This document shows, one piece after another, positions 1 to 64,000 of a stretch of 64,000 bases of DNA. Location of the stretch: positions 248,001-312,000 of the forward strand of contig JANSWU010000001.1 of the NCBI GenBank assembly GCA_024743315.1. The letters run 5' to 3'. How positions within the stretch are numbered: the first letter of the stretch is position 1; each line of letters begins with the position of its first letter. Source of the DNA: Hyphomonadaceae bacterium (GTDB lineage: Bacteria; Pseudomonadota; Alphaproteobacteria; Caulobacterales; Hyphomonadaceae). Both the position numbers and the translations under genes were made by a program. The notes under the pieces were generated by a model. That model was given only the letters and a program-made list of their open reading frames with translations. It was not told the DNA's origin and made no database searches.

Positions 1-267
1 CCGATCGACCATGAGCACGCGGTGGGTCTGCGCCAGGCGCGGCGCCAGCGTCCAGCTATATTCGCGCGCATTTGCCGAGGCGCCGTGGATCATCAACACC
101 ACCGGGCCGGATTCTCCTTCGCGCAGGACGTGCACGTCCGCGCCGTTCACGGTGACGAATTCACCCTCGGCTGGATGCGTTTCATTGATCCGGGCGGCAT
201 AGGCCGAGCTGTTCACCCACACCGCCGCGCCGCCGAGGACCAGCACAATTACAATAATTGTCAGCAT
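1..267 (-). CDS. Alpha/beta hydrolase, N-terminal part (runs off window)
   Basis: Only the first 89 codons are in the window. The protein starts with a hydrophobic signal anchor (about residues 2-18), followed by a beta strand pair and the oxyanion-hole motif VVLMIHGASAN typical of alpha/beta hydrolases, then a segment ending in RVLMVDR that normally leads to the strand before the nucleophile elbow. The catalytic serine lies outside the window, so the substrate cannot be judged. The start lies 3 nt beyond the end of the upstream TPR gene, so the two are probably co-transcribed. The family call is reliable; the specific reaction is unknown. Confidence 0.7.
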   Translation of the reverse strand, partial: MLTIIVIVLVLGGAAVWVNSSAYAARINETHPAEGEFVTVNGADVHVLREGESGPVVLMIHGASANAREYSWTLAPRLAQTHRVLMVDR

Positions 268-269
268 TC

Positions 270-800
270 TCACACCGGCCGGCCTTCCTGTTCACGCCGG
301 ATTCGATTTATGCCGCGCTGGGCGGAAGGAAAGAGTGGGTAAATTTCGAGCGCTTTTTCATACGCCGCGACCGCTTCGTCTTTGGACCCCAGACCTTCTA
401 ATACCGCGCCGAGGCCGCCCCAGGCCCCAAAATGGCGGGGCTCAAGGCGCAAGGCCTCATTCACATCACGCAGTGCTTCGCTGTAATTCTCCTGCGCCAG
501 AAATACGGTCGCGCGGCGATTCCAGGCTTCAGCATATTCAGGCTGGATGGCGATCACCCGGTCATAAAGCGCGCGCGCATGATCAAGCTCGCCGAAGGCC
601 TGAGCTTGTACGGCGCGTTCCATAACGAGATCCGCGGCATCCGAACCACTTTCCATCCAGGATGCCCAGATATCCAGCGCCACATCATTGGCTTCCGATT
701 CCGATGGCGCGTTTTTCAGCTCATCGAACATCTCATCAGACGGCCCGAAATCCGGGTTGCTGATCAGCAAAAGTCCTGAAAATGCGAGCGCTTTGAACAT
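270..800 (-). CDS. Small exported TPR protein
   Basis: A 176-residue protein with a short hydrophobic N-terminus (about residues 3-14) that may act as a signal sequence. Residues 57-156 form three consecutive tetratricopeptide repeats; the second and third have the canonical pattern, with Ala/Gly at helix-packing positions and Pro-ending turns (RLEP, EIYP). TPR domains mediate protein-protein contact; no catalytic motif is visible. It sits immediately upstream of the alpha/beta hydrolase on the same strand, with 2 nt between them. No clear Shine-Dalgarno sequence precedes the start. The partner is unknown. Confidence 0.75.
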   Translation of the reverse strand: MFKALAFSGLLLISNPDFGPSDEMFDELKNAPSESEANDVALDIWASWMESGSDAADLVMERAVQAQAFGELDHARALYDRVIAIQPEYAEAWNRRATVFLAQENYSEALRDVNEALRLEPRHFGAWGGLGAVLEGLGSKDEAVAAYEKALEIYPLFPSAQRGINRIRREQEGRPV

Positions 801-876
801 GGCTTAGAGTATGGGGCGTGGAAGGGTGAGTGCCAAGAAAAATACCTGTGACCAACTGTATCTGCGCCAAATGGGG

Positions 877-1572
877 CTAAAATCCGAGCGCAGTGGCAAT
901 TGCTTTCACTTTTGCGGCGCGATCCGGCACAGCCGCTTCGATCATTTTGTGATAGCGCGCCAGGATTTCGGCTTCGACCTTGTCAGGCGAGCCCGCGTCA
1001 AAGGGTGGGTGCGGATCGTATTCAATGCTGAGCTGAATGAATTTGGCAAAATCCTCACCTCGGATCTTGGCCGCCAAGGCGAGGGCGAAATCAATCCCAG
1101 AGGTCACGCCGCCGCCCGAAAAACGATTTCGGTCCTCGACGATCCGCTCGCGCACCGGGATCGCGCCAAAATAGGAAAGCTGATCCACAGATGCCCAATG
1201 GCAGGCGGAGCGGTAGCCCTTGAGCAAGCCCGCCGCGCCGAGCACCAGCGAGCCGGTACAAACAGACGTGACCCAGTCCGCCTTGGCCGCGATTTTACGG
1301 AGCCAGTCGAGGGTTTCCTTGTCTTGCATCAGGTCGATCGTGCCGAGACCGCCGGGAACGCAAAGGATATTGACGTCGTCCACGTCTTCGAATGTTGCGG
1401 TCGGCAGGAGCGGGAATCCGGCATCGGTTGGCACCGGGTCTTTGGTTTTCCAGACCAGGTTTAGCGTCGTATTGCCAAGCCGCGACAAGACCTGGGCTGG
1501 ACCGGTCAGGTCAAGCTGGGTGACATTGGGAAAAACAAGAAAAGCAACGGATTGCGGCGATAAATCTGGCAT
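877..1572 (-). CDS. DJ-1/PfpI family protein, isonitrile hydratase-like
   Basis: The product has 231 residues. It has the DJ-1/PfpI glutaminase-like fold with the nucleophile elbow VCTGS (Cys105), an N-terminal LDLTGP motif with Asp21, and the C-terminal GGGVTSGIDFAL segment. These resemble cyclohexyl-isocyanide (isonitrile) hydratase InhA more than protein chaperones of the DJ-1 type. InhA hydrates isonitriles to N-formamides; whether this protein does so is inference. I chose the second of two close ATGs (after ATG GCC) because an AAGGAG sequence lies 6 nt before it; a start at 1578 is possible. It is a single gene, with no AraC-type DNA-binding domain at its C-terminus. Confidence 0.78.
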   Translation of the reverse strand: MPDLSPQSVAFLVFPNVTQLDLTGPAQVLSRLGNTTLNLVWKTKDPVPTDAGFPLLPTATFEDVDDVNILCVPGGLGTIDLMQDKETLDWLRKIAAKADWVTSVCTGSLVLGAAGLLKGYRSACHWASVDQLSYFGAIPVRERIVEDRNRFSGGGVTSGIDFALALAAKIRGEDFAKFIQLSIEYDPHPPFDAGSPDKVEAEILARYHKMIEAAVPDRAAKVKAIATALGF

Positions 1573-1714
1573 GGCCATCTCCTTTTTGGTGAATGGCCCA
1601 GGCGAACGGCTCTGATGGAATCGTCTCGACGCTCCCCGGTGGTGCTCCACCTAACTCGCCAGTCGCGTCATTTCGGAGACTATGCCGGTTGCGGGGCAGC
1701 GTCTAATCAATTCT

Positions 1715-2323
1715 TTAAAGCAGCCCTTCAGCGATCAAACGCGCTTCAAACCCGTCTGCGCCGGTAAAATGATGTGCTTTGATGCCTAAGGCCTCGGCTG
1801 CCGCGCAATTCACTTCGCGATCATCGGTAAAGATGACATCACTCGGATCCGGGTTGCCCATTCTCTGTAGCGCGATTTCATAAATGCGTGGCTCTGGTTT
1901 GATCGTTTTCTCAGCGCCTGAGACGACCACATCGCGGAGCAGTTTGATCATCGGAAAGGCTTCAAACGTCTCGTCAGCGATTTCGGCGGGCAGGTTAGAA
2001 AGCCCATAAAGCGGCACCCGTTTTTCTTCGAGGCGCGCCATCAAAGGCGGCATGCCGGGTACGTAGCCTTCGAACATGTCGAGCCATCGCGATCTCCAGG
2101 CGCGGATCTGCGTTTCATAATGCGGGTATTGTTCGATCAGCGGTTCGGCATTGTCTGCCATGGAAACGCCGCGATCATGGTGAACATGCCAATCCATGTT
2201 GCACACATCGCGCACGAAAGCCTGAGCTTCCGCTTCGGTTTCAAACATGTCGCGATAGAGCCGGATGGGTTGCCAGTCGACAACCACATGGCCAAGATCG
2301 AAAAGGACGATGCGAGCACCCAT
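1715..2323 (-). CDS. HAD-superfamily hydrolase, YihX-like
   Basis: A 202-residue haloacid-dehalogenase fold hydrolase. Motif I is FDLGHVVVDW, with the nucleophile Asp9 but Gly where most phosphatases have a second Asp; this variant is normal in the YihX/epoxide-hydrolase-N-like subgroup. Motif II is the serine in YGLSNLP, the motif III lysine is in KTIKPEPRIYE, and motif IV is FTDDREVN. E. coli YihX is an alpha-glucose-1-phosphatase, but substrates vary widely in the group, so none is assigned. It lies downstream of rpmJ on the same strand with a 31-nt gap. Confidence 0.85.
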   Translation of the reverse strand: MGARIVLFDLGHVVVDWQPIRLYRDMFETEAEAQAFVRDVCNMDWHVHHDRGVSMADNAEPLIEQYPHYETQIRAWRSRWLDMFEGYVPGMPPLMARLEEKRVPLYGLSNLPAEIADETFEAFPMIKLLRDVVVSGAEKTIKPEPRIYEIALQRMGNPDPSDVIFTDDREVNCAAAEALGIKAHHFTGADGFEARLIAEGLL

Positions 2324-2354
2324 TTCAAATGAGGCTCAGCTGTTCATCGAAGGC

Positions 2355-2480
2355 TCAGCCCTGCTTTGCTTTGAAGCGCGGGTCAGTCTTGTTGATGATA
2401 TAGGTCCGGCCACGGCGACGTACGACCTTGCAGTCACGGTGGCGCGACTTGAGTGCTTTGATCGAGGATTTCACTTTCAT
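2355..2480 (-). CDS. rpmJ: 50S ribosomal protein L36, zinc-free alphaproteobacterial form
   Basis: A 41-residue protein starting [11 protein letters not shown] and ending DPRFKAKQG, typical of L36. It keeps only one cysteine (DCKV) and lacks the zinc ribbon of E. coli L36, as is usual in alphaproteobacteria. An upstream in-frame extension is possible, but MKV is the conserved family start. It is encoded alone, away from any ribosomal protein operon, as is common for this form. Confidence 0.93.
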
Positions 2481-2589
2481 GGCTTTTGCCCAAACGTTAG
2501 AACTGTTTTCACGAAAGCGCGGGACATACACATCGGGTCCGAATGAGTCAATCACGGCTTACAGGCAGATGCGCAGAGGGGTACGTGCA

Positions 2590-3909
2590 ATGAGTCAGCT
2601 TATCAGTAGGCGTCCGCTATATGGGCTCTTGGCCGGGGCTGCCCTGATGACGGCATGCGCCGCATCGCCGCAATCTGGGGAACGCTCTGCCGGCGGGTCC
2701 GGCGCGAGTGCGCCTGTCACCGTCCCTTCATTGCCGCCCTTCGAAGCGTCCGGGAATGCCAGCATGGATGCCTGGCGCGAGGATTTTGCCAACCGCGCCA
2801 TCGCCAATGGCCGCGATCCGGTCGTCGTTTACGAGACGCTGAGCAGCATTTCGCCTTTGGATCTCTATTTGTCTGAGGATGTTGGCGTCGCGAATACGGG
2901 CATTGAAGACCAGGCTGAATTCGCCAAGCCAATCTGGGACTATGTCGAATCCGCCGTGACTGAAGGCCGCAAGACCCGCGGCGCCGAACGCTTGGCGGAA
3001 CTGACCACGACATTTGACCAGATCGAGGCCGAATATGGGGTTAGCCGCGAAACCCTGATCGCGATCTGGGCGATGGAGACCAATCTCGGCTCCTATATCG
3101 GCAATTTCGACGCCGCCAACACGCTCGCTAATATGGCTGTGGAAGGGCGCCGCCGCACGCTTGCGGAAAATGAGTTGACGGCGCTGATGAAGATCCTGGA
3201 GCGCGGCGAGGTTGATCGCGACGATCTCGTCTCGGGCTGGGCCGGAGCGATGGGGCAAACCCAGTTCATGCCGTCAACTTTCCTGTCTTACGCCGTCGAT
3301 TTTGATGGTGATGGCGAAAAGGATCTTTGGAACAGTGCGCCGGACGCCCTCGCCTCCGCGGCAAATTATCTGAAAGCCTCAGGTTATCAGAAAGGCCTTC
3401 CCTGGGGCATTGAAGTGATCGCGCCCGCTGATTTTGACTGGTCGCTGGCAGATGGCGAGGACCGTCGCCTTTCGACCTGGGCAAGTTACGGCCTGACACC
3501 GATGACCGGTTCAGGGTTTGAAGCCCCGCAAACCGCCTATGCAGAGTTTTGGTTGCCCACCGGTGCGACCGGTCCGAAATATCTCCTGTTCCGGAACTTT
3601 GACGTCTACAAAGCCTATAATCGATCCGACAGCTATGCGTTTGCCGTCGGCCTTTTGTCTGACGGAGTCGCCGGGCAAATCGGTCCGGTCGCGGTCTGGC
3701 CGACTGATCTCGAATTGCTGACGCGCCGCGATATCATGGTGTTACAGGACAATCTCAACCAGCTCGGCTTTGACGCTGGCGCCGTGGATGGCATTGCCGG
3801 ACGCGGCACCAAGGGCGCCCTGAGACGGTTCCAGAAAGCCAATAATATTGACCCTGCTGACGGCTATCCGACGACGAATGCGCTGCAGCAGGTCCTGTCC
3901 GCGCGTTAG
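2590..3909 (+). CDS. Lytic murein transglycosylase (MltB family) with peptidoglycan-binding domain
   Basis: A 439-residue lipoprotein: a signal peptide with lipobox LMTAC (Cys23), then a low-complexity linker. The SLT_2/MltB catalytic domain carries the active-site glutamate in AIWAMETNLGS (Glu163) and the GAMGQTQFMPSTF signature. A C-terminal PG_binding_1 domain (last 60 residues) contains the AVDGIAGRGTKGALRRFQ repeat core. The enzyme cleaves the MurNAc-GlcNAc bond to give 1,6-anhydro products during wall remodelling. The start at 2590 is preceded by GAGGGG; a longer reading frame upstream overlaps rpmJ in antisense and is not credible. The gene is convergent with the MFS gene and their ends overlap by 4 nt. 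Confidence 0.92.
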   Translation: MSQLISRRPLYGLLAGAALMTACAASPQSGERSAGGSGASAPVTVPSLPPFEASGNASMDAWREDFANRAIANGRDPVVVYETLSSISPLDLYLSEDVGVANTGIEDQAEFAKPIWDYVESAVTEGRKTRGAERLAELTTTFDQIEAEYGVSRETLIAIWAMETNLGSYIGNFDAANTLANMAVEGRRRTLAENELTALMKILERGEVDRDDLVSGWAGAMGQTQFMPSTFLSYAVDFDGDGEKDLWNSAPDALASAANYLKASGYQKGLPWGIEVIAPADFDWSLADGEDRRLSTWASYGLTPMTGSGFEAPQTAYAEFWLPTGATGPKYLLFRNFDVYKAYNRSDSYAFAVGLLSDGVAGQIGPVAVWPTDLELLTRRDIMVLQDNLNQLGFDAGAVDGIAGRGTKGALRRFQKANNIDPADGYPTTNALQQVLSAR

Positions 3910-5174
3910 GCCTCGTCGGCTTCGCCGACCCCCGGCGCGATCGCTTTCCAAGCAAACAGGGCCATGGCGATCAACAAACCGACACAGATCCAAAACGGCA
4001 AAGACGGATCCACGAATTCGTAGAGAAACAGCCCGAAGAGCGGCGTCACGATATAGCCCATGCCATTGGCCGAGATGACGAGCCCGGCGACATTTCCCTG
4101 CAATTGCGGCGACACAGCAAGCGATGCACCGCTGGAAAACCCGGGCCGGGTCAGGCCCTGTCCGATGCCGAGGCAGAATTGCGCTGCAATCAAGGTGGCA
4201 AAATCCTGGGCCGGAATCAGCAGCAACGCCCCCGCCAATAGCGGAAAACAGCCGGTTATCATCAGTGTCTTATTCCTGAGTTTCAGCCGCGGAATCAAAA
4301 CCAGCTGAGCGGTCATGACGGCCATCGCTCCGACCATGAAGGCAGGGCCGGTATATTGTGCCGCTTCGGCGCCGGTCACGTCGAGCTTGTCCATCACAGC
4401 AAAGACAAAGACCTGGGTCAGGATGCCGGTGACCAAAGACAGGGTGACCGCATAGGTCAGGAACGGCAGGACATTGCGTGACCGCCACAGCCCCATTGCG
4501 CCAGGAATAACTTCAATCGTCGTCGCATCCTGCACCGGCGAGCGATTTTCAGGCAGGAAATTCCACAACAGGATCGACATGGTTCCGGCTAGAATACAAG
4601 TGATCAGCATCGGACTGAGCAAGCCGAAATTCGCCACTAGGACGGCTGCAAAAGCTGGGCCGACCACGGTGCCGAAGCTAAAGCCCGAGGTCACAAATGC
4701 GATCTCGCTTTGCCGCTCAGCCGGCGCGGTACGGTCGGCGACATAGGCCTGAGCCGCTGGACTAGACCCCGATCCGATCAGTCCAAACACCGACCGCGAC
4801 AGTGCCAGACAGGCAAAAATTGCGAACGGCGCCGTGATCCATTCTGACACCGCCGCCCAGGACGAGACCAGTAATAGAAACATCGACACCGAGTATCCGG
4901 CCAAACCGAATGACGCGATTCGTCGACGTCCATAACGATTCGAGCGCTTGCCCCAAAACGGCGACGACAAGGACCAGCACAGGGCCGAAAAAGAGAAAAT
5001 CGCGCCCGCCATCCAATCTGGGAGCCCGAGGTCGCGCGTCAGTGGCGGGATTACGGCGGCGATCAACATCGTATTGCCAGCGCCAATCGCCATGAGGGAA
5101 AAGAAAAGCAGAAAAAACGCCCCGCGCCGATTTGGCTGGGGCGTAATTTCAGAACTTTGATCCGTTTCACTCAT
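3906..5174 (-). CDS. MFS transporter
   Basis: A 422-residue major facilitator with about 12 hydrophobic segments. The loop between helices 2 and 3 carries a degenerate motif A (FWGKRSNRYGRRR), and the N-terminal tail is hydrophilic. The resemblance is to tetracycline/multidrug drug:proton antiporters (DHA1 type), suggesting efflux, but no substrate can be assigned. It stands alone between convergent mltB and divergent motA. Confidence 0.85.
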   Translation of the reverse strand: MSETDQSSEITPQPNRRGAFFLLFFSLMAIGAGNTMLIAAVIPPLTRDLGLPDWMAGAIFSFSALCWSLSSPFWGKRSNRYGRRRIASFGLAGYSVSMFLLLVSSWAAVSEWITAPFAIFACLALSRSVFGLIGSGSSPAAQAYVADRTAPAERQSEIAFVTSGFSFGTVVGPAFAAVLVANFGLLSPMLITCILAGTMSILLWNFLPENRSPVQDATTIEVIPGAMGLWRSRNVLPFLTYAVTLSLVTGILTQVFVFAVMDKLDVTGAEAAQYTGPAFMVGAMAVMTAQLVLIPRLKLRNKTLMITGCFPLLAGALLLIPAQDFATLIAAQFCLGIGQGLTRPGFSSGASLAVSPQLQGNVAGLVISANGMGYIVTPLFGLFLYEFVDPSLPFWICVGLLIAMALFAWKAIAPGVGEADEA

Positions 5175-5359
5175 GCGCCTGTTTTGAGCGCATACCCGGC
5201 AAAATCAAGACTTACTTGGCCGACGCTACGTCCGTCGTCGGGGAATGCCGGAGCGATCGCCCTGCAAGCGGCGAAGCTCAAATCTACAGACTGCAACCGC
5301 TTCGAAAGGAAATTCTGCGACAGCATTGAGAACCCGTTTTTGCAATCAAGGCTCAATCA

Positions 5360-6238
5360 ATGATCCAACTCCTGGGATTTGCTATCGTCTTGTTGATCGT
5401 CACCGGCGCCTTGTTGGTCAGTGGCGGCCCAGCCGTCCTTTCGGCTCTGCCCTTTGAGCTTGCCCTGATTGGTGGGGCCGCGATCGGGACCGTGCTGATC
5501 GGCAATTCAACGGCGGTCGCAAAAGCCGCTTTCGCCGGCGCGATTCAGTCTGTCCGCGGCGCAAAATGGTCCACTTCTGACTATGCCGGGCTTTTGACCC
5601 TGATGCACGAATTGCTTCGCCGGGCCCGCAAAGGCGGAATCGTGGCGATCGAAGCCGATATTGAAGCGCCCGAACACTCTGAGTTATTTGCCTCGCAGCC
5701 GCGCTTGCAAAGTGACCCGCAAGCGGTGGGCCTGATCTGCGACAGCTTTAGACTGATCGCCCTCGACCCCGCCATGCGCGACCAGACCGCAGTGTATTTG
5801 CAAGACACAGTGGCGGAGATGGTTGAGCAACGCCAGCGCGGTGTCGCCGCCCTGCAAACTCTGGCAGATGCCCTGCCAGCGCTCGGCATTGTCGCAGCGG
5901 TGCTCGGCATTATCAAAACCATGGCCATGATTGACCAGTCGACAGCGGTGCTCGGCGAGATGATCGCCGCCGCATTGCTTGGGACGTTCTTGGGCGTGTT
6001 TCTCGCTTATGGACTGGTTGGACCGATCGCCAATCGTTTCGGGCAAATCGTCGAAGAAGAGGCGATTTATCTCGACACGATTGCGCGGATCATTACCGCG
6101 TTCACGCAAGACACCGCGCCACGCACGGCGATCGAAGTGGCCCGTGCCAGCCTGCCTGCGCACCTGCGCCCCAACATTTCAGATCTCGACGAGCAATTGA
6201 GCGTCATCCGCTTTGCGGTGCCGCCACGGGCGGCGTGA
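5360..6238 (+). CDS. motA: Flagellar motor stator protein MotA
   Basis: A 292-residue inner-membrane protein with two N-terminal helices (about 1-20 and 33-52), a large charged cytoplasmic loop, and two C-terminal helices (about 172-192 and 203-226). The ALPALGIVAAVLGIIKTM and GTFLGVFLAYGLVGP segments are the MotA/TolQ/ExbB proton-channel helices. MotA with MotB forms the proton-driven stator. No motB is adjacent. In Caulobacter, motA and motB are also unlinked, so this does not indicate loss. The start is chosen at the beginning of the hydrophobic helix. It implies flagellar motility. Confidence 0.9.
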   Translation: MIQLLGFAIVLLIVTGALLVSGGPAVLSALPFELALIGGAAIGTVLIGNSTAVAKAAFAGAIQSVRGAKWSTSDYAGLLTLMHELLRRARKGGIVAIEADIEAPEHSELFASQPRLQSDPQAVGLICDSFRLIALDPAMRDQTAVYLQDTVAEMVEQRQRGVAALQTLADALPALGIVAAVLGIIKTMAMIDQSTAVLGEMIAAALLGTFLGVFLAYGLVGPIANRFGQIVEEEAIYLDTIARIITAFTQDTAPRTAIEVARASLPAHLRPNISDLDEQLSVIRFAVPPRAA

Positions 6239-6345
6239 TGGTTAATCGAAACCGCCTCGGATCGACGCAAATTTAAGCGCTCAACTTAAACGGAAATCAA
6301 AACCGATTGTGGACACTCCCCACGACGCGAATTGCGGAGTGGGAC

Positions 6346-6756
6346 ATGACTGAAGTGAAAACCGAGCCAGAGCCAAACGTCACGCGTGACTATTGGGTGC
6401 GTGGAATGCCGCATCAGATTGCTGTCGGCCTGTGTGGCCTGATCGTCGTTCTGATCGCTTTGAAGGCCGTGGCCTTTGAGCCCGGCAGCACTGACGCCTC
6501 TAATCTGAGCAACCATATCGTCCGGATCGTTTCATTCGCCGCCCTGACCGTCTGGATCGCTTTCACGATCGGCATTCGCCGTCGCAACGCCGCCGCAATG
6601 ATAGCGCTTGGTTTCGCTGTGGTCGTCGAGTTGATTCTGGTCCCAACGCAGCATACGGGGATTTCAACCATTACCGCCGCCAATCTCGGCATTGTCTTCG
6701 CCTATTGCGGCCTCGAGCTTTATTGGAAATCGCTGACTGAGCCCGAACCGGACTGA
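6346..6756 (+). CDS. Hypothetical inner-membrane protein
   Basis: A 136-residue protein I do not recognise. A short hydrophilic N-terminus (about 26 residues, rich in Glu and Pro) is followed by four hydrophobic segments (about 30-48, 62-82, 87-103 and 109-126) and an acidic tail. The start at 6346 has GGAG 6 nt upstream; a TTG further upstream is in frame but has no ribosome binding site. It follows motA on the same strand after 107 nt, but nothing links it to motility. Confidence 0.65.
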   Translation: MTEVKTEPEPNVTRDYWVRGMPHQIAVGLCGLIVVLIALKAVAFEPGSTDASNLSNHIVRIVSFAALTVWIAFTIGIRRRNAAAMIALGFAVVVELILVPTQHTGISTITAANLGIVFAYCGLELYWKSLTEPEPD

Positions 6757-6826
6757 GATTTGCGCGTAAACCCATCTAGACACTAGCTTTCCAAAATTTG
6801 ACGGCCTAGTTTCCCCTCGAGGTTCA

Positions 6827-7366
6827 ATGGGGAGTTTGGGCTTGTCGCGATTTGACGAACTGATCTCAACGGTCACGCATTATCAAAATCTTGCTGCCGA
6901 GAATTATACCCGCGTGCGGGCACTGGCCGAGGAATTGCGGGCAGGGTTATGTGCCCATATCGGCATGGAGGGCGGCGTTTGCGTGCGTCTGGTGCCACCG
7001 GCAGGTCCGTTTGAACCCAAGGATTATGGCGATCAGGCGTTCAGTTTACCGCCCAAGGGCTTTCGCCCGCTCGGGGCCATCCAATTCGGGCTGGCCATAA
7101 GGGTTTTGTCAGAAACCGACTGGATGCGCGTGACCATGCAATGTCACAAAATTGGTGAGGATTTCATCACGCAGATCGTTGGCGGCGAAGAATATCACCT
7201 GGCCATCCCGCTCAAGGACAATGATCCTGAGCCATTCTATGACCACATCTATGAGCACGTGCTTGGCTGGTTCGAGACCCAGATTGAGCGCTATGAAGCC
7301 GGGGATTATAGCAGCCGGGAGATCGGTTTTGACATCTCACGACGCGATGACGAGGCCCTGGTCTGA
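6827..7366 (+). CDS. Hypothetical cytoplasmic protein
   Basis: A 179-residue protein of unknown function. There is no signal peptide or membrane segment. The N-terminal 45 residues are predicted helical; a mixed alpha/beta middle part contains RPLGAIQFGLAIRV and WMRVTMQCHKIGEDF; the C-terminal helix (YDHIYEHVLGWFETQIERYEAG) is followed by an Arg/Asp-rich tail. Two starts are possible: ATG at 6827 (GAGG 4 nt upstream) and TTG at 6842 (GGGGAG 7 nt upstream), differing by five residues. It lies 22 nt before the antiporter gene and is probably in one operon with it. Confidence 0.65.
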   Translation: MGSLGLSRFDELISTVTHYQNLAAENYTRVRALAEELRAGLCAHIGMEGGVCVRLVPPAGPFEPKDYGDQAFSLPPKGFRPLGAIQFGLAIRVLSETDWMRVTMQCHKIGEDFITQIVGGEEYHLAIPLKDNDPEPFYDHIYEHVLGWFETQIERYEAGDYSSREIGFDISRRDDEALV

Positions 7367-7388
7367 TCGGCCATAGCGAGTTGAGCTG

Positions 7389-9281
7389 ATGGATCACGGC
7401 ATTCTTCTGGCAAGCGGCGCTGGTCAAAGCGTAATCTTTGCGTGCGCCCTGATCGGCGCCTTGGGCGTAGGCGCGCAATGGCTTGCCTGGCGCCTGCAGG
7501 CACCGGCGATTGTCCTGATGTCACTGGCCGGTCTTGCGGTTGGCCCGCTCTGGTCGGTGATTTTTGGTGATCCGCTGCTCAGCCCGCAAGCCACGTTCGG
7601 GGATGTGTTTCGCCCGATTGTCTCGCTCGCTGTGGCGGTGATCTTGTTCGAGGGCGGGCTGGTTCTGAAGTTCGAGAATTTGCGGGAAGCCGGTGCGGCA
7701 GTGCGGCGCATGATCTTCATTGGAGGACCGCTGGCTTGGTTGCTTGGCACGTTCGCGGCGCGTTATGCGGCCGGTCTGGATTGGGCCAGTGCGGTGGTCT
7801 TTGCCGGCGTCATGGTGGTCACCGGGCCAACCGTGATTATCCCGCTCTTGCGGCAATCCAAGCTGGGCGGCCGACCGGCGCAATTCCTCAAATGGGAAGG
7901 GATCGTCAATGATCCGATCGGGGCGCTGTTCGCGGTGGCTGCATTTGAGTTCATCCGCGTTGCCTCGCAGGGCCAGAGCCTGTTTGGCGCTGGCCTGTGG
8001 ATCATCATGGCCGCCTGCTATGGCATCGTGCTCGGCGTATTCTTCGGCTGGGCCATGGCCAAGGCCTTCCGAGAAGGCTGGACGCCGGAATATCTCAAGG
8101 CACCGCTCATCCTCGCTTCGATTGTACTCTGCTACACGATGGCGGAAATGTTCCAGAAGGAAATCGGCCTGGTGGCCGTCACCGCCTATGGAATGATGCT
8201 GGGCAATTCCAAACTTGCCGGCCTGACCGAGCTGCAAAAGTTCAAGGAAGACATTGCCATCCTTCTGGTCTCGGGCGTGTTTGTCATGCTGACTGCGGAC
8301 CTGACGCCTGAAATCATCAATCGTGCGATCAATTGGAACACGCTGGCCTTCCTGATGTGTATGCTGTTTGTCGTGCGTCCGCTCTCGGTATGGATCGCCA
8401 CGTTCGGTACCTTGTCACGCAATGAGGCAATCCTGCTCGGTTGGATCGCTCCACGCGGGATTGTCGCTGTGGCCGTCTCAGGCCTGTTTGGCTCACTCTT
8501 GGTGGATCTGTCGCGTGAAGGCCGGTTCTTTTTCGCAGGCGCGGATCAGATCACGCCGCTCGCCTTTGCCATGGTTTTTGTCACCGTGGTCCTGCACGGC
8601 TTTACGATCGGGCCGCTGTCGCGCGGCCTTGGCCTGGCTCGCAAGGAAAAACCTGGTGTGCTGATCGTCGGTGCCAATGCCTGGAGCGTGAAATTTGCCA
8701 GCGCGCTCGAACAAAGCGGCATTGAGGTGATTGTCGCGGACAGCAATTATCGCCGCTTGAAATCATCGCGCGATGCCGGGCTTGATATCTTCATGGGCGA
8801 AGTAATGTCTGAAGACGCCGAGCTGAAACTCGATCATGCCCGCTTCTCAACCGTCATCGCCTTGTCGACCAATGATTCTTACAATGCCTTGGTGTGTAGC
8901 CATTTCGCGCCGGAAGTCGGTCGCCATATGGTTTATCAACTCTCGATCAGCGAAGACGAGGAAACCGATGATCGCGGGCTCAGCTCGAACGCGCGTGGAC
9001 GTACCCTGATCCGCCGCGGCCGCACCTATGACAGCCTGATCCGGGATCAATATCGCGGCTGGGAGTTTGCGAGAACGCGCTTGACGGACAAATATACGCT
9101 GGCCGACCTGCGCAAGGACCGGCCTGATGCCGACATTGTCGCTGAGATCCGTCCAGACGGGACGCTGTTCCTGCTCGGCCCAAATCGCGAAGCCCGCGGC
9201 GGCGAAGGCGCGATGGTCATCAGTTTTGCGCCAGAGCTAAAAGATCAGCCTAAAAGTCAGGGCGAACTGGCGCCAGCTTAG
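7389..9281 (+). CDS. Cation:proton antiporter with C-terminal TrkA-N (RCK) domain
   Basis: A 630-residue monovalent cation/proton antiporter of the CPA superfamily. About 12 membrane helices occupy residues 1-410 and include the VTGPTVIIPLL segment and a conserved NDPIG motif (ion-binding Asp). Residues about 420-540 form a Rossmann-type RCK_N domain, which normally senses NAD(H) or other ligands; its first strand is VLIVGANAWSV, a degenerate GxGxxG. The C-terminus adds a further regulatory region. The role is Na+ or K+ extrusion and pH homeostasis; which ion is not clear. Its end overlaps the convergent metallopeptidase gene by 4 nt. Confidence 0.87.
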   Translation: MDHGILLASGAGQSVIFACALIGALGVGAQWLAWRLQAPAIVLMSLAGLAVGPLWSVIFGDPLLSPQATFGDVFRPIVSLAVAVILFEGGLVLKFENLREAGAAVRRMIFIGGPLAWLLGTFAARYAAGLDWASAVVFAGVMVVTGPTVIIPLLRQSKLGGRPAQFLKWEGIVNDPIGALFAVAAFEFIRVASQGQSLFGAGLWIIMAACYGIVLGVFFGWAMAKAFREGWTPEYLKAPLILASIVLCYTMAEMFQKEIGLVAVTAYGMMLGNSKLAGLTELQKFKEDIAILLVSGVFVMLTADLTPEIINRAINWNTLAFLMCMLFVVRPLSVWIATFGTLSRNEAILLGWIAPRGIVAVAVSGLFGSLLVDLSREGRFFFAGADQITPLAFAMVFVTVVLHGFTIGPLSRGLGLARKEKPGVLIVGANAWSVKFASALEQSGIEVIVADSNYRRLKSSRDAGLDIFMGEVMSEDAELKLDHARFSTVIALSTNDSYNALVCSHFAPEVGRHMVYQLSISEDEETDDRGLSSNARGRTLIRRGRTYDSLIRDQYRGWEFARTRLTDKYTLADLRKDRPDADIVAEIRPDGTLFLLGPNREARGGEGAMVISFAPELKDQPKSQGELAPA

Positions 9282-10000
9282 CCTGTCTGCACGGCGTGCA
9301 AGTCGCGACCATATTTGCGCAGCCAGGCGCGCTCGGCCTTCCAGTCCGGACGACATGTCGCAACGTGAGCCCAAAAGGCCGGACTGTGATTCATTTCCAG
9401 CAAATGTGCACATTCGTGCGCAGCGACATATTCCAGCACTTCATTCGGTGCCATGACCAGGCGCCAGGAAAAGGCGAGCCGACCATCAGATGTGCAAGAA
9501 CCCCAGCGCGACCGCGTATCCTTCACCGTGACGCGCCGTGCCTCAACACCGAGCTGATCACAATAGCGAATCACCGCGTCGGACAGATCGGATTTGGCTG
9601 ATTTGCGCAAATATCGCTCGACCCGTTGGCCCGTTGTGTCCGCCAGCCCCGGCACACGCAACACCAGAGGCGGGCCAATCTCAAGGCGTGGTGTCCGACC
9701 GGGTCCGTCGAGGCTGATCTTACAGGGCTCTCCCCGGAGCATAAACTGCGCCCCTTCTTTCAGGTGAATGGTCTGCGGAAGTGCTTGTAAATGCTCAGCT
9801 ATCCAGTCGACGCGATCGCGCGCAAAGGCCGCAGCTTCGCCAATCTTCCGCTTGCTGGGCGCCACCGCAACGGCTTCGCGCTTGCGTTCGTCCAGCCGCA
9901 AAATCAGGCGACGCGCCTTAGGATTGACTTCCAAGCGAACATTTACGGTTTCGCCGGTTTTTGTAACCAACGCCATCTTGTCGCCTTTATCGATAATCAT
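9278..10000 (-). CDS. M48-type metallopeptidase, YgjP-like (DUF45)
   Basis: A 240-residue protein of the SprT/YgjP-like metallopeptidase group. It has the zinc-binding helix AAHECAHLLEMNHSPAFW (HExxH plus a downstream His) and the upstream KDTRSRWGSCTSDGRLAFSWRL signature typical of DUF45. It is cytoplasmic, with no signal peptide; the substrate is unknown. The start at 10000 follows GAGG by 8 nt; an ATG at 9976, eight codons later, is an alternative. The reading frame stays open further upstream but is then antisense to the lipoprotein gene. It is divergent from that gene. Confidence 0.82.
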   Translation of the reverse strand: MIIDKGDKMALVTKTGETVNVRLEVNPKARRLILRLDERKREAVAVAPSKRKIGEAAAFARDRVDWIAEHLQALPQTIHLKEGAQFMLRGEPCKISLDGPGRTPRLEIGPPLVLRVPGLADTTGQRVERYLRKSAKSDLSDAVIRYCDQLGVEARRVTVKDTRSRWGSCTSDGRLAFSWRLVMAPNEVLEYVAAHECAHLLEMNHSPAFWAHVATCRPDWKAERAWLRKYGRDLHAVQTG

Positions 10001-10064
10001 TAAATACGCCTCGACAGCAATATGAGATAAGTCTATGGGAAACCGCCTAATAGGGGAATCGACA

Positions 10065-11645
10065 ATGAAGAAATTAATGATTGGTGCAGCCGCATCTGTT
10101 TTGATCGCCGCATGTGGCGGTGCCGAAACACCGACAGAAGTCACCATCGCTGAACCTGTGCTGAAAGAACTGACAGTACGCACGGGCGATCCAGCACAAG
10201 CCGCCAACGCGCTCGCCGCCATGTCACTGACCGACAGCGGCAGCGGTGTCCTGTCTTTCGCCGGCAGCACCACCGATGGTGCCACTGCGACCTTTACTGA
10301 CCTGACCATCACCGGCGAAGACGCCGTGAAAGTCGGCTCACTGGTTCTGGAAGGCCTCGACATGGAAGGCGACCAGGCAAACTTCGGCAAAATGAGCCTG
10401 AACGACATTACCATCTCCGAAGAAGGTGAAGACGCGGAAGTGAAGCTCGGCTCGATTGAACTGATCAACCCATCACCAGAGCTGGCAGGCTGGTTGGCCG
10501 CAAGCCTGAACGGTCAGGAAGTGCCTTTCCCGGCCGCCGACAAGATTGTCTTTGACAGCTGGTCAATGAACGGCCTGACCGGAGAGTTCTCTGACACCGA
10601 AGCCGAGGGCACATTCGGCATCGACAAAATCGAAATCCGTGACATGAGCGATCTGAAAGCGGCGCAAGCCGTCCTCAGCGGTCTCTCCGTGAATGGCAGC
10701 GACATGTCTGAGGGCATCGATTTCGACATGTCTCTGGCCAGCTTCTCGGCCACCAATGTCGACGCAAAATTCGTCAAAGCCATCCAGGAAAATGTCGATG
10801 ACGAAGACGCGATGATGTCCGCGATCATGGACCTCGCCTATGAGAACCCGATGGAGCCTGGCTATGACTCCTTCACCATGGATGACCTCAAAATCGACGT
10901 GGCAGGCGCGTCTTTCGCGATCCCAAGCCTGGTCTCGGGCGTTGAGCGCAACGCCGCTGGCCAGCCCGTAAAATTCGTCACCCAGCCTTACTCCATGACG
11001 CTGAAAGCAGACGCTGCGGGCGGCGAAGCGGGTGAAGCCCTGCTGCAAGGCCTTAGCGTTGTCGGTTATGAGGAACTCGAGCTCAAAGGTGCCGGTATCG
11101 CCTCTTACGATCCCGACCAGGACATTGTCTCGTTCGACGCGGGTGGCAATTATATTGAACTCGTCGACGGTGCGAAGATCAGCTTTGGCGGCAAGATCGA
11201 AGGCTATGCCGAAGCCAACCGCAAAATGGGCGCGGCGATGGATTTTGAAACGCTGTCGGAAGGTGGCGAACCTGATCCAATGGTGATGCAAGACGCCTTT
11301 AGCGGTCTGACATTCCACAATTTCGAGCTATCAATTGCGGATAATTCTTTGCTCGATCGGGCGTTTAACGCCGCCGCGACCGCGCAAGGTGCGGATCCAA
11401 CCGAATTGAAATCTCAGATCGGTATGGGGCTCGCCATGGCACCCATGATGGCCCAAGGATCCGGCGTTGACATGGCCCTGGTCACTGAAGCCACCAGCGC
11501 CCTGTCCAGCTTCATCAATGATGGCGGCACACTGACCCTGAAACTGGAGCCAGAGACGCCTCTATCGGTCGCTTCGATCATGGCGAACCCGGACCCAGCG
11601 GCCTACACCAAGGAAACGCTCGGGTTCACGGCAACCCAAAAATAG
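10065..11645 (+). CDS. Large acidic outer-membrane-type lipoprotein, function unknown
   Basis: A 526-residue product with a lipoprotein signal (MKKLMIGAAASVLIAACGG, lipobox IAAC, Cys18). The rest is very rich in Asp, Glu, Gly and Ser. It contains recurring units in which a phrase such as VFDSWSMNGLTGEF, FDMSLASFSATNVDAKF or YDSFTMDDLKIDVAGASF alternates short strands with conserved small residues, suggesting a repeated beta-strand architecture. I do not recognise a catalytic domain. The start at 10065 has AGGGG upstream. A perfect rho-independent terminator follows. It is probably periplasmic or attached to the outer membrane. Confidence 0.75.
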   Translation: MKKLMIGAAASVLIAACGGAETPTEVTIAEPVLKELTVRTGDPAQAANALAAMSLTDSGSGVLSFAGSTTDGATATFTDLTITGEDAVKVGSLVLEGLDMEGDQANFGKMSLNDITISEEGEDAEVKLGSIELINPSPELAGWLAASLNGQEVPFPAADKIVFDSWSMNGLTGEFSDTEAEGTFGIDKIEIRDMSDLKAAQAVLSGLSVNGSDMSEGIDFDMSLASFSATNVDAKFVKAIQENVDDEDAMMSAIMDLAYENPMEPGYDSFTMDDLKIDVAGASFAIPSLVSGVERNAAGQPVKFVTQPYSMTLKADAAGGEAGEALLQGLSVVGYEELELKGAGIASYDPDQDIVSFDAGGNYIELVDGAKISFGGKIEGYAEANRKMGAAMDFETLSEGGEPDPMVMQDAFSGLTFHNFELSIADNSLLDRAFNAAATAQGADPTELKSQIGMGLAMAPMMAQGSGVDMALVTEATSALSSFINDGGTLTLKLEPETPLSVASIMANPDPAAYTKETLGFTATQK

Positions 11646-11680
11646 GCAACCAAACTGGTCTATTAGGCTAGGTCTAAATT

Positions 11681-11720
11681 AAGCGCGCGATCCGAATAAC
11701 GGTATCGCGCGCTTTTCTTT
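11681..11720 (+). terminator. Rho-independent terminator after the lipoprotein gene
   Basis: A perfect 11-bp inverted repeat (AAGCGCGCGAT and its complement, 12-nt loop) is followed by TTTCTTT. It lies 35 nt after the lipoprotein stop and just before the ymdB start. Confidence 0.85.
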
Positions 11721-11747
11721 TGCGCGGCGAGCGCGCATATTCGCGCC

Positions 11748-12569
11748 ATGAAACTCGCATTCTTCGGAGACGTGGTCGGCAAACCGGGCCGGCAGGCAGT
11801 ACGCGATCATTTGCCCAATGTCCGGCAGGACCTCGGCCTCGATTTCGTTGTCGTGAATGCCGAGAATGCGGCGGGTGGCTTTGGCCTGACCGAAAACATT
11901 GCAAACGAGTTTTTCGATGCAGGTGCCGATTGCCTGACTTTGGGCGATCATGCCTGGGATCAGCGCGAGGCGCTGACCTATATTGAACGCGAACCGCGCT
12001 TGCTGCGCCCGTTGAATTATCCTGAAGCCGCCCAAGCGCCTGGCAAGGGCGCGCATCTATTCGTCTTGCCGGATGGACGGCGCGTCGGTGTGATCCAGGC
12101 CCAAGGTATCGTGTTCATGCGCCAGCTGCTCGACAATCCGTTTGGCGCGGTCGACGCCGCGCTGGATGAGATGCCGCTTGGCGTGGTCGCTGATGCTTTG
12201 ATCGTCGACATGCATTGTGAAGCGACCTCGGAAAAAATGGCCATGGGGCATCATTGTGATGGCCGCGCCAGCGTCGTCGTCGGCAGCCATACGCATGTGC
12301 CGACGGCCGATCATATGATCCTGACCGGTGGCACCGCCTATCAAAGCGATGCTGGCATGTGCGGCGATTATGATAGCGTCATCGGCATGCAAAAGGACAA
12401 TTCGCTGCGCCGCTTCGCGACCCAATTACCGGGGCAACGCTATGAACCGGCCCTCGGAGACGGCACCTTGTGCGGTCTGTTTGTCGAAACCGATGAGGCA
12501 ACGGGTCTCGCCAAACGCTGCGAACCAATTCGCGTCGGTGGGCGCCTGTCAGAATTATTGCCAAAATAA
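11748..12569 (+). CDS. YmdB-family metallophosphoesterase
   Basis: A 273-residue calcineurin-like phosphoesterase of the TIGR00282/YmdB family. The metal-binding motifs are visible in order: FFGDVVGKPGR, VVNAENAAGGFGLT, LGDHAWDQ, VDMHCEATSEK and GSHTHVPTADH. Bacillus YmdB hydrolyses 2',3'-cyclic nucleotides and affects biofilm and motility decisions; the biochemical role in alphaproteobacteria is inferred from the family. It follows a terminator and lies 64 nt before the DUF4328 gene. The family assignment is secure. Confidence 0.9.
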   Translation: MKLAFFGDVVGKPGRQAVRDHLPNVRQDLGLDFVVVNAENAAGGFGLTENIANEFFDAGADCLTLGDHAWDQREALTYIEREPRLLRPLNYPEAAQAPGKGAHLFVLPDGRRVGVIQAQGIVFMRQLLDNPFGAVDAALDEMPLGVVADALIVDMHCEATSEKMAMGHHCDGRASVVVGSHTHVPTADHMILTGGTAYQSDAGMCGDYDSVIGMQKDNSLRRFATQLPGQRYEPALGDGTLCGLFVETDEATGLAKRCEPIRVGGRLSELLPK

Positions 12570-12633
12570 ATTTTTCGATCTTTTCAAGTAAAAGCCCCCC
12601 GCTTAAGCCATAGGGACTTCTGGGGGGATATGA

Positions 12634-13353
12634 ATGGCTGAATTCGTCGACAATGATCGTTTGAGCGCTGCCAGTAAACCATCGCAAATGCTTTCACAGA
12701 GACCATCATCACCGCATGGATATGCAGATGGTCCGAGATCTGCAATTGGTCTCAATCGGGCAATGAGGTTGGCGCTAATTGCTTATATCGTCGCCGAGGT
12801 TTTGCTTGTTGTGGTCATCGCGCCTTATCTGCTTTTCCCCCAATCCTTACCAAGCTACATGTTTGCGATTGATCCAGGCGACATCAATTATCTATTGATC
12901 GCGGATTATACCTATGTTGCGGTTTCCATTGTCGCTTTTTTCTTTTCATGTCGCTTCATCTACCGAGCGATGCGCAATCTGCACACAATTCAATCTCCGG
13001 TCGCAGAGATATCTCCGACATGGTCGGTCGGTTACTATTTTATTCCGTTCGTGAACTTGGTGATGCCCGCCAATGCCATGAGCCAAATCTATCATGGTAC
13101 TCACGAGGCTGTAGGAGAGAAGTCCAGGCACGCGTCACCGATCGGGTATTGGTGGGCAGCATGGTTGGTTTCAAGCGTTCCAGATTCTATTGCTTCGAAT
13201 GCCGGATTGAACGGCATTGTCACTTTCGCGCTTTACGGCGTGTCGGCAGGTCTCGGCATCATAGGTGCGTTCATATTGATCCGCATGGGACGTCGAATCG
13301 CAGATCGGCAGGAAATGCTCAAACATGGTGGCATTGCGACGGTCTTTGATTGA
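12634..13353 (+). CDS. DUF4328 membrane protein
   Basis: A 239-residue protein. A hydrophilic N-terminal 45 residues (Ser/Pro-rich) precede four to five membrane helices (about 45-68, 86-108, 132-150, 168-185, 196-218). The motif SPTWSVGYYFIPFVNLVMP, followed by a conserved MSQIYHGTH, is the DUF4328 signature. Function unknown. Codon use is a little more AT-rich than in its neighbours. It is monocistronic by spacing. Confidence 0.8.
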   Translation: MAEFVDNDRLSAASKPSQMLSQRPSSPHGYADGPRSAIGLNRAMRLALIAYIVAEVLLVVVIAPYLLFPQSLPSYMFAIDPGDINYLLIADYTYVAVSIVAFFFSCRFIYRAMRNLHTIQSPVAEISPTWSVGYYFIPFVNLVMPANAMSQIYHGTHEAVGEKSRHASPIGYWWAAWLVSSVPDSIASNAGLNGIVTFALYGVSAGLGIIGAFILIRMGRRIADRQEMLKHGGIATVFD

Positions 13354-13429
13354 TCGCACCGCCCCCTTTGAAATCTGTCGCAAGCTGAGCTAAGCAGCGC
13401 GTTTCTAAGATCCGACTGTAGGAGCCGCC

Positions 13430-14185
13430 ATGGCTGGCCATAGTAAATGGGCAAATATCCAGCACCGCAAAGGTGCCCAGGACAAGAAGCGCGCCGCGTT
13501 GTTTTCGCGCTTGTCGAAAGAAATCACCATCGCTTCGAAACTGGGCGGACCTGACCCCGACGCCAATCCGCGTTTGCGCCTGGCAATTGCCAATGCGCGC
13601 GGCCAGTCCATGCCCAAAGACAATATCAAGCGTGCGGTCGATAAGGGCCAGGGCGGCGGCGGCGAAGATTATGTCGAGATCCGCTATGAAGGCTTCGGTC
13701 CGGGCGGTGTCGGCGTGATTGTTGAAGCCTCGACCGATAATAAGAACCGCGCCGCCAGCGAAATTCGAACCGCCTTCTCAAAGAATGGCGGTAATCTCGG
13801 CGAGACCGGATCGGTCTCGTTTGGCTTTGAAAATGTCGGTGAAATCCAGTTGCCGCTCGAAGCGGGCAGCGAAGACGAGATTATGGAAGCCGCGCTGGAC
13901 GCCGGGGCGACTGATATTGAAAGCGATGAAGACGGTCATTTCATCTATACCGAACGCGAAGAATTGTCGGACGTCGCAGCGGCTCTGGAAGGCCAATTCG
14001 GCGAAGTTGAAGCCAAATCAACCAAACTGATCTGGAAGCCTCAGAATACGGTGCCAATCGAGGGGGATGCGGCCGAAACATTGATGAAACTGCTCGATGT
14101 CCTCGATGATCTCGATGATGTTGCCAATGTCTATGATAATTCCGAACTGTCTGCCGAAGAAATCGAACGTTTGGCCAGCGAGTGA
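13430..14185 (+). CDS. yebC: YebC/PmpR family regulator (TACO1-like)
   Basis: A 251-residue protein with the universal N-terminus MAGHSKWANIQHRKGAQDKK, then three domains with an acidic middle part (EDEIMEAALDAGATDIE). Members have been described as DNA-binding transcription regulators and, more recently, as ribosome-associated factors that relieve stalling (TACO1 in mitochondria). The length matches the family. In many alphaproteobacteria yebC neighbours ruvC; here it does not. Confidence 0.95.
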   Translation: MAGHSKWANIQHRKGAQDKKRAALFSRLSKEITIASKLGGPDPDANPRLRLAIANARGQSMPKDNIKRAVDKGQGGGGEDYVEIRYEGFGPGGVGVIVEASTDNKNRAASEIRTAFSKNGGNLGETGSVSFGFENVGEIQLPLEAGSEDEIMEAALDAGATDIESDEDGHFIYTEREELSDVAAALEGQFGEVEAKSTKLIWKPQNTVPIEGDAAETLMKLLDVLDDLDDVANVYDNSELSAEEIERLASE

Positions 14186-14298
14186 CGGAATTCCATCACA
14201 CGAGAACAAATATCCGTGAAAACTGAACTCTTTCCTCGCAATTTAGGGCGGGAATCGTCATATGCGGGTCACCCCCACGACACCCATTGGACCGTAAA

Positions 14299-14943
14299 AT
14301 GAAACTCACGCATCCGCTTTCCATTGCGCTTTTTGCTGGTGGCCTCGCCGCCCTTGCAACTTTCTTTCTGAGCGCCGGCGCTGAAAACAGTCCGAAAGTC
14401 CAGACCAGCAATGCGAATATTGAAACCGCGATTTTCGCGGGCGGCTGCTTCTGGTGTGTGGAGAGCGATTTCGACAAAGTCGATGGGGTGCTCGAGACTG
14501 TATCCGGATATACGGGCGGTAACAGCACCAATCCGACTTATAAGAGCCACACCAAGGACGGTCATCTCGAAGCCGTGCGCGTGGTCTATGATTCCTCGAA
14601 AGTCGAATATGGTGAATTGGTCGACTATTTCTTACGCCATATCGATCCGACGGATGATGGCGGCCAATTCTGCGACCGCGGTAACTCGTATCGAACCGCA
14701 GTCTTTGTCGAGAATGACGAAGAACGCGCTGAGGTCGAAGCCCAATTCTCTGCCATTGATCAGGCAGGCATCCTGCCCGCCCCAATCGTGACGCGGGTCC
14801 TGGACGAAGTCACATTCTATGAGGCCGAAGGCTATCATCAGAACTATTACCAAAAGAACCCGGCGCGCTATAAGCTTTACCGGGTTGGCTGTGGTCGCGA
14901 TAAGCGGGTGGCGCAGGTCTGGGCCCGCGAAGGCAACAGCTAA
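14299..14943 (+). CDS. msrA: Peptide methionine sulfoxide reductase MsrA, exported
   Basis: A 214-residue protein with an N-terminal hydrophobic signal or anchor (about residues 7-27), placing the enzyme in the periplasm. The catalytic motif is GCFWC (catalytic Cys50, extra Cys53), followed by the GYTGG and YHQNYYQKNP segments of MsrA and a C-terminal resolving cysteine in RVGCGR. It reduces the S epimer of methionine sulfoxide. The gene stands alone, with no msrB beside it. The start at 14299 is ATG; a TTG four codons upstream is less likely. Confidence 0.93.
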   Translation: MKLTHPLSIALFAGGLAALATFFLSAGAENSPKVQTSNANIETAIFAGGCFWCVESDFDKVDGVLETVSGYTGGNSTNPTYKSHTKDGHLEAVRVVYDSSKVEYGELVDYFLRHIDPTDDGGQFCDRGNSYRTAVFVENDEERAEVEAQFSAIDQAGILPAPIVTRVLDEVTFYEAEGYHQNYYQKNPARYKLYRVGCGRDKRVAQVWAREGNS

Positions 14944-15062
14944 ACCGTCCGATTCAACTCAAAGCTTGCTTTGACGCTTCAGGTGTCCTCACATCTGAAT
15001 GCTTGCACTGTATTCCTGTAACGCCCACATAGGGCGCAGACGAATATTTGGAGCCTTTTGAA

Positions 15063-15953
15063 ATGACCGACGCTGCCGCATCTCCGCACATCAAGGAGTC
15101 CTCCGATCAGGCCTTCATGGCAGACGTGGTCGAGGCTTCGAATGAACAGCCCGTCCTGGTCGATTTCTGGGCGCCTTGGTGTGGTCCTTGCCGAACCCTG
15201 ACCCCGACGCTTGAAAAGGTGGTCAGCGAACAGAATGGCAAAATCAAACTGGTCAAGATCAATACCGAAGAGCACCCGGGCGTCGCGGGTCAAATGGGCG
15301 TGCGCTCGATTCCGTCCGTATTTGCCTTCGACAAAGGCCGGCCCGTCAATGGCTTCCAGGGCGCCTTGCCGGAGAGCCAGGTACGCCAATTCATCGAATC
15401 CATCCTTGGCGGTACAGATGGGGCGAAACAGCTCCAGGATGCCCTGGAACAAGCCGAAGCCGCCGCGCAGGCAGGTGATATCGGCACGGCAGCACAACTC
15501 TATGGTGCGGTCATGGAAGCCGATCCAGAAAACGCTGGCGCAATCGCGGGTCTCGCGCGCTGTTATCTCGCCAATGGGGATCCCGACCGGGCGCGTCAAA
15601 TCCTCGACATGGCGCCTGAAAACAAAAAGAATGACCCGGCGATCAAATCCGTCCGCACGGCCTTGGACTTGATGGCAGAAGCCCCCCTTGATGAGGAGCT
15701 TGCCAGCGCCAAGGAAACCGTCGCCGCCAATCCAGACGATCACGAAGCGCGCTTTGCGCTGGCGGAAAAACTGATTGGGCAGGGCAAGAACAAGGATGCC
15801 AGCGAGCATTTGCTGACCATTCTGCAAGCCGACCTCGATTGGGAGGACGGGAAGGCCAAAGCGAAATTGCTTGAGATTTTTGAAGCGGCGGGTCCTAAGG
15901 ATCCAGTCACGGTCGAAGGACGTCGCAAACTCGGTTCCCTGATGTTTGCGTAA
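15063..15953 (+). CDS. cnoX: Thioredoxin-TPR chaperone CnoX (YbbN family)
   Basis: A 296-residue cytoplasmic protein. The thioredoxin domain (about 12-115) has an intact WCGPC active site (Cys40, Cys43), followed by two TPR-like helical blocks up to the C-terminus. This architecture is CnoX/YbbN, a holdase that protects proteins under oxidative or chlorine stress and hands them to GroEL. E. coli YbbN has SxxC, whereas the alphaproteobacterial form keeps the redox-active pair, as in Caulobacter. The start follows GGAG by 8 nt. It lies just upstream of the Lon-N domain gene. Confidence 0.9.
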   Translation: MTDAAASPHIKESSDQAFMADVVEASNEQPVLVDFWAPWCGPCRTLTPTLEKVVSEQNGKIKLVKINTEEHPGVAGQMGVRSIPSVFAFDKGRPVNGFQGALPESQVRQFIESILGGTDGAKQLQDALEQAEAAAQAGDIGTAAQLYGAVMEADPENAGAIAGLARCYLANGDPDRARQILDMAPENKKNDPAIKSVRTALDLMAEAPLDEELASAKETVAANPDDHEARFALAEKLIGQGKNKDASEHLLTILQADLDWEDGKAKAKLLEIFEAAGPKDPVTVEGRRKLGSLMFA

Positions 15954-16028
15954 TTTTCGGTAATCAAAACTGGCCGTTTCGTGAGATCACCCCATGTCAT
16001 ATAGGCCTTGGGGAGAATTGGAGCTGAC

Positions 16029-16679
16029 GTGCCCGTGGAGACGTATCGAAGATTAGAGGATCTTCCGGATGTGATTCCGGTTTTTCCGCTCTCGGGCGTG
16101 CTCTTGTTTCCGCGCTGGTCCTTGCCGCTGAATATTTTCGAACCGCGTTATCTCAATATGATCGACGATGCCATGTCAGGACATCGCTTGATTGGAATGA
16201 TCCAATCGAATGGCGATGATCGCGCGCATCCTTCCCTGGTGAGCACCGGGTGCGTGGGTCGAATTACTTCTTATTCTGAGACCGAAGACGGACGATACCT
16301 GATTTCTCTAAGTGGTATCTGTCGTTTCCATGTTGGCGAAGAATTGGACGTCAATACGCCTTATCGGCAGGTCCAGGCGAATTGGTCAGATTATGCGCTT
16401 GATCTTGTCTCGCCACCGGAAGCTTCGCTGCCAGATCGCCTGACCCTGGTCAATTCCCTGAAGCGTTACACGCAGATCAATTCCATGGAAGTCGATTGGG
16501 AAGCTGTTGAACACGCGCCAATGGAGACCTTGATCAATGCCCTGTGCGCGGGCTGTCCGTTCGGAACGGTCGAAAAACAAGCGCTTCTGGAAGCCCCGAG
16601 CGTTGCGGACCGCGCAGAAACCCTGATCACATTGCTTGACATGGACGTGCCGGGCGATGACAGCTCGACCCTGCAATGA
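16029..16679 (+). CDS. Lon N-terminal (substrate-binding) domain protein
   Basis: A 216-residue stand-alone LON substrate-binding domain (PUA-like fold): [23 protein letters not shown] near the N-terminus, then MIGMIQ-type strands and GRITSYSET, ending in helices. There is no ATPase or protease domain. I chose the GTG at 16029 because GGAG lies 5 nt before it; a TTG at 16008 is in frame. The three genes from here to 17205 overlap by 4 nt each (ATGA), a cluster conserved in alphaproteobacteria. Its role is unknown. Confidence 0.88.
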
Positions 16680-16894
16680 CCAGTACCTCTTCTGAACCTT
16701 TGACCCATCCGTGCGGCGTCAGTCCGCGCTTATTGGAAGTCCTGATCTGTCCGGTGACAGGCGGGCCGCTAAGCTTTGATCGCGAGGCCTGCGAGCTGGT
16801 TTCGAAAAAGGCCAAGCTCGCCTTTCCGATCCGGGACGGGTTGCCCATCCTGCTTGAGAGCGAGGCACGCGATCTTGAGCTGCCAGCATCATGA
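16676..16894 (+). CDS. Trm112 family protein (YcaR-like)
   Basis: A 72-residue protein with the core [17 protein letters not shown] and [12 protein letters not shown], the Trm112/YcaR signature. Eukaryotic Trm112 activates methyltransferases; the bacterial role is less clear. It keeps only one cysteine of the zinc knuckle. Start and stop overlap both neighbours by 4 nt, so translation is probably coupled. Confidence 0.9.
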
Positions 16895-17205
16895 GCGCGC
16901 GGGCCTGGCCCACCGAGCTGCGCTTCTCTAAGAGCGCCCGGGCGCTGACCGTCAGCTTTGATGATGGGGCAAGCTTCACGCTGCCCTATAAATTGCTGCG
17001 CCTGGAAAGCCCGTCCGCTGACGTTCAGGGCCATGGTAGCGGTCCAAAACCACCCCCGCCCCTGGTCAGCGATGACATCTCCGTGGACAAAGCCGATCCG
17101 GTTGGCCGCTATGCGGTGCGCCTGCATTTCAGCGATGGCCACGCCAATGGCCTCTATACGTGGGCCTATTTGCGTGAACTTGGCGAAACACACGCTGCCG
17201 CTTGA
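16891..17205 (+). CDS. DUF971 (GBBH-like N-terminal domain) protein
   Basis: A 104-residue protein with [40 protein letters not shown] and [20 protein letters not shown], the DUF971 pattern, related to the N-terminal domain of gamma-butyrobetaine hydroxylase and to Fe-S carrier-associated proteins. It is the last gene of the overlapping trio. Small single-domain members are associated with iron-sulfur metabolism in some systems; that role is inference here. Confidence 0.9.
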
Positions 17206-17246
17206 GCCCCCTTACCGCGCGCCGCAATCATGCCTATATGGCATCA

Positions 17247-17408
17247 GCACAGAGGCTGGAGCGTTCGAGGACGGTCAGCTATCCGCCGACCTTAAGTTCC
17301 GTCAGGGAGCTGGCTCTGGACTGGACCGTGGTCCTATCTAACCGGCGCCCACCTAGTCTCTAGGTCGACGGGATACGAGTACCCAAGACGGCGCTTTCGG
17401 TCCTGTGC
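17247..17408 (+). ncRNA. ssrS: Probable 6S RNA
   Basis: The 220-bp gap between the DUF971 gene and the acyl-CoA ligase has no credible coding frame but reads as 6S RNA. The ends pair (GCACAG with CTGTGC, then GGAGCG with CGCTTT). The 5' strand GGAGCGTTCGAGGACGG and the 3' strand ACGGCGCTTTCGG match the conserved closing stem. A central GGGAGCTGGCTC and a small hairpin CCACCTA-GTCTC-TAGGTCG lie near the 3' side as in alphaproteobacterial 6S. A TATATG -10-like hexamer sits at 17235-17240, 6 nt before the proposed 5' end. 6S RNA mimics an open promoter and sequesters sigma-70 RNA polymerase. Not checked with a covariance model. Confidence 0.7.
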
Positions 17409-17426
17409 ACCCCTGCCCCTTATGTC

Positions 17427-18998
17427 CTAGCCGCCAACCCGCCTTTCCTGGCCTTCCCAATAGGGCTCGCGCAGATCCTTGCGCAGGATCTTGCCAGAAG
17501 GGTTTCGCGGCAGGGCGTCGATATAATCGACCGATTTCGGGCATTTGTAACCGGCGATCCTCTCTCGCGCCCAGGCAATGATGCTGTCCGGGGTTGGCTG
17601 TGTGCCTTCTTTCGGAACGATGATCGCTTTGACCGCTTCCCCCCATTTCTCATCCGGGACGCCGATCACGGCGACATCGGCGACTTCCGGATGGCCGAAT
17701 ATGGCGTTCTCCACCTCTGCGGGATAAACGTTCTCGCCGCCGGACACGATCATGTCCTTGACCCGATCATGGATAAACAGGAAGCTATCTTCGTCGAAAT
17801 AACCGGCATCCCCAGTATGGAAGAAGCCATCCCGGATCGCTTCTTCTGTCGCTTCCGGGCGATTCCAATAGCCCTTCATGACAAACCCTGACTGGATGAC
17901 AATCTCACCAACCTCGCCGGTCGGCACGGAATTGCCGCTCGCGTCCACGCAGCGAATGATCGTGCTCGGATAAGGCACACCGCACGAGCGCAGCTTGCCC
18001 CAGCTCGGATTATGCGCCTCAGGCGGCAGATATGTGCCGCCGCCGACTGTTTCGGTGAGCCCGTAAAGCTGTGTGAATTTCGCCCCCATCACCTCGACGG
18101 CGAGCGTCAAAAGATCTTCAGCGATTGGCGACGCGCCATAAAACACTTGGTACAGGCTGGAATAATCGCGCTCGCGGAAATCCGGCATTTGCGACAGCAT
18201 CAGAATGACCGCGGGCACCCAGAAAGCGTGATTGATCTTCTCGGATTCAATCAGGTCAAGAATCTCGGCCGGATTGATTTCGGGCAGGACCACTGTCCGC
18301 GCCCCCTGGGCCGTCGCCACGAGACCGGCATTCACGCCCGCAACATGAAATAGCGGCATTGCGTTCATGACGGTGTCGCCAGCCGTATAGCTCGCCCATT
18401 CAAGCTTACCTGCCTGTTCGAAGAAGGAATTATAATTGGCATTGGTCAGCATCACGCCTTTGGGCAAACCCGTCGTGCCCGACGTATAAAGCTGAATGAC
18501 ATCGTCATCGTCTTCGGTGTCAACGCCGGGTGGGTTGGTGCTCTGACTGTCACGCCATGATTCATAGAGTGGCCAGGTCTCATGCGCGCTGTCGATTGCG
18601 ATAATATGCTCAAGATGCGGACACTCGGCCTTTATCTGATCAATCATGCCAAACCATTCCGGCCCGACAAACAGAACGGAGACTTGCGCATCGGATAGGA
18701 TGAATTGCACTTCCGGTGCCGCCAGACGCGTATTTACGGCATTCATGACAGCCCGAATTTTGGCGCAGCCATAGAGCATCTCATAATAAATCGCGGTATT
18801 CTTGGCGAGATAACCCACACGCTGGTTGGGGCCGACTCCCAAGGCCTGTAGGCCGTGAGCGACTTGGTTCGAACGCTGATCAAGTTCCGAGAAACTGGTT
18901 TCTTCCCCTTTATACCAAAGCGCGATCTCGGCACCGCGCAGCTCCGCTTGAACTCGCGGAATATCCGCAATGTGCGGCATGGCATGGATATCAATCAT
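17427..18998 (-). CDS. AMP-dependent acyl-CoA synthetase/ligase
   Basis: A 523-residue member of the ANL superfamily: P-loop-like YTSGTTGLPKG (about residue 170), A5 motif YGLTETVGGGTYLP, A7/A8 region HTGDAGYFDEDSFLFIHDR, VSGGENVYPAEVE, and the A10 lysine in RNPSGKILRKDLRE. It adenylates a carboxylic acid and forms the CoA thioester. It resembles fatty-acyl-CoA synthetases of the FadD3/FadK-like group; the chain length is not deducible. It is convergent with the 6S RNA, 18 nt from it. Confidence 0.88.
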   Translation of the reverse strand: MIDIHAMPHIADIPRVQAELRGAEIALWYKGEETSFSELDQRSNQVAHGLQALGVGPNQRVGYLAKNTAIYYEMLYGCAKIRAVMNAVNTRLAAPEVQFILSDAQVSVLFVGPEWFGMIDQIKAECPHLEHIIAIDSAHETWPLYESWRDSQSTNPPGVDTEDDDDVIQLYTSGTTGLPKGVMLTNANYNSFFEQAGKLEWASYTAGDTVMNAMPLFHVAGVNAGLVATAQGARTVVLPEINPAEILDLIESEKINHAFWVPAVILMLSQMPDFRERDYSSLYQVFYGASPIAEDLLTLAVEVMGAKFTQLYGLTETVGGGTYLPPEAHNPSWGKLRSCGVPYPSTIIRCVDASGNSVPTGEVGEIVIQSGFVMKGYWNRPEATEEAIRDGFFHTGDAGYFDEDSFLFIHDRVKDMIVSGGENVYPAEVENAIFGHPEVADVAVIGVPDEKWGEAVKAIIVPKEGTQPTPDSIIAWARERIAGYKCPKSVDYIDALPRNPSGKILRKDLREPYWEGQERRVGG

Positions 18999-19114
18999 GA
19001 GTGGCCACCTCCCAGAAGTTTTGTGTTTTGTCCTGTTTTAGGCAACATTCTAGACTTTGAAAGCCCAAACGAACACGATTAGGCTGGATCACACGTCTGG
19101 GGAGACAAACGGTC

Positions 19115-20062
19115 ATGGCCAACGCACAAAGCATTATTCTTCATCAATTCGAGCGTTCTCCTTTCTCCGAAAAAATTCGACTGGCGCTGCGGATGAAGAA
19201 TCTAGGTTGGGCCGCGGTTGAAATCCCCTCAATTCTACCAAAACCGGACCTGATGCCGCTCACTGGCGGCTATCGCCGAACGCCAGTCATGCAAATCGGC
19301 GCTGATATTTTCTGCGACACTTCAATCATGCTGGTCGAGCTCGAAAAGCGCTTCCAGATCCCAGCCCTCGACCTACCCGGTCATGAGGGCCTGTCGCGCA
19401 TGGTCAGCGCCTGGACCGATGGCAAATGGTTCCAGACCAGTGTCGCCGTGATTTTCGGCACGATTGGCGAGCACATGCCGCAAGCCTTTATTGACGATCG
19501 CACGAAAATGTCGGGCCGCCCGTTCGACATTGATGCGATGAAAGCCGCCGTGCCGTTCATGAAGGATCAATGGCGCAGCCAGTTAATGTGGATCGAACAC
19601 CGCCTCGCCGCCGCCCGCACCGCCGGAACCGGCGATTGGCTGATCGGGTCCAAGCCTGGCCTGGTCGATGTCCACGCCTTCATGAACCCCTGGTTTGTCG
19701 AGAAGAATGTCCCGGATTTCCTTGCGACCTGTTTCGCGGCGGCGCCGCTGAGCAAGGACTGGTATCAGCGCTTGAAAGACTTCAAGGGCCAGGCCCCTGA
19801 GGAGATTGAAGGCGCGGCGGCGATTCAGATAGCGCATGACTCAGCCCCGCGCCTGAAACCCGCTTCTACTGCCGGCGATATTGGTGATTTCCAGCCCGGA
19901 GACCGGGTCGCGATCGCGCCGGATGATTATGCCAAGGATTGGGTTGAAGGCGATTTGGTGATCGCCAATTCAGAACGCGTGATCATTGCCCGTCAGGATG
20001 AGCGCGCTGACAATCTTCACATTCACTTTCCGCGCGTCGGTTACGTCTTGCGCAGCGCATAG
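19115..20062 (+). CDS. Glutathione S-transferase family protein with C-terminal extension
   Basis: A 315-residue protein. The N-terminal 80 residues form a thioredoxin-like GST_N domain (LHQFERSPFSEKIRLALRMK, then RRTPVMQIGADIFCDTS with the cis-Pro and the Ser that bind glutathione), followed by an all-helical C-domain. The last 70 or so residues (from about 245) form a separate, beta-rich module (GDFQPGDRVAIAPDDYAKDWVEG) not found in ordinary GSTs. RBS GGGGAGA lies upstream. Its 3' end overlaps the convergent alternative oxidase gene by 22 nt. Substrate unknown. Confidence 0.83.
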   Translation: MANAQSIILHQFERSPFSEKIRLALRMKNLGWAAVEIPSILPKPDLMPLTGGYRRTPVMQIGADIFCDTSIMLVELEKRFQIPALDLPGHEGLSRMVSAWTDGKWFQTSVAVIFGTIGEHMPQAFIDDRTKMSGRPFDIDAMKAAVPFMKDQWRSQLMWIEHRLAAARTAGTGDWLIGSKPGLVDVHAFMNPWFVEKNVPDFLATCFAAAPLSKDWYQRLKDFKGQAPEEIEGAAAIQIAHDSAPRLKPASTAGDIGDFQPGDRVAIAPDDYAKDWVEGDLVIANSERVIIARQDERADNLHIHFPRVGYVLRSA

Positions 20063-20712
20063 ACGGGCAGTGGCGCGTCAGTCGCCTCTGCTTTCGGCTC
20101 ATCCCCGGCAATTAGCGCGTCGGCAAAATAGTGATTGCGATCGCGGTGGCCGGCTTCATCTTCCCGCACAGCCAGGACAACCTCACGCAGGCGGGCATTG
20201 GCTGGCAGATCCCAATAGTCGATGGCGATTTGCGGGGCCGGAACGTTTTCGAGGCGGCCTTCATCAATCTCGCGAAGATAGTTGGTGTAGCTGGTAACCG
20301 CTTCCTCTTCGAAATAGGCAACCACGCGGTGGGCCGTTTTCGGGGCGAACAGATAGAGGAAGAAGTAGAAATTGTAGAAGATCGCTTGCGCGATCATGAT
20401 CAAACCGCGTTCCAATAAAGACGGCTGCGCCACTTGAATGAACGTCATCAAGTGCATGCGCTCATTTTCGGCCTCGTCGAGGAGTTCTTTAACCCAACCC
20501 TGATCGTCACGCATGCGACGGATCGAGCGCAAATGTTGCAGCAGGCCAGCCACCATACCCGGGACCGCCGCGACAGTCTCCAGCACAACCGCTCTGTGGC
20601 CATAGCGTTTGCGAAAGAACAGGTCGGCGAAGAACCGCAAGAACTTGACGAATGCGAACGCAATGCGGTCGCGCAGACCCCGTGGTTTACGGTGCACGTC
20701 AATCTGAGCCAT
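20041..20712 (-). CDS. aox: Alternative oxidase (ubiquinol oxidase, AOX)
   Basis: A 223-residue di-iron membrane-bound ubiquinol oxidase. All six metal ligands known from plant and trypanosome AOX are present in order: Glu45 (VLETVAAVPG), Glu84 and His87 (NERMHL), Glu136 (YFEEEAV), Glu186 and His189 (EDEAGHRD). The hydrophobic stretch 101-122 matches the membrane-facing helix. AOX oxidises ubiquinol and reduces O2 to water without pumping protons, and is resistant to cyanide and NO. It is sporadic in bacteria, mainly marine alphaproteobacteria. The plant regulatory cysteine near the N-terminus is absent. An FNR/DNR-type box lies upstream (20776-20789). Confidence 0.95.
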   Translation of the reverse strand: MAQIDVHRKPRGLRDRIAFAFVKFLRFFADLFFRKRYGHRAVVLETVAAVPGMVAGLLQHLRSIRRMRDDQGWVKELLDEAENERMHLMTFIQVAQPSLLERGLIMIAQAIFYNFYFFLYLFAPKTAHRVVAYFEEEAVTSYTNYLREIDEGRLENVPAPQIAIDYWDLPANARLREVVLAVREDEAGHRDRNHYFADALIAGDEPKAEATDAPLPVYALRKT

Positions 20713-20748
20713 GAGCAGCCTCCTCTGTAGACGAGGCTGACCTAGGGT

Positions 20749-20789
20749 TATCTATTGCATATTTGATAGGGTATTCTGACGCAGGTCAA
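20749..20789 (-). promoter_or_regulatory. aox promoter with FNR/DNR-type operator
   Basis: On the minus strand, TTGACCTGCGTCAG (20789-20776) matches the CRP/FNR-family consensus TTGAY-N4-RTCAA at 9 of 10 half-site positions. A -10-like TAGATA lies at 20754-20749. With initiation near 20742, the box centre falls at about -41, the class II activator position. FNR, DNR and NnrR share this core, so the regulator (O2 or NO sensing) cannot be told apart from sequence. Confidence 0.65.
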
Positions 20790-20810
20790 ACGTGATCACC
20801 CTGATAGGTC

Positions 20811-22856
20811 CTAACAATCAGCGTCAAAGCGATAAGCGACGAAATGCGCCGGATCGCCATTCGAATAGTTGAGCGCATAAACCGGATCCGACTGCGTAAC
20901 ACATAAACCGGTCGTATCAGCCTGCCGAAGCAGATCATCGCGAATTTCAAGCGCCGATGGGATACATTCATCGCCCAGGGCCTGACAGCGCCGGGCAGGA
21001 CTCCCGCGATCTTCAAGATTGATCAGATAGACCACCGGATAGGCACTTGCATCTGCTGGCAGGGTCATCGGCGTTTCCGGCGGGTGCAGGTTCTGCGTGC
21101 CGAACGACATGACATAAGACGGCTCGGCATATCCGATCGCGAGAATGCGCTCGGGGCTTTCAGTGCCATCGGTGCAAGTTTCAAACGGCAGGCCACAAAC
21201 GCCTTGCAAAGCCAGGCGCGCGCTCTCGGTGGGCTGCGCCCAGAGCTGTGTCGGCAAAACATAGATCCGGGCATGCCAGCCCAGGAACAGGCTGGTGACC
21301 ACACCGAGCAGAAGCGCCGGGGCCAGGCGTTTGGCTGCAAACAGGATCATTGACAGGACAAAAACCGCGCCACCCGCATACCAGAACCAGAGCGGGAAGT
21401 TCACATAATTGGCCCATTGCGCGATGACTTGCTCAGACGGCACGGTTTGGAAATCCCCTGCCGCTTCAGTCTTGATCAGGCGCGCGGCCAGAGGCGAGCT
21501 GACGAACACCAGGAGCGCGCCGCCCAAAACATAGATGCCGAAACTCAACCAGCGAGACACCGGCAATTTCGCGCCGTCCAAGAGCTTGAAACAGGCCCAT
21601 CCGCAAAGCAGCGCCATGGCCGGGTAGGCCGGCATGATATAATGACTGAGCCGGGTTGGCATCAGCTCAAAGAAGATCGTTGTCAGCAATCCCCAGGCGA
21701 CCAGGAACCGGACCGCCTTGGTCTCGTCTGTGATCGGCGCCGGGTCAGCCATCGCCCAGCGGTTTTGCCATTCAGGTCGCGTGCTGAGCCACCAGAACCC
21801 GACCAGGATAAGCCCGGCATACGCCGATGGCGCACCATTGCCGAGCTCGCCGGGCAGGATCCAAGTCGCAAACGCTGTCAGCGCCCCGAGCGCAATCAGC
21901 ACAAACAGGGCATCGGTGCCGCGTTTGCGCGCCGCATCAGACGATCCGCGCAAATGTTTCCAGGCCAGCGTCATGCCCGGTATCAGCAAGATCACGGCCG
22001 GGAAAAACCAAACCGGGATATGGCTGAGATGATAGAGTGGCCAGCCCGCATGCCCTTCCGAGGCACCAGCGAACTTGTCTTTGAGATCCTTGCCGACCGC
22101 ACCCTGCAGGAACGTGCCGTCGGTCGCGAATTGGATCGCGATCAACCAGGGCAGGAACATCGCGACAGCAAGCAAGGGGCCGGGCCACCAGATCAGCGGC
22201 CGCCACCAATCGCCGCCTTTGCCTTCGCCAGCTTTGGCCCAGATCCAGGCGCCGAAGCCCGCATACGCGGCGACCATCGGCGTGACCGGGCCTTTGATCA
22301 ATAGCCCACAGCCCATCGCAAACCAGAAGATAAGCGCCATGCGTTTCGGGTTTTCCGCGCGGCCCATATAGAGATGCGCAAGCGCACCTATGCCCCATGT
22401 GGTCAGGAAGATCAGCACACCGTCTGTTTTCGAGATATGCCCTTCACTGGTGATTAGCAGCGTCGCCCCAAATAAGAGCGCACCTGTAAACGCTGCCCGT
22501 CGGCTCATGAACACCAGGCCGCACCAGAAGGTCGCCAAGGTGGCGAGCCCGACCCCGATCCAGCTTGGCACACGATAGGTCCAGATTTCCAACTTGTCCT
22601 CATCACCGAGGACCTGAGTTGCGCCGGATTGCAGCCAGTGAATGCCTGCGGGCTTCTTGTTTCGGAACTCATCCTGATAGCGAATGATCAGATAGTCGCC
22701 GGTTTCGATATATTGCTTCGAGGCCTGCGCGAACCGGGCTTCATCGCGATCCAGCGCCGGAATATTGAACACGCCTGGGGCTGCGGCCGTGAAGGTCACC
22801 AGAAACAGGATGAGCCAGGCTTTCCAGCCGGATGAGAGACGATTGAGCAGTTCCAT
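20811..22856 (-). CDS. ArnT/PMT-family lipid-linked glycosyltransferase
   Basis: A 681-residue polytopic membrane protein with about 12 helices in the first 540 residues and a C-terminal periplasmic domain. The first periplasmic loop has the PALDRDEARFAQASKQY motif with the acidic pair of the PMT/ArnT (GT83-like) superfamily, then RNKKPAGIHWLQS. Such enzymes move a sugar from a polyprenyl phosphate to lipid A, protein or other acceptors. The acceptor here is unknown. I chose the ATG at 22856; a TTG 15 codons upstream is possible. The divergent transporter starts 87 nt away. Confidence 0.85.
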   Translation of the reverse strand: MELLNRLSSGWKAWLILFLVTFTAAAPGVFNIPALDRDEARFAQASKQYIETGDYLIIRYQDEFRNKKPAGIHWLQSGATQVLGDEDKLEIWTYRVPSWIGVGLATLATFWCGLVFMSRRAAFTGALLFGATLLITSEGHISKTDGVLIFLTTWGIGALAHLYMGRAENPKRMALIFWFAMGCGLLIKGPVTPMVAAYAGFGAWIWAKAGEGKGGDWWRPLIWWPGPLLAVAMFLPWLIAIQFATDGTFLQGAVGKDLKDKFAGASEGHAGWPLYHLSHIPVWFFPAVILLIPGMTLAWKHLRGSSDAARKRGTDALFVLIALGALTAFATWILPGELGNGAPSAYAGLILVGFWWLSTRPEWQNRWAMADPAPITDETKAVRFLVAWGLLTTIFFELMPTRLSHYIMPAYPAMALLCGWACFKLLDGAKLPVSRWLSFGIYVLGGALLVFVSSPLAARLIKTEAAGDFQTVPSEQVIAQWANYVNFPLWFWYAGGAVFVLSMILFAAKRLAPALLLGVVTSLFLGWHARIYVLPTQLWAQPTESARLALQGVCGLPFETCTDGTESPERILAIGYAEPSYVMSFGTQNLHPPETPMTLPADASAYPVVYLINLEDRGSPARRCQALGDECIPSALEIRDDLLRQADTTGLCVTQSDPVYALNYSNGDPAHFVAYRFDADC

Positions 22857-22943
22857 AAACTTGCTCTTATCCTGTGCCTCCGGCGTTGAATAGCGCTGCA
22901 ATGCGGACTAGCGTCCACGAAATGCAGATTTGAGGGAACGGGC

Positions 22944-24287
22944 ATGAGCTGGTGGTTCAAGATTGATCTATGGAAACGCGTGATTGCCGCTCTGGTGCTC
23001 GGTCTCGCACTGGGCCTTGGGCTTCGCTATGGCATGGGCGCAGAGGCTGGAGGCGCGTTTGCCACCTCTTATATTAGTTGGGCTGGGGACCTCTTTCTGC
23101 GCCTGATCCGGATGCTGATCGTGCCGCTAATCTTCTTCACGCTGGTCTCTGGCATGATTGCGATGGGCGACCCGAAACGCTTGGGGAGCCTCGGTGTGCG
23201 CACGCTTGCCACCTATTTCGGCACCACAGCCATCGCCGTCACGCTAGGCCTGATTATGGCAACCATCTTTCAGCCCGGTGCCAGCCTGTCACCCGAAACC
23301 TTTGCCGGATCAGACGGCTCGTTCTTGGAAAGCGCCAAAGAGCGGGCCGATGCCGCAGGTGGCCTGGTCGATCGGCTCCTGCAAATCGTGCCGACCAATC
23401 CGGTCGAAGCGCTCGCCACCGGCAATATTCTACAGATCATCTTCTTTGCAATCATGTTTGGCGTCGGCATCCTGATGGCCGGCAAGATCGCAGAACCCGT
23501 CGCCAAATGGTTTGATGGGGCGTCCGAGGCGATGATGAAAGTCACCATCATCGTTATGGAAACAGCGCCGATCGGGGTCTTCGCCCTCATGGCGACGGTG
23601 ATGGCAACGCAAGGACTCGGCGTGCTGCAAAGTCTCGGAACGCTAACTGTGGCGCTTTATCTTGCCTGCGTGATCCACATCTTCGTCACCTATGGCGGCA
23701 TCATCATCAAAGGCGTCTTGCGCCTGCCCTTCATCCCGTTCCTGCGGGGCATCACGGATGCCCAGGCGGTGGCCTATTCGACCGCAAGTTCGTCGGCGAC
23801 CTTGCCGGTCACGATTACGTGCGCTGAAGAAAATCTCGGCATCGACAAGGCTGTCGCAGGGTCTGTGTTGCCACTCGGAGCGACGATAAATATGGACGGC
23901 ACGGCAATCTATATTGGCATGGTGGCGCTGTTCGGCGCTCAGGCCATGGGCATTGAAGTTACATTGACCCAGTATTTTCTCGTCGCGCTGATGGCGACGC
24001 TGGTGTCGATCGGTGCTGCAGGCATTCCGAGCGCTGGCCTGATCCTGTCCGGCGCGGCGCTCGCTCAGGTCGGCATTCCGGACGCGCAGGCCGCCTTGAT
24101 CATTGGCTTTATTCTACCGTTTGACCGCTTGCTCGACATGATGCGGACGCTGACCAATGTCACCGGCGATACCGCTGTCGCAACCGCGGTCGCCAAATGG
24201 GAAGGCGAGCTCGACGAAGATGTGTTCCGGGCGCGAGATAATCTGTCCGCGCATGTCGATGATCGCGAGAGACCGCTACCGACTTAA
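22944..24287 (+). CDS. Dicarboxylate/amino acid:cation symporter (DAACS family)
   Basis: A 447-residue glutamate/C4-dicarboxylate-type transporter (GltP/GltPh/DctA fold). It shows the HP1 serine-rich tip SSSATLP, the NMDGTAIYIGM motif of helix 7, and the helix 8 signature FDRLLDMMRTLTNVTGDT with the substrate-coordinating Asp and Asn. It imports an acidic amino acid or dicarboxylate with Na+ or H+. The Arg of the helix 8 motif (MMRT) is near the position that decides aspartate/glutamate versus neutral substrates. It is convergent with oxyR and overlaps it by 4 nt. Confidence 0.92.
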   Translation: MSWWFKIDLWKRVIAALVLGLALGLGLRYGMGAEAGGAFATSYISWAGDLFLRLIRMLIVPLIFFTLVSGMIAMGDPKRLGSLGVRTLATYFGTTAIAVTLGLIMATIFQPGASLSPETFAGSDGSFLESAKERADAAGGLVDRLLQIVPTNPVEALATGNILQIIFFAIMFGVGILMAGKIAEPVAKWFDGASEAMMKVTIIVMETAPIGVFALMATVMATQGLGVLQSLGTLTVALYLACVIHIFVTYGGIIIKGVLRLPFIPFLRGITDAQAVAYSTASSSATLPVTITCAEENLGIDKAVAGSVLPLGATINMDGTAIYIGMVALFGAQAMGIEVTLTQYFLVALMATLVSIGAAGIPSAGLILSGAALAQVGIPDAQAALIIGFILPFDRLLDMMRTLTNVTGDTAVATAVAKWEGELDEDVFRARDNLSAHVDDRERPLPT

Positions 24288-25177
24288 AGCGCGCTGCGAA
24301 CAATTTCGCCAATCATTTTGGCCTCGGCGGCACGCGGAGACCCCGTCCGCCAGGCAATCCCGATTCGGCGACCGATCATTGGCGTATCGAAGGCGCGCAA
24401 TTCGACATCCGCTCCCGACGTTACGCCAGCTTCAATCGCGAGGCGAGGGAGAAGCGATATGCCGAGGCCCCCCGCCACCATATGAACGAGCGTGGGCAGG
24501 CTGGTCGCCGTCACGTCGGCCCCACCTTTCTGCGACGGCAAGCGACAAATCGAAACCGCGTGATCCCGCAGGCAATGGCCATCCTCCAAGAGGAGCACGT
24601 CCTCCTCGATCAGATCTGACGACTTTAAAGCGCGTTTTTCGGTCAGGCTGTGCCCGGTCGGTGCAACCAATAGAAATTCATCATCCCCGAGTTCCATCGT
24701 CTCGATCCCGGTTGCTTCCCACGGCAAGGCAATCAATGCCGCATCAAGTTTTCGGGCGCGCAGGCCCTCGATCAAGCGATCGGTTTGATCTTCGCGTAGA
24801 TAGAGCTTGAGATTCGGATGCGCCGACCGCAACGCTTTCAGGGTCCGCGGCAATAGAAACGGTGCAATGGTCGGGATGGCACCCAGCCGAAATCCACCGG
24901 TCAACGGCGCGCCCGCCTGTTGCGCCGCAGCGACCAGATCTGCAGTGTCCGACAAGATGACCCTGGCGCGCTCGACTGCGGTTTCGCCCGCCTGAGTCAA
25001 AGACGCCCCGCGCGACTCGCGCTCGATCAATTGCACCCCTAATAGACCTTCAACCTCCTTGATCGCGGCAGACAAGGTGGGTTGTGTCACGTGACACGCC
25101 TCGGCGGCTTTCGAGAAAGAGCCATTATCGGCGACGGCGCAGAGAAATTCGAGCTGTCTCAGGGTCGGCAAATGCAT
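24284..25177 (-). CDS. oxyR: Hydrogen peroxide-inducible transcription regulator OxyR
   Basis: A 297-residue LysR-type regulator: winged HTH (residues 4-60, with NGSFSKAAEACHVTQPTLS) and a periplasmic-binding-protein-like sensor domain. The redox cysteines are present in LEDGHCLRDHAVSIC (Cys202 and Cys211), with the same 9-residue spacing as Cys199/Cys208 of E. coli OxyR, and TSLPTLVHMVAGGLGISLLP follows. It senses H2O2 by disulfide formation and activates peroxide defence. No catalase or AhpC gene is adjacent. The upstream side holds a -10 TATAAT and the sRNA candidate. Confidence 0.95.
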   Translation of the reverse strand: MHLPTLRQLEFLCAVADNGSFSKAAEACHVTQPTLSAAIKEVEGLLGVQLIERESRGASLTQAGETAVERARVILSDTADLVAAAQQAGAPLTGGFRLGAIPTIAPFLLPRTLKALRSAHPNLKLYLREDQTDRLIEGLRARKLDAALIALPWEATGIETMELGDDEFLLVAPTGHSLTEKRALKSSDLIEEDVLLLEDGHCLRDHAVSICRLPSQKGGADVTATSLPTLVHMVAGGLGISLLPRLAIEAGVTSGADVELRAFDTPMIGRRIGIAWRTGSPRAAEAKMIGEIVRSAL

Positions 25178-25210
25178 AGCCTCTATCTATCCTTGCAAGT
25201 CGAATTATCA

Positions 25211-25239
25211 ATTATACAAACCAGCTGCTCGAGCCTAAG
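25211..25239 (-). promoter_or_regulatory. Putative oxyR promoter
   Basis: A perfect TATAAT lies at 25216-25211 on the minus strand, with CTTAGG at 25239-25234 (17-nt spacer) as a weak -35. The start point would be about 27 nt before the oxyR ATG. OxyR commonly autoregulates, but I could not define an OxyR site confidently. Confidence 0.5.
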
Positions 25240-25347
25240 TTCACATTTAGTTGATTGGGTACGATAGAATATATCGCTTGAAACGACAGCGAATGACGCC
25301 ATCTCCCAATCATCGGGCGCGCAAAGTTTGCGGCTCTCGAAATCGCA

Positions 25348-25478
25348 CCGGTGGCAACCGATCCCCAATCCCTCATGCCACCGGACTGCGCGGTCCTGCC
25401 GGGCCCTTTCCTCCCCCCCTTTTTCAAGGTCATCCGGCAGGACCTTCGCGCCCCTCCGGCTGCTTCCGGACATTTTTT
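25348..25478 (+). ncRNA. Candidate small RNA with two C-rich loops and a terminator
   Basis: In the 348-bp gap between oxyR and the GNAT gene, three successive hairpins are visible. First, a 9-bp perfect stem (25348-25356 with 25376-25384) has a 19-nt loop containing UCCCC and UCCC. Second, an 11-bp perfect stem (25392-25402 with 25434-25444), extended by an inner CCTT/AAGG helix, presents a loop with UCCUCCCCCCC. Third, TCCGG-CTGCTT-CCGGA is followed by CATTTTTT, a rho-independent terminator on the + strand. C-rich loops can pair with Shine-Dalgarno regions, as in GsrN of Caulobacter and the CcsR/alpha-r families. The promoter is not identified with confidence; TAGAAT at 25265-25270 is one option. 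Confidence 0.65.
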
Positions 25479-25525
25479 GAAAATCTGTGAACGAGAATTG
25501 ACTTGCCAGCACACGCAGACCGCGC

Positions 25526-26128
25526 ATGTTAATGAGCATGGAATTGAACGGCCCAGGCCTTGAGAATGATCTCATCCATTTGGAACCCTTAGATGAGCGG
25601 TTCCGGGAATCCCTGCGCGCCAGCGATGCGGTCAATCAGATCTGGATCTCCTTGCCCGCGATTCAACGCGGGGCTGGCTTCGACGCTTATTATGATCATG
25701 TGCTCAAGCGCGCCGAGATTGACGAGCTATATGCCTTTGCCTTGCTCGATCCAAATGACCAGGACCGGTTTGTTGGCGTCACCGCCCTGCTCTATCCGAA
25801 CAAAATGCATCGCCGCGTGCGCATCGGGTATACATGGCTGGAACCGCATTTGCGCGGCCGCGGCGTCTATGCGGCGGTTCAGAAACTCTTGATCCAACGC
25901 GCGCTCGATTGGGGCGCCAAACGCATTGAATGGTATGTCGAGGATAGTAATGAGCGCGCCATCCGAGCGATCCAATCGCTGGGGGCGCAGAAAGAAGGCG
26001 TGCTGCGCGAATTTGAGAAATTTGCCGACGGAGAATGGGTCGATATCGCCGTCCTTTCCATGTTGCGCGACGAAGCCAAGGAAGCGGTTAGACGTCTCGA
26101 TCTGATCATGGCCGAGTCCGAGGCTTGA
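25526..26128 (+). CDS. GNAT family N-acetyltransferase (RimJ/RimL type)
   Basis: A 200-residue acetyltransferase. The acetyl-CoA pyrophosphate loop appears as YTWLEPHLRGRGVYAAVQKLL, and later RAIRAIQSLGAQKEGVLREFEKFADGEWVD matches the RimJ/RimL family C-terminus, where an N-terminal amine is acetylated. The substrate is unknown. There are several close ATGs (25526, 25532 and 25538) and no clear ribosome binding site, so the start is uncertain by a few codons. Confidence 0.85.
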   Translation: MLMSMELNGPGLENDLIHLEPLDERFRESLRASDAVNQIWISLPAIQRGAGFDAYYDHVLKRAEIDELYAFALLDPNDQDRFVGVTALLYPNKMHRRVRIGYTWLEPHLRGRGVYAAVQKLLIQRALDWGAKRIEWYVEDSNERAIRAIQSLGAQKEGVLREFEKFADGEWVDIAVLSMLRDEAKEAVRRLDLIMAESEA

Positions 26129-26191
26129 TTTTTATCCACACTCGTGCTTTACGCACGCCCTAATCACGCACTGGCAGACTGTGCGCGTTGA

Positions 26192-26245
26192 CCGGGACCA
26201 GAGCCCGGCGATGTCCCCCACTCGGCGAAGGCTCGCTCAGTGGGG
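26192..26245. other. Hairpins in the 190-bp leader before ffh
   Basis: The gap between the GNAT gene and ffh contains CCGGG-7 nt-CCCGG (26192-26208) and CCCCACT-16 nt-AGTGGGG (26216-26245). Neither is followed by a T run. I looked for the SRP RNA motif GGUCCGGAAGGAAGCAGCC and did not find it here. They may be leader structures of ffh or part of an unrecognised RNA. Confidence 0.4.
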
Positions 26246-26318
26246 CGCTACTGCTTTGTGTTCCCGTGATGAGCGCTTATCTTCTAATCCATAGGAGATC
26301 GGCAATAGGAGTGACGCG

Positions 26319-27779
26319 ATGTTTGACGCGCTAACAGACCGCCTTGGCGGGGTATTTGACGGATTGCTCGGGCGCGGCGCACTGACCGAGAAAGACGTTA
26401 CGGCTGCGCTTCGGGAAATCCGGGTCGCGCTGCTCGAAGCCGATGTCGCGCTCCCGGTTGTCAAAGATTTCATCGCGTCGATCAAAGACAAAGCCGTTGG
26501 CGAAGATGTCATCCGCTCCGTCAAACCTGGCCAGCAAGTGGTCAAGATTGTCCATGATGGCCTGGTCGACCTGCTTGGCGGCGAGGAAGCTGAGACCGGC
26601 CTGCGCGTCGACAATCCGCCAGCTGTCGTAATGATGGCCGGCCTGCAAGGCTCTGGTAAAACCACCACCACAGGTAAGCTCGCCAAGCGCCTCGCCGATC
26701 GTGACAAGAAAAAAGTCCTCCTCGCCTCGCTCGACACGCGGCGTCCGGCCGCGATGGAACAGCTCGCCATTCTCGCCGATCAGTGCGGCGATGCGGTCTC
26801 CTCCCTGCCGATCATTGACGGCCAGAGCCCGGCCGAGATTACCCGCCGCGCCATCCAGGCCGCGAAGCTTGGCGGTTATGATGTCCTCTTCCTCGACACG
26901 GCCGGTCGCACTTCGATTGATGAACAGATGATGGCTGAGGCGAGCGAGATCGCCAAAATCGCGACGCCAAATGAGACCTTGCTGGTCGCTGACTCGCTGA
27001 CCGGTCAGGATGCGGTGGAGACCGCCAAACGGTTCCATGAGCGCCTGCCGCTCACCGGTTTGATCCTGACCCGGATGGATGGCGATGGCCGCGGCGGTGC
27101 GGCGCTTTCGATGCGCGCGGTCACCGGCCTGCCGATCAAGTTCCTCGGGACTGGCGAAAAACTGGACGGGCTGGATGCCTTTGATGCCAAGCGCCTTGCC
27201 GGTCGCATTCTCGGCCAGGGCGACATTGTCTCGCTGGTCGAAAAAGCTGGCGACCAGATGGATGCTGAAAAAGCGGAGAAGATGGCCAAGAAAATGGCCA
27301 AGGGTCAGTTCGACCTGGATGATCTCGCGCAGCAGCTTCAGCAAATGCAGAAAATGGGCGGCCTGGGCGGGATTATGGGTCTGTTGCCTGGCGCCAAAAA
27401 AGCCAAAGCGGCGCTCGATGCGTCCGGCATGGATGACAAGATCATTGCCCGTCAGGCGGCGATCATTTCCTCGATGACCAAGAAAGAACGCGCCAAGCCG
27501 GCGCTCCTTAATGCCTCCCGCCGCAAACGCATCGCCGCCGGCGCTGGCGTCACGGTGCAGGACGTCAATCGCGTCCTCAAAATGCACAAGCAAATGGCCG
27601 GGATGATGAAGAAAATGTCGAAAGGCGGCATGCGCGGGATGATGAACATGATGGGCCAGGCCGGCGTGTCGCCGGCTGACCTTGCCAAAATGGGCGGCGG
27701 CGCCGCCATGCCCGGCGGCATGCCAGGTGCACCGGGCGGCGTTCCGAACATTCCCGGACTGACGGGGCCAAAGAAATGA
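26319..27779 (+). CDS. ffh: Signal recognition particle protein Ffh
   Basis: A 486-residue SRP54 GTPase. N domain 1-90; G domain with G1 GLQGSGKTTT, DTRRPAAMEQL, G3 DTAGRTSID and G4 TRMDGDGRGG; M domain from about 295 with methionine-rich signal-sequence-binding helices and the RNA-binding helix-turn-helix SSMTKKERAKPALLNASRRKRIAAGAG. The C-terminus is a Gly/Met/Pro-rich tail. It recognises signal peptides at the ribosome and works with 4.5S RNA and FtsY. aroQ overlaps its stop by 4 nt. Confidence 0.97.
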   Translation: MFDALTDRLGGVFDGLLGRGALTEKDVTAALREIRVALLEADVALPVVKDFIASIKDKAVGEDVIRSVKPGQQVVKIVHDGLVDLLGGEEAETGLRVDNPPAVVMMAGLQGSGKTTTTGKLAKRLADRDKKKVLLASLDTRRPAAMEQLAILADQCGDAVSSLPIIDGQSPAEITRRAIQAAKLGGYDVLFLDTAGRTSIDEQMMAEASEIAKIATPNETLLVADSLTGQDAVETAKRFHERLPLTGLILTRMDGDGRGGAALSMRAVTGLPIKFLGTGEKLDGLDAFDAKRLAGRILGQGDIVSLVEKAGDQMDAEKAEKMAKKMAKGQFDLDDLAQQLQQMQKMGGLGGIMGLLPGAKKAKAALDASGMDDKIIARQAAIISSMTKKERAKPALLNASRRKRIAAGAGVTVQDVNRVLKMHKQMAGMMKKMSKGGMRGMMNMMGQAGVSPADLAKMGGGAAMPGGMPGAPGGVPNIPGLTGPKK

Positions 27780-28066
27780 CCGCCCCGATCGACCAACTCG
27801 CCGAGTATCGCGCCAGCATCGACAATCTCGATGCCATCCTGCTGCATACGCTGGCGGAGCGCTTCAAGGTCACGCAAGCCGTGGGCAAGCTGAAAGCTGA
27901 AAATGATATGCCCCCCGCCGACAAGGCGCGCGAGGCGCGCCAGATTGAGCGGCTCAAACGCCTCGCTGAAGAGAGCAATCTCGACCCGGTCTTTGCCGAA
28001 AAGTTTTTGAATTTCATCGTGGCAGAAGTCATTCGCCACCACGAAAAATTGCGGGAGGTGAAATGA
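27776..28066 (+). CDS. Chorismate mutase, AroQ type
   Basis: A 96-residue helical AroQ domain: IDNLDAILLHTLAERFKVTQAVGKLKAEN with the catalytic Arg/Lys pattern, then AREARQIERLKRLAEE and a C-terminal helix with a conserved Phe/Ile pattern. It converts chorismate to prephenate for phenylalanine and tyrosine synthesis. Placement between ffh and rpsP is common in alphaproteobacteria. Translation is coupled to ffh by the ATGA overlap. Confidence 0.92.
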   Translation: MTAPIDQLAEYRASIDNLDAILLHTLAERFKVTQAVGKLKAENDMPPADKAREARQIERLKRLAEESNLDPVFAEKFLNFIVAEVIRHHEKLREVK

Positions 28067-28091
28067 TGCGCCTGCTGCATATCCACCATTT

Positions 28092-28175
28092 CGCTCATCC
28101 CCGCGCAGGCGGGGATCTCGTAAAGTCAGTTCCGGGATTAGACGAGAGAGGTTCCCGCCTGCGCGGGAATGAGCG
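28092..28175. repeat. Inverted pair of 28-nt palindromic (REP/BIME-like) units
   Basis: Two 28-nt units at 28092-28119 and 28148-28175 are inverted relative to each other and differ at three positions. Each unit is a hairpin with a four-base loop and an 8-bp (ATCCCCGC) or 7-bp (TTCCCGC) stem. They lie between aroQ and rpsP without coding potential. This layout is that of REP/BIME elements moved by RAYT transposases. Confidence 0.75.
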
Positions 28176-28215
28176 GACACAATACATAGAGATGCCGAAC
28201 ATTTAGGAGTTAATC

Positions 28216-28746
28216 ATGGCCCTCAAAATCCGACTCGCCCGCGGCGGGTCAAAAAAACGCCCTTTCTACAGCGTGGTTGTCGCCGACAGCCGCATGCCGC
28301 GTGACGGCCGCTTCATTGAGAAGATCGGCACGTATGACCCACGCCTGCCGAAAGACAGCGAAAGCCGGGTCAAGATTGACGGCGTCAAAGCGGCTGACTG
28401 GATCAAGAAAGGCGCCAAGCCGACCGATCGCGTCGCCCGTTTCCTGAGCCAGATCACGCTCGAGGGCGAGAAAGCACCGGTCTATGGCTGGAAAGCTGGC
28501 AACAATCCTCAAAAAGGCGAGCCAGGCGCCAAAGCCAAAGAGCGGATTGAAGAAAAGGCTGAAAAAGAAGCCGCCCGCAAGGAAGCTGAAAAAGAAGCAA
28601 AAGCGGCTGCTAAAGCTGAAAAAGAAGCGGCCAAGGCGGCTGAAGCTGAAGCCGCTGCTGCGGCTGAAGAGGCCCCTGCCGAAGAAGCTGCTGCAGAAGA
28701 GGCCCCGGCTGAGGACGCCGCGACTGAAGAAGAGAAGTCTGAATAA
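28216..28746 (+). CDS. rpsP: 30S ribosomal protein S16 with long Ala/Glu/Lys tail
   Basis: A 176-residue product. The first 85 or so residues are S16 ([40 protein letters not shown]). The remaining 90 residues form a low-complexity Lys/Glu/Ala extension, first Lys/Glu-alternating, then Ala/Glu-rich and strongly acidic at the end. Extended S16 is known in alphaproteobacteria; this tail is about as long as the core domain. A strong terminator follows; rimM, trmD and rplS, which usually follow rpsP, are not present here. Confidence 0.95.
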
Positions 28747-28768
28747 GGATTTCTCTGATCTACAAATG

Positions 28769-28801
28769 CAAAACCCCGGCCTTAGCGGTCGGGGTTTTTT
28801 G
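28769..28801 (+). terminator. Rho-independent terminator of rpsP
   Basis: AAACCCCG and CGGGGTTT arms around a short GC-rich loop, followed by TTTTTT, 23 nt after the rpsP stop. It ends the ffh-aroQ-rpsP unit. Confidence 0.9.
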
Positions 28802-29215
28802 TTTGACCGACTGTCCCGGAATCCCTTTCCAGCGTTCCCCACGGCTTGTCCGTGGGGCCCAGCACCCGATCTTGCGTTTGAGATCGGGAGCGGTCTGTTC
28901 TCTCCCGATCACGTGGAGCCTTCCCGTGATGGGCTGCCCAGACGAGCTGGGCAGAGCGTTTCCGAGGGTATCCGGCGCTCTTTCATCCGCAGATACCTGC
29001 GCAGGCAGGTATCCAGGGACGATAAGTTCCTCCGAGCTAATCTGAGAGATTCGTCCCTAGACCCCGGCCTGCGCTGGGGTCGGCGGTGAGGAGGGCCGCT
29101 GTCCCGGACCTGATCCGGGATCTCTTGTAGCTTAGCGGTCTGTTCTCTCGCGGTCGCGCGGCTTCATCTCGTGATGGGCTGCCCAGACGAGCTGGGCAGA
29201 GCGTACACTGGTTTT
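28802..29215. repeat. Palindrome-rich intergenic repeat island
   Basis: A non-coding stretch of about 410 bp between rpsP and the HEPN-like gene. Hairpins found by eye: 28837-28857 (CCCCACGG), 28865-28888 (CCCGATCT), 28934-28954 (CTGCCCAG), 28992-29013 (GATACCTGC), 29102-29120 (TCCCGGA). Two 70-nt direct repeats at 28890-28959 and 29135-29204 share identical outer blocks, the first 15 nt and the last 35 nt, with a diverged middle; the last block contains the CTGCCCAG hairpin. I see no open frame that looks real. Confidence 0.75.
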
Positions 29216-29235
29216 CATCACGCAAGCGGCAGCGC

Positions 29236-29739
29236 TTAGGATTCCTCGGTATAGTCTAGGAACTCCGCAATCGCGTCGATGGCCCGTAAATCATCGTTCA
29301 GCCGCGCTTGCTCATCCGGAGAAACCAGGTCCGGCAAGACCGGTTGGATCAGGATCAAGTGGCGGACCACGCGTGTGGCAACGGGCAGACTGCGCGCCAG
29401 CGTCTCTGCACTCACATGCCAGAGCAGGCCGCGCGGGTGCATGAACGCGTTGCGGGCGTCGACCAGTCGGTCAAAGCTCTGCCGGGCCGCTGCACCAAAG
29501 GGAAGTGTAAAAGGCGCCGGCAGCCGGTCTTTCGAGGCCGCGCGAAGCAGGAGTTCGGTCCCCCCCGCTTGCGCCGGGATCGCATCGCCAGCGGCACGCA
29601 AGGCCAGCACAGCGGCTTGCTGCGCCATCAGGACCCCGCCCACGGCCACCCAAGGCTTGGACCGTTCGTCTTCCACACTTTGATCAAAGCGCGCCAGCGT
29701 GAACGCAACGGTCTCGCTCAGCGCGGTTTCCGGCGTCAT
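29236..29739 (-). CDS. HEPN-like helical protein, function unknown
   Basis: A 167-residue, mostly alpha-helical protein. Residues 96-101 read RNAFMH, fitting the RxxxxH motif of HEPN domains (many are RNases in toxin or CRISPR systems), preceded by the helix SFDRLVDA and followed by LARSLPVATRVVRHLILIQ. The assignment rests on this motif and helical pattern only. The reading frame starts inside the end of the M28 peptidase gene (ATGA overlap), so it is co-translated with a secreted peptidase rather than with a MNT-type antitoxin. No antitoxin partner is visible. Confidence 0.55.
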   Translation of the reverse strand: MTPETALSETVAFTLARFDQSVEDERSKPWVAVGGVLMAQQAAVLALRAAGDAIPAQAGGTELLLRAASKDRLPAPFTLPFGAAARQSFDRLVDARNAFMHPRGLLWHVSAETLARSLPVATRVVRHLILIQPVLPDLVSPDEQARLNDDLRAIDAIAEFLDYTEES

Positions 29740-31157
29740 TGCGTGCCTTCAGTATCAGGCTCTGGTTGCTTGCGGAAATCCCAGCCGGTTTCAGCCGCGA
29801 TATAGGTGAAGGCGGCATAGACAGCGACATTCTGCCGAAATTCTTCAGGATCGATTTTGTCGAACGTGTCATCCGGCGTGTGGTGATAATCGAAATAGTC
29901 CATGCCGTTCTGGCCGGGCGTGACGACGGGGACGCCAGCGCGGGCGAGAATGCCAATATCCGGTCCACCAAAAGCGCGATTATCGTCTGGGGTCACCCCG
30001 AGCGGCATGAGCAGGTTCTGGATCGTCCGGGCATAAGGCAAAGCGGCCTCGCCGAACCGGGTCTGGAAGCGCCAGATCGGGCCGGCCCCAAAATCGCTTT
30101 CTGAGGCCAGAACGTGCTTGTCGAGATCATCGCCATGCTCGCGGGCATAAGCGGTGGCTCCAAACAGACCAACCTCCTCAGCGCCGTAGAGCACCACGCG
30201 GATGGTCCGACGTGGCCGCTCCGGCAAGCCGGCAATCAGCATCGCCGCCCCGACCACAATCCCGCACCCGGCACCATCATCGAGCGCTCCCGTGCCGAGA
30301 TCCCAGCTGTCCAGGTGGCAGCCAATCAGGACGATTTCATCGGCCAGGTCGGTTCCGGTCAGTTCGGCGATGACATTCCCTGATGGCGCATTGGTCTTGA
30401 TCTCGGTCTGGATGTCGACAGAGACTTCAACCGGACCGCGCTCCAGCAACCGGGTCAACTGATCCGCATCCGGTCCAGAGATCGCCGCAACCGGTCCGGC
30501 CCCCTCAGCGCCATCCCGCGCCATGATGCCAGTATGCGGCATCCGGTGCGGCTGCGTGCCAACCGAGCGGATCAGACAAGCAAGAGCGCCTTTCTCGGAA
30601 GCAACCTCCGCGCACTGACTGCGCTTGCGCACAGCCATGCCATAGCCGGAGCCATCCATGGTCTTGATCATGGTCTCGTCAATGAACACGATCTTGCCAT
30701 CGACTTGCGAAATCGGGGCTGCGCGAAGCTCGGCGAGGCTTTCGAACCGCATAACGTGCCCGGACACACCCCCCGCGGGCGTCGCCGCCGAACCTCCGAG
30801 CGCAGTTGCAACAAGTGGCTGCGGGCTGGGAGAGACGACATCGACACTTTCCGACTTGCGCGACCAGAATGGAATTTCGAACGGCTCGATCCGGACCACG
30901 TCGAAACCGAGCTCCGTGAGCTCTGCGACCGACCAATCGCGGGCCAGCGCTTCGGCCTCAGACCCAGCCAGTCTTTGTCCGACTTCAGTGGTCAGATCCT
31001 CGACAAAGTTCAAACCGACCTCGTCGCTGGCGGCCTGCTCGATCAGCGCGAGCGCGGTGGCTTCGATTTCCGGTGACAGCTCCGCAGGTTCTTGCGCGAC
31101 TGAAACTATAGGGATCAGCGCGGACGCGAGTCCCGCCGCAAGAATGCGCTTGAACAT
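29736..31157 (-). CDS. Exported M28 family metallopeptidase with PA domain
   Basis: A 473-residue protein with a signal peptide (MFKRILAAGLASALIPIVSVAQ). A PA-type insert is followed by the M28 zinc-peptidase core: HLDSWDLGTGALDDGAG (His and Asp ligands), GAEEVGLFGA (catalytic and ligand Glu), ESDFGAG (Asp ligand) and HHTPDDTFDKID (last His). It is probably a periplasmic or secreted aminopeptidase or carboxypeptidase. Starting at 31157 gives a signal peptide and GGGAGAG 7 nt upstream; the upstream extension of the frame is rejected. The ribosome binding site lies in a perfect hairpin (31162-31190). Confidence 0.92.
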   Translation of the reverse strand: MFKRILAAGLASALIPIVSVAQEPAELSPEIEATALALIEQAASDEVGLNFVEDLTTEVGQRLAGSEAEALARDWSVAELTELGFDVVRIEPFEIPFWSRKSESVDVVSPSPQPLVATALGGSAATPAGGVSGHVMRFESLAELRAAPISQVDGKIVFIDETMIKTMDGSGYGMAVRKRSQCAEVASEKGALACLIRSVGTQPHRMPHTGIMARDGAEGAGPVAAISGPDADQLTRLLERGPVEVSVDIQTEIKTNAPSGNVIAELTGTDLADEIVLIGCHLDSWDLGTGALDDGAGCGIVVGAAMLIAGLPERPRRTIRVVLYGAEEVGLFGATAYAREHGDDLDKHVLASESDFGAGPIWRFQTRFGEAALPYARTIQNLLMPLGVTPDDNRAFGGPDIGILARAGVPVVTPGQNGMDYFDYHHTPDDTFDKIDPEEFRQNVAVYAAFTYIAAETGWDFRKQPEPDTEGTQ

Positions 31158-31161
31158 GGTA

Positions 31162-31190
31162 AATCTCTCCCGTGATTTACGGGAGAGATT
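31162..31190 (-). promoter_or_regulatory. Hairpin that buries the M28 peptidase ribosome binding site
   Basis: A perfect 12-bp inverted repeat (AATCTCTCCCGT, 5-nt loop, complement) lies just before the peptidase start. Its distal arm holds GGGAGAG, the best Shine-Dalgarno sequence, 7 nt before the ATG. If it forms in the mRNA it would block initiation. It could instead be the azoR terminator, but the following bases (ATTTACC) give a poor U tract. Confidence 0.6.
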
Positions 31191-31245
31191 AGCCGTATTT
31201 ATTGCAGCGTCCAGCGCGAATGGCGGCTGGCCACGGAGGTCAAAA

Positions 31246-31836
31246 CTAGGCGGCCAAGGCGTCGATCTGCTGTTGCGCCGCGATAATATTGGCATCGCCC
31301 GTCACCATGAGCTGGTCAGCGGCATAGGTAGTCACGTCATGGATGCCGAGGAAACCCAGGACATGACGGACATATGGCGTGGCAAAATCGATCTCTGACC
31401 CTGACGCAGTGCCGCCGGAAGCGATGACGACAAAGGCTCTTTTCCCTTCGAGCAGACCCACCGGGCCATTATCGGTATATTTGAATGTTTTGCGGGCACG
31501 CGCGATCAGGTCGATCCAAGCTTTGAAGGTCGCCGGGACGCCGAAATTGTAGATTGGCACGCCAAGCACCAATGTATCTGCGGCTTGAATTTCTGCGATC
31601 AGCTGGTCTGAGAGCTTGAGCGTCTCAATCTGGTCCGGCGAACGGGTCTCGTCTGGCGTAAAATTCGCTCCGACCCAGTCTTCTGTGAGGATTGGCAAGG
31701 GTGTCAGGCCGATATCCCGCTTAACGATCTGGGTTTCATCACCAGACAACGTGTCGACGAGTTTCTGACTAAGGGCGCGCGTCACCGATCCTTCCGAACG
31801 AGCGGACGCGTCAATGTGTAAAATATTGCGGGCCAA
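31246..31836 (-). CDS. azoR: FMN-dependent NADH-azoreductase
   Basis: A 196-residue flavodoxin-fold quinone/azo reductase: ILHIDASARSEGSVTRALS (FMN phosphate loop), LVLGVPIYNFGVPATFKAWIDLIARARKTFKY, and VVIASGGTASGS. It reduces quinones and azo compounds by two-electron transfer with NAD(P)H. The start is taken as TTG at 31836, because AAGGAGG lies 5 nt before it and the first residues (ARNILHID) match the family start; an in-frame ATG ten codons upstream has no SD. The M28 gene lies downstream. Confidence 0.88.
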   Translation of the reverse strand: MARNILHIDASARSEGSVTRALSQKLVDTLSGDETQIVKRDIGLTPLPILTEDWVGANFTPDETRSPDQIETLKLSDQLIAEIQAADTLVLGVPIYNFGVPATFKAWIDLIARARKTFKYTDNGPVGLLEGKRAFVVIASGGTASGSEIDFATPYVRHVLGFLGIHDVTTYAADQLMVTGDANIIAAQQQIDALAA

Positions 31837-31933
31837 ATCTGCCTCCTTGAATTGCAACGCGATCAAGGTGGGGATTTGGCCCGCAACCGGACAGAGCTCA
31901 TTTGCGGCAAACAGTTATGCCGTTTTTGTATAA

Positions 31934-32527
31934 TTATTGAGAGATCGGCGCGCCTTGATCGATCAAGGCAACCAGTTGCGGGATACCCGCTGTTGGCGGG
32001 CGATCCTTATAGCCCTCTTCTTTCTGGACCCCAGCGACCTCGCCATCGGCTTTGATATAGACAATCGCTGGATGCGGAATGCCATCAAAGCGGCTGCCCG
32101 CTTTGACGTCCGTGTTGCGCAGACCAAAGGCGTCGATCGTGGCCGACTCTGGATCAGACAGCAGTGTGTAGCTGAGGCCTTCGTCTGCGGCATACTCAGC
32201 CAGCAGTTCGGCGCTGTCATAAGTGATCAGGTTGAGGGTCCAACCGGCCGCTTCAAGATCCGCTTTCACGGTTTCCAGTTCGAGCGCCTGGGCTTTGCAG
32301 TAAGGGCACCAGTCAAGCGACCGACTAAACACCAGAACCGCGCCGTTCGCTCCGGTGATGGTTGACAGATCAGCGGCGTCGCCTGTGGTGGTCAGGGCAG
32401 ATATGCTCGGGGCAGTCGTGCCCGCTTCGACGCAGATCATATTGCTGGTTTTGTCACCATGGTCATCGGCAAAGGCCGCAGCGCCGGTCGCCATCAGCGC
32501 GGAAGCGGCGAGAATAGATCGAAACAT
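31934..32527 (-). CDS. Exported AhpC/TSA-family redoxin
   Basis: A 197-residue thioredoxin-fold protein with a signal peptide (MFRSILAASALMATGAAAFA). The active-site stretch RSLDWCPYCKAQ has a CxxC pair (CPYC) rather than the single peroxidatic Cys of AhpC, so it may be a thiol-disulfide redoxin or a peroxiredoxin-like protein. A C-terminal NTDVKAGSRFDGIPHPAIVYI follows the family pattern. It acts in the periplasm. Shine-Dalgarno AAGGAGG precedes the start. It is transcribed alone, 97 nt upstream of azoR. Confidence 0.83.
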   Translation of the reverse strand: MFRSILAASALMATGAAAFADDHGDKTSNMICVEAGTTAPSISALTTTGDAADLSTITGANGAVLVFSRSLDWCPYCKAQALELETVKADLEAAGWTLNLITYDSAELLAEYAADEGLSYTLLSDPESATIDAFGLRNTDVKAGSRFDGIPHPAIVYIKADGEVAGVQKEEGYKDRPPTAGIPQLVALIDQGAPISQ

Positions 32528-32628
32528 TAGAACCCTCCTTTGGTTCGTCTTCTGTGGCTTCCCTATCGCGCGGAACACGTCCTGAACAGGGGCTTCACGG
32601 GGCTGTGATGAGGGATTGATCGGGCCAT

Positions 32629-32668
32629 GAAAAAGCCGCCGCCAGGTCACCCCGGCAGCGGCTTTGTC
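32629..32668 (-). terminator. Terminator downstream of mdh
   Basis: On the minus strand, AAAGCCGC and GCGGCTTT arms with an additional GCC/GGC pairing, ending in TTTTT before the redoxin leader. It lies about 16 nt beyond the mdh stop. Confidence 0.8.
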
Positions 32669-32683
32669 AGCTTCTGAAGCGTC

Positions 32684-33766
<1,083 letters not shown>

Positions 33767-33779
33767 CTAGAGAGAGCGC

Positions 33780-34238
33780 ATGATACCACGCGCTCAAAAA
33801 TCTCCGGTGCCCCTCGACATTTGCCACCTGGCAAAAGCGATCGAAACCATAGGTGATCGCTGGACGTTGCTGATCCTTCGTGCGGCCTTGTTCGGCGTCC
33901 GGCGGTTTGATGATTTTCAAAAAGAGCTCAGCATTCCGCGCACTGTATTGTCGGGACGTCTCGGCAAACTGGTCGAAACCGGCATTCTGGAAAAGCAGAA
34001 GTATAAAGAAGACGGCAAACGGGCGCGTCCCGAATATGTCCTGACCGAAGCTGGAGAAGCCTTGCGGCCCGTCTTTATGGCGCTCACGCAATGGGGTGAT
34101 GATTGGGTCAGCGACGGCGCCCTACCGCCGATCTCGTTCACGCATGCAAAAAGCCGCCAAAAAGTGCGACCCGCTTTTGTTGATGAACATGGCCGGGAAA
34201 CGCTGATGAAAGACACGCGCGTGTCGCTGCGCCGTTAG
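33780..34238 (+). CDS. HxlR family transcription regulator
   Basis: A 152-residue winged-helix regulator: ICHLAKAIETIGDRWTLLILRAALFGVRRFDDFQ, SIPRTVLSGRLGKLVETGILEK, then RPEYVLTEAGEALRPVFMALTQWGDDW. The HxlR N-terminal cysteine (PLDICHL) is kept; several members sense electrophiles, quinones or redox change through it. It lies divergent from mdh and is convergent with rcdA (4-nt overlap). Possible targets, such as azoR and the quinone oxidoreductase nearby, are only inference. Confidence 0.88.
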   Translation: MIPRAQKSPVPLDICHLAKAIETIGDRWTLLILRAALFGVRRFDDFQKELSIPRTVLSGRLGKLVETGILEKQKYKEDGKRARPEYVLTEAGEALRPVFMALTQWGDDWVSDGALPPISFTHAKSRQKVRPAFVDEHGRETLMKDTRVSLRR

Positions 34239-34780
34239 CGCGCCTTGCCCCAAACCCGCAATGGATCGAAAGCCCCGGTTTCAGCGGCCTTCTGGAGCTG
34301 CGCCAATTGATCACCGACGGGGCTACCACTATCGACAAGACCGCCGCCATAAATGGCCTGGTCGAGACGACAAATCCGCTCAAACAGGTTTTCTGAGCGC
34401 TCAACCAGGTCGAGAAAAACGTCCGGTAATCCGCGGCCACGCTGCGCACTGGCATCAAGCGGAGGGTCTTCTCGGCTGATCCGATATTTGGCCTGATTGG
34501 CATCATCCGGGCGCATATCACCGTCACGCACCGCTTTCTGCATCACCAGCCAGCTCGCTGCCTGCATCAGCCGCGTCGTTAATTCCATGCTCCAGGCGGC
34601 ATAGGTCAAACTCGCTTCGCGCGGCAGGGTGGTTGAAAGTTTCCGGCCTGGACCGTCGAGATAGGACGCGGTCTCCTCGACCAACGCCATGCCGTCAACA
34701 AATACTTTTTCAAACACTTTTCCGTCCGTGAAAGACAGATCCGTCAGTGGCGATGAGGGGGTCTTTGATTGATCGACCAT
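34235..34780 (-). CDS. rcdA: RcdA (DUF1465), CtrA-proteolysis adaptor
   Basis: A 181-residue DUF1465 protein. The core VFVDGMALVEETASYLDGPGRKLSTTLPREASLTYAAWSMELTTRLMQAASWLVMQKAV is typical of Caulobacter RcdA. With CpdR and PopA, RcdA delivers CtrA and other substrates to ClpXP at the stalked-cell pole. The C-terminus is disordered and variable, as in Caulobacter. Its presence supports CtrA-type cell-cycle control in this organism. It lies 65 nt downstream of the DUF1192 gene on the same strand and converges with the HxlR gene. Confidence 0.9.
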   Translation of the reverse strand: MVDQSKTPSSPLTDLSFTDGKVFEKVFVDGMALVEETASYLDGPGRKLSTTLPREASLTYAAWSMELTTRLMQAASWLVMQKAVRDGDMRPDDANQAKYRISREDPPLDASAQRGRGLPDVFLDLVERSENLFERICRLDQAIYGGGLVDSGSPVGDQLAQLQKAAETGAFDPLRVWGKAR

Positions 34781-34845
34781 GCGCTAGCAACTTCCAGAAT
34801 TAATCGTTCCGCGCGAAGTTTAAGGCCGCGCTCCCTTCGAAGACC

Positions 34846-35022
34846 TTAATCCTTACCGCCAAAAAGCGCATCCGCTGCAGATTTATGCGATTGTTTTTTG
34901 TCGAGTTCGGCCTCGCAGGCAAGGATTTCAGCTTTCAACGACTCAATCCGCTCCTCCAATTCTTCGACAGAAAGGCGCTCCAAATCGAGTTTCTTTTCCG
35001 GGACGGGCTCATCTTCAAACAT
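34846..35022 (-). CDS. DUF1192 family small protein
   Basis: A 58-residue acidic protein with a helical LERLSVEELEERIESLKAEILACEAEL coiled-coil segment, typical of DUF1192 in alphaproteobacteria. It commonly neighbours the quinone oxidoreductase and rcdA. Start at 35022 chosen because MFEDEP is the family N-terminus. Function unknown. Confidence 0.82.
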   Translation of the reverse strand: MFEDEPVPEKKLDLERLSVEELEERIESLKAEILACEAELDKKQSHKSAADALFGGKD

Positions 35023-35092
35023 GTTTGCACTTTCCCATTGGCTGACCTCAGCTCTATGTAGGCAAGAACACAAAAACGGACAGGAGAGTCAA

Positions 35093-36076
35093 ATGGGCGA
35101 GACAATGTGGGCCGTTGTGGTTGAAGACGATCAGCCGCTCAAGCTGGGCGATGTGACGAGGCCAGAGTGTGGCCCAGACGATGTCCTGATCGAAGTCCAA
35201 ACCGCCGGCCTCAATCGCGCGGATCTGGTGCAAAGGCGGGGACTCTACCCGCCGCCCCCGGGCGCGTCCGAAATCATGGGACTGGAATGCGCCGGCACGA
35301 TCGTTGAAACTGGCGCAAATGTTACCGGCTGGGGTGTCGGTGACAGGGTGTGCGGCTTGATGGCAGGCGGCGGCTATGCCGAATACGCGCTGGTCGACCA
35401 AGGCTCGCTGTTTCGAATTCCAGATGGAATGAGTTTTAATGAAGCTGGCGCCTTACCCGAAGTGATGATGACTGTTTGGGCAAATATATTCGACCGTTGC
35501 CAGTTCAAACCGGGCGAGAGCGTCCTGATCCATGGCGGCACCAGCGGGATCGGCACCATGGCCATCCAAATGTTGAAAGTCGCTGGCGCCGCCAGGATTA
35601 TGATCACGGCGGGCAGCGATGAGAAATGCGCCTATGCCAAACAGCTCGGCGCCGATATCGCGATCAATTACAAGACCGCAGACTTCGAGGCGATCGTGCG
35701 CGACGAAGGCGGCGCTGATATCATCCTCGACATGGTCGGGGGTGATTATGTCCAGAAGAATATTTCGGCCGCCAAACTGGGCGGTCGGATCGTCAATATC
35801 GCTTATATGCAAGGGTCGCAGGTGCAGGTGAACCTGATGCCACTCATGCTAAAACGCCTGATCCTCACGGGAACCACGCTGCGCGCGCGCCCCAACGCGG
35901 ACAAGCAACGGATCCGCGACGCTATCCTCGCCGATTTCTGGCCGGCAGTGTTGTCCGGGGCGATCAAGCCAATCATTGATACCGTCTATCCATTCGATCA
36001 GGCAGAAGCGGCTCAGGCCCATATGGCCAAAGGCGGTCATATCGGCAAAATCCTGCTGTCGCGGCAGCAGAGTTAG
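35093..36076 (+). CDS. NAD(P)H-quinone oxidoreductase, PIG3 type
   Basis: A 327-residue medium-chain dehydrogenase/reductase without zinc ligands: GLNRADLVQRRGLYPPPPGASEIMGLECAGTIVETG, then HGGTSGIGTMAIQMLKVAGA as the NADPH-binding region, of the TIGR02824 PIG3-like quinone reductase family. It reduces quinones by NADPH. Start at 35093 with AGGAG 6 nt upstream; an alternative ATG at 35105. A longer frame upstream overlaps the divergent DUF1192 gene and is rejected. Confidence 0.9.
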   Translation: MGETMWAVVVEDDQPLKLGDVTRPECGPDDVLIEVQTAGLNRADLVQRRGLYPPPPGASEIMGLECAGTIVETGANVTGWGVGDRVCGLMAGGGYAEYALVDQGSLFRIPDGMSFNEAGALPEVMMTVWANIFDRCQFKPGESVLIHGGTSGIGTMAIQMLKVAGAARIMITAGSDEKCAYAKQLGADIAINYKTADFEAIVRDEGGADIILDMVGGDYVQKNISAAKLGGRIVNIAYMQGSQVQVNLMPLMLKRLILTGTTLRARPNADKQRIRDAILADFWPAVLSGAIKPIIDTVYPFDQAEAAQAHMAKGGHIGKILLSRQQS

Positions 36077-36141
36077 GGTTTCAAAACCGACCGTATGGCG
36101 CTATATCGCTCGTGTTAGGTATTTTGAAGCCGAGATCCTGA

Positions 36142-36167
36142 CCGCCCGAGACCGAAGTCTCGGGCGG
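36142..36167. terminator. Strong hairpin between quinone reductase and trcR
   Basis: A perfect 11-bp inverted repeat (CCGCCCGAGAC, CGAA tetraloop, complement) is followed by CTGCATTT. A tetraloop stem this stable could end the quinone reductase transcript, but the T run is short. Confidence 0.55.
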
Positions 36168-36202
36168 CTGCATTTCTGGCCCACACGTTTGAGGAGCTCC
36201 CC

Positions 36203-36880
36203 ATGGCCGATATTTTGATGCCAAAAGCCACCGCGGTCTGGTTGATCGACAATACAACGCTAACCTTTGACCAGATCGCAGACTTGTGCGGCCTGCACCA
36301 TCTCGAAGTCAAAGGCATTGCGGATGGCGATGTTGCCGAGAACATGCGAGGCGTCGACCCGATCTCTGGCGGTGAGTTGACCCGCGAGGAGATTCAGAAG
36401 GGCGAAGCCGACCCTGAGTATCGTCTCAAAACCGCCCCTTCGAAAATCGCGCACATCCCGCAGCCCAAACGCAAAGGCGCGCGCTATACGCCCGTGGCCC
36501 GGCGCGGCGACAAGCCAGACGCGATTGCCTGGTTCATCCGCAACCACCCGGAAGTCACCGATCCGCAGATTTCTAAGCTGATCGGAACCACCAAGGCGAC
36601 CATCACCAATGTGCGCGATAAGACCCATTGGAACAGCCAGAACATCAAGCCGGTCGACCCGGTGACGCTCGGCCTGTGCTCGCAAATCGAGCTTGACGAA
36701 GTGATTGCCAAAGCGTCCAGCCGTCGCAAGAAAATGGATGCCGAACGTGCCGCGCAGGAGGAAGGTCCAGGTCTGGCACCGGCAGACGAAGTCGAACAAA
36801 CGATTGATTTCTCAGACGCGCCAGCTGCACCTGAGAATGAGCCGTCAGCAGACGATGTCTTCAGCGCCTTTAAGGATTAA
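36203..36880 (+). CDS. trcR: TrcR (DUF1013), RNA polymerase-tracking cell-cycle regulator
   Basis: A 225-residue DUF1013 protein: MADILMPKATAVWLIDNTTLTFDQIADLCGLHHLEVKGIADG forms an N-terminal HTH-like part, and IAWFIRNHPEVTDPQISKLIGTTKATITNVRDKTHWNSQNIKPVDPVTLGLC is the conserved DNA-binding core. The Caulobacter homologue TrcR associates with RNA polymerase to promote CtrA/GcrA-controlled transcription. It has an acidic disordered tail (Glu/Ala-rich). RBS GAGGAG precedes the start. truB begins 17 nt after its stop. Confidence 0.93.
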   Translation: MADILMPKATAVWLIDNTTLTFDQIADLCGLHHLEVKGIADGDVAENMRGVDPISGGELTREEIQKGEADPEYRLKTAPSKIAHIPQPKRKGARYTPVARRGDKPDAIAWFIRNHPEVTDPQISKLIGTTKATITNVRDKTHWNSQNIKPVDPVTLGLCSQIELDEVIAKASSRRKKMDAERAAQEEGPGLAPADEVEQTIDFSDAPAAPENEPSADDVFSAFKD

Positions 36881-36897
36881 TCGCGCGGAGTCCTGAA

Positions 36898-37842
36898 ATG
36901 GGCCGATCCAGAAAAAGAAAAGGCGATCCGGTGCATGGCTGGATCGCGATTGACAAACCCGTTGACGTGACCTCCACGCAGGTCGTCGGCATCTTGAAGC
37001 GCGTGTTTAACGCTCAAAAAGCCGGGCATGGTGGCACGCTTGATCCGCTTGCCGACGGTATCCTGCCCATCGCCTTTGGCGAGGCGACCAAGACCGCGCA
37101 ATGGGCCATGGATTGCGATAAGGAATATGTCTTCACAATTGAGTGGGGGACGTCGACAGCGAGTCAGGACAAAGAGGGCGAAGCGATTGCCAGCTCATCG
37201 GTCCGCCCCACAAAAGCGGACATTGAAGCGGCGCTTCCAAGCTTTGTCGGAGAGATTGATCAGGTCCCGCCGAAATATTCCGCCATCAAGATCCAGGGCG
37301 AACGCGCTTATGATCTGGTTCGGGACGGCGAAGACTTCGAAATTCCGTCTCGTCAGGTGACCGTTTACGAAGCCGAGCTGGTGGATATGCCCGATGCCGA
37401 TCACGCCACCCTCAGAGTGGTGTCCGGCAAGGGTTTTTATGTCCGCGCTATGGCGCGCGATCTTGCGCACACTCTTGGCGCGGAAGGACATGTCAGTCAG
37501 TTGCGTCGGACGCGGGTCGGTCCGCTCGCAGAAAGCAGAGCGGTGCCGCTGGCCGAGATTGAGGCGCTGAAGGAAGACAAGACCGCGCTGCTTGATTTGC
37601 TGAGCCCCTTGCAAACCGTCCTGGATGATGTGCCGCAACTGCAAATCACATCGCGCGACGCCGATGCAATCAAACAAGGGCGCGACATCGTCTTGCTGCC
37701 ACATCTGGTTGAGCAATGGCGTGCGGAAATGGATCCAGACGCCGGGGATCGACTGGCCTTGACCATGGTCGACGACAAAGCAATCGCCCTCGGCGAAGTT
37801 CGTGCGGGGCGCTTTCAACCAAAAAAAGTGTTTCGATTGTAA
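36898..37842 (+). CDS. truB: tRNA pseudouridine(55) synthase TruB
   Basis: A 314-residue pseudouridine synthase: HGWIAIDKPVDVTSTQVV, catalytic Asp49 in GHGGTLDPLADGILPIAFGEATK, YVFTIEWGTSTASQD, SAIKIQGERAYDLVRDGE, and a C-terminal PUA-like tail. It isomerises U55 in the T loop of tRNAs. In many alphaproteobacteria truB is downstream of rbfA; here it follows trcR. Confidence 0.96.
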   Translation: MGRSRKRKGDPVHGWIAIDKPVDVTSTQVVGILKRVFNAQKAGHGGTLDPLADGILPIAFGEATKTAQWAMDCDKEYVFTIEWGTSTASQDKEGEAIASSSVRPTKADIEAALPSFVGEIDQVPPKYSAIKIQGERAYDLVRDGEDFEIPSRQVTVYEAELVDMPDADHATLRVVSGKGFYVRAMARDLAHTLGAEGHVSQLRRTRVGPLAESRAVPLAEIEALKEDKTALLDLLSPLQTVLDDVPQLQITSRDADAIKQGRDIVLLPHLVEQWRAEMDPDAGDRLALTMVDDKAIALGEVRAGRFQPKKVFRL

Positions 37843-37931
37843 GCCATTCTGCCCGCTGGGCTTGACCATAGCGGCCAAAAATTGCACCAGTCGCGCGTCG
37901 CTCGGGGCGCTATAGTTAAGAAGGTTTTCTC

Positions 37932-39239
37932 ATGCGAGTAGCAATGATCGGAACAGGCTATGTGGGCCTGGTAAGTGGAGCGTGTTTCGCCGATTTCGGA
38001 CATGTCGTGACCTGCGTCGACAAGGATGCCAGCAAGATTGACCGGCTGCATCAGAACATCATGCCGATCTATGAGCCAGGCCTCGACGATCTGGTTGAGA
38101 AAAACGTCAAGGAAGAGCGCCTGTTCTTCACCACCGACGCCAAGGATGCGATTGCCGATGCCGATGCGGTGTTTATCGCGGTCGGTACGCCGTCGCGGCG
38201 CGGTGATGGCCATGCGGACCTGTCTTATGTTTATGCCGCCGCTGAAGAGATCGCCGAACTGATGGATGGGTTCACGGTGGTTGTGACCAAATCCACCGTT
38301 CCAGTTGGCACCGGCGATGAGGTCGAGGAGATCATTCGCAAGAAGCGCCCGGATGCTGACTTTGCGGTCGTCTCCAACCCGGAATTCCTGCGCGAAGGCG
38401 CCGCGATCAAGGATTTCAAGATCCCAGATCGGGTCGTGGTCGGGACAGATAGCGATCGCGCCCGTGAGGTCATGGAAGAGCTCTATCGTCCGCTTTTCCT
38501 CAATCAGACACCGATCCTGTTTACCGAGCGCCGGACTTCAGAACTGATCAAGTACGCGGCCAATGCCTTCCTCGCGGTGAAGATCACCTTCATCAATGAG
38601 ATGGCGGACCTGTGTGAAGCGGTAGGTGCCAATGTCCAGGAAGTCTCGCGTGGGATCGGGCTTGATGGCCGGATCGGCAAGAAGTTCCTCAATGCAGGTC
38701 CGGGCTATGGCGGGTCCTGCTTCCCGAAAGACACCCTGGCCCTGACCAAGACGGCGAATGATCACAACTCGCCGGTGCGCATCGTCGACACTGTGGTCGA
38801 GGTCAACGCCTCGCGCAAAAAAGCCATGGCTGGCAAGATTATCAAAGCGATGGGCGGCGATGTCTCAGGCAAGACCATCGGGGTGCTTGGCCTCGCCTTC
38901 AAACAGAATACGGACGATATGCGCGATGCGCCAAGCCTCGACATTGTCCCGGCCCTGGTTGAGGCAGGCGCCAAGATCAAAGCCTATGATCCAGAAGCGA
39001 TGGAAGAGGCCAAGCACTTGCTCAATGGCATCGACTATGCCGCCAATGCTTACGCCGCCGTCGAAGGCGCGGATGCGATGGTCATCCTGACCGAATGGGA
39101 CCAATTCCGCGCGCTTGACCTTGAGCGTATCAAGGCCTCGCTCAAAGGCGATGTCGTGGTCGACTTGCGTAATATTTACACCCCGGACGATATGGCCAAA
39201 CGCGGCTTTACTTACACCTCAATCGGACGTCCGGTTTAG
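37932..39239 (+). CDS. ugd: UDP-glucose 6-dehydrogenase
   Basis: A 435-residue enzyme with an N-terminal Rossmann motif GTGYVGLVSGACFADFGH, catalytic Cys in GPGYGGSCFPKDT and the C-terminal NAD domain GVLGLAFKQNTDDMRDAPS. It oxidises UDP-glucose to UDP-glucuronate for capsule, exopolysaccharide or lipid A decoration. No polysaccharide operon is adjacent. Confidence 0.95.
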   Translation: MRVAMIGTGYVGLVSGACFADFGHVVTCVDKDASKIDRLHQNIMPIYEPGLDDLVEKNVKEERLFFTTDAKDAIADADAVFIAVGTPSRRGDGHADLSYVYAAAEEIAELMDGFTVVVTKSTVPVGTGDEVEEIIRKKRPDADFAVVSNPEFLREGAAIKDFKIPDRVVVGTDSDRAREVMEELYRPLFLNQTPILFTERRTSELIKYAANAFLAVKITFINEMADLCEAVGANVQEVSRGIGLDGRIGKKFLNAGPGYGGSCFPKDTLALTKTANDHNSPVRIVDTVVEVNASRKKAMAGKIIKAMGGDVSGKTIGVLGLAFKQNTDDMRDAPSLDIVPALVEAGAKIKAYDPEAMEEAKHLLNGIDYAANAYAAVEGADAMVILTEWDQFRALDLERIKASLKGDVVVDLRNIYTPDDMAKRGFTYTSIGRPV

Positions 39240-39265
39240 ACCGAAACAGCTTCGGAGGCTGAGCT

Positions 39266-39916
39266 ATGAAATTTTTTGTCGATACGGCCGATACGGCTGA
39301 GATCAAAGACCTGGCCGCCACCGGGCTGATTGATGGCGTAACCACGAACCCGTCCCTGATCACCAAGTCTGGCCGCGATTTCAAAGAAGTCATCGCGGAG
39401 ATTTGCGACCTCACAGACGGTCATGTCAGTGCCGAAGTGGTCGCCACCGAATGGGAAGCCATGGTTGCGGAAGGCAAGAAACTGCAAGCGATTGCATCGA
39501 ATGTTGCGGTCAAGCTGCCACTCACCATGGACGGACTGCGCGCCTGCCGCGAACTGTCTGACATGGGCACAGCGGTAAATGTCACGCTATGTTTCTCCGC
39601 CAACCAGGCCCTGCTCGCGGCGAAAGCCGGTGCCGCATACATTTCACCCTTCATCGGTCGGCTCGACGATATCAATATTGATGGCATGGAGCTGATTGAA
39701 GAGATCCGGATGATCTACGACAATTATATGTTTGAGACCGAGATTCTCGCCGCGTCGATCCGCAGCGCCAATCATGTCAAATTGTCAGCTTTGGCCGGCG
39801 CCGACGTTGCCACTGTGCCGCCAAACGTCCTGAAGGGCCTGGCCAATCACCCACTCACCGATAAGGGCCTCGCCGCCTTCCTCGCCGATGCGGCCAAAGG
39901 TGGGGTCAAAGTCTAG
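39266..39916 (+). CDS. Transaldolase / fructose-6-phosphate aldolase family
   Basis: A 216-residue class 3 (FSA/TalC-type) transaldolase: [31 protein letters not shown], then Schiff-base Lys in [10 protein letters not shown], and [11 protein letters not shown] with the substrate phosphate-binding region. The family holds true transaldolases and fructose-6-phosphate aldolases; sequence alone does not separate them. It starts 26 nt after ugd and ends before a strong bidirectional terminator. Confidence 0.92.
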
Positions 39917-39941
39917 GCGGTCCGGTTTTCGACCTTGAACG

Positions 39942-39973
39942 AACCCGGCTGCGGCATTCGCAGCCGGGTTTTC
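39942..39973. terminator. Bidirectional terminator
   Basis: A perfect 12-bp stem (AACCCGGCTGCG, 5-nt loop, complement) followed by TTTTC on the + strand, between the convergent transaldolase and M17 aminopeptidase genes. Confidence 0.85.
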
Positions 39974-39978
39974 TCGGA

Positions 39979-41511
39979 CTATTCGCTTTTCTCGCGCAAC
40001 AATTGGTCCATGAACCGGACCCCCCATCCGGCATGGCCGATCGGCGCCGTTGGGGTCGGCGCATCGCGCCAGTCAACTCCAGCAATATCGAGATGCACCC
40101 ACGGCATTGCTTCATCGACAAATGTGCCCACCACTGCGGCTCCGATGCTCGCCCCGGGCTGGCCACCCGTATTCTTGATATCGGCGATCAGCGACTCGAT
40201 TTGCTCATAATGGCTCGGATGCAATGGCAATGGCCAAACATCCTCGCCAGCCGCTTTGCCAATCTCCATCATCTCAAGGCTGAGCGGCAGATCTCGCGTA
40301 ATGACGGCCGCATAATCATCGCCCATGGCGCGCGCCGCCGACCCCGTCAGTGTGGCAATGTTGAGCAGCATTTCAGGCTCAAATTCCTGCTGCGCATAAT
40401 AGACGGCATCGGCCAAAAGCAAACGCCCTTCGGCATCGGTGCTCATGATCTCAATCGTCTTACCCGACATGGTGGTCAGAACATCTCCAGGGCGGATGGC
40501 GTCTTGCGATGGCATGTTCTCAGCCAGCGGCATCAGGCCGACAACATTGATGTCTTCGCCGCGTTTCGCGGCCGCAAGAACCGTTCCCGCCACGGCGGCT
40601 GCACCGGAGAGATCGGACTTCATGTACCACATGCCATTGTTCGGCTTGATTGAGATTCCACCCGTGTCGAAGGTGATTCCTTTGCCGACCAGAGCGACCG
40701 GGGCGTCGCCACGTGTGCCGCCGCGATACTCGACGATGAGCATGCGCGGGTCGTGAATCGATCCTTGACCGACGCCCATCAGCGCGCCCATTCCCCGTTC
40801 GCGAATTTGATCGGCGTCGAGCACGGTGATCTCGACTTCATCGACGCCAGCAAAGGCTGCGCTAACATGATCCACGAATTTTTGCGGCCATAATGTATTG
40901 CCGGGTTCAGTGCCAAGATCGCGCGCCAGCGTCACCCCTTCGACCAGATGCGCGAGGTCAGACTCAAACAATGATCTCGTATCTGTGTCGGTGCCTGCAA
41001 CGGTGACGGTATAGGGTTGAGGCGCCGGGTTGTCTTCGTCGAAGCTCTTATACTTTGTGAACGTGTAAGCCCCAAGCGCAAACCCTTTGGCGAGATAGGC
41101 GCCCGCGCCTTCCACATTCGGCGCGATTGCATCCGCAACAAGTGCAATGGCATCGCCATCATTGGCGCTCGCCGCATGCCCACCGAGATCAGCCAGCAAA
41201 CGCGGCGTCAGAGGATCTTCGCCGGTTCCGAGCACCGTCACTGTGTCGAACGGGGCCATGGCGCGCAAGGCAAGGCTATTGCCGAACGCACCGTCAAAGG
41301 CCTCAGATTGCAGGGCGGCGCTCAGGCGACCATCGACGCGCGAATCGAGACGCTGCGCTTGCGGACTGAGCACCCCATCAGGTCCGACAAAGACGACGAT
41401 ATCGCCGTCCGTCGATGCATCATTGGCGGTGAATGCGAAGTCAGGCGAAGCCGATGCCATTGGAATGGCGATCCCTGCCAAGAGTGCGGCTTTGAATGTG
41501 TGCTTAAACAA
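39979..41511 (-). CDS. Exported M17 leucyl aminopeptidase
   Basis: A 510-residue M17 aminopeptidase with a signal peptide (MFKHTFKAALLAGIAIPMASA). The metal-binding motifs are VGKGITFDTGGISIKP, MKSDLSGAAA and the NTDAEGRLLLADA-type STDAEGRLLLADAVYYA. Cytosolic PepA homologues have no leader, so this is a periplasmic form. The start is set at TTG 41511 because AGGAG precedes it by 7 nt and gives an immediate signal peptide; the in-frame ATG 13 codons upstream has no SD. Confidence 0.9.
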   Translation of the reverse strand: MFKHTFKAALLAGIAIPMASASPDFAFTANDASTDGDIVVFVGPDGVLSPQAQRLDSRVDGRLSAALQSEAFDGAFGNSLALRAMAPFDTVTVLGTGEDPLTPRLLADLGGHAASANDGDAIALVADAIAPNVEGAGAYLAKGFALGAYTFTKYKSFDEDNPAPQPYTVTVAGTDTDTRSLFESDLAHLVEGVTLARDLGTEPGNTLWPQKFVDHVSAAFAGVDEVEITVLDADQIRERGMGALMGVGQGSIHDPRMLIVEYRGGTRGDAPVALVGKGITFDTGGISIKPNNGMWYMKSDLSGAAAVAGTVLAAAKRGEDINVVGLMPLAENMPSQDAIRPGDVLTTMSGKTIEIMSTDAEGRLLLADAVYYAQQEFEPEMLLNIATLTGSAARAMGDDYAAVITRDLPLSLEMMEIGKAAGEDVWPLPLHPSHYEQIESLIADIKNTGGQPGASIGAAVVGTFVDEAMPWVHLDIAGVDWRDAPTPTAPIGHAGWGVRFMDQLLREKSE

Positions 41512-41605
41512 GATGAGGCTCCTCTGCCCAGTTGAGTCTGCATAGGACATAGTGAAGAGCGGCCGCGATTCAGATAGAACCTTCCTATCGAAACAATAGA
41601 TATAG

Positions 41606-41640
41606 AAAAAGCCGCGCCCGAACGGACGCGGCTTTCATTT
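41606..41640 (-). terminator. Terminator of nrdB
   Basis: On the minus strand, AAAGCCGCG and CGCGGCTTT arms are followed by TTTTTC, 18 nt after the nrdB stop. Confidence 0.85.
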
Positions 41641-41657
41641 CAGAGCAAAGTGTCAGC

Positions 41658-42686
41658 CTACTGAGACAGCACCGTTTGTGGCTTGCGCTTGTCAAACATC
41701 GCCCAGACGCCTGAGTCACCATGCCAGTCGCCTTGTGTCGCGCCTTTGGAATATTCTGTCGCGCGGGCTTCAAAGAAGTTGGCGTGCTCGACGCCATTCA
41801 GGATCTCGGTGAGCCATGGGATTGGGTGCTTATCGACGCCAAAAATCGGGTCGAGTTTCAACTGCCCCATGCGCCAGTCCGCGATATAGCGAATGTATTG
41901 CTGAATGTCGGTCGGCGTCATGCCCTCGACCTCGCCGGCTTCAAAGGCAAGCTCGATAAACTTGTCTTCGAGCTGGACCACGGTCTCACAGGCTTCGCGG
42001 ATACGCTCTTTTACACGCGTGTTGAGCGCGCCGGTCTCGGCCGCAAAGGTGTGGAAGAGTTTCATCATGCCTTCACAATGCAGCGACTCATCGCGCACCG
42101 ACCAGGAAACGATCTGGCCCATGCCCTTCATTTTATTGAAGCGTGGGAAATTCATCAGCATGGCAAAGGAGGCGAACAGCTGCAGGCCCTCAGTGAAGCC
42201 GCCAAACACCGCCATTGAGGTCAGAATATCTTCCTCATTATCGGTGCCGAACTGGCCGAGATAGTCGTGCTTAGCCGCCATCTCCTCATATTCCATAAAG
42301 GCCGAGAATTCGGAATCCGGCATGCCGATCGTTTCGAGCAACAGCGCATAGGCGGCGATATGCACCGTCTCCATGTTTGAGAACGCCGCCAGCATCATAC
42401 GCACTTCAACCGGCTTAAACAGCGGCATATAGTGTTCCATATAATTCGCACCGACTTCGACATCCGACTGGGTAAAGAAGCGGAAGATCTGGGTCAGCAG
42501 ATTGCGCTCCTTGTCATTCAGCTTGTTGACCCAATCCTTGCAGTCTTCGCCGAGCGGCACTTCTTCCGGCAGCCAGTGTACTTGCTGCTGCAATTTCCAG
42601 AAATCATACGCCCAGGAATACCGGAACGGTTTGTAGGAATGAGACGGTGTCATCAATCCTGGAAGTTTCATCATGCCATCGGCCAT
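41658..42686 (-). CDS. nrdB: Ribonucleotide reductase class I, beta subunit NrdB
   Basis: A 342-residue di-iron/tyrosyl-radical subunit. The ligand pattern is intact: Glu, x2, His with the radical Tyr seven residues after the first Glu (ETVHIAAY), then GFTEGLQLFASFAM and RDESLHCEGM. It holds the radical that NrdA uses to reduce NDPs to dNDPs. I chose the ATG at 42686 (CAGGG 7 nt before) because family members start near MxxLxTP; an extension of 32 codons upstream is possible but would overlap the NrdR box. nrdA is 4.8 kb away on the same strand. Confidence 0.93.
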   Translation of the reverse strand: MADGMMKLPGLMTPSHSYKPFRYSWAYDFWKLQQQVHWLPEEVPLGEDCKDWVNKLNDKERNLLTQIFRFFTQSDVEVGANYMEHYMPLFKPVEVRMMLAAFSNMETVHIAAYALLLETIGMPDSEFSAFMEYEEMAAKHDYLGQFGTDNEEDILTSMAVFGGFTEGLQLFASFAMLMNFPRFNKMKGMGQIVSWSVRDESLHCEGMMKLFHTFAAETGALNTRVKERIREACETVVQLEDKFIELAFEAGEVEGMTPTDIQQYIRYIADWRMGQLKLDPIFGVDKHPIPWLTEILNGVEHANFFEARATEYSKGATQGDWHGDSGVWAMFDKRKPQTVLSQ

Positions 42687-42711
42687 ATCAAATCCCTGCC
42701 ATTGTTCATCA

Positions 42712-42727
42712 ACACCATATATAGTGT
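42712..42727 (-). promoter_or_regulatory. NrdR box upstream of nrdB
   Basis: ACACCATATATAGTGT agrees with the NrdR consensus ACACWATATATWGTGT at 15 of 16 positions. NrdR is an ATP/dATP-binding repressor of ribonucleotide reductase genes. A degenerate half-box (ACAC at 42742-42745, ATATAT at 42751-42756) sits about 30 bp further upstream, near the usual 31-bp spacing. Confidence 0.85.
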
Positions 42728-42883
42728 CTGAAGCCGTTGATACACGCAAGATATATCCTGCTTCGGTGCGGCACTTCTCCACAGGCTGCCCACAAGAAAG
42801 CGAATATTAACCCCGAATCACAAACGAAAGGGGCGCGCCTAAGGCGGAACCATAGCCCGATTCTGGTGTTTGAGCGTGGTGAG

Positions 42884-43405
42884 TCATTTCTGGTATCTTA
42901 AACCGTATCGGTCGAGCCGGCTTTCAACGCCGTTTTGACCAATGCTGATCACATATAGCCGGTCATATTCGCTTTTCTCGTCAATCTCGGTGCCTGGTTC
43001 GCCGCCGAGCGCCGCGACCAATTGCGGGGTCGTATTGGAATGGCCGACGACGAGGTGAACGCCTTTGATCGCGAGCAACTGATCCGCGAAAGCGTTCAGA
43101 TCTCTAGGATCGTAGATTTGCACCCCGAGCCCGGTTTGCTGCGCCGTGGGTGCGGCCGTTTCAAGCGTCCGCTTATAGTCTGTCGAGTGGATATGCGTGA
43201 TGCCGATGTCGGCCAGAAGCGTCGCGAGCGTATCTGCGCGGCGCGCGCCATCTGGCGTCAGCGATGGATTCTCACCGGTTTGTTTTTCTGCATGCCGAAC
43301 GAGATAAATTTCATGCGCAGAGGTCTCTGGAGACTGGGAGGGGGCGTTGCCCAGCCCGGTGCACGCACCGAGAAACAAAACCAACAGACCAGATAACAGT
43401 TTCAT
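42884..43405 (-). CDS. Histidine phosphatase (SixA-like) lipoprotein
   Basis: A 173-residue protein with lipobox FLGAC after a short leader. The phosphoglycerate-mutase-like motif LVRHAEK (catalytic His), then the second arginine in STDYKRTLETA and the VVGHSNTTPQLVAAL His, are present. A small-substrate phosphatase or SixA-like enzyme, facing the periplasm. RBS GAGGAGG lies upstream of 43405. Substrate unknown. Confidence 0.85.
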   Translation of the reverse strand: MKLLSGLLVLFLGACTGLGNAPSQSPETSAHEIYLVRHAEKQTGENPSLTPDGARRADTLATLLADIGITHIHSTDYKRTLETAAPTAQQTGLGVQIYDPRDLNAFADQLLAIKGVHLVVGHSNTTPQLVAALGGEPGTEIDEKSEYDRLYVISIGQNGVESRLDRYGLRYQK

Positions 43406-43564
43406 GGGATCGCCCTCCTCAGATTGGTCTGAATAACAGGTCTCTATTGTTTGACCAGCGCGCCAACGCGACCCTGTCCGACCTATCAAGGTCAAATTTG
43501 CATGCACGGATTAAGCTAAGACTCATCAAGATATGACACAAAATTCAACCCTAGGGAGAATTCT

Positions 43565-45298
43565 GTGTTTAAAGCCCGCGAGCTGGATCTTGAAACGCTA
43601 TTAGAGGCGATCGACCGTCTGGACACGGTGTTTGCGGTCTATGACAAAGATCATCGACTGGTTTTCGCCAATGAGTCGGCACGCCGCGGTTGGCCGAAAC
43701 TCTATGATGGCTTGGCGCGCGGGCTTTCTCAGTATGACGCAACCCGATTAGAGATTGCCAGTCAGTTTCCGAATCACAGTGAAGACGATATCGACCAGTT
43801 CACTGAATATTCGGTCGCGATTGCCAGCTCTGGAAAACACGGTGAAATCCGAGCTCAGACCGGCCGGATCTATCGCACACATCATGAGCGGTTGGGAGAA
43901 AAGGGCATTGTCGGGATCGGTGTTGACCTCACGGACCTGAAAAAACACGAACACGAATTATCGCGCCTGGCCGAGGAGAACTTTCGTCTCGCCAATATTG
44001 ATGAACTGACCGGTTTGTCCAATCGCCGCCATTTTCTCAGCCGTCTCGATGAATTGTGCGACCCCACGCATGTTGACCCCAAACCGTTCGTTCTAGGGCT
44101 ATTGGACTTGGATGGATTCAAGCTCGTCAATGATGTCCACGGCCACCCGGTTGGCGACGCCTTGCTGAAAGAAGCCGCCGACCGCTTGCGCAGTGCGTTC
44201 TGTGAGAATTGTGTCATCGCGCGGCTCGGTGGGGATGAATTTGGAATCATTGTTCCGAGTGAGAAAACCGCTGATATCATCGAAACCACCGCAACCGATA
44301 TCTGCGCCGTTTTGGGTCAGCCTTACGAGCTGGATGGCGAACGACTTTATGTGTCCGCCAGCATGGGGATCGCGTCTTTTCCAAATGTCGGACAAACCCG
44401 GCGCCAATTGATGGAGCGGGCCGACTTCGCCCTCTATCATGCCAAGCAGAATGATAAGGGCCGGGCGATCATTTTCTCGGCCGAACACGAAATCCGCATC
44501 CGCAGACATGCCAGTCTCGAACTCGGCATCCGCGAAGCCGATCTCGAACGGGAATTATACCTGGATTTCCAGCCGATTTTGAATGCGCAAAGCCAAATAG
44601 TGACCTCCTTCGAAGCCCTGGCGCGTTGGAACAGCCCGACCCTCGGCGCGGTCTCGCCCGAGCATTTCATCCCGATCGCTGAGCAATCTGGCTTGATCAC
44701 AAAACTCTCACCCATCCTACTCCGGCGCGCTTTGCGCGAGGCCGAAACCTGGCCTGAGACAATCTCGCTTTCGATCAATCTGTCATCGCTCGAAGTCGCC
44801 TCAATGGAACATGCTCAGCAGTTGATGCGCCTGATCGATCAGTCTTCGGTCAATCCGCGGCGCGTAGTGTTTGAAATCACTGAGACCGCCATGATGCGCG
44901 AGTCCAAGAATGTGCTGAAAGTGCTCGAAGCTTTCAGAAAAGTGGGGATTAGGATTTCTCTCGATGATTTTGGCACCGGCTTTTCCAGTCTCAATCACGT
45001 CGCGCATATGCCGCTGGACGCGGTCAAGATCGATCGTACATTTCTGGAAGGAATCGAAACGCGGCGCGAAAGCGCATCGGTCTTGAAAACCATTTGCGAC
45101 CTGTGCCGGAGCCTAGGGCTTACCAGCGTGATGGAGGGGGTCGAAACGCCGCTTCAGGCGAGAATGGTCAAGTCTGCTGGGATTGATTTCATGCAGGGCT
45201 ATCTGTTCTGTCGTCCAATTTCAGCTGGACAAGTCCAAAAATTTCTCACGGCAGAACGCTTGCCAGAAAAAGTCCAGTCCCGTCAGGCCAAAGCTTAA
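43565..45298 (+). CDS. PAS-GGDEF-EAL c-di-GMP enzyme
   Basis: A 577-residue cytoplasmic protein without membrane helices. Domains: PAS-like (about 15-130, DTVFAVYDKDHRLVFANESA), GGDEF (about 150-305, intact motif LGGDEFGIIV), EAL (about 325-570: FEALARWNSP, then DDFGTGFSSLNH and KIDRTFLEGI). Both the cyclase and phosphodiesterase motifs are conserved. The RxxD inhibitory site nine residues before GGDEF is missing (CENC instead), so product feedback is not expected. The start is GTG with GGGAG upstream. Its neighbours are phosphatase and LpxR-like genes. Confidence 0.93.
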   Translation: MFKARELDLETLLEAIDRLDTVFAVYDKDHRLVFANESARRGWPKLYDGLARGLSQYDATRLEIASQFPNHSEDDIDQFTEYSVAIASSGKHGEIRAQTGRIYRTHHERLGEKGIVGIGVDLTDLKKHEHELSRLAEENFRLANIDELTGLSNRRHFLSRLDELCDPTHVDPKPFVLGLLDLDGFKLVNDVHGHPVGDALLKEAADRLRSAFCENCVIARLGGDEFGIIVPSEKTADIIETTATDICAVLGQPYELDGERLYVSASMGIASFPNVGQTRRQLMERADFALYHAKQNDKGRAIIFSAEHEIRIRRHASLELGIREADLERELYLDFQPILNAQSQIVTSFEALARWNSPTLGAVSPEHFIPIAEQSGLITKLSPILLRRALREAETWPETISLSINLSSLEVASMEHAQQLMRLIDQSSVNPRRVVFEITETAMMRESKNVLKVLEAFRKVGIRISLDDFGTGFSSLNHVAHMPLDAVKIDRTFLEGIETRRESASVLKTICDLCRSLGLTSVMEGVETPLQARMVKSAGIDFMQGYLFCRPISAGQVQKFLTAERLPEKVQSRQAKA

Positions 45299-45320
45299 AG
45301 CACGCCCCGCGCCAGTCCAC

Positions 45321-46340
45321 TTAACGCGCGATCGAAACCGAGACTGCGCCAAACCTTTGCGGCCCAGATTGAGCAACAAACTCTTCAGTCCGGTGCACAT
45401 AGGTGAAAGCGATTTGCACATCGCCCTGATGCAGCGCGATACCCGCTTGCAAATCAGCGCCATAATCGCGCCGATCTTCGACCCGCGCGCTGTCTCGCCA
45501 GAGATTGCCATCGAGAAACATGTCACGAGCAATCGCCCGGCCCTCGAGCCCGGCAAAGATATATCCACCAAAAGGCTGGCCCGGCTTGAACACGCCGGCG
45601 CCAGCCAATGCGGGTCGAATTCGAGGCGGCCCGAAATCTGATGACAAGTCCCAACCCAGCCGGACCATGCCGCCGACAGAGGCATAGGTCCGCACATTGC
45701 CGAGCGTAATGCCACCATGCAGCGCATAATCGGTCTCCAGCCCCATAGGCAGGTTCGGGCCCTCAAATTGGCGCAGGCGTTGCGCGGTGATTTCGAGGCC
45801 CAACTCATCTTTCAATTGTGAGTCCCACCCGCGCGGTTCCACCGCTTGCAGCAGGTCATGCCAGTTCTCTTGCACGAATTGCCCGCCCGCGGACGGGCCG
45901 ACCACACCGAGATTGACTTGCAGCACGTCCTGAACCATCTGCCGCGGACCGAGCCGGGTCGTACCCACCACGGTTCCGGAGGCATAAAGCCAGGCGGCAT
46001 AAGGCCGGTCCTCCGGGTCGGGCGTGACCGCGGAGATGTCTTCTGGCGTAAAGATCGTATGCGACAGCGCAAATCCCTGGCGCAATTCGGTTCGATCAAG
46101 ATCAAGGATCGGGATTCGATTGGCGACCCAATTCAGGCCGGGCGTGATATCATTCGCCGGACGGACCCGCTCCAAGCGCAAACCGTTCGAATAATTGCGA
46201 TCGGTGCCCCCGAACAGGTCATTCTCGGATGTCAGAGACCAAACCCCGGCGGGTTCGGTGGCCGCCCGAGCTTGTGCCTGCGCGACGGGCAAAGAAAAAG
46301 CCGCCAAAAGGGCGGCTCCGATGAGATGATGAGCGACCAT
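45321..46340 (-). CDS. LpxR-family (DUF2219) outer-membrane lipid A deacylase-like
   Basis: A 339-residue protein with a signal peptide (about 23 residues, ending AQA). It carries the LpxR N-terminal motif ENDLFGGTDRNYSNG with the conserved Asn, Asp and Thr residues and a transmembrane beta-barrel pattern (alternating strands) to a C-terminal VSIAR. Salmonella LpxR removes the 3'-acyloxyacyl chain from lipid A. The catalytic His of LpxR (in a THNG-like motif) is not apparent here, so activity is uncertain. A second, shorter relative lies 3 nt upstream. Confidence 0.85.
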   Translation of the reverse strand: MVAHHLIGAALLAAFSLPVAQAQARAATEPAGVWSLTSENDLFGGTDRNYSNGLRLERVRPANDITPGLNWVANRIPILDLDRTELRQGFALSHTIFTPEDISAVTPDPEDRPYAAWLYASGTVVGTTRLGPRQMVQDVLQVNLGVVGPSAGGQFVQENWHDLLQAVEPRGWDSQLKDELGLEITAQRLRQFEGPNLPMGLETDYALHGGITLGNVRTYASVGGMVRLGWDLSSDFGPPRIRPALAGAGVFKPGQPFGGYIFAGLEGRAIARDMFLDGNLWRDSARVEDRRDYGADLQAGIALHQGDVQIAFTYVHRTEEFVAQSGPQRFGAVSVSIAR

Positions 46341-46343
46341 GCC

Positions 46344-47150
46344 CTAGCGTTTAAGGGTAAAGCTAATCCCTGCGAAGTCCTCATTTTCACTCGCGCCGAG
46401 CGTGCGTTCGCGATACTCGACTTCGCGCCGGATATAACTGAAGGAGATCTGTCCAGCACCGCGCTGGATCGACAGACCTGCCTGAATATCGCCGACCGTA
46501 ACCTGATCGTGCAGGGCCATGCTGCCGACCGCAACAACGCTCGAATCATCCGGCTCCCAGACCAAAGCTTCGCCATCCGCACCAGCAAACAGGTACCAGC
46601 TCGAATTCGGTGCCTTACCGCGCTTATCGAAATTCTGACCAATCCGGACCTCACCACCAAAGCGGCGAGATGCGTAAGTGCCATCTCGTGTGATCGCGAT
46701 GCGTGGCGCGATGCCAACATCAAAACCAAGCCCGGTGCGCTCTGCTGGCGCCGAGAGCGCGATTTCGGCCGTCAGCTTGCGCTGTTCGCGCGGAACCGGC
46801 GAAAGACTGGCTTCGGCGCGATCGGCTGCAACGTCCGTCATGATCGAACTGGAATACAGACGACGGCTGTTCAAGGCGGCTTTTGGATCAATCTCAAAGC
46901 CGAGATCGGTGTCCTGAGGGACCTGAAATCCGAAATGACGACTCGATTCTGTCTGTTTGAATGTTCCGGTATATACGAGGTTTACGCGTGTCTGAGAGGC
47001 CCGCTCGCCGAGCGTGCGGCTGGCGGCCAGGATTGTCGCATTATCGATTTGTGGTCCTGTGTTCGCTTGCGCATGAACACAGGAGTGACAAGCCATCGCG
47101 GCTATCATTGATGCACCTGCAACAATCATCTTTCCCACGCCTCTTAACAT
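46344..47150 (-). CDS. LpxR-like outer-membrane protein lacking the N-terminal part
   Basis: A 268-residue protein with a signal peptide (ends at about residue 28). The C-terminal half (VAVGSMALHDQVTVGDIQAGLSIQRGAGQISFSYIRREVEYRE) aligns with the same region of the neighbouring DUF2219 protein (DGNLW...DLQAGIALHQGDVQIAFTYVHRTEEF), but the N-terminal ENDLFGG motif is absent. It looks like a diverged tandem duplicate that has lost the active site, or a small beta barrel of its own. Start 47150 has GGAG upstream. It ends 3 nt before the LpxR-type gene. Confidence 0.75.
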   Translation of the reverse strand: MLRGVGKMIVAGASMIAAMACHSCVHAQANTGPQIDNATILAASRTLGERASQTRVNLVYTGTFKQTESSRHFGFQVPQDTDLGFEIDPKAALNSRRLYSSSIMTDVAADRAEASLSPVPREQRKLTAEIALSAPAERTGLGFDVGIAPRIAITRDGTYASRRFGGEVRIGQNFDKRGKAPNSSWYLFAGADGEALVWEPDDSSVVAVGSMALHDQVTVGDIQAGLSIQRGAGQISFSYIRREVEYRERTLGASENEDFAGISFTLKR

Positions 47151-47510
47151 GTCAGCTCCGTTTGTCCCCTAGAAGCTGACCTCACATCCTTACCTTAGCA
47201 TGAACGAAACATGCCGACGAATCCGGATTTTTCTCTCCACGTTAAACATTTTGACATCACGAAAATGTGACTAAGCCTATATTCATTAGCGATTTGGCGA
47301 GAATTGGGCGCGTGAAATCTGGTTAATTTTGGTCCAATTTTTTTTCATCTTTCTCGAAAAGTGGGCATTTTTTTAGTCCGTGTCGCACGGGAAACACACT
47401 TCGCTGAAGACATCAGACGCTGTTAACTGTAGTGAAGATTACAGATCTAAGCCCTTCGCAAAAGAAAAGCCCCGTCTTGCGACGAGGCTTTTTTTATTTT
47501 TTTGATCTGG
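47151..47510. other. AT-rich intergenic region between lpxR-like genes and nrdA
   Basis: About 360 bp without coding potential. The stretch 47215-47460 is distinctly AT-rich and contains runs of T (AATTTTTTTTC, CATTTTTTTAG). A single CtrA-like half-site TTAA occurs several times without the N7 partner. The 47465-47504 hairpin is the only strong structure. Confidence 0.6.
47465..47504. terminator. Terminator after nrdA
   Basis: AAAAGCCCCGTC and GACGAGGCTTTT arms (one mismatch). On the minus strand it is followed by CTTTTG after nrdA; on the + strand by TTTTTATTTTTTT, a better U tract. Confidence 0.75.
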
Positions 47511-49373
47511 CTACTGACAAGCGAGACATTCGTCATAGTCAGTATTTGGCACGTCCATGCCAGACATGCTGGCTTCCTTTTCGTCAGCGCCCGCGAAACT
47601 GGCGCGCTGAACCGATTTCGAGCGGCAATAATAAAGCGACTTCACACCGCGTTCCCAAGCGGTCCAATGCAGCATGTGCAGGTCCCACTTATTGATGTCC
47701 GCAGGCAGGAAGACGTTCAGCGACTGGGCCTGGCAGATATAGGGCGTGCGATCCGCCGCATGTTCGATGATCCAGCGCTGATCGATCTCGAATGCGGTCT
47801 TGAAAGTCGACTTCTCATGCTCGTCCAAGCAATCCAGATGCTGAACGGAGCCCTCATGCTCGAGGATAGAGGTCCAGATCTCGTCTGTGTTCTGACCTTT
47901 CTCGTCAAGCAGGCGCTCAAGATACTTGTTCTTAACCGTGAACGAGCCGGACAGCGTCTTGTGGGTGTAAACATTGGCCGGGATCGGCTCGATGCCCGCA
48001 CTGGTCCCGCCGCAAATGATTGAGATGGAGGCGGTCGGGGCAACTGCCATCTTGTGGCTGAAGCGCGCCATCATGCCCGCCTCGGCGGCATCTTCACACG
48101 GCCCGCGCTCTTTTGCGAGCTTCACTGAGGCCGCATCAGCGCCCTGGCGGATATGCTTGAACAATTTCTCGTTCCAAACCTTTGCCATCGCGCTTTCCAT
48201 GGGCAGGTTGAGCGATTGCAGGAAGGAGTGGAAGCCCATCAGGCCAAGCCCAACTGAGCGCTCGCGCTTGGCCGAATAGACGGCCCGGGCCATTTCTGGT
48301 GGCGCGCGGTCAATGAAGTCCTGAAGCACATTGTCGAGGAAGCGGTAAACATCTTCCAGGAACATCTCTTCCTTGCTCCACTCAAAGAATTTCTCGGCAT
48401 TGATCGATGACAGGCAGCACACAGCGGTGCGGTCTTCGCCCTTATGATCAATGCCGGTGGGCAGGGTGATCTCAGAGCAGAGATTGGATTGGGTCACTTT
48501 CAAACCGAGCTGGCGCTGGTGCGCCGGCATCGCATTGTTCACGGTGTCGGTGAACAAGAGATAAGGTTCTCCGGTCTGGATGCGCAGCTCGAGGATCTTC
48601 TGCCAGATCTTACGGGCATTTACTTTGCGCAGCGGCTCGCCGGTCTTTGGCGAGAGCAGATCAAACTCTTCATCATTCTTGACCGCTTCCATGAAAGCAT
48701 CAGTGATATTGATGCCATGGTGCAGGTTCAGAGATTTCCGATTGAAGTCACCTGACGGCTTACGGACTTCCAAGAATTCCTCGATTTCCGGATGGTGGAC
48801 GTCGAGATAGCAAGCCGCAGAGCCGCGGCGCAGTGAGCCTTGGCTGATCGCCAGTGTCAGAGAGTCCATCACGCGGATGAAAGGAATGATGCCGCTGGTC
48901 TGGCCACTCTTGCCGACTTTTTCGCCGATTGAGCGGACATTGCCCCAATAGGTGCCAATGCCGCCGCCATTCGAGGCGAGCCAGACATTTTCGGTCCAGG
49001 TGCCGACAATATCGTCCAGGCTGTCGCCCACCTGGTTGAGGAAGCAAGAGATGGGCAGGCCGCGATCGGCGCCGCCATTTGACAGAACCGGGGTCGCCGG
49101 CATGAACCAGAGCTTGGACATGTAATCATACAGGCGCTGGGCATGATCGGCGTCGTCTGCAAAAGCCTGCGAGACGCGGGCAAACATGTCCTGATAGGAC
49201 TCGCCTGGCAGCAAATAGCGGTCTTCCAGGGTAACCTTGCCGAACTCAGTCAGCAGCGCATCGCGCGACCGGTCAATCTGAATATTCGGCACGACTCGCA
49301 GGTCCGGGGCGCCGGATTGCGCGTCCTGTTTTTTGACCTCTTTCGCGAGCGTCGCGTTATTAGTGCCTGCCAT
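47511..49373 (-). CDS. nrdA: Ribonucleotide reductase class I, alpha subunit NrdA
   Basis: A 620-residue catalytic subunit. Active-site residues are visible: Cys in ADRGLPISCFL, the NLCSEITLP Cys/Glu pair, and Cys in TPYICQAQSLNVF; the C-terminal tail ends in the CLAC thiol pair that is re-reduced by thioredoxin. There is no N-terminal ATP-cone (the protein goes into the catalytic fold by residue 55 or so), so dATP inhibition through a cone is not expected. nrdB lies 4.8 kb away on the same strand. Promoter region carries NrdR and CtrA-type sites. Confidence 0.95.
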   Translation of the reverse strand: MAGTNNATLAKEVKKQDAQSGAPDLRVVPNIQIDRSRDALLTEFGKVTLEDRYLLPGESYQDMFARVSQAFADDADHAQRLYDYMSKLWFMPATPVLSNGGADRGLPISCFLNQVGDSLDDIVGTWTENVWLASNGGGIGTYWGNVRSIGEKVGKSGQTSGIIPFIRVMDSLTLAISQGSLRRGSAACYLDVHHPEIEEFLEVRKPSGDFNRKSLNLHHGINITDAFMEAVKNDEEFDLLSPKTGEPLRKVNARKIWQKILELRIQTGEPYLLFTDTVNNAMPAHQRQLGLKVTQSNLCSEITLPTGIDHKGEDRTAVCCLSSINAEKFFEWSKEEMFLEDVYRFLDNVLQDFIDRAPPEMARAVYSAKRERSVGLGLMGFHSFLQSLNLPMESAMAKVWNEKLFKHIRQGADAASVKLAKERGPCEDAAEAGMMARFSHKMAVAPTASISIICGGTSAGIEPIPANVYTHKTLSGSFTVKNKYLERLLDEKGQNTDEIWTSILEHEGSVQHLDCLDEHEKSTFKTAFEIDQRWIIEHAADRTPYICQAQSLNVFLPADINKWDLHMLHWTAWERGVKSLYYCRSKSVQRASFAGADEKEASMSGMDVPNTDYDECLACQ

Positions 49374-49426
49374 AGTCTCTTACCCCTTGCATAAGGCCCG
49401 TCACATATAGGAATGAAACCGAAAAA

Positions 49427-49473
49427 CCGCCATATACGGTGTTTCAAATCAGCCCTCACACAACATATTGTGC
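49427..49473 (-). promoter_or_regulatory. Pair of NrdR boxes upstream of nrdA
   Basis: Box 1, ACACAACATATTGTGC (49458-49473), matches the ACACWATATATWGTGT consensus at 14 of 16. Box 2 at 49427-49442 (minus strand ACACCGTATATGGCGG) is weaker. Their centres are 31 bp apart, the three-turn spacing typical of NrdR operators. Confidence 0.8.
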
Positions 49474-49481
49474 CTCCAAGG

Positions 49482-49554
49482 TTAATGACTGGTCAACAGG
49501 GTCCGTCTCAAAAACGTCATTTTGGCGGTGGATAAGTGGTTAATAGCTGGTTAA
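49482..49554. promoter_or_regulatory. CtrA-type boxes in the nrdA control region
   Basis: TTAATAGCTGGTTAA at 49540-49554 is a perfect TTAA-N7-TTAA site. TTAATGACTGGTCAA at 49482-49496 differs by one base in the second half. The two sites lie 43 bp apart between the NrdR boxes and the divergent DUF6265 gene. CtrA is the master response regulator of dimorphic alphaproteobacteria. A GAGTC (GANTC, the CcrM methylation site) lies further on, near 49667. Confidence 0.7.
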
Positions 49555-49831
49555 TTCCATGGCGCCGAGCCCGTCCCAATTGGGAGTTGGAGGGCACTGC
49601 TTTTCTTGAAAAAAAATTTCTTACCGAGGTGCTTGAATTTTTTAACGAACTGCGCCTCCGCCCGAGAGTCTAGATCTAGTGCAACCGCAATGCGGAGAAA
49701 TCAGCCGCTACTACATCTAGTAGGTGCTTACTGAACGGTCATATCGAGATCCGATCGAAATGACAGTTTCCAACACATCCCTTTGAGCATAGGCTTTTCA
49801 ACACCTTTCACGCTCAGACAGGAGTAGGAAC
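49555..49831. other. Rest of the nrdA/DUF6265 intergenic region
   Basis: About 277 bp. The first 100 bases carry an A-rich block (GAAAAAAAATTTC) followed by AATTTTTTAACG; the rest is ordinary. A promoter for the + strand DUF6265 gene must lie here, but I could not fix a -10/-35 pair. Confidence 0.5.
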
Positions 49832-50296
49832 ATGGTGATTCGTTTTTGCGCCACGCTGATTTTGGTCGGTGCATGCACCACGCAAACCATGGCCGAGGAA
49901 GCGGATCCGAATCGTCTCGATTGGCTGACCGGCTGCTGGCAAAGCGAGTCGGGGAAAACCCGCGAAGTCTGGTCACAATCTGAAGATGGCTATTATTTCG
50001 GCTATTCCGTCGTCGCCAGGGACACGCATGTGGTCTTTTTCGAACAGATGCGGATCGATCCCGCGCCGATGCCGGTCTTCAACGCCTATCCGTCTGGCGC
50101 CGGTCCATCGGCGTTTCCAGCGGTCGAGCTCTCGGCCCACTCAGTGACCTTTGCCAATCCGGCCCATGATTTCCCGCAAAAGATCACCTATACCCGCGAG
50201 GGTGCTGCTCTGAATGCAGTGATCTCTCGGATGGATGATAGCAGCCCGGGATATTTCAATTATGTCGCCTGCACAGAGGGTGGGACCTCTGATTAA
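49832..50296 (+). CDS. DUF6265 family exported protein
   Basis: A 154-residue protein with a short hydrophobic leader; a lipobox-like LVGAC (Cys15) suggests a lipoprotein, though the n-region is short and cleavage after TMA is also possible. The domain core is LDWLTGCWQSESGKTREVWSQ, YYFGYS, FFEQMRI and FANPAHDFPQKITYTR, the DUF6265 pattern (lipocalin-like beta-barrel). Function unknown. RBS ACAGGAG lies upstream. Confidence 0.82.
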   Translation: MVIRFCATLILVGACTTQTMAEEADPNRLDWLTGCWQSESGKTREVWSQSEDGYYFGYSVVARDTHVVFFEQMRIDPAPMPVFNAYPSGAGPSAFPAVELSAHSVTFANPAHDFPQKITYTREGAALNAVISRMDDSSPGYFNYVACTEGGTSD

Positions 50297-50384
50297 GCAG
50301 TTGCAAGCCAAGCTCAGCTTTACGGCACCGATGCGGCTCTCTACATAATCACCGCATCGTCATCGGGGCGACGAGGAGCTGTGC

Positions 50385-51536
50385 ATGCGCATCATGATCG
50401 TGACAGACGCCTGGGAACCACAGGTGAATGGTGTGGTGCGGACCATGCAACGCGTGATTGCGGAATTGGAAGCCGAAGGGCATGAGTTTGACATCATCCA
50501 CCCCGGCGACGGCTTTAACACGATGCCGCTGCCGACTTATCCGGAAATCAAGCTGGCGCTGTTTGCCGAACGCAAGATCAAGGAACGGTTCGAAGCCTTC
50601 GAACCAGATGCGATCCATATTGTGACCGAAGGCACGCTCGGCATGGCCGGGCGCAAAATGTGTTTGAAGATCAAACACCCCTTTTCCACCGCCTATCACA
50701 CGCGTTTCCCGGAATATGTCTCGGCTCGCCTGCCCATCCCGACCGGGGTCGGTTACAGTTTCGTCCGCTGGTTCCACCAATATTCTGGCAAGGTCATGGT
50801 TCCGACGCCCAGCATGGTTGAGGAATTACGCGAGAAGAATTTCATCAACTTGGTTGCTTGGACACGTGGTGTGGACACTGAATTGTTTCATCCCTCGCGC
50901 CGCATCGAAGCGGGTGCCGACAATGATCCATTCAACGGCTTGCCGCGTCCGATCTTTTTGAATGTCGGACGTGTGGCGGTGGAAAAGAATATCGAATCCT
51001 TTGTCGAACTCGACTTGCCCGGCTCGAAAGTGGTGGTCGGCGACGGCCCGGCGCTAAAAGAGTTGAAGAAGAAGTACCCGGAAGTGCACTTTCTCGGCGC
51101 GCGGTTCGGCGAAGATCTGGCGACCTATTATGCCAGCGCCGATGTGTTCGTGTTTCCGAGCCTGACCGACACGTTCGGACTCGTCGTGCTCGAAGCCATG
51201 GCCTCAGGAACGCCGGTCGCGGCATATGAAGCCACCGGGCCAAAAGATGTCATTCCTGGCTCGGATGCTGGAACCATAACCCCGATTGGGGGCGATCTCG
51301 CCGCTGGCGCAAAAGCCTGCCTCGACCTCGACCGCGCAACCTGCCGGGCCTATGCGGAGGGTTATAGCTGGCGCGCCGTGGCGCTCGCCTTTCTCGATAA
51401 TTTGCAACCGCTGCCGACCCCGGAGCGGCGGCGCTTCTGGCAACGCCTGCGGCGCAAGAAGAAAACCTGGATCGATTGGGAACAGTTTACGGACTGGATG
51501 AACCAGCCGGACGATTCAAAAAAGAAAGAAGAATGA
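50385..51536 (+). CDS. GT4 family glycosyltransferase
   Basis: A 383-residue GT-B glycosyltransferase: DAWEPQVNGVVRTMQRVIAELEAEGHEFDIIHPGDGF at the N-terminus, PSMVEELREKNFINLVAWTRGVDTELFHPSRR, and the family-4 EX7E-like region PSLTDTFGLVVLEAMASGTPVAAYEA. It resembles the mannosyltransferase/sulfoquinovosyl or glycolipid synthase (MgtA/SqdX-like) groups that decorate membrane lipids. RBS GAGGAG. It overlaps the next gene by 4 nt. Confidence 0.88.
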   Translation: MRIMIVTDAWEPQVNGVVRTMQRVIAELEAEGHEFDIIHPGDGFNTMPLPTYPEIKLALFAERKIKERFEAFEPDAIHIVTEGTLGMAGRKMCLKIKHPFSTAYHTRFPEYVSARLPIPTGVGYSFVRWFHQYSGKVMVPTPSMVEELREKNFINLVAWTRGVDTELFHPSRRIEAGADNDPFNGLPRPIFLNVGRVAVEKNIESFVELDLPGSKVVVGDGPALKELKKKYPEVHFLGARFGEDLATYYASADVFVFPSLTDTFGLVVLEAMASGTPVAAYEATGPKDVIPGSDAGTITPIGGDLAAGAKACLDLDRATCRAYAEGYSWRAVALAFLDNLQPLPTPERRRFWQRLRRKKKTWIDWEQFTDWMNQPDDSKKKEE

Positions 51537-51979
51537 TGAGTTGGGAAACGGGATTCATCATTCTTAATCTGATGGTCCTGCCGGCTTGGGCGCTCTTGCT
51601 CATTCTTCCACGCAGCAACCTCACCCGAACCGCCGTTCACTCCATGCTATGGCCGATTCTAATGGGCGCGATTTATGCGACCAGCCTGATCGCCGCAATG
51701 GTGTTCGGCCTATCCGACCCAGACGCTGGATTCACCCTATCCGGGGTCCAGGCACTATTCAGTCACCCGAACGGCGTCATCCTCGGATGGTCACACTATA
51801 TGGTATTTGATTTATTCGTCGGCGCCTGGATTGCGCGGGATGGACAAAGGCGGGCGATCGCGCATTGGAAACTCATACCCTGTCTGCTCGGCGCGTTCCT
51901 TTTCGGACCGGTCGGCCTGTTGCTCTATGCAATTCTGCGATGGCTGAGCGGACACGGATTCACCCTACAAGAGAGCTAA
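51533..51979 (+). CDS. ABA4-like family membrane protein
   Basis: A 148-residue protein with four hydrophobic segments (about 5-24, 38-58, 82-98, 116-135) and the ABA4 motif WSHYMVFDLFVGAWIARDG. Plant ABA4 is needed for neoxanthin formation; the bacterial role is unknown. The start overlaps the GT4 stop (ATGA), so the two genes are probably co-translated. Confidence 0.75.
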   Translation: MMSWETGFIILNLMVLPAWALLLILPRSNLTRTAVHSMLWPILMGAIYATSLIAAMVFGLSDPDAGFTLSGVQALFSHPNGVILGWSHYMVFDLFVGAWIARDGQRRAIAHWKLIPCLLGAFLFGPVGLLLYAILRWLSGHGFTLQES

Positions 51980-52125
51980 TGGATGAGGGATTCTCTTGCT
52001 TGGATGAGCCCCTCTATATTGACAGCGTAATCAGGTGAGATGCGCGCCCGCGCCGCGCTAGACTGGCGTCAAACTTGCGTCTAAAGACCCCACGAAATCA
52101 AAACACTTGGCAAATGAGGTTCTTC

Positions 52126-53133
52126 ATGGCTGTTCGCGTCGCAATCAATGGCTTCGGCCGTATCGGTCGCTTGGTCCTTCGTTCGATTATCGAACATGAC
52201 CGCAAAGATATCGAAGTTGTCGCAATCAACGATCTCGGCCCGGTCGAAACCAATGCGCATTTGCTGCAATATGATACAGTGCATGGAAAGCTCGATCAGG
52301 AGGTGATTGTCGATGGGGATATGATCCGCGTCGGCGACCGCGCGTTTAAATGCACCGCGATCCGCAATCCAGCTGAATTGCCGCACAAAGACATGGGGGT
52401 CGATATCGCGTTCGAGTGCACCGGCATTTTCACCGCAAAGGAGAAAGCGGCCGCGCATCTCGAAGCCGGGGCCAAGCGTGTGCTCGTCTCTGCACCGGCT
52501 ACCGGCGCTGACAAGACGATCGTCTTCGGGGTTAATGATGACACGCTGACGGCCGATGATCTTGTTGTTTCGAACGCCTCTTGCACCACCAATTGCCTGT
52601 CACCCGTGGCCAAGGTCCTGAACGATACGGTTGGCATTGAGCGCGGCTATATGACCACGGTCCACGCCTATACCGGCGACCAGCCGACGCTCGACCGCAT
52701 GCACAAGGACCTGTACCGGGCCCGTGCCGCTGCAAGCTCGATGATCCCGACGTCTACCGGCGCAGCGAAAGCCGTTGGCCTGGTCCTGCCCGAGCTTGCT
52801 GGCAAGCTGAACGGTTCTGCGGTCCGCGTCCCGACGCCGAACGTCTCCATGATTGACCTGGTCTTTGATGCGTCACGCGAAACCACCGTAGAGGAAGTGA
52901 ATGGCGCGATCGAAGCGGCCGCCAATGGTCCGATGAAAGGCGTGCTTGGCTATTCGACCAAGCCACTGGTCAGCGCCGACTTCAACCATGATCCGCATAG
53001 CTCGACCTTTGCTGCCGAAGGCACCAATGTCACCGACGGCACGCTGGTGCGTGTGCTTAGCTGGTATGACAATGAGTGGGGCTTTGCGACCCGTATGAGC
53101 GATACCGCGCTCGCCATGGCGAAGTTCCTCTAA
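52126..53133 (+). CDS. gap: Glyceraldehyde-3-phosphate dehydrogenase, type I
   Basis: A 335-residue NAD(P)-dependent [14 protein letters not shown], catalytic [10 protein letters not shown] (Cys) and [12 protein letters not shown], with the C-terminal [12 protein letters not shown]. Start at 52126, with GAGG 6 nt upstream. It opens a gap-pgk pair typical of proteobacteria, followed by fba. Glycolysis and gluconeogenesis. Confidence 0.97.
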
Positions 53134-53147
53134 GGGATCACCAGGTA

Positions 53148-54332
53148 ATGGCCGACTTTAACACGCTTGATGATCTCGATCTTGTTGGGAAGGTCGTCCT
53201 GACCCGGATCGATATCAATGTCCCGGTCGAAAATGGCCGGGTCACCGATACAACTCGGATCGACAAAGTCGCGCCAACCATTCTGAAGATCCTCGAAAAG
53301 GGCGGCAAGCCGGTCTTGCTCGCCCATTTTGGGCGCCCGAAAGGCCAGCCTAATCCGGACATGTCGCTACGGGTGACCGTGCCAGCTTTGGAAGCGGCCC
53401 TCGGCAAGTCCGTAACCTTCGTCGAACGCCCGGATCGCGGCATGATTGATGCGGCCCCGGCCGATGCCATCATCCTGGTCGAAAACACGCGCTTCACCGC
53501 CATGGAAGAAGCAAACGATCCGAATATGGCGGGCTTCCTCGCTTCACTCGGGGACGTCTATTGCAATGACGCTTTCTCGGCGGCGCACCGTGCGCATGCC
53601 TCGACCGAGGGCGTGGCGCGGCTCCTGCCAAATTGTGCCGGCCTGCTCATGGAAGCCGAGTTGAAAGCCCTCGACCAGGCGCTGGGTAATCCGCAAAAGC
53701 CCGTGCTCGCGGTCGTCGGCGGGGCGAAGGTCAGCTCGAAGATCGACCTGCTCAAGAATCTAGTTTCGAAAGTCGACGCGCTGGCGATTGGCGGTGGTAT
53801 GGCCAACACATTCCTCGCCGCCCGCGGCTACAGTGTTGGAAAATCACTGTGTGAACACGACCTGACGGACACAGCCAAACAGATCGAAGCCAATGCCAAA
53901 GCTGCTGGTTGCGATATCTTGCTGCCAATGGATGTGGTCGTCGCAAAGGATTTTGCCGCTAATGCGCCGCATCGGACGTGTGGCCTTGATGAAATCGCGG
54001 ATGATGAGATGATCCTGGATGCGGGACCTCAAACCGTGGCGATCCTGGCCGCGGCGCTTGACGTCGCCAAGACCTTGGTCTGGAACGGCCCGCTCGGGGC
54101 GTTCGAGCTCACCCCGTTCGACAAGGCGACGGTTCAGGCTGCTCAAGCCGCAGGCACACGCTGCAAATCTGGCGCGCTGATCGCCGTCGCCGGTGGCGGT
54201 GACACGGTCGCGGCGCTAAACCATGCCAATGTGGCGCAAGACTTCACACATATTTCCACCGCAGGTGGCGCATTTCTTGAATGGATGGAAGGCAAACCCC
54301 TTCCTGGTGTCGAGGCACTCAAAGGCAAGTAA
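53148..54332 (+). CDS. pgk: Phosphoglycerate kinase
   Basis: A 394-residue two-domain kinase: [21 protein letters not shown] (substrate loop), [23 protein letters not shown] and [11 protein letters not shown] at the C-terminal lobe. It converts 1,3-bisphosphoglycerate to 3-phosphoglycerate with ADP. The 14-nt gap to gap shows one operon. Start chosen at ATG 53148; the SD is weak. Confidence 0.97.
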
Positions 54333-54346
54333 ATGACCCACTGTTT

Positions 54347-54381
54347 CTGCTCCCGCTGGCCAATTCATTCCGCGGGAGCAG
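54347..54381 (+). other. Hairpin after pgk
   Basis: CTGCTCCCGC with a 15-nt loop and perfect complement, not followed by a U tract. It lies in the 153-bp gap between pgk and fba, and may slow processing or decay of the gap-pgk mRNA. Confidence 0.5.
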
Positions 54382-54429
54382 AGGTCACCGAAAAGACAGC
54401 GGTGTCAGTTTCAATTTCAACTATCCACC

Positions 54430-54470
54430 GGGCTGAAAGCAGGGACGCTTTTCAGCCCTTTTTCTATCTT
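54430..54470 (+). terminator. Terminator between pgk and fba
   Basis: GGGCTGAAA and TTTCAGCCC arms followed by TTTTTCTATCTT, just ahead of the fba ribosome binding site. It suggests that fba is transcribed separately or by read-through. Confidence 0.8.
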
Positions 54471-54485
54471 GAGAGGGACCTTTAG

Positions 54486-55379
54486 ATGGTAAATCCACAA
54501 ATGACTGAACAAGCCGCGCAGAAAGCGGGCTTCGTCGCCGCATTGGACCAGTCAGGGGGCTCAACGCCAAAAGCCCTGAAGCTGTACGGCATTGATGACA
54601 GTGCTTGGTCCAGCGAAGACGAGATGTTCGGACTGATCCACGAAATGCGCGCCCGCATCGTCAAATCCCCGGCCTTCACCGGCGACAAAGTTATGGGCGC
54701 CATCTTGTTCGAACGCACCATGGATGGCGAGATCGATGGCATGCCGACGGCAAAATATCTCTGGGAAAAGCGCGGCGTAGTACCATTCCTGAAAGTCGAC
54801 AAAGGCCTCGCCCCGGAAGCTGATGGCGTTCAACTGATGAACCCAATGCCAGATCTCGATGCCTTGCTCGAACGCGCGGTTGCGAATGGCATTTTCGGCA
54901 CCAAGATGCGCTCGGTCATTCACGCCGCCAACCCGGCAGGGATCGCGGCCAATGTCGCACAGCAATTTGAAGTTGGCCTGCAAATTCTCAGTCACGGTCT
55001 GGTTCCGATTATTGAACCGGAAGTCACGATCACGATCGCCGACAAGGCCGAAGCCGAAGACCTGCTTCTGGCTGAAATCGCAAAGCAACTCGACACGGTA
55101 CCAGCCGATAAACAAGTGATGTTGAAACTGTCGCTGCCGGAGAAAGCCAATCAGTATAAGTCACTCGTCGAGCATTCGCGCGTGATGCGCGTCGTCGCGC
55201 TATCTGGCGGCTATAGCCGCGAAGAGGCAAATCGCCGTCTGTGTCAGAACACAGGGATGATTGCGAGCTTCTCTCGCGCGCTCACCGAAGGCCTGTCAGC
55301 CAATCAGAGTGACTCTGATTTTGACACAAGGCTCGCGGGCACGATTGAGAGCATTTATGATGCTTCTTGCGCTGGATAA
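54486..55379 (+). CDS. fba: Class I fructose-bisphosphate aldolase
   Basis: A 297-residue Schiff-base aldolase of the Fba1/FbaB-like class I type: AALDQSGGSTPKALK, FLKVDKGL (Lys), PIIEPEVTI and MLKLSLP with the active-site lysine, then ALSGGYSREEAN. No zinc-binding motif of class II. It acts in glycolysis and gluconeogenesis. GAGAGGGAC precedes the start. Confidence 0.93.
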   Translation: MVNPQMTEQAAQKAGFVAALDQSGGSTPKALKLYGIDDSAWSSEDEMFGLIHEMRARIVKSPAFTGDKVMGAILFERTMDGEIDGMPTAKYLWEKRGVVPFLKVDKGLAPEADGVQLMNPMPDLDALLERAVANGIFGTKMRSVIHAANPAGIAANVAQQFEVGLQILSHGLVPIIEPEVTITIADKAEAEDLLLAEIAKQLDTVPADKQVMLKLSLPEKANQYKSLVEHSRVMRVVALSGGYSREEANRRLCQNTGMIASFSRALTEGLSANQSDSDFDTRLAGTIESIYDASCAG

Positions 55380-55400
55380 TTTTCGCGCAAGTTGATGCAT

Positions 55401-55432
55401 GAGGCGGCCCGAACCGGCCGCCTCTTTTTTTG
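55401..55432 (+). terminator. Terminator of fba
   Basis: GAGGCGGCC and GGCCGCCTC arms, 6-nt loop, followed by TTTTTTT. One of the best terminators in the window. Confidence 0.92.
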
Positions 55433-55470
55433 AGTCTGGCTCGCGGTCGCTGATCGTGGCAATTAAAGTC

Positions 55471-55710
55471 ATGCCCACCCGCCCCCTACTCTGGCGCCTC
55501 GTCCATACTGGCCTGCTTTCCGGTGGTATGAGCGCTCTGGTCGCCCTGATCGTCACGATCGTGAACACGGGGATCGATGGCGGACTGTTCGCGCGGTGGC
55601 TGATCGCCTGGTGCCTCGCCTATCCGGTCGCCTGGTTTGCGGCTCTGGTCTGGGGGCCAAGCGCCCGGATGCTGACCAATTGGCTGCTCGGCACAGACCA
55701 GAAATCTTGA
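55471..55710 (+). CDS. DUF2798 small membrane protein
   Basis: A 79-residue protein with two hydrophobic helices (about 11-31 and 45-66), with the DUF2798 pattern of a Pro-Val-Ala-Trp second helix (YPVAWFAALVWGPSAR). The start is uncertain: the frame is open upstream into the terminator, which is not coding, so ATG 55471 is the first reasonable start; no strong SD is visible. Function unknown. Confidence 0.7.
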   Translation: MPTRPLLWRLVHTGLLSGGMSALVALIVTIVNTGIDGGLFARWLIAWCLAYPVAWFAALVWGPSARMLTNWLLGTDQKS

Positions 55711-55744
55711 CGACTCACGCCTATTGGGCGCAAACCGGACCATC

Positions 55745-56416
55745 ATGTCCGACCCCCAACGCGAACGCCCGCGCCTGTATTTGATCACGCCACCTCAAAT
55801 CGAGGATGTCCCGGCTTTTGTCGACCTGTTCCGCGCCGCCATTCAAGGCGGGGATGTCGCCAGCCTGCAGATCCGCCTGAAAAAGGGCGATGCAATTGAT
55901 ACGGCTGCCACGCGCGAAGTGACTCAGGCGGTCAGGCGGATCTGCCAGGCCGAACATATTGCCTTGATCATTAATGACAGTCCGCAACTCGCGCGGGCCT
56001 TGGAAGTCGATGGCGTCCATCTCGGCATGGATGATATGGACATCGCCGAAGCGCGGGATCTTGTTGGCCAGGACATGATTATCGGGGCGACATGTAAAAA
56101 TTCGCGTCATCAGGCGATGATCGTAGGGGAAGCTGGGGCTGATTATGTTGCATTCGGGGCGTTTTATCCAACTGAAACCAAATCAGACACCACGCCCGCT
56201 GATCCGGAGGTTTTGACCTGGTGTCAGATGTTCCTAACCCTACCCTGCGTCGCAATTGGCGGGATTACGCTCGAAAATGCCGCGCCCCTGGTCTCAGCCG
56301 GTGCTGACTTTCTGGCTGTTTCAAGCGGCGTTTGGAACCATAATGATGGCCCCGCTGCGGCTGTCGCCATGTTCAATCGCGTGATCGATGAGGCGATGAC
56401 CGCGTCTAAAGTCTAA
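55745..56416 (+). CDS. thiE: Thiamine phosphate synthase ThiE
   Basis: A 223-residue TIM-barrel ThiE: LYLITPPQ at the start, LQIRLKKGD, ALIINDSPQLARALEVDGVHLGMDD, AFGAFYPTETK, and AIGGITLENAAPLVSAGADFLAVSSGVW (phosphate-binding loop). It joins the pyrimidine and thiazole units in thiamine synthesis. Some residues of the substrate loop (usually HLGQxD, here HLGMDD) are altered, which is seen in secondary ThiE-like proteins. No other thi genes are next to it. It is convergent with the DUF4282 gene with a 4-nt overlap. Confidence 0.85.
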   Translation: MSDPQRERPRLYLITPPQIEDVPAFVDLFRAAIQGGDVASLQIRLKKGDAIDTAATREVTQAVRRICQAEHIALIINDSPQLARALEVDGVHLGMDDMDIAEARDLVGQDMIIGATCKNSRHQAMIVGEAGADYVAFGAFYPTETKSDTTPADPEVLTWCQMFLTLPCVAIGGITLENAAPLVSAGADFLAVSSGVWNHNDGPAAAVAMFNRVIDEAMTASKV

Positions 56417-56718
56417 TCGACTTTCGGTGGGGCTGCGCGACCCGTGACCTGGTCATGGAGCGATTTGTCCATCCGGAAATGCGCCAGAACCAATTCTGCC
56501 ACAACGCGCAAGACCAACAATGCGATAATCGCCCCGATCGGAGTACGGATCATGCCCCAAAGCGCGGTATCCCAGTCATTGTCGATATAGGTCAACCAAA
56601 ACCAAAACCGGCTAATGGCATGCCAACCAATACCAATAATACCGAGATAATAGAGCAAACGCGTCAGCGTCTCACCCATCGATTTTTCGAAGCTTAGAAA
56701 TCCGGACACAATGCCCAT
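56413..56718 (-). CDS. DUF4282 membrane protein
   Basis: A 101-residue protein with two transmembrane helices (about 20-42 and 56-78): LTRLLYYLGIIGIGWHAISRFWFW and GAIIALLVLRVVAELVLAHF. This is the DUF4282 pattern. Start at 56718, with GGAGGGG 4-9 nt upstream. Function unknown. Confidence 0.82.
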   Translation of the reverse strand: MGIVSGFLSFEKSMGETLTRLLYYLGIIGIGWHAISRFWFWLTYIDNDWDTALWGMIRTPIGAIIALLVLRVVAELVLAHFRMDKSLHDQVTGRAAPPKVD

Positions 56719-56838
56719 ATTGCCCCTCCAATGTGGTCTAGTTGAAGTATTCAACCGCAAGCGGCCCAGTCTGTCCACAAAACTTGACCAAAGCGCCCGT
56801 CACCGCTACGCCGCGCGCTCTACTGATGAGGACGTCAC

Positions 56839-57405
56839 ATGGCCAAAATCAACGGCAATGAAATCAAGCCCAATATGGTGATTGAATATAATGGCAGCGT
56901 CTGGCGCGCGATGAAGTGCAATCACGTCAAACCTGGCAAAGGCGGCGCCTTCAACCAGGTCGAAATGCGCAATCTTTTCAATGGATCAAAAGCGAATGAA
57001 CGCTTCCGCGCCAATGAAACGATCGAGCGCGTTCGCCTCGAGCAGAAAGACTTCCAATTCCTCTATGATGCCGGTGAAGCCTATGCCTTCATGGATCAGG
57101 AGACGTTCGAGCAAATCGAGTTGCAAAAAGACTTTGTCGGCGACGATGGTGATTTTCTGCAGGACGGCATGACCGTCGAGATCGAATTCTATGGCGATAA
57201 GCCAATCGGTGTCGCGCTTCCCCAGCAAGTGACCTTGACGGTTGAGGAAACTGAGCCAGTGGTCAAAGGCCAAACCGCCGCCAACAGCTTCAAGCCGGCG
57301 ACGTGTGAAAACGGCATCCGCGTAACGGTTCCTCCCTTCATCGGCGTCGGTGAGCGGATCGTGGTTCAGACCGAAGATCGCACTTATTTGCGCCGCGCTG
57401 ATTAG
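56839..57405 (+). CDS. efp: Translation elongation factor P
   Basis: A 188-residue EF-P with three beta domains. The modified lysine is Lys34 in [10 protein letters not shown]; the C-terminal domain has [20 protein letters not shown]. It rescues ribosomes stalled at polyproline. The modifying enzyme genes epmA/epmB are not in this window. Starts 121 nt after the divergent DUF4282 gene; suhB follows by 15 nt. Confidence 0.97.
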
Positions 57406-57419
57406 GGCTGTTGTAAACC

Positions 57420-58241
57420 ATGTCAAAACCCTCCGCGCTTGGGAATGTGATCATTGAAGCCGCCCGCAAAGCCGGGCGCTCTTTGGCACGCGACTTTGGC
57501 GAAGTCGAATATTTGCAAGTGTCCAAAAAGGGCCCTGCTGATTTTGTCTCAAATGCCGACCATCGCGCTGAGGACATCATCTATGATCATTTGACCAAGG
57601 CCCGACCCGGCTATGGTTTTATCATGGAGGAACGCGGTATTGTCGAAGGGTCTGACAAGACCAATCGTTTCATCGTCGACCCTCTCGATGGCACATTGAA
57701 TTTCCTCCACGGTCAGCCGCATTATGCCGTCTCGATCGGCCTCGAACGCGAAGGCAAATTGTTTGCGGGCGTCGTCTATGATGTCGCCAAGAATGAGATC
57801 TTCTGGGCCGAGACCGGACGCGGGGCCTGGCTCGGCCAACGTAAGCTAAAAGTTGCAGGCCGGCGCCGGCTCGAAGAGTCCGTATTCGCCACCGGTACGC
57901 CCTGGCTGGGCAAAGCGGAAGCGTATCATACGCGCTTTGCTGCAGAGATGAATGTGATGACCCGAACCGTGGCAGGCATTCGTCGCTATGGCTCCGCCGC
58001 GCTCGATCTCGCCTGGGTTGCAGCGGGTCGCTATGATGGCTTCTGGGAAAGCGATCTGAGCCCTTGGGATGTGGCGGCAGGCATTGTTTTGGTGCGCGAA
58101 GCTGGCGGGGTCGCAGCGGAATTGAAGGGGGGCGATTTGCTGTCGCCTGGATCGACCATTTTGGCCACCAATGCTGACCTCCACCCCTTGCTCGAGAAGC
58201 AATTGAAGAAAGCCGGTGCCGCAGTCCCAAATGTCGACTGA
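57420..58241 (+). CDS. suhB: Inositol monophosphatase family protein (SuhB-like)
   Basis: A 273-residue Mg-dependent phosphatase: SNADHRAEDIIYDHL (Asp), IMEERG, IVDPLDGTLNFLHG (metal-binding DPLDGT), and DLSPWDVAAGIVLVREAGG. SuhB hydrolyses inositol 1-phosphate or related sugar phosphates and affects rRNA transcription in E. coli. In alphaproteobacteria it often follows efp, as here. Good family match. Confidence 0.93.
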   Translation: MSKPSALGNVIIEAARKAGRSLARDFGEVEYLQVSKKGPADFVSNADHRAEDIIYDHLTKARPGYGFIMEERGIVEGSDKTNRFIVDPLDGTLNFLHGQPHYAVSIGLEREGKLFAGVVYDVAKNEIFWAETGRGAWLGQRKLKVAGRRRLEESVFATGTPWLGKAEAYHTRFAAEMNVMTRTVAGIRRYGSAALDLAWVAAGRYDGFWESDLSPWDVAAGIVLVREAGGVAAELKGGDLLSPGSTILATNADLHPLLEKQLKKAGAAVPNVD

Positions 58242-58434
58242 ACCGAGCCCTGACGCTCCCACCGGCTCAGGTCCGATTACCCGCCTGCGCCATGGTGTTC
58301 GTTGGCTCAATGCCAATCGCGCGCGATTTTTTTGGTGGTGGATCGGATATCAGGCGATCAAGGGTATCATCACGCTTTCGCTGATCTGGATCCCATTATT
58401 GCTCTTATGGTTGCGCAGCCGCGGTGAAGCTTAA
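58231..58434 (+). CDS. Hypothetical small membrane protein
   Basis: A 67-residue protein starting inside the suhB stop (overlap of 11 nt). It has a hydrophilic Pro/Ser-rich N-terminus and one strong helix, IIIT-type, preceded by a Trp-rich block (FFWWWIGYQAIK) and ending in Arg-rich LWLRSRGEA. Unknown; overlap with suhB suggests coupled translation. It ends 4 nt into the convergent gene. Confidence 0.6.
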   Translation: MSTEPSPDAPTGSGPITRLRHGVRWLNANRARFFWWWIGYQAIKGIITLSLIWIPLLLLWLRSRGEA

Positions 58435-59279
58435 CCGCCAAAGGCCGACGCGTACGCCGCTGAGGCGAGCGCCAGGCCGACTGCCGAGCCGCCAGCAATG
58501 ACCACGCGCTTGAGCAATTTATTGATCGACAGACGTTTGAAGAAAAACACCACCACTGAAATTAAGGGCAGAACGAGGATCAGATAAAGCAAGGCGAAGA
58601 TGAAACTTGCCCCGGTAAAGTCGTCATCCTCATAAGCTGCTTCCTCATTCACACGGTCTGAAGCCATTGTGGTTTCCGGGTCGGTCGCAAGTTCATCCAA
58701 GAGCTGCTGGGCGGCGACAGGATCCTCGAACGCGGCATCTGGAATCTGCTCCAGATCGGCGATCCCGGCGGGTATCTCGCCGGTCCCGATCTCAACCGGA
58801 TCATCGCCAAATGTATCGTCCCAAAAGGCGAGCTGCCGTGTCATTTCAGTACAAGACGAGCCATAGAATGAAGCTTCCGCGATCCCTTGCTTACATTGGC
58901 TGTTAAACTGATTGATCTCGACGATGGGTGTGGTCACCTGCACGACAATGGCAAAAATGATCACCAGGAAGGCATAGGGGATCATGAAGAAGCGAAAGAT
59001 ATAGCGCGTCCCCATCGCTTCCTTGCGCGCCACAGACGACCAGACAATCAGAGTTCCGGACATGGCAATTGCGATCGCCATGACATCAAGCCCGTTTATC
59101 GTGATGCCAAAATTGATTTTGAAGAAATTGGCTATGACCGGGAAAATGCCTGCGAAAAGGCTGGAAATGAATTTGAGCGGTCCAACCAGGGAAAACACCA
59201 TACCGATCAGCTTGATGAGCTGCATGGCGAGAAATCCAACGCCGAGCGTGTCCGAAATTGACCGCAGAAACTGCCACAT
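58431..59279 (-). CDS. Hypothetical polytopic membrane protein
   Basis: A 282-residue protein with a membrane-associated N-terminal part of three hydrophobic segments (about 16-35, 38-53, 61-83), one at 97-117 (FFMIPYAFLVIIFAIVVQV), and two near the C-terminus (about 227-247 and 257-279). Between them lies a Glu/Asp-rich, probably periplasmic region of about 100 residues with a Cys pair (SQC and SSC). I do not recognise a family. It is monocistronic and convergent with the suhB-linked small gene. Confidence 0.65.
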   Translation of the reverse strand: MWQFLRSISDTLGVGFLAMQLIKLIGMVFSLVGPLKFISSLFAGIFPVIANFFKINFGITINGLDVMAIAIAMSGTLIVWSSVARKEAMGTRYIFRFFMIPYAFLVIIFAIVVQVTTPIVEINQFNSQCKQGIAEASFYGSSCTEMTRQLAFWDDTFGDDPVEIGTGEIPAGIADLEQIPDAAFEDPVAAQQLLDELATDPETTMASDRVNEEAAYEDDDFTGASFIFALLYLILVLPLISVVVFFFKRLSINKLLKRVVIAGGSAVGLALASAAYASAFGG

Positions 59280-59339
59280 GATCCGTCCCTCTCGGATCAG
59301 ATCATGGCAAAGCCGGAACCGGTTAACAAGCGTTAAGCT

Positions 59340-59903
59340 TTAATCGTCGAGCTCTACATCCCAATAAAGATAGTCCATCCAGGTTTCGTGCAGATGGTTC
59401 GGCGGGAATTTTCGACCCATTTCCTGGAGGAAATAATTGCTCGGCCGCTCAGGTTTACGGTGGGGATGCATATCGCAAGCCTTTGGCATCCGGCCGCCTT
59501 TCTTGAGATTGCAGGGCGAACACGCCGCAACAATATTGTCCCAGGTGGTCCGGCCGCCTTTCGAGCGTGGAATAACGTGATCAAAAGTCAGGTCATCGGG
59601 CGACCCGCAATACACGCACTGAAACCCATCCCGCAGGAAGACATTAAAGCGGGTAAACGCGGGCACCCGATCCTGGCGCACAAACTCGCGCAGGGCGATC
59701 ACCGATGGCAGGCGCATTTCGAAACTGGGACTGCGGACATAATGGTCATATTCCGCAATGATATCAACGCGATCCAGGAAAACGGCTTTGACCACATCCT
59801 GCCAGGGCCAGAGCGATAAAGGATAATATGAGAGGGGGCGGTAATCCGCGTTCAGGACCAAGGCTGGCCGACCATTTGGAGGGGTGGAAAGGACCTCAGC
59901 CAT
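59340..59903 (-). CDS. HNH endonuclease
   Basis: A 187-residue protein with the HNH domain: zinc-binding CVYCGS and CSPCN pairs and the DHVIPRSKGGRTTWDNIVAAC catalytic core (Asp/His and Asn). The family is widespread in alphaproteobacteria as a stand-alone chromosomal gene, not in a mobile element. Function not known. Confidence 0.9.
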   Translation of the reverse strand: MAEVLSTPPNGRPALVLNADYRPLSYYPLSLWPWQDVVKAVFLDRVDIIAEYDHYVRSPSFEMRLPSVIALREFVRQDRVPAFTRFNVFLRDGFQCVYCGSPDDLTFDHVIPRSKGGRTTWDNIVAACSPCNLKKGGRMPKACDMHPHRKPERPSNYFLQEMGRKFPPNHLHETWMDYLYWDVELDD

Positions 59904-60070
59904 GACAGAGCAGTTCCGTCATGAGGGTCTTGGGATGTCGAACCTTCGTCTTGAAAGCGAGCACTCCTTTTGATTCGCGCGCAGATTTACTGATTCGCTG
60001 TGTCGAACTTATGACACCCATTTTACCTGTCTAGGTCAAATCAAACTCTGGTGTGCGGCGCGCAACGGGC

Positions 60071-60691
60071 TCAATCACGATCGAGATGCAGCCAGTCATA
60101 CAGCAAATGCGCGGCGACAGCACGGTAAGGACGCCAGTTTTCTGCCCGCACCGAGAAAGCTTTCGGCGACAATCGATCCTGGCTGCCCGACAGTCGGCGA
60201 TGCGATTCGATCAATCCAACATCGCCATGCGGAAAGGCATCCAGGTGCCCGAGCGCGTTCATGAGGAATGTATCTGCCGTCCATGGCCCGATGCCTTTGA
60301 CCGCCAGCAGGCTTTTACGCGCCGCGTCAATCGGGGCTGCGGCGAGTTCCTTCATCTCCAACGCTCCGGTTTCAATTGCGGTCGCAATCGCGGTCAGGTG
60401 CGCGAGTTTGGGCCGGGAAAGTCCGCAGGCGCGCAGCGCGTCCGGGTCATCCTCAAGCACGGCACAGGCTGAGAGCGTCGCATGACGAGACAGGATCCGC
60501 GCCCAGATCGCATCCGCCGCCTTGGTTGAAATCAATTGATAAACAACGATCTGCGCAAGAGTCTGGTAAGTCGCCGGGCGCGTGCGCCATGTCGGCAGCC
60601 CAGTAGCATTGTAAGCCTTTGCGAGGGTTGGATCTCTGTCAGCGAGCTGCTCGCAAGCGGCCTGCAATTCCACTGCCTTCGGGGTCGTCAT
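60071..60691 (-). CDS. DNA-3-methyladenine glycosylase family protein (AlkA-like)
   Basis: A 206-residue HhH-GPD glycosylase: helix-hairpin-helix LLAVKGIGPWTADTFLMNALGHLDAFPHGDVGL with the catalytic Asp (HGDVGL), and an N-terminal helical domain with IVVYQLISTKAADAIWARI. It is shorter than E. coli AlkA (no N-terminal antiparallel-beta domain). Removes alkylated bases from DNA. It overlaps plsC by 4 nt at the end of the fts operon. Confidence 0.88.
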   Translation of the reverse strand: MTTPKAVELQAACEQLADRDPTLAKAYNATGLPTWRTRPATYQTLAQIVVYQLISTKAADAIWARILSRHATLSACAVLEDDPDALRACGLSRPKLAHLTAIATAIETGALEMKELAAAPIDAARKSLLAVKGIGPWTADTFLMNALGHLDAFPHGDVGLIESHRRLSGSQDRLSPKAFSVRAENWRPYRAVAAHLLYDWLHLDRD

Positions 60692-61440
60692 TGCAGGTCT
60701 GACCGGCTGCGTCCTTGCGCTTCAAGCCCTTCTTCCAATAAGGCGTCGCTGCCCGCTTCCAGCTTGTCCTGCAGCTCAACCAGCATGGCTTTCGGGGCGA
60801 GATCCGGATCGATTGGCGGCAAGACTTCATAGACGATGCGACCCGGCGTTCGGACAAAGCCGCGGGCCGGCCAGCATAGGCCTGAATTGGTCGCGAACGG
60901 CACCATGGGCACACCCAGGCTTTTATAGAAAGCGCGGACGCCAGCCGGCTTATAGTCCGGCTCTGCCCCGGGCAGGGTCCGGGTGCCTTCGGGATAGATC
61001 AGCATTTGCCGGGTCTCGCCTTTGACTCGCTTCTCAGCCGCAGCCAGCATCATTTTCATCGTTTTTGCGCCGCCTGACCGATCGATGGCCAGCATGCGCG
61101 TTTTCATCGCGTACCATCCTAGCGCCGGATACCAGAGCAGCTCGCGCTTCATCACCAGCACCGGATCATCAAAGACCAGGAAGGGCACAAACACATCCAG
61201 CATGGCCTGATGTTTCCCAGCGATCAGCACAGGGCCACCCGGAACATGCTGTCGGCCGCGAAATTCGACCTGGATGCCACAAATCCATCTCAGTCCAAGC
61301 AAGACCAGGCGCGCATAAAGGCGAATGAACCAGAGGATGGCGCCGCGCGGCAATAACAGAGTCGGCAAGGCAAGGATCGCAAGGATCGCCATCCAACCAT
61401 ACAGCCAGACCATGTAAATGATGGAGCGAATGACGTTCAA
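60688..61440 (-). CDS. plsC: 1-acyl-sn-glycerol-3-phosphate acyltransferase
   Basis: A 250-residue acyltransferase with an N-terminal membrane helix (about 5-35). The motifs are GKHQAMLDVFVP (HxxxxD), then IDRSGGAKTM and the YPEGTRT block. It acylates lysophosphatidate at position 2. The gene lies in the ftsE-ftsX-plsC-alkA overlapping operon. Confidence 0.93.
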   Translation of the reverse strand: MNVIRSIIYMVWLYGWMAILAILALPTLLLPRGAILWFIRLYARLVLLGLRWICGIQVEFRGRQHVPGGPVLIAGKHQAMLDVFVPFLVFDDPVLVMKRELLWYPALGWYAMKTRMLAIDRSGGAKTMKMMLAAAEKRVKGETRQMLIYPEGTRTLPGAEPDYKPAGVRAFYKSLGVPMVPFATNSGLCWPARGFVRTPGRIVYEVLPPIDPDLAPKAMLVELQDKLEAGSDALLEEGLEAQGRSRSDLQ

Positions 61441-62312
61441 AGCGTATCCTTGAGCGAATTCAGGACGGTCAGGCGCGCCGCCATGCGCGCCGCCAATCCT
61501 GCTGCAACCGGGGTGACCAGCAAGATCACGATATCCCAGAAGTCCAGGCTCAGCCGCGGCAGGAGTTGCGCCTCAACCCCTTGTGAGCCGCTGCCGGTGA
61601 ACACGATCAAAGCCGTGACCATCAAGGCTGCTACGGCGCCGCCCAACCCGGCCTGCAAGGCGAGAATCCAGAAGCGCCGTTCAAACAGACCGGCAATAAA
61701 CCGGTCCTCGGCCCCGGACAGATGCAATACGTCTACAATATCCCGCCGCGCTAGCAGCGCTGCATGAGTCGCAAACGCAATCACTGCAATCGCGGTCGCC
61801 GAGAGCAGCGCGACAATGGACAGAGCGACCAGACGCAAGACCCCAAGCGCGCCGCGGACATTTTCCGCATAGCCAGCATTGCCCGCGACATCGCCATCGA
61901 CACTCATTTCGGCGAGGATGCGCTGAATATCCGGACTGGGGTCGCCGACCGCCATATCGGCTTGAACCGTCATCAGCATGGGAATCGGCAGGCCTTCTGG
62001 CATGCCGCCCGGTCCGAGGCTTGGTTCAAGCAAGGTTTCCACTTCCTCACGCGTTAGCACGCGCGCTTCGAACACATTTGCCAAAACCTCAACCCGATCA
62101 GCCACGTCTTCGGCTGTGCGCCGATCGACGCTGCGCATGATTACTGTGAGATCGCCTTCAATCTGAGCGCCCCAGGCCTCGGCTGCCTTATAGGTCCCGC
62201 GCGTGGTCAATGCGGCCAGCGCGGCAAGAAAGCACAAAGCCCCGATGACGAAGAACAGGGCCGCTTCACGGGCATCCGTCGCTGGCAAAAGCGGTGTTTC
62301 GCGCCGGGTCAT
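61437..62312 (-). CDS. ftsX: Cell division ABC transporter permease FtsX
   Basis: A 291-residue protein with four transmembrane helices (one near residues 19-40, three in the C-terminal half) and a large periplasmic loop. In E. coli FtsX works with FtsE to activate EnvC-type amidase regulators during septation. ftsE and plsC overlap it by 4 nt on either side. The cytosolic N-terminus is short. Confidence 0.9.
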   Translation of the reverse strand: MTRRETPLLPATDAREAALFFVIGALCFLAALAALTTRGTYKAAEAWGAQIEGDLTVIMRSVDRRTAEDVADRVEVLANVFEARVLTREEVETLLEPSLGPGGMPEGLPIPMLMTVQADMAVGDPSPDIQRILAEMSVDGDVAGNAGYAENVRGALGVLRLVALSIVALLSATAIAVIAFATHAALLARRDIVDVLHLSGAEDRFIAGLFERRFWILALQAGLGGAVAALMVTALIVFTGSGSQGVEAQLLPRLSLDFWDIVILLVTPVAAGLAARMAARLTVLNSLKDTL

Positions 62313-63025
62313 TCTGCGCCTCCATATTCGACATCGCGGACCAACAGCCCGTTTGCGAGCCGAAGCACCGGCGAATCGAATTCGCGCAAAAGTTCAAGAT
62401 CATGGGTGGCGATCAAAATGGTCGTCCCGACACGTTTATTCAGCTCCGCGAACAGGCGTAGAATTTTCCGGCCCATTTCAGGGTCAACATTGCCAGTCGG
62501 TTCGTCGGCAATCAGAAGATCTGGTTTGTTGATCAAAGCGCGGGCGATGGCCACGCGTTGCTGTTCGCCGCCGGAAAGAGACGGGATCGGCGCATCGACC
62601 CGCTCGCCGAGCCCAACCCAACGCAACAGGTCGATGACCTCATTCTGATAGGCGTCTGCTTTTTGGCCCGCGACCCGAAGCGGCAGGGCGACATTCTCAA
62701 ACGCAGTCAAATGATCGAGCAGCCTAAACTCTTGAAAAACAACACCAATTCTTCGTCGCAAAGCAGCGAGCTGTTTGCGTTTCAGATCATAAGTCTGCCG
62801 CCCAAATAGGCGAATTCCACCGCGCGTCGGGGCATGCGCAAGATACATCAATTTCAACAAGGAGGATTTGCCCGCCCCCGATGGACCGGTCAAAAAGGTG
62901 AAGCTGCCCTGGCGGAGCACCAGGTCAATTTCGCTCAAGACTTCGCCCGTCCGTTCGTATGATAGGCTGACCCCATCCAAACGCACTGCCGGTTCGTCGC
63001 TGAGATCTGGTCGAAACCGCGCCAT
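62309..63025 (-). CDS. ftsE: Cell division ATP-binding protein FtsE
   Basis: A 238-residue ABC ATPase: Walker A GPSGAGKSSLL, Q-loop, ABC signature LSGGEQQRVAIARAL, Walker B LLIADEPTGN and the H-loop ATHDL. With FtsX it couples septal wall hydrolysis to cytokinesis. First gene of the overlapping ftsEX-plsC-alkA set, divergent from the zinc-ribbon gene. Confidence 0.95.
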   Translation of the reverse strand: MARFRPDLSDEPAVRLDGVSLSYERTGEVLSEIDLVLRQGSFTFLTGPSGAGKSSLLKLMYLAHAPTRGGIRLFGRQTYDLKRKQLAALRRRIGVVFQEFRLLDHLTAFENVALPLRVAGQKADAYQNEVIDLLRWVGLGERVDAPIPSLSGGEQQRVAIARALINKPDLLIADEPTGNVDPEMGRKILRLFAELNKRVGTTILIATHDLELLREFDSPVLRLANGLLVRDVEYGGAE

Positions 63026-63093
63026 GTAAATCCTTCAGCAATAGGAGTTCGGGCATATCGACTATTCCTAAAAATTGAGCGAATGTCCAAGCC

Positions 63094-63756
63094 ATGATCC
63101 TCACCTGCCCAGAATGCGAGACTCAGTATTTCGCTGAAGACTCAACGATCGGTGATAGCGGCCGCACGGTGAAATGTGCGACCTGCGGGCATTCCTGGTT
63201 TGTCGGGCCTGAAGGGGCGACCCCGGGAAGCGCGACGCTCGGGGCGCATGAGGCGTATCGGCTGAAAGTGCGCGAACGGCGTCGGCGCAAGAGTCGAGCG
63301 GCCGCGCTGAGCGCCTGGACCGCGACCGCCGCCGCCTTCGTGGTGATTTTGACGGGCCTTGTTCTGTTTCGCGGCGAAGTCGTCAAACGCTGGCCGGAAT
63401 CAGCCTCAACCTATGCCGCGATCGGCATGCCGGTGAATCGGTTTGGGCTGGATTTTCTGGAGACAGAAGCGCAGCGCTATTTTGATGGCACCACGCCGAT
63501 CCTGGAAGTGCGCGGCGCCGTCCAGAATGTTACCGGGCGCACGGTCAGCGCGCCGTTGGTTCGGGTGATTTTGCTGGATGATCAAGGGGCCCAGGTGGCG
63601 GAAGCGTATGCGCCAATCACGCCGTCTTCGATCCCTGAAGGGGCGACCGCCCTGTTTGCCGCACGCGTGCAGAATCCACCTTTTGAGTCCTTCGAGCTTG
63701 AACTCGATCTGGTTCCCGCCGATACCGCCTTGGCTGAGACCGGAACCGCACGCTGA
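63094..63756 (+). CDS. MJ0042-type zinc-ribbon membrane protein
   Basis: A 220-residue protein. N-terminal zinc finger ILTCPECETQYFAEDSTIG...VKCATCGHSWFV (CxxC...CxxC, MJ0042 family), a basic linker, one transmembrane helix (about 73-93), then a periplasmic DUF3426-like domain (VRGAVQNVTGRTVSAPLVRVILLDDQG). The family often accompanies ftsE/X in alphaproteobacteria. Function unknown. Confidence 0.85.
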   Translation: MILTCPECETQYFAEDSTIGDSGRTVKCATCGHSWFVGPEGATPGSATLGAHEAYRLKVRERRRRKSRAAALSAWTATAAAFVVILTGLVLFRGEVVKRWPESASTYAAIGMPVNRFGLDFLETEAQRYFDGTTPILEVRGAVQNVTGRTVSAPLVRVILLDDQGAQVAEAYAPITPSSIPEGATALFAARVQNPPFESFELELDLVPADTALAETGTAR

Positions 63757-64000
63757 TGACCCTGCCCAAAATTGAGACTGTGTTGAGCGAAACCGACCTG
63801 ATGACGCGGATCGATGCGCTTGCAGAACGGCTCGCGCCGCATTTGACGGGTGACTGGACCGCGATCAATATCCTGATCGGGGCCACGCCATTCACGAGCG
63901 ATCTGATGAAGGCCCTGGCCCGGCTCGACGTTCACCCGGTGCTTGATGCGCTCTGGCTTGAAAGCTATCGTGACGCGCGGGAGAGTTCCGGCCGTGTGGT
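63756..64000 (+). CDS. Phosphoribosyltransferase, N-terminal part (runs off window)
   Basis: The last 81 complete codons are in the window. ILIGATPFTSDLMKALARLDVHPVLDALWLESY matches the beta-sheet start of hypoxanthine phosphoribosyltransferase (hpt) as found next to ftsE in alphaproteobacteria. The PRPP-binding loop is outside the window. Its ATG overlaps the stop of the zinc-ribbon gene (TGATG). Confidence 0.7.
   Translation, partial: MTLPKIETVLSETDLMTRIDALAERLAPHLTGDWTAINILIGATPFTSDLMKALARLDVHPVLDALWLESYRDARESSGRV

Follow-up and report, generated by a model that had tools for sequence, protein, structure and literature searches.

A stretch of 64,000 nucleotides of DNA from a member of the Hyphomonadaceae (hereafter the window) contains, between the divergent genes for OxyR and a GNAT acetyltransferase, what we consider rather probably an independent + strand gene for a trans-acting small RNA, the C-rich loops of which would pair with mRNAs. 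This reading draws on features of the sequence: the RNA structure and its strand bias, conservation and synteny, promoter-like elements and, in the source genome, a terminator-like element and an Hfq gene. The stand-alone non-coding gene would occupy ~25311-25478 (+) and give an RNA of ~165 nt in the source genome. A sigma70-like promoter of its own, CTTGAA-N16-CCATCT, would drive its transcription, which would end at an intrinsic terminator located 5' of a separate GNAT promoter. In the predicted fold of the RNA, a 5' hairpin of variable sequence precedes a conserved pair of hairpins with exposed C-rich loops; these loops may bind in trans to G-rich Shine-Dalgarno regions and reduce the translation of several mRNAs, with Hfq as a probable partner.

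The probable RNA gene, its fold and its distribution

The gene order in this region is glutamate/dicarboxylate symporter gene, oxyR (-), RNA, GNAT (+), ffh. The best NCBIfam model for the oxyR open reading frame (24284..25177, - strand) is OxyR (226.9 bits, 3.3e-67; the cut-off of 329 is not reached), and its product carries the sequence HCLRDHAVSIC, which we take to be the redox-cysteine stretch. The GNAT gene (25526..26128, + strand), with homology from 25538, gave weak NCBIfam acetyltransferase matches. As the two genes are divergent and a terminator is located between them, the RNA would be a separate, third transcript. No conserved open reading frame was found in the oxyR-GNAT gap across 10 genomes, the longest ATG-started frames being 12-65 aa on the + strand and 17-96 aa on the - strand. 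The sequence TTGATA at 25206..25211 (-; identity of block 25205-25213, 0.93) is the likely oxyR -35, and TTGACTTGC at 25498..25506 (+; block identity 0.82) is likely the -35 region of a GNAT promoter.

Two further structured elements were seen in the window. The GNAT-ffh gap folds strongly at 26180-26300 (+; z -4.64), and the CCCCACT...AGTGGGG hairpin of this segment, for which Rfam holds nothing better than E 2, recurs 5' of ffh in G023, G027 and G005; a possible explanation is an ffh leader RNA. A ZMP/ZTP riboswitch is located at 1589-1676 (-; 59 bits, Rfam).

The + strand of 25348-25478 has a minimum free energy of -56.1 kcal/mol as opposed to -37.97 +/- 3.43 for dinucleotide shuffles (z -5.29), none of 200 of which was as good; read on the - strand, the same segment has a z of -3.95. 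Hairpin P1 (25344..25390, +; helix 25348-25384) consists of a 9-bp stem (25348-25356/25376-25384), a closing helix CGCA/TGCG and the loop CCGATCCCCAATCCCTC, where a 3-bp mini-helix, GAU/AUC, is predicted to flank CCCCA. Fold and alignment both support hairpin P2 (25388..25451, +), which has the second C-rich loop. Its core is a perfect 11-bp stem, GGTCCTGCCGG/CCGGCAGGACC (25392-25402/25434-25444), to which the fold adds one G-U pair, an outer 4-bp helix (GCGC/GCGC) and an inner one (CCUU/AAGG), leaving UCCUCCCCCCCUUUUUC unpaired at 25409-25425. Terminator hairpin P3 with its T6 run (25455..25478, +) is seen in this genome only: 5 bp at 25455-25470 are followed by CA and by TTTTTT at 25473-25478, and a terminator scan detected this combination independently (2 sites in 501 bases versus 0.6 expected). 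The first-pass annotation had described an unannotated sRNA with two C-rich loops, divergent from oxyR, with perfect stems of 9 and 11 bp and a terminator hairpin with six Ts. The + strand fold reproduces these elements, and the relatives and the match to the OxyR model agree with the placement. The terminator was confirmed in the source genome and was not seen in the nine relatives, the longest T-run of which is 2 to 4 within 34 bases 3' of P2; P2 is possibly the terminator stem in these genomes. The hairpins assigned to 25348-25478 likewise hold, while the proposed start at 25348 does not, since a 5' hairpin, P0, and the promoter-like hexamers lie 5' of it. P0 is predicted at 25313..25340 (+), with a sequence that differs between species. 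Its mean z is -2.54, and negative in 10/10 genomes, versus +0.67 and +0.10 for two control windows. It is weak in the source genome (z -1.25, p 0.12), and a fold of that genome begun at 25311 replaces it by a long-range helix.

Among relatives, 98.6% of the 220 stem cells in a 10-sequence alignment pair, a value that 0/500 shuffles reach; shifting the pairing partners along the alignment lowers pairing to 22-49%. Compensatory changes, which the first-pass annotation had suggested looking for, are indeed present: 7/22 stem pairs show two-sided changes (0/500 shuffles match this), 6 of the 7 in the divergent G005 and one in G007. Both shuffle statistics ignore kinship. The main stem of P2 has two-sided changes in 4/11 pairs with every cell paired, and the C-rich loop of P2 is absent in G001 (L070). 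Read as + strand RNA, the stem cells comprise 208 Watson-Crick, 9 G-U, 2 A-C and 1 other combination. An RNA from the - strand should show the opposite wobble bias, and the + strand is therefore favoured.

The promoter-like hexamers are a -35-like CTTGAA at 25277..25282 (+; identity 0.97) and a -10-like CCATCT at 25299..25304 (+; CCAT[C/T]T; block identity 0.75), separated by 16 variable bases with an identity of 0.30. The N16 spacing is kept in 9/10 genomes, eight of them identified by script and G028 on visual inspection, and deviates in G005. Conserved hexamers around a spacer that is fixed in length and variable in sequence point to a sigma70-type promoter. Further upstream, at ~-71 to -56 from the inferred start, lies a candidate activator site, TTCA-N8-TGAT (25240..25255; block identity 0.60), found as TTCA/ATCA-N8-TGAT in 9/10 genomes and absent in G005.

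BLASTN of 25300-25520 against 61 genomes, its own included, gave matches at E <=3.2e-10 in 9/28 other genomes of the same genus, all of them between oxyR and GNAT, and a best E of 0.0068 outside the genus. A covariance model built from the 10 sequences (R1) was used to scan 299 genomes with stricter filters, at the cost of some weak matches. It recovered the same 10 genomes at E <=6.4e-17, with a single copy each, and the RNA is thus present in 10/29 same-genus genomes. The other 289 of the 299 gave only weak matches, in 29 genomes (best E 0.012); no strong match was found outside the genus, and the next best match within the source genome has an E of 0.18. The genus with the RNA is probably Henriciella. 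A search of genome contigs for the exact loop-1 pattern returned 7 matches (five Henriciella, one Hyphomonas, one Hyphomonadaceae), which probably are seven of the loci analysed here. In a tree of OxyR and Ffh, the RNA genomes fall into one group (support 96) that includes the RNA-less G022. The first-pass annotation had pointed to catalogued RNA families, and this was not borne out by Rfam: no family reached the gathering score for the RNA in searches of the window and the region, or for the loci of four of the nine relatives. A permissive search, up to E 10, gave only two matches, sR58 (E 0.89) and RT-12 (2.8); they lie on the - strand and look like chance. The RNA gene is best read, as far as sequence comparison goes, as a narrowly distributed one without an Rfam family.

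OxyR, AhpC and the peroxide question

A predicted OxyR-type box, ATAG-N7-CTAT, which we take as the OxyR consensus, overlaps the oxyR start at 25176..25190, with a possible weak second half-site at 25198-25212. The NfiS paper describes OxyR sites as four tetranucleotides spaced at 7 bp and places katB under OxyR control (PMC6755748). At the oxyR start, the box matches at 8/8 positions in 9/10 RNA genomes and at 7/8 in G005. It is 8/8 in 6/6 genomes with ahpC beside oxyR and in 3/13 same-genus genomes with neither RNA nor ahpC; among the other ten of these 13, G008 carries a 7/8 match at a different position of the gap. Fisher tests of 16/16 versus 3/13 (p 1.4e-5) and, with 8/8 boxes only, of 15/16 (2.6e-4) are uncorrected for kinship. 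The exact palindrome occurs at 10 sites in the 3.31-Mb genome, and ~0.001 are expected per 350-bp gap. Together with the conserved palindrome at a position like that reported for a LysR-type activator 5' of NfeR1, the box in the gap makes OxyR the leading candidate regulator of the RNA, an assignment that we make tentatively.

The strongest rival reading, a narrower version of the favoured one, is that of an OxyS-like peroxide RNA, which has an appreciable chance of being correct without being the favoured one. OxyR bound to the box would repress oxyR and, when oxidised, activate the divergent RNA, either via an upstream -10 or distantly via the CTTGAA promoter. The distribution of the box fits this, being present in 10/10 RNA genomes (one 7/8), 6/6 ahpC genomes and 3/13 with neither. 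It also fits that ahpC, a classical OxyR target, occupies the position of the RNA in six sister species. AhpC is encoded by 6/29 same-genus genomes, 6/6 of which have the order oxyR, ahpC, a second gene (AhpD-like by eye), GNAT, ffh. An AhpC of this kind is absent, at E <=1e-20, from 10/10 RNA genomes, among which G010 is 87% and G026 84% complete. Against the OxyS-like reading, the box lies about 117-128 bp upstream of the likely RNA start (from the centre of the two half-sites or the box alone), and OxyR usually acts from closer by. Direct control would therefore probably need the weaker -10, CTAAGT at 25235..25240 (+), a possible OxyR-dependent promoter taken from the alignment; this weak candidate is poorly conserved (block 25232-25238, identity 0.56) and reads CTATGT or CTATAT in 7/10 genomes. 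Control windows over 25210-25296, between both candidate promoters, have no RNA structure. The function of the box may be limited to autoregulation of oxyR; the box is also present in G018, G022 and G027, as well as in the outgroup G036, with neither a strong RNA match nor ahpC. The RNA and ahpC genomes form two separate groups in the tree, so their mutual exclusion may be one event. Genome-wide, the box motif is not enriched (10 sites versus 22 for the reversed control), and the neighbours of the 10 exact sites, inspected by eye, include no evident antioxidant genes except oxyR. Evidence for a peroxide link is thus mixed; the box in the gap is a better reason to suspect one than neighbourhood alone.

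AhpC adjoins oxyR in 3/5 genomes of other families having a match, and this arrangement is therefore probably the older state. It is conceivable, albeit unlikely, that one Henriciella clade lost an OxyR-controlled ahpC operon beside oxyR and that a new RNA with C-rich loops arose at this position under the retained box, OxyS-like and of independent origin in Alphaproteobacteria. Krieger et al. in 2022 reportedly described a peroxide RNA that evolved from a peroxidase mRNA. Derivation of the present RNA from ahpC/ahpD received no support: the median p of 60 local alignments was 0.59, and four of them had the lowest values, 0-0.02, without correction. Six same-genus genomes (G002, G003, G013, G016, G017 and G020; L096, L091, L089, L088, L095 and L092) have neither AhpC nor a good box at the oxyR start, which suggests that oxyR control has been rewired in them. 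A literature survey, by titles and opening lines of abstracts, of oxyR-divergent or OxyR-controlled RNAs and of Hyphomonadaceae sRNAs showed none outside the enterics among the papers listed, which is not proof of absence.

Cis-acting alternatives and candidate targets

The RNA lies immediately 5' of GNAT on the same strand, with synteny in 10/10 genomes, and could be a cis-acting leader or attenuator of that gene. This is improbable: the -35-like TTGACTTGC intervenes and is also found 5' of GNAT in the RNA-less G012 (L094), where TTTGACTTGC precedes GNAT, the terminator stands 5' of TTGACTTGC in the source genome, and other same-genus genomes, e.g. G002, G003, G012 and G022, have oxyR-GNAT without the RNA. 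Two other readings, a DNA-level palindrome and a structured oxyR leader read from the - strand, would agree with the - strand z of -3.95 and are nevertheless most improbable in view of the conserved TTGATA that adjoins the oxyR start, the wobble count of 9 to 2 for the + strand and the T-run on that strand.

For the favoured trans-acting sRNA, pairing of the loops was compared between 64 start regions of 60 nt, i.e. those of 63 open reading frames of the window and of katG, and 1000 random window segments; the frame starts were picked mechanically, which makes the test a rough one. Loop 2 pairs better with the start regions (one-sided p 0.003); the better-conserved loop 1 does not (p 0.59, 64 regions). 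The gene with the best loop-1 energy, dctA, was not supported as a target: p values versus shuffles were 0.105-0.745 for loop 1 and 0.41-0.84 for loop 2 in the 8 RNA genomes that have a usable start, G007 (no start in the locus) and G005 (artefact row) being excluded. In the RNA-less G008, dctA gave a p of 0.005 versus shuffles. A search for complements of loop 1 in the 10 RNA genomes returned 4-23 matches per strand versus 0-4 for a backwards control, an excess that is probably an effect of base composition; nearly all among the matches listed carry 3 mismatches. The contexts of 30 loci gave 28 sites, 8 being the RNA itself and 20 others. L173 and L184 are similar, recurring sites, and L183 (G015) is located directly 5' of an ATG; no convincing conserved target was found among the matches listed for the 10 RNA genomes. 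By analogy with other small RNAs, base-pairing via the C-rich loops is likely.

Comparison with known small RNAs

The kinship to GsrN of Caulobacter that the first-pass annotation had proposed did not hold up, and this RNA is very unlikely to be a homologue of GsrN acting in the general stress response. The two share a C-rich loop for pairing and a 3' terminator (PMC5869019); the C-rich loop here is in the 5' part of the RNA, and a katG gene exists in the genome. Unlike GsrN, the RNA shows no EcfG-type promoter pattern: the motif GGAA[CT]-N15..18-[CG]GTT has no match on either strand of the 10 oxyR-GNAT gaps. Nor does it lie at a NepR locus, the two NepR-like matches being on other contigs (G000:C1:18259-18354 and G000:C7:410960-411055; the RNA is on C4). 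The latter point is not decisive, as gsrN of C. crescentus is itself described as distal from ecfG/nepR/phyR (PMC5869019). Pairing with katG appears weak at the start of the gene, where each loop gives -8.7 kcal/mol, less than the strength of the 64-region means of -12.7 and -11.3; a 170-nt katG stretch gives -15.7 and -13.9 kcal/mol, values that have no length-matched control. A scan for the EcfG pattern beside the NepR-like loci gave one match, in L188.

Filing the RNA with GsrN, alpha-r14, CcsR or OxyS was rejected in each case on at least one defining feature that was tested and not found. Rfam includes alpha-r14, and gave no match here. The alpha-r14 RNA NfeR1, one of the cuckoo RNAs of Rhizobiales, resembles the present RNA in its three serial hairpins, C-rich anti-Shine-Dalgarno loops, variable stem sequences and sigma70 promoter, and in the position of the candidate activator site, that for the LysR-type activator LsrB being at -72 to -57 (PMC10746234). 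It differs in that the site here is TTCA/ATCA-N8-TGAT and not TGCA-N6-GCAT, that P0 lacks a C-rich loop and that the locus is another one; the alpha-r14/cuckoo CCUCCUCCC is absent from 25311-25478. OxyS of enterobacteria is likewise located 5' of oxyR in the intergenic region and divergent from it, and its hairpin loops, including that of the terminator, are reported to contact a ribosome-binding site (PMC5793797). The RNA described here has no Rfam OxyS match, is from Alphaproteobacteria and is only putatively under OxyR control. CcsR RNAs carry C-rich loops and are, in this respect, comparable stress RNAs. An RpoHI/RpoHII promoter drives the joint transcription of four of them with a DUF1127 gene in Rhodobacter (PMC10253847), whereas here one single-copy RNA lies beside oxyR, and no DUF1127 was found among five neighbour proteins (OxyR, GNAT, symporter, Ffh and a glycosyltransferase-like protein).

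With this finding, the small RNAs with C-rich loops of Alphaproteobacteria gain a family that has no match in Rfam. If driven by OxyR, the RNA would be an independent case of an oxyR-divergent peroxide RNA (cf. OxyS), in a lineage without detected AhpC, and would make it possible to test how a regulator comes to control an RNA in place of a protein. With 10 genomes that have the RNA, 6 that have ahpC and 13 that have neither, a single genus offers a practical comparison.
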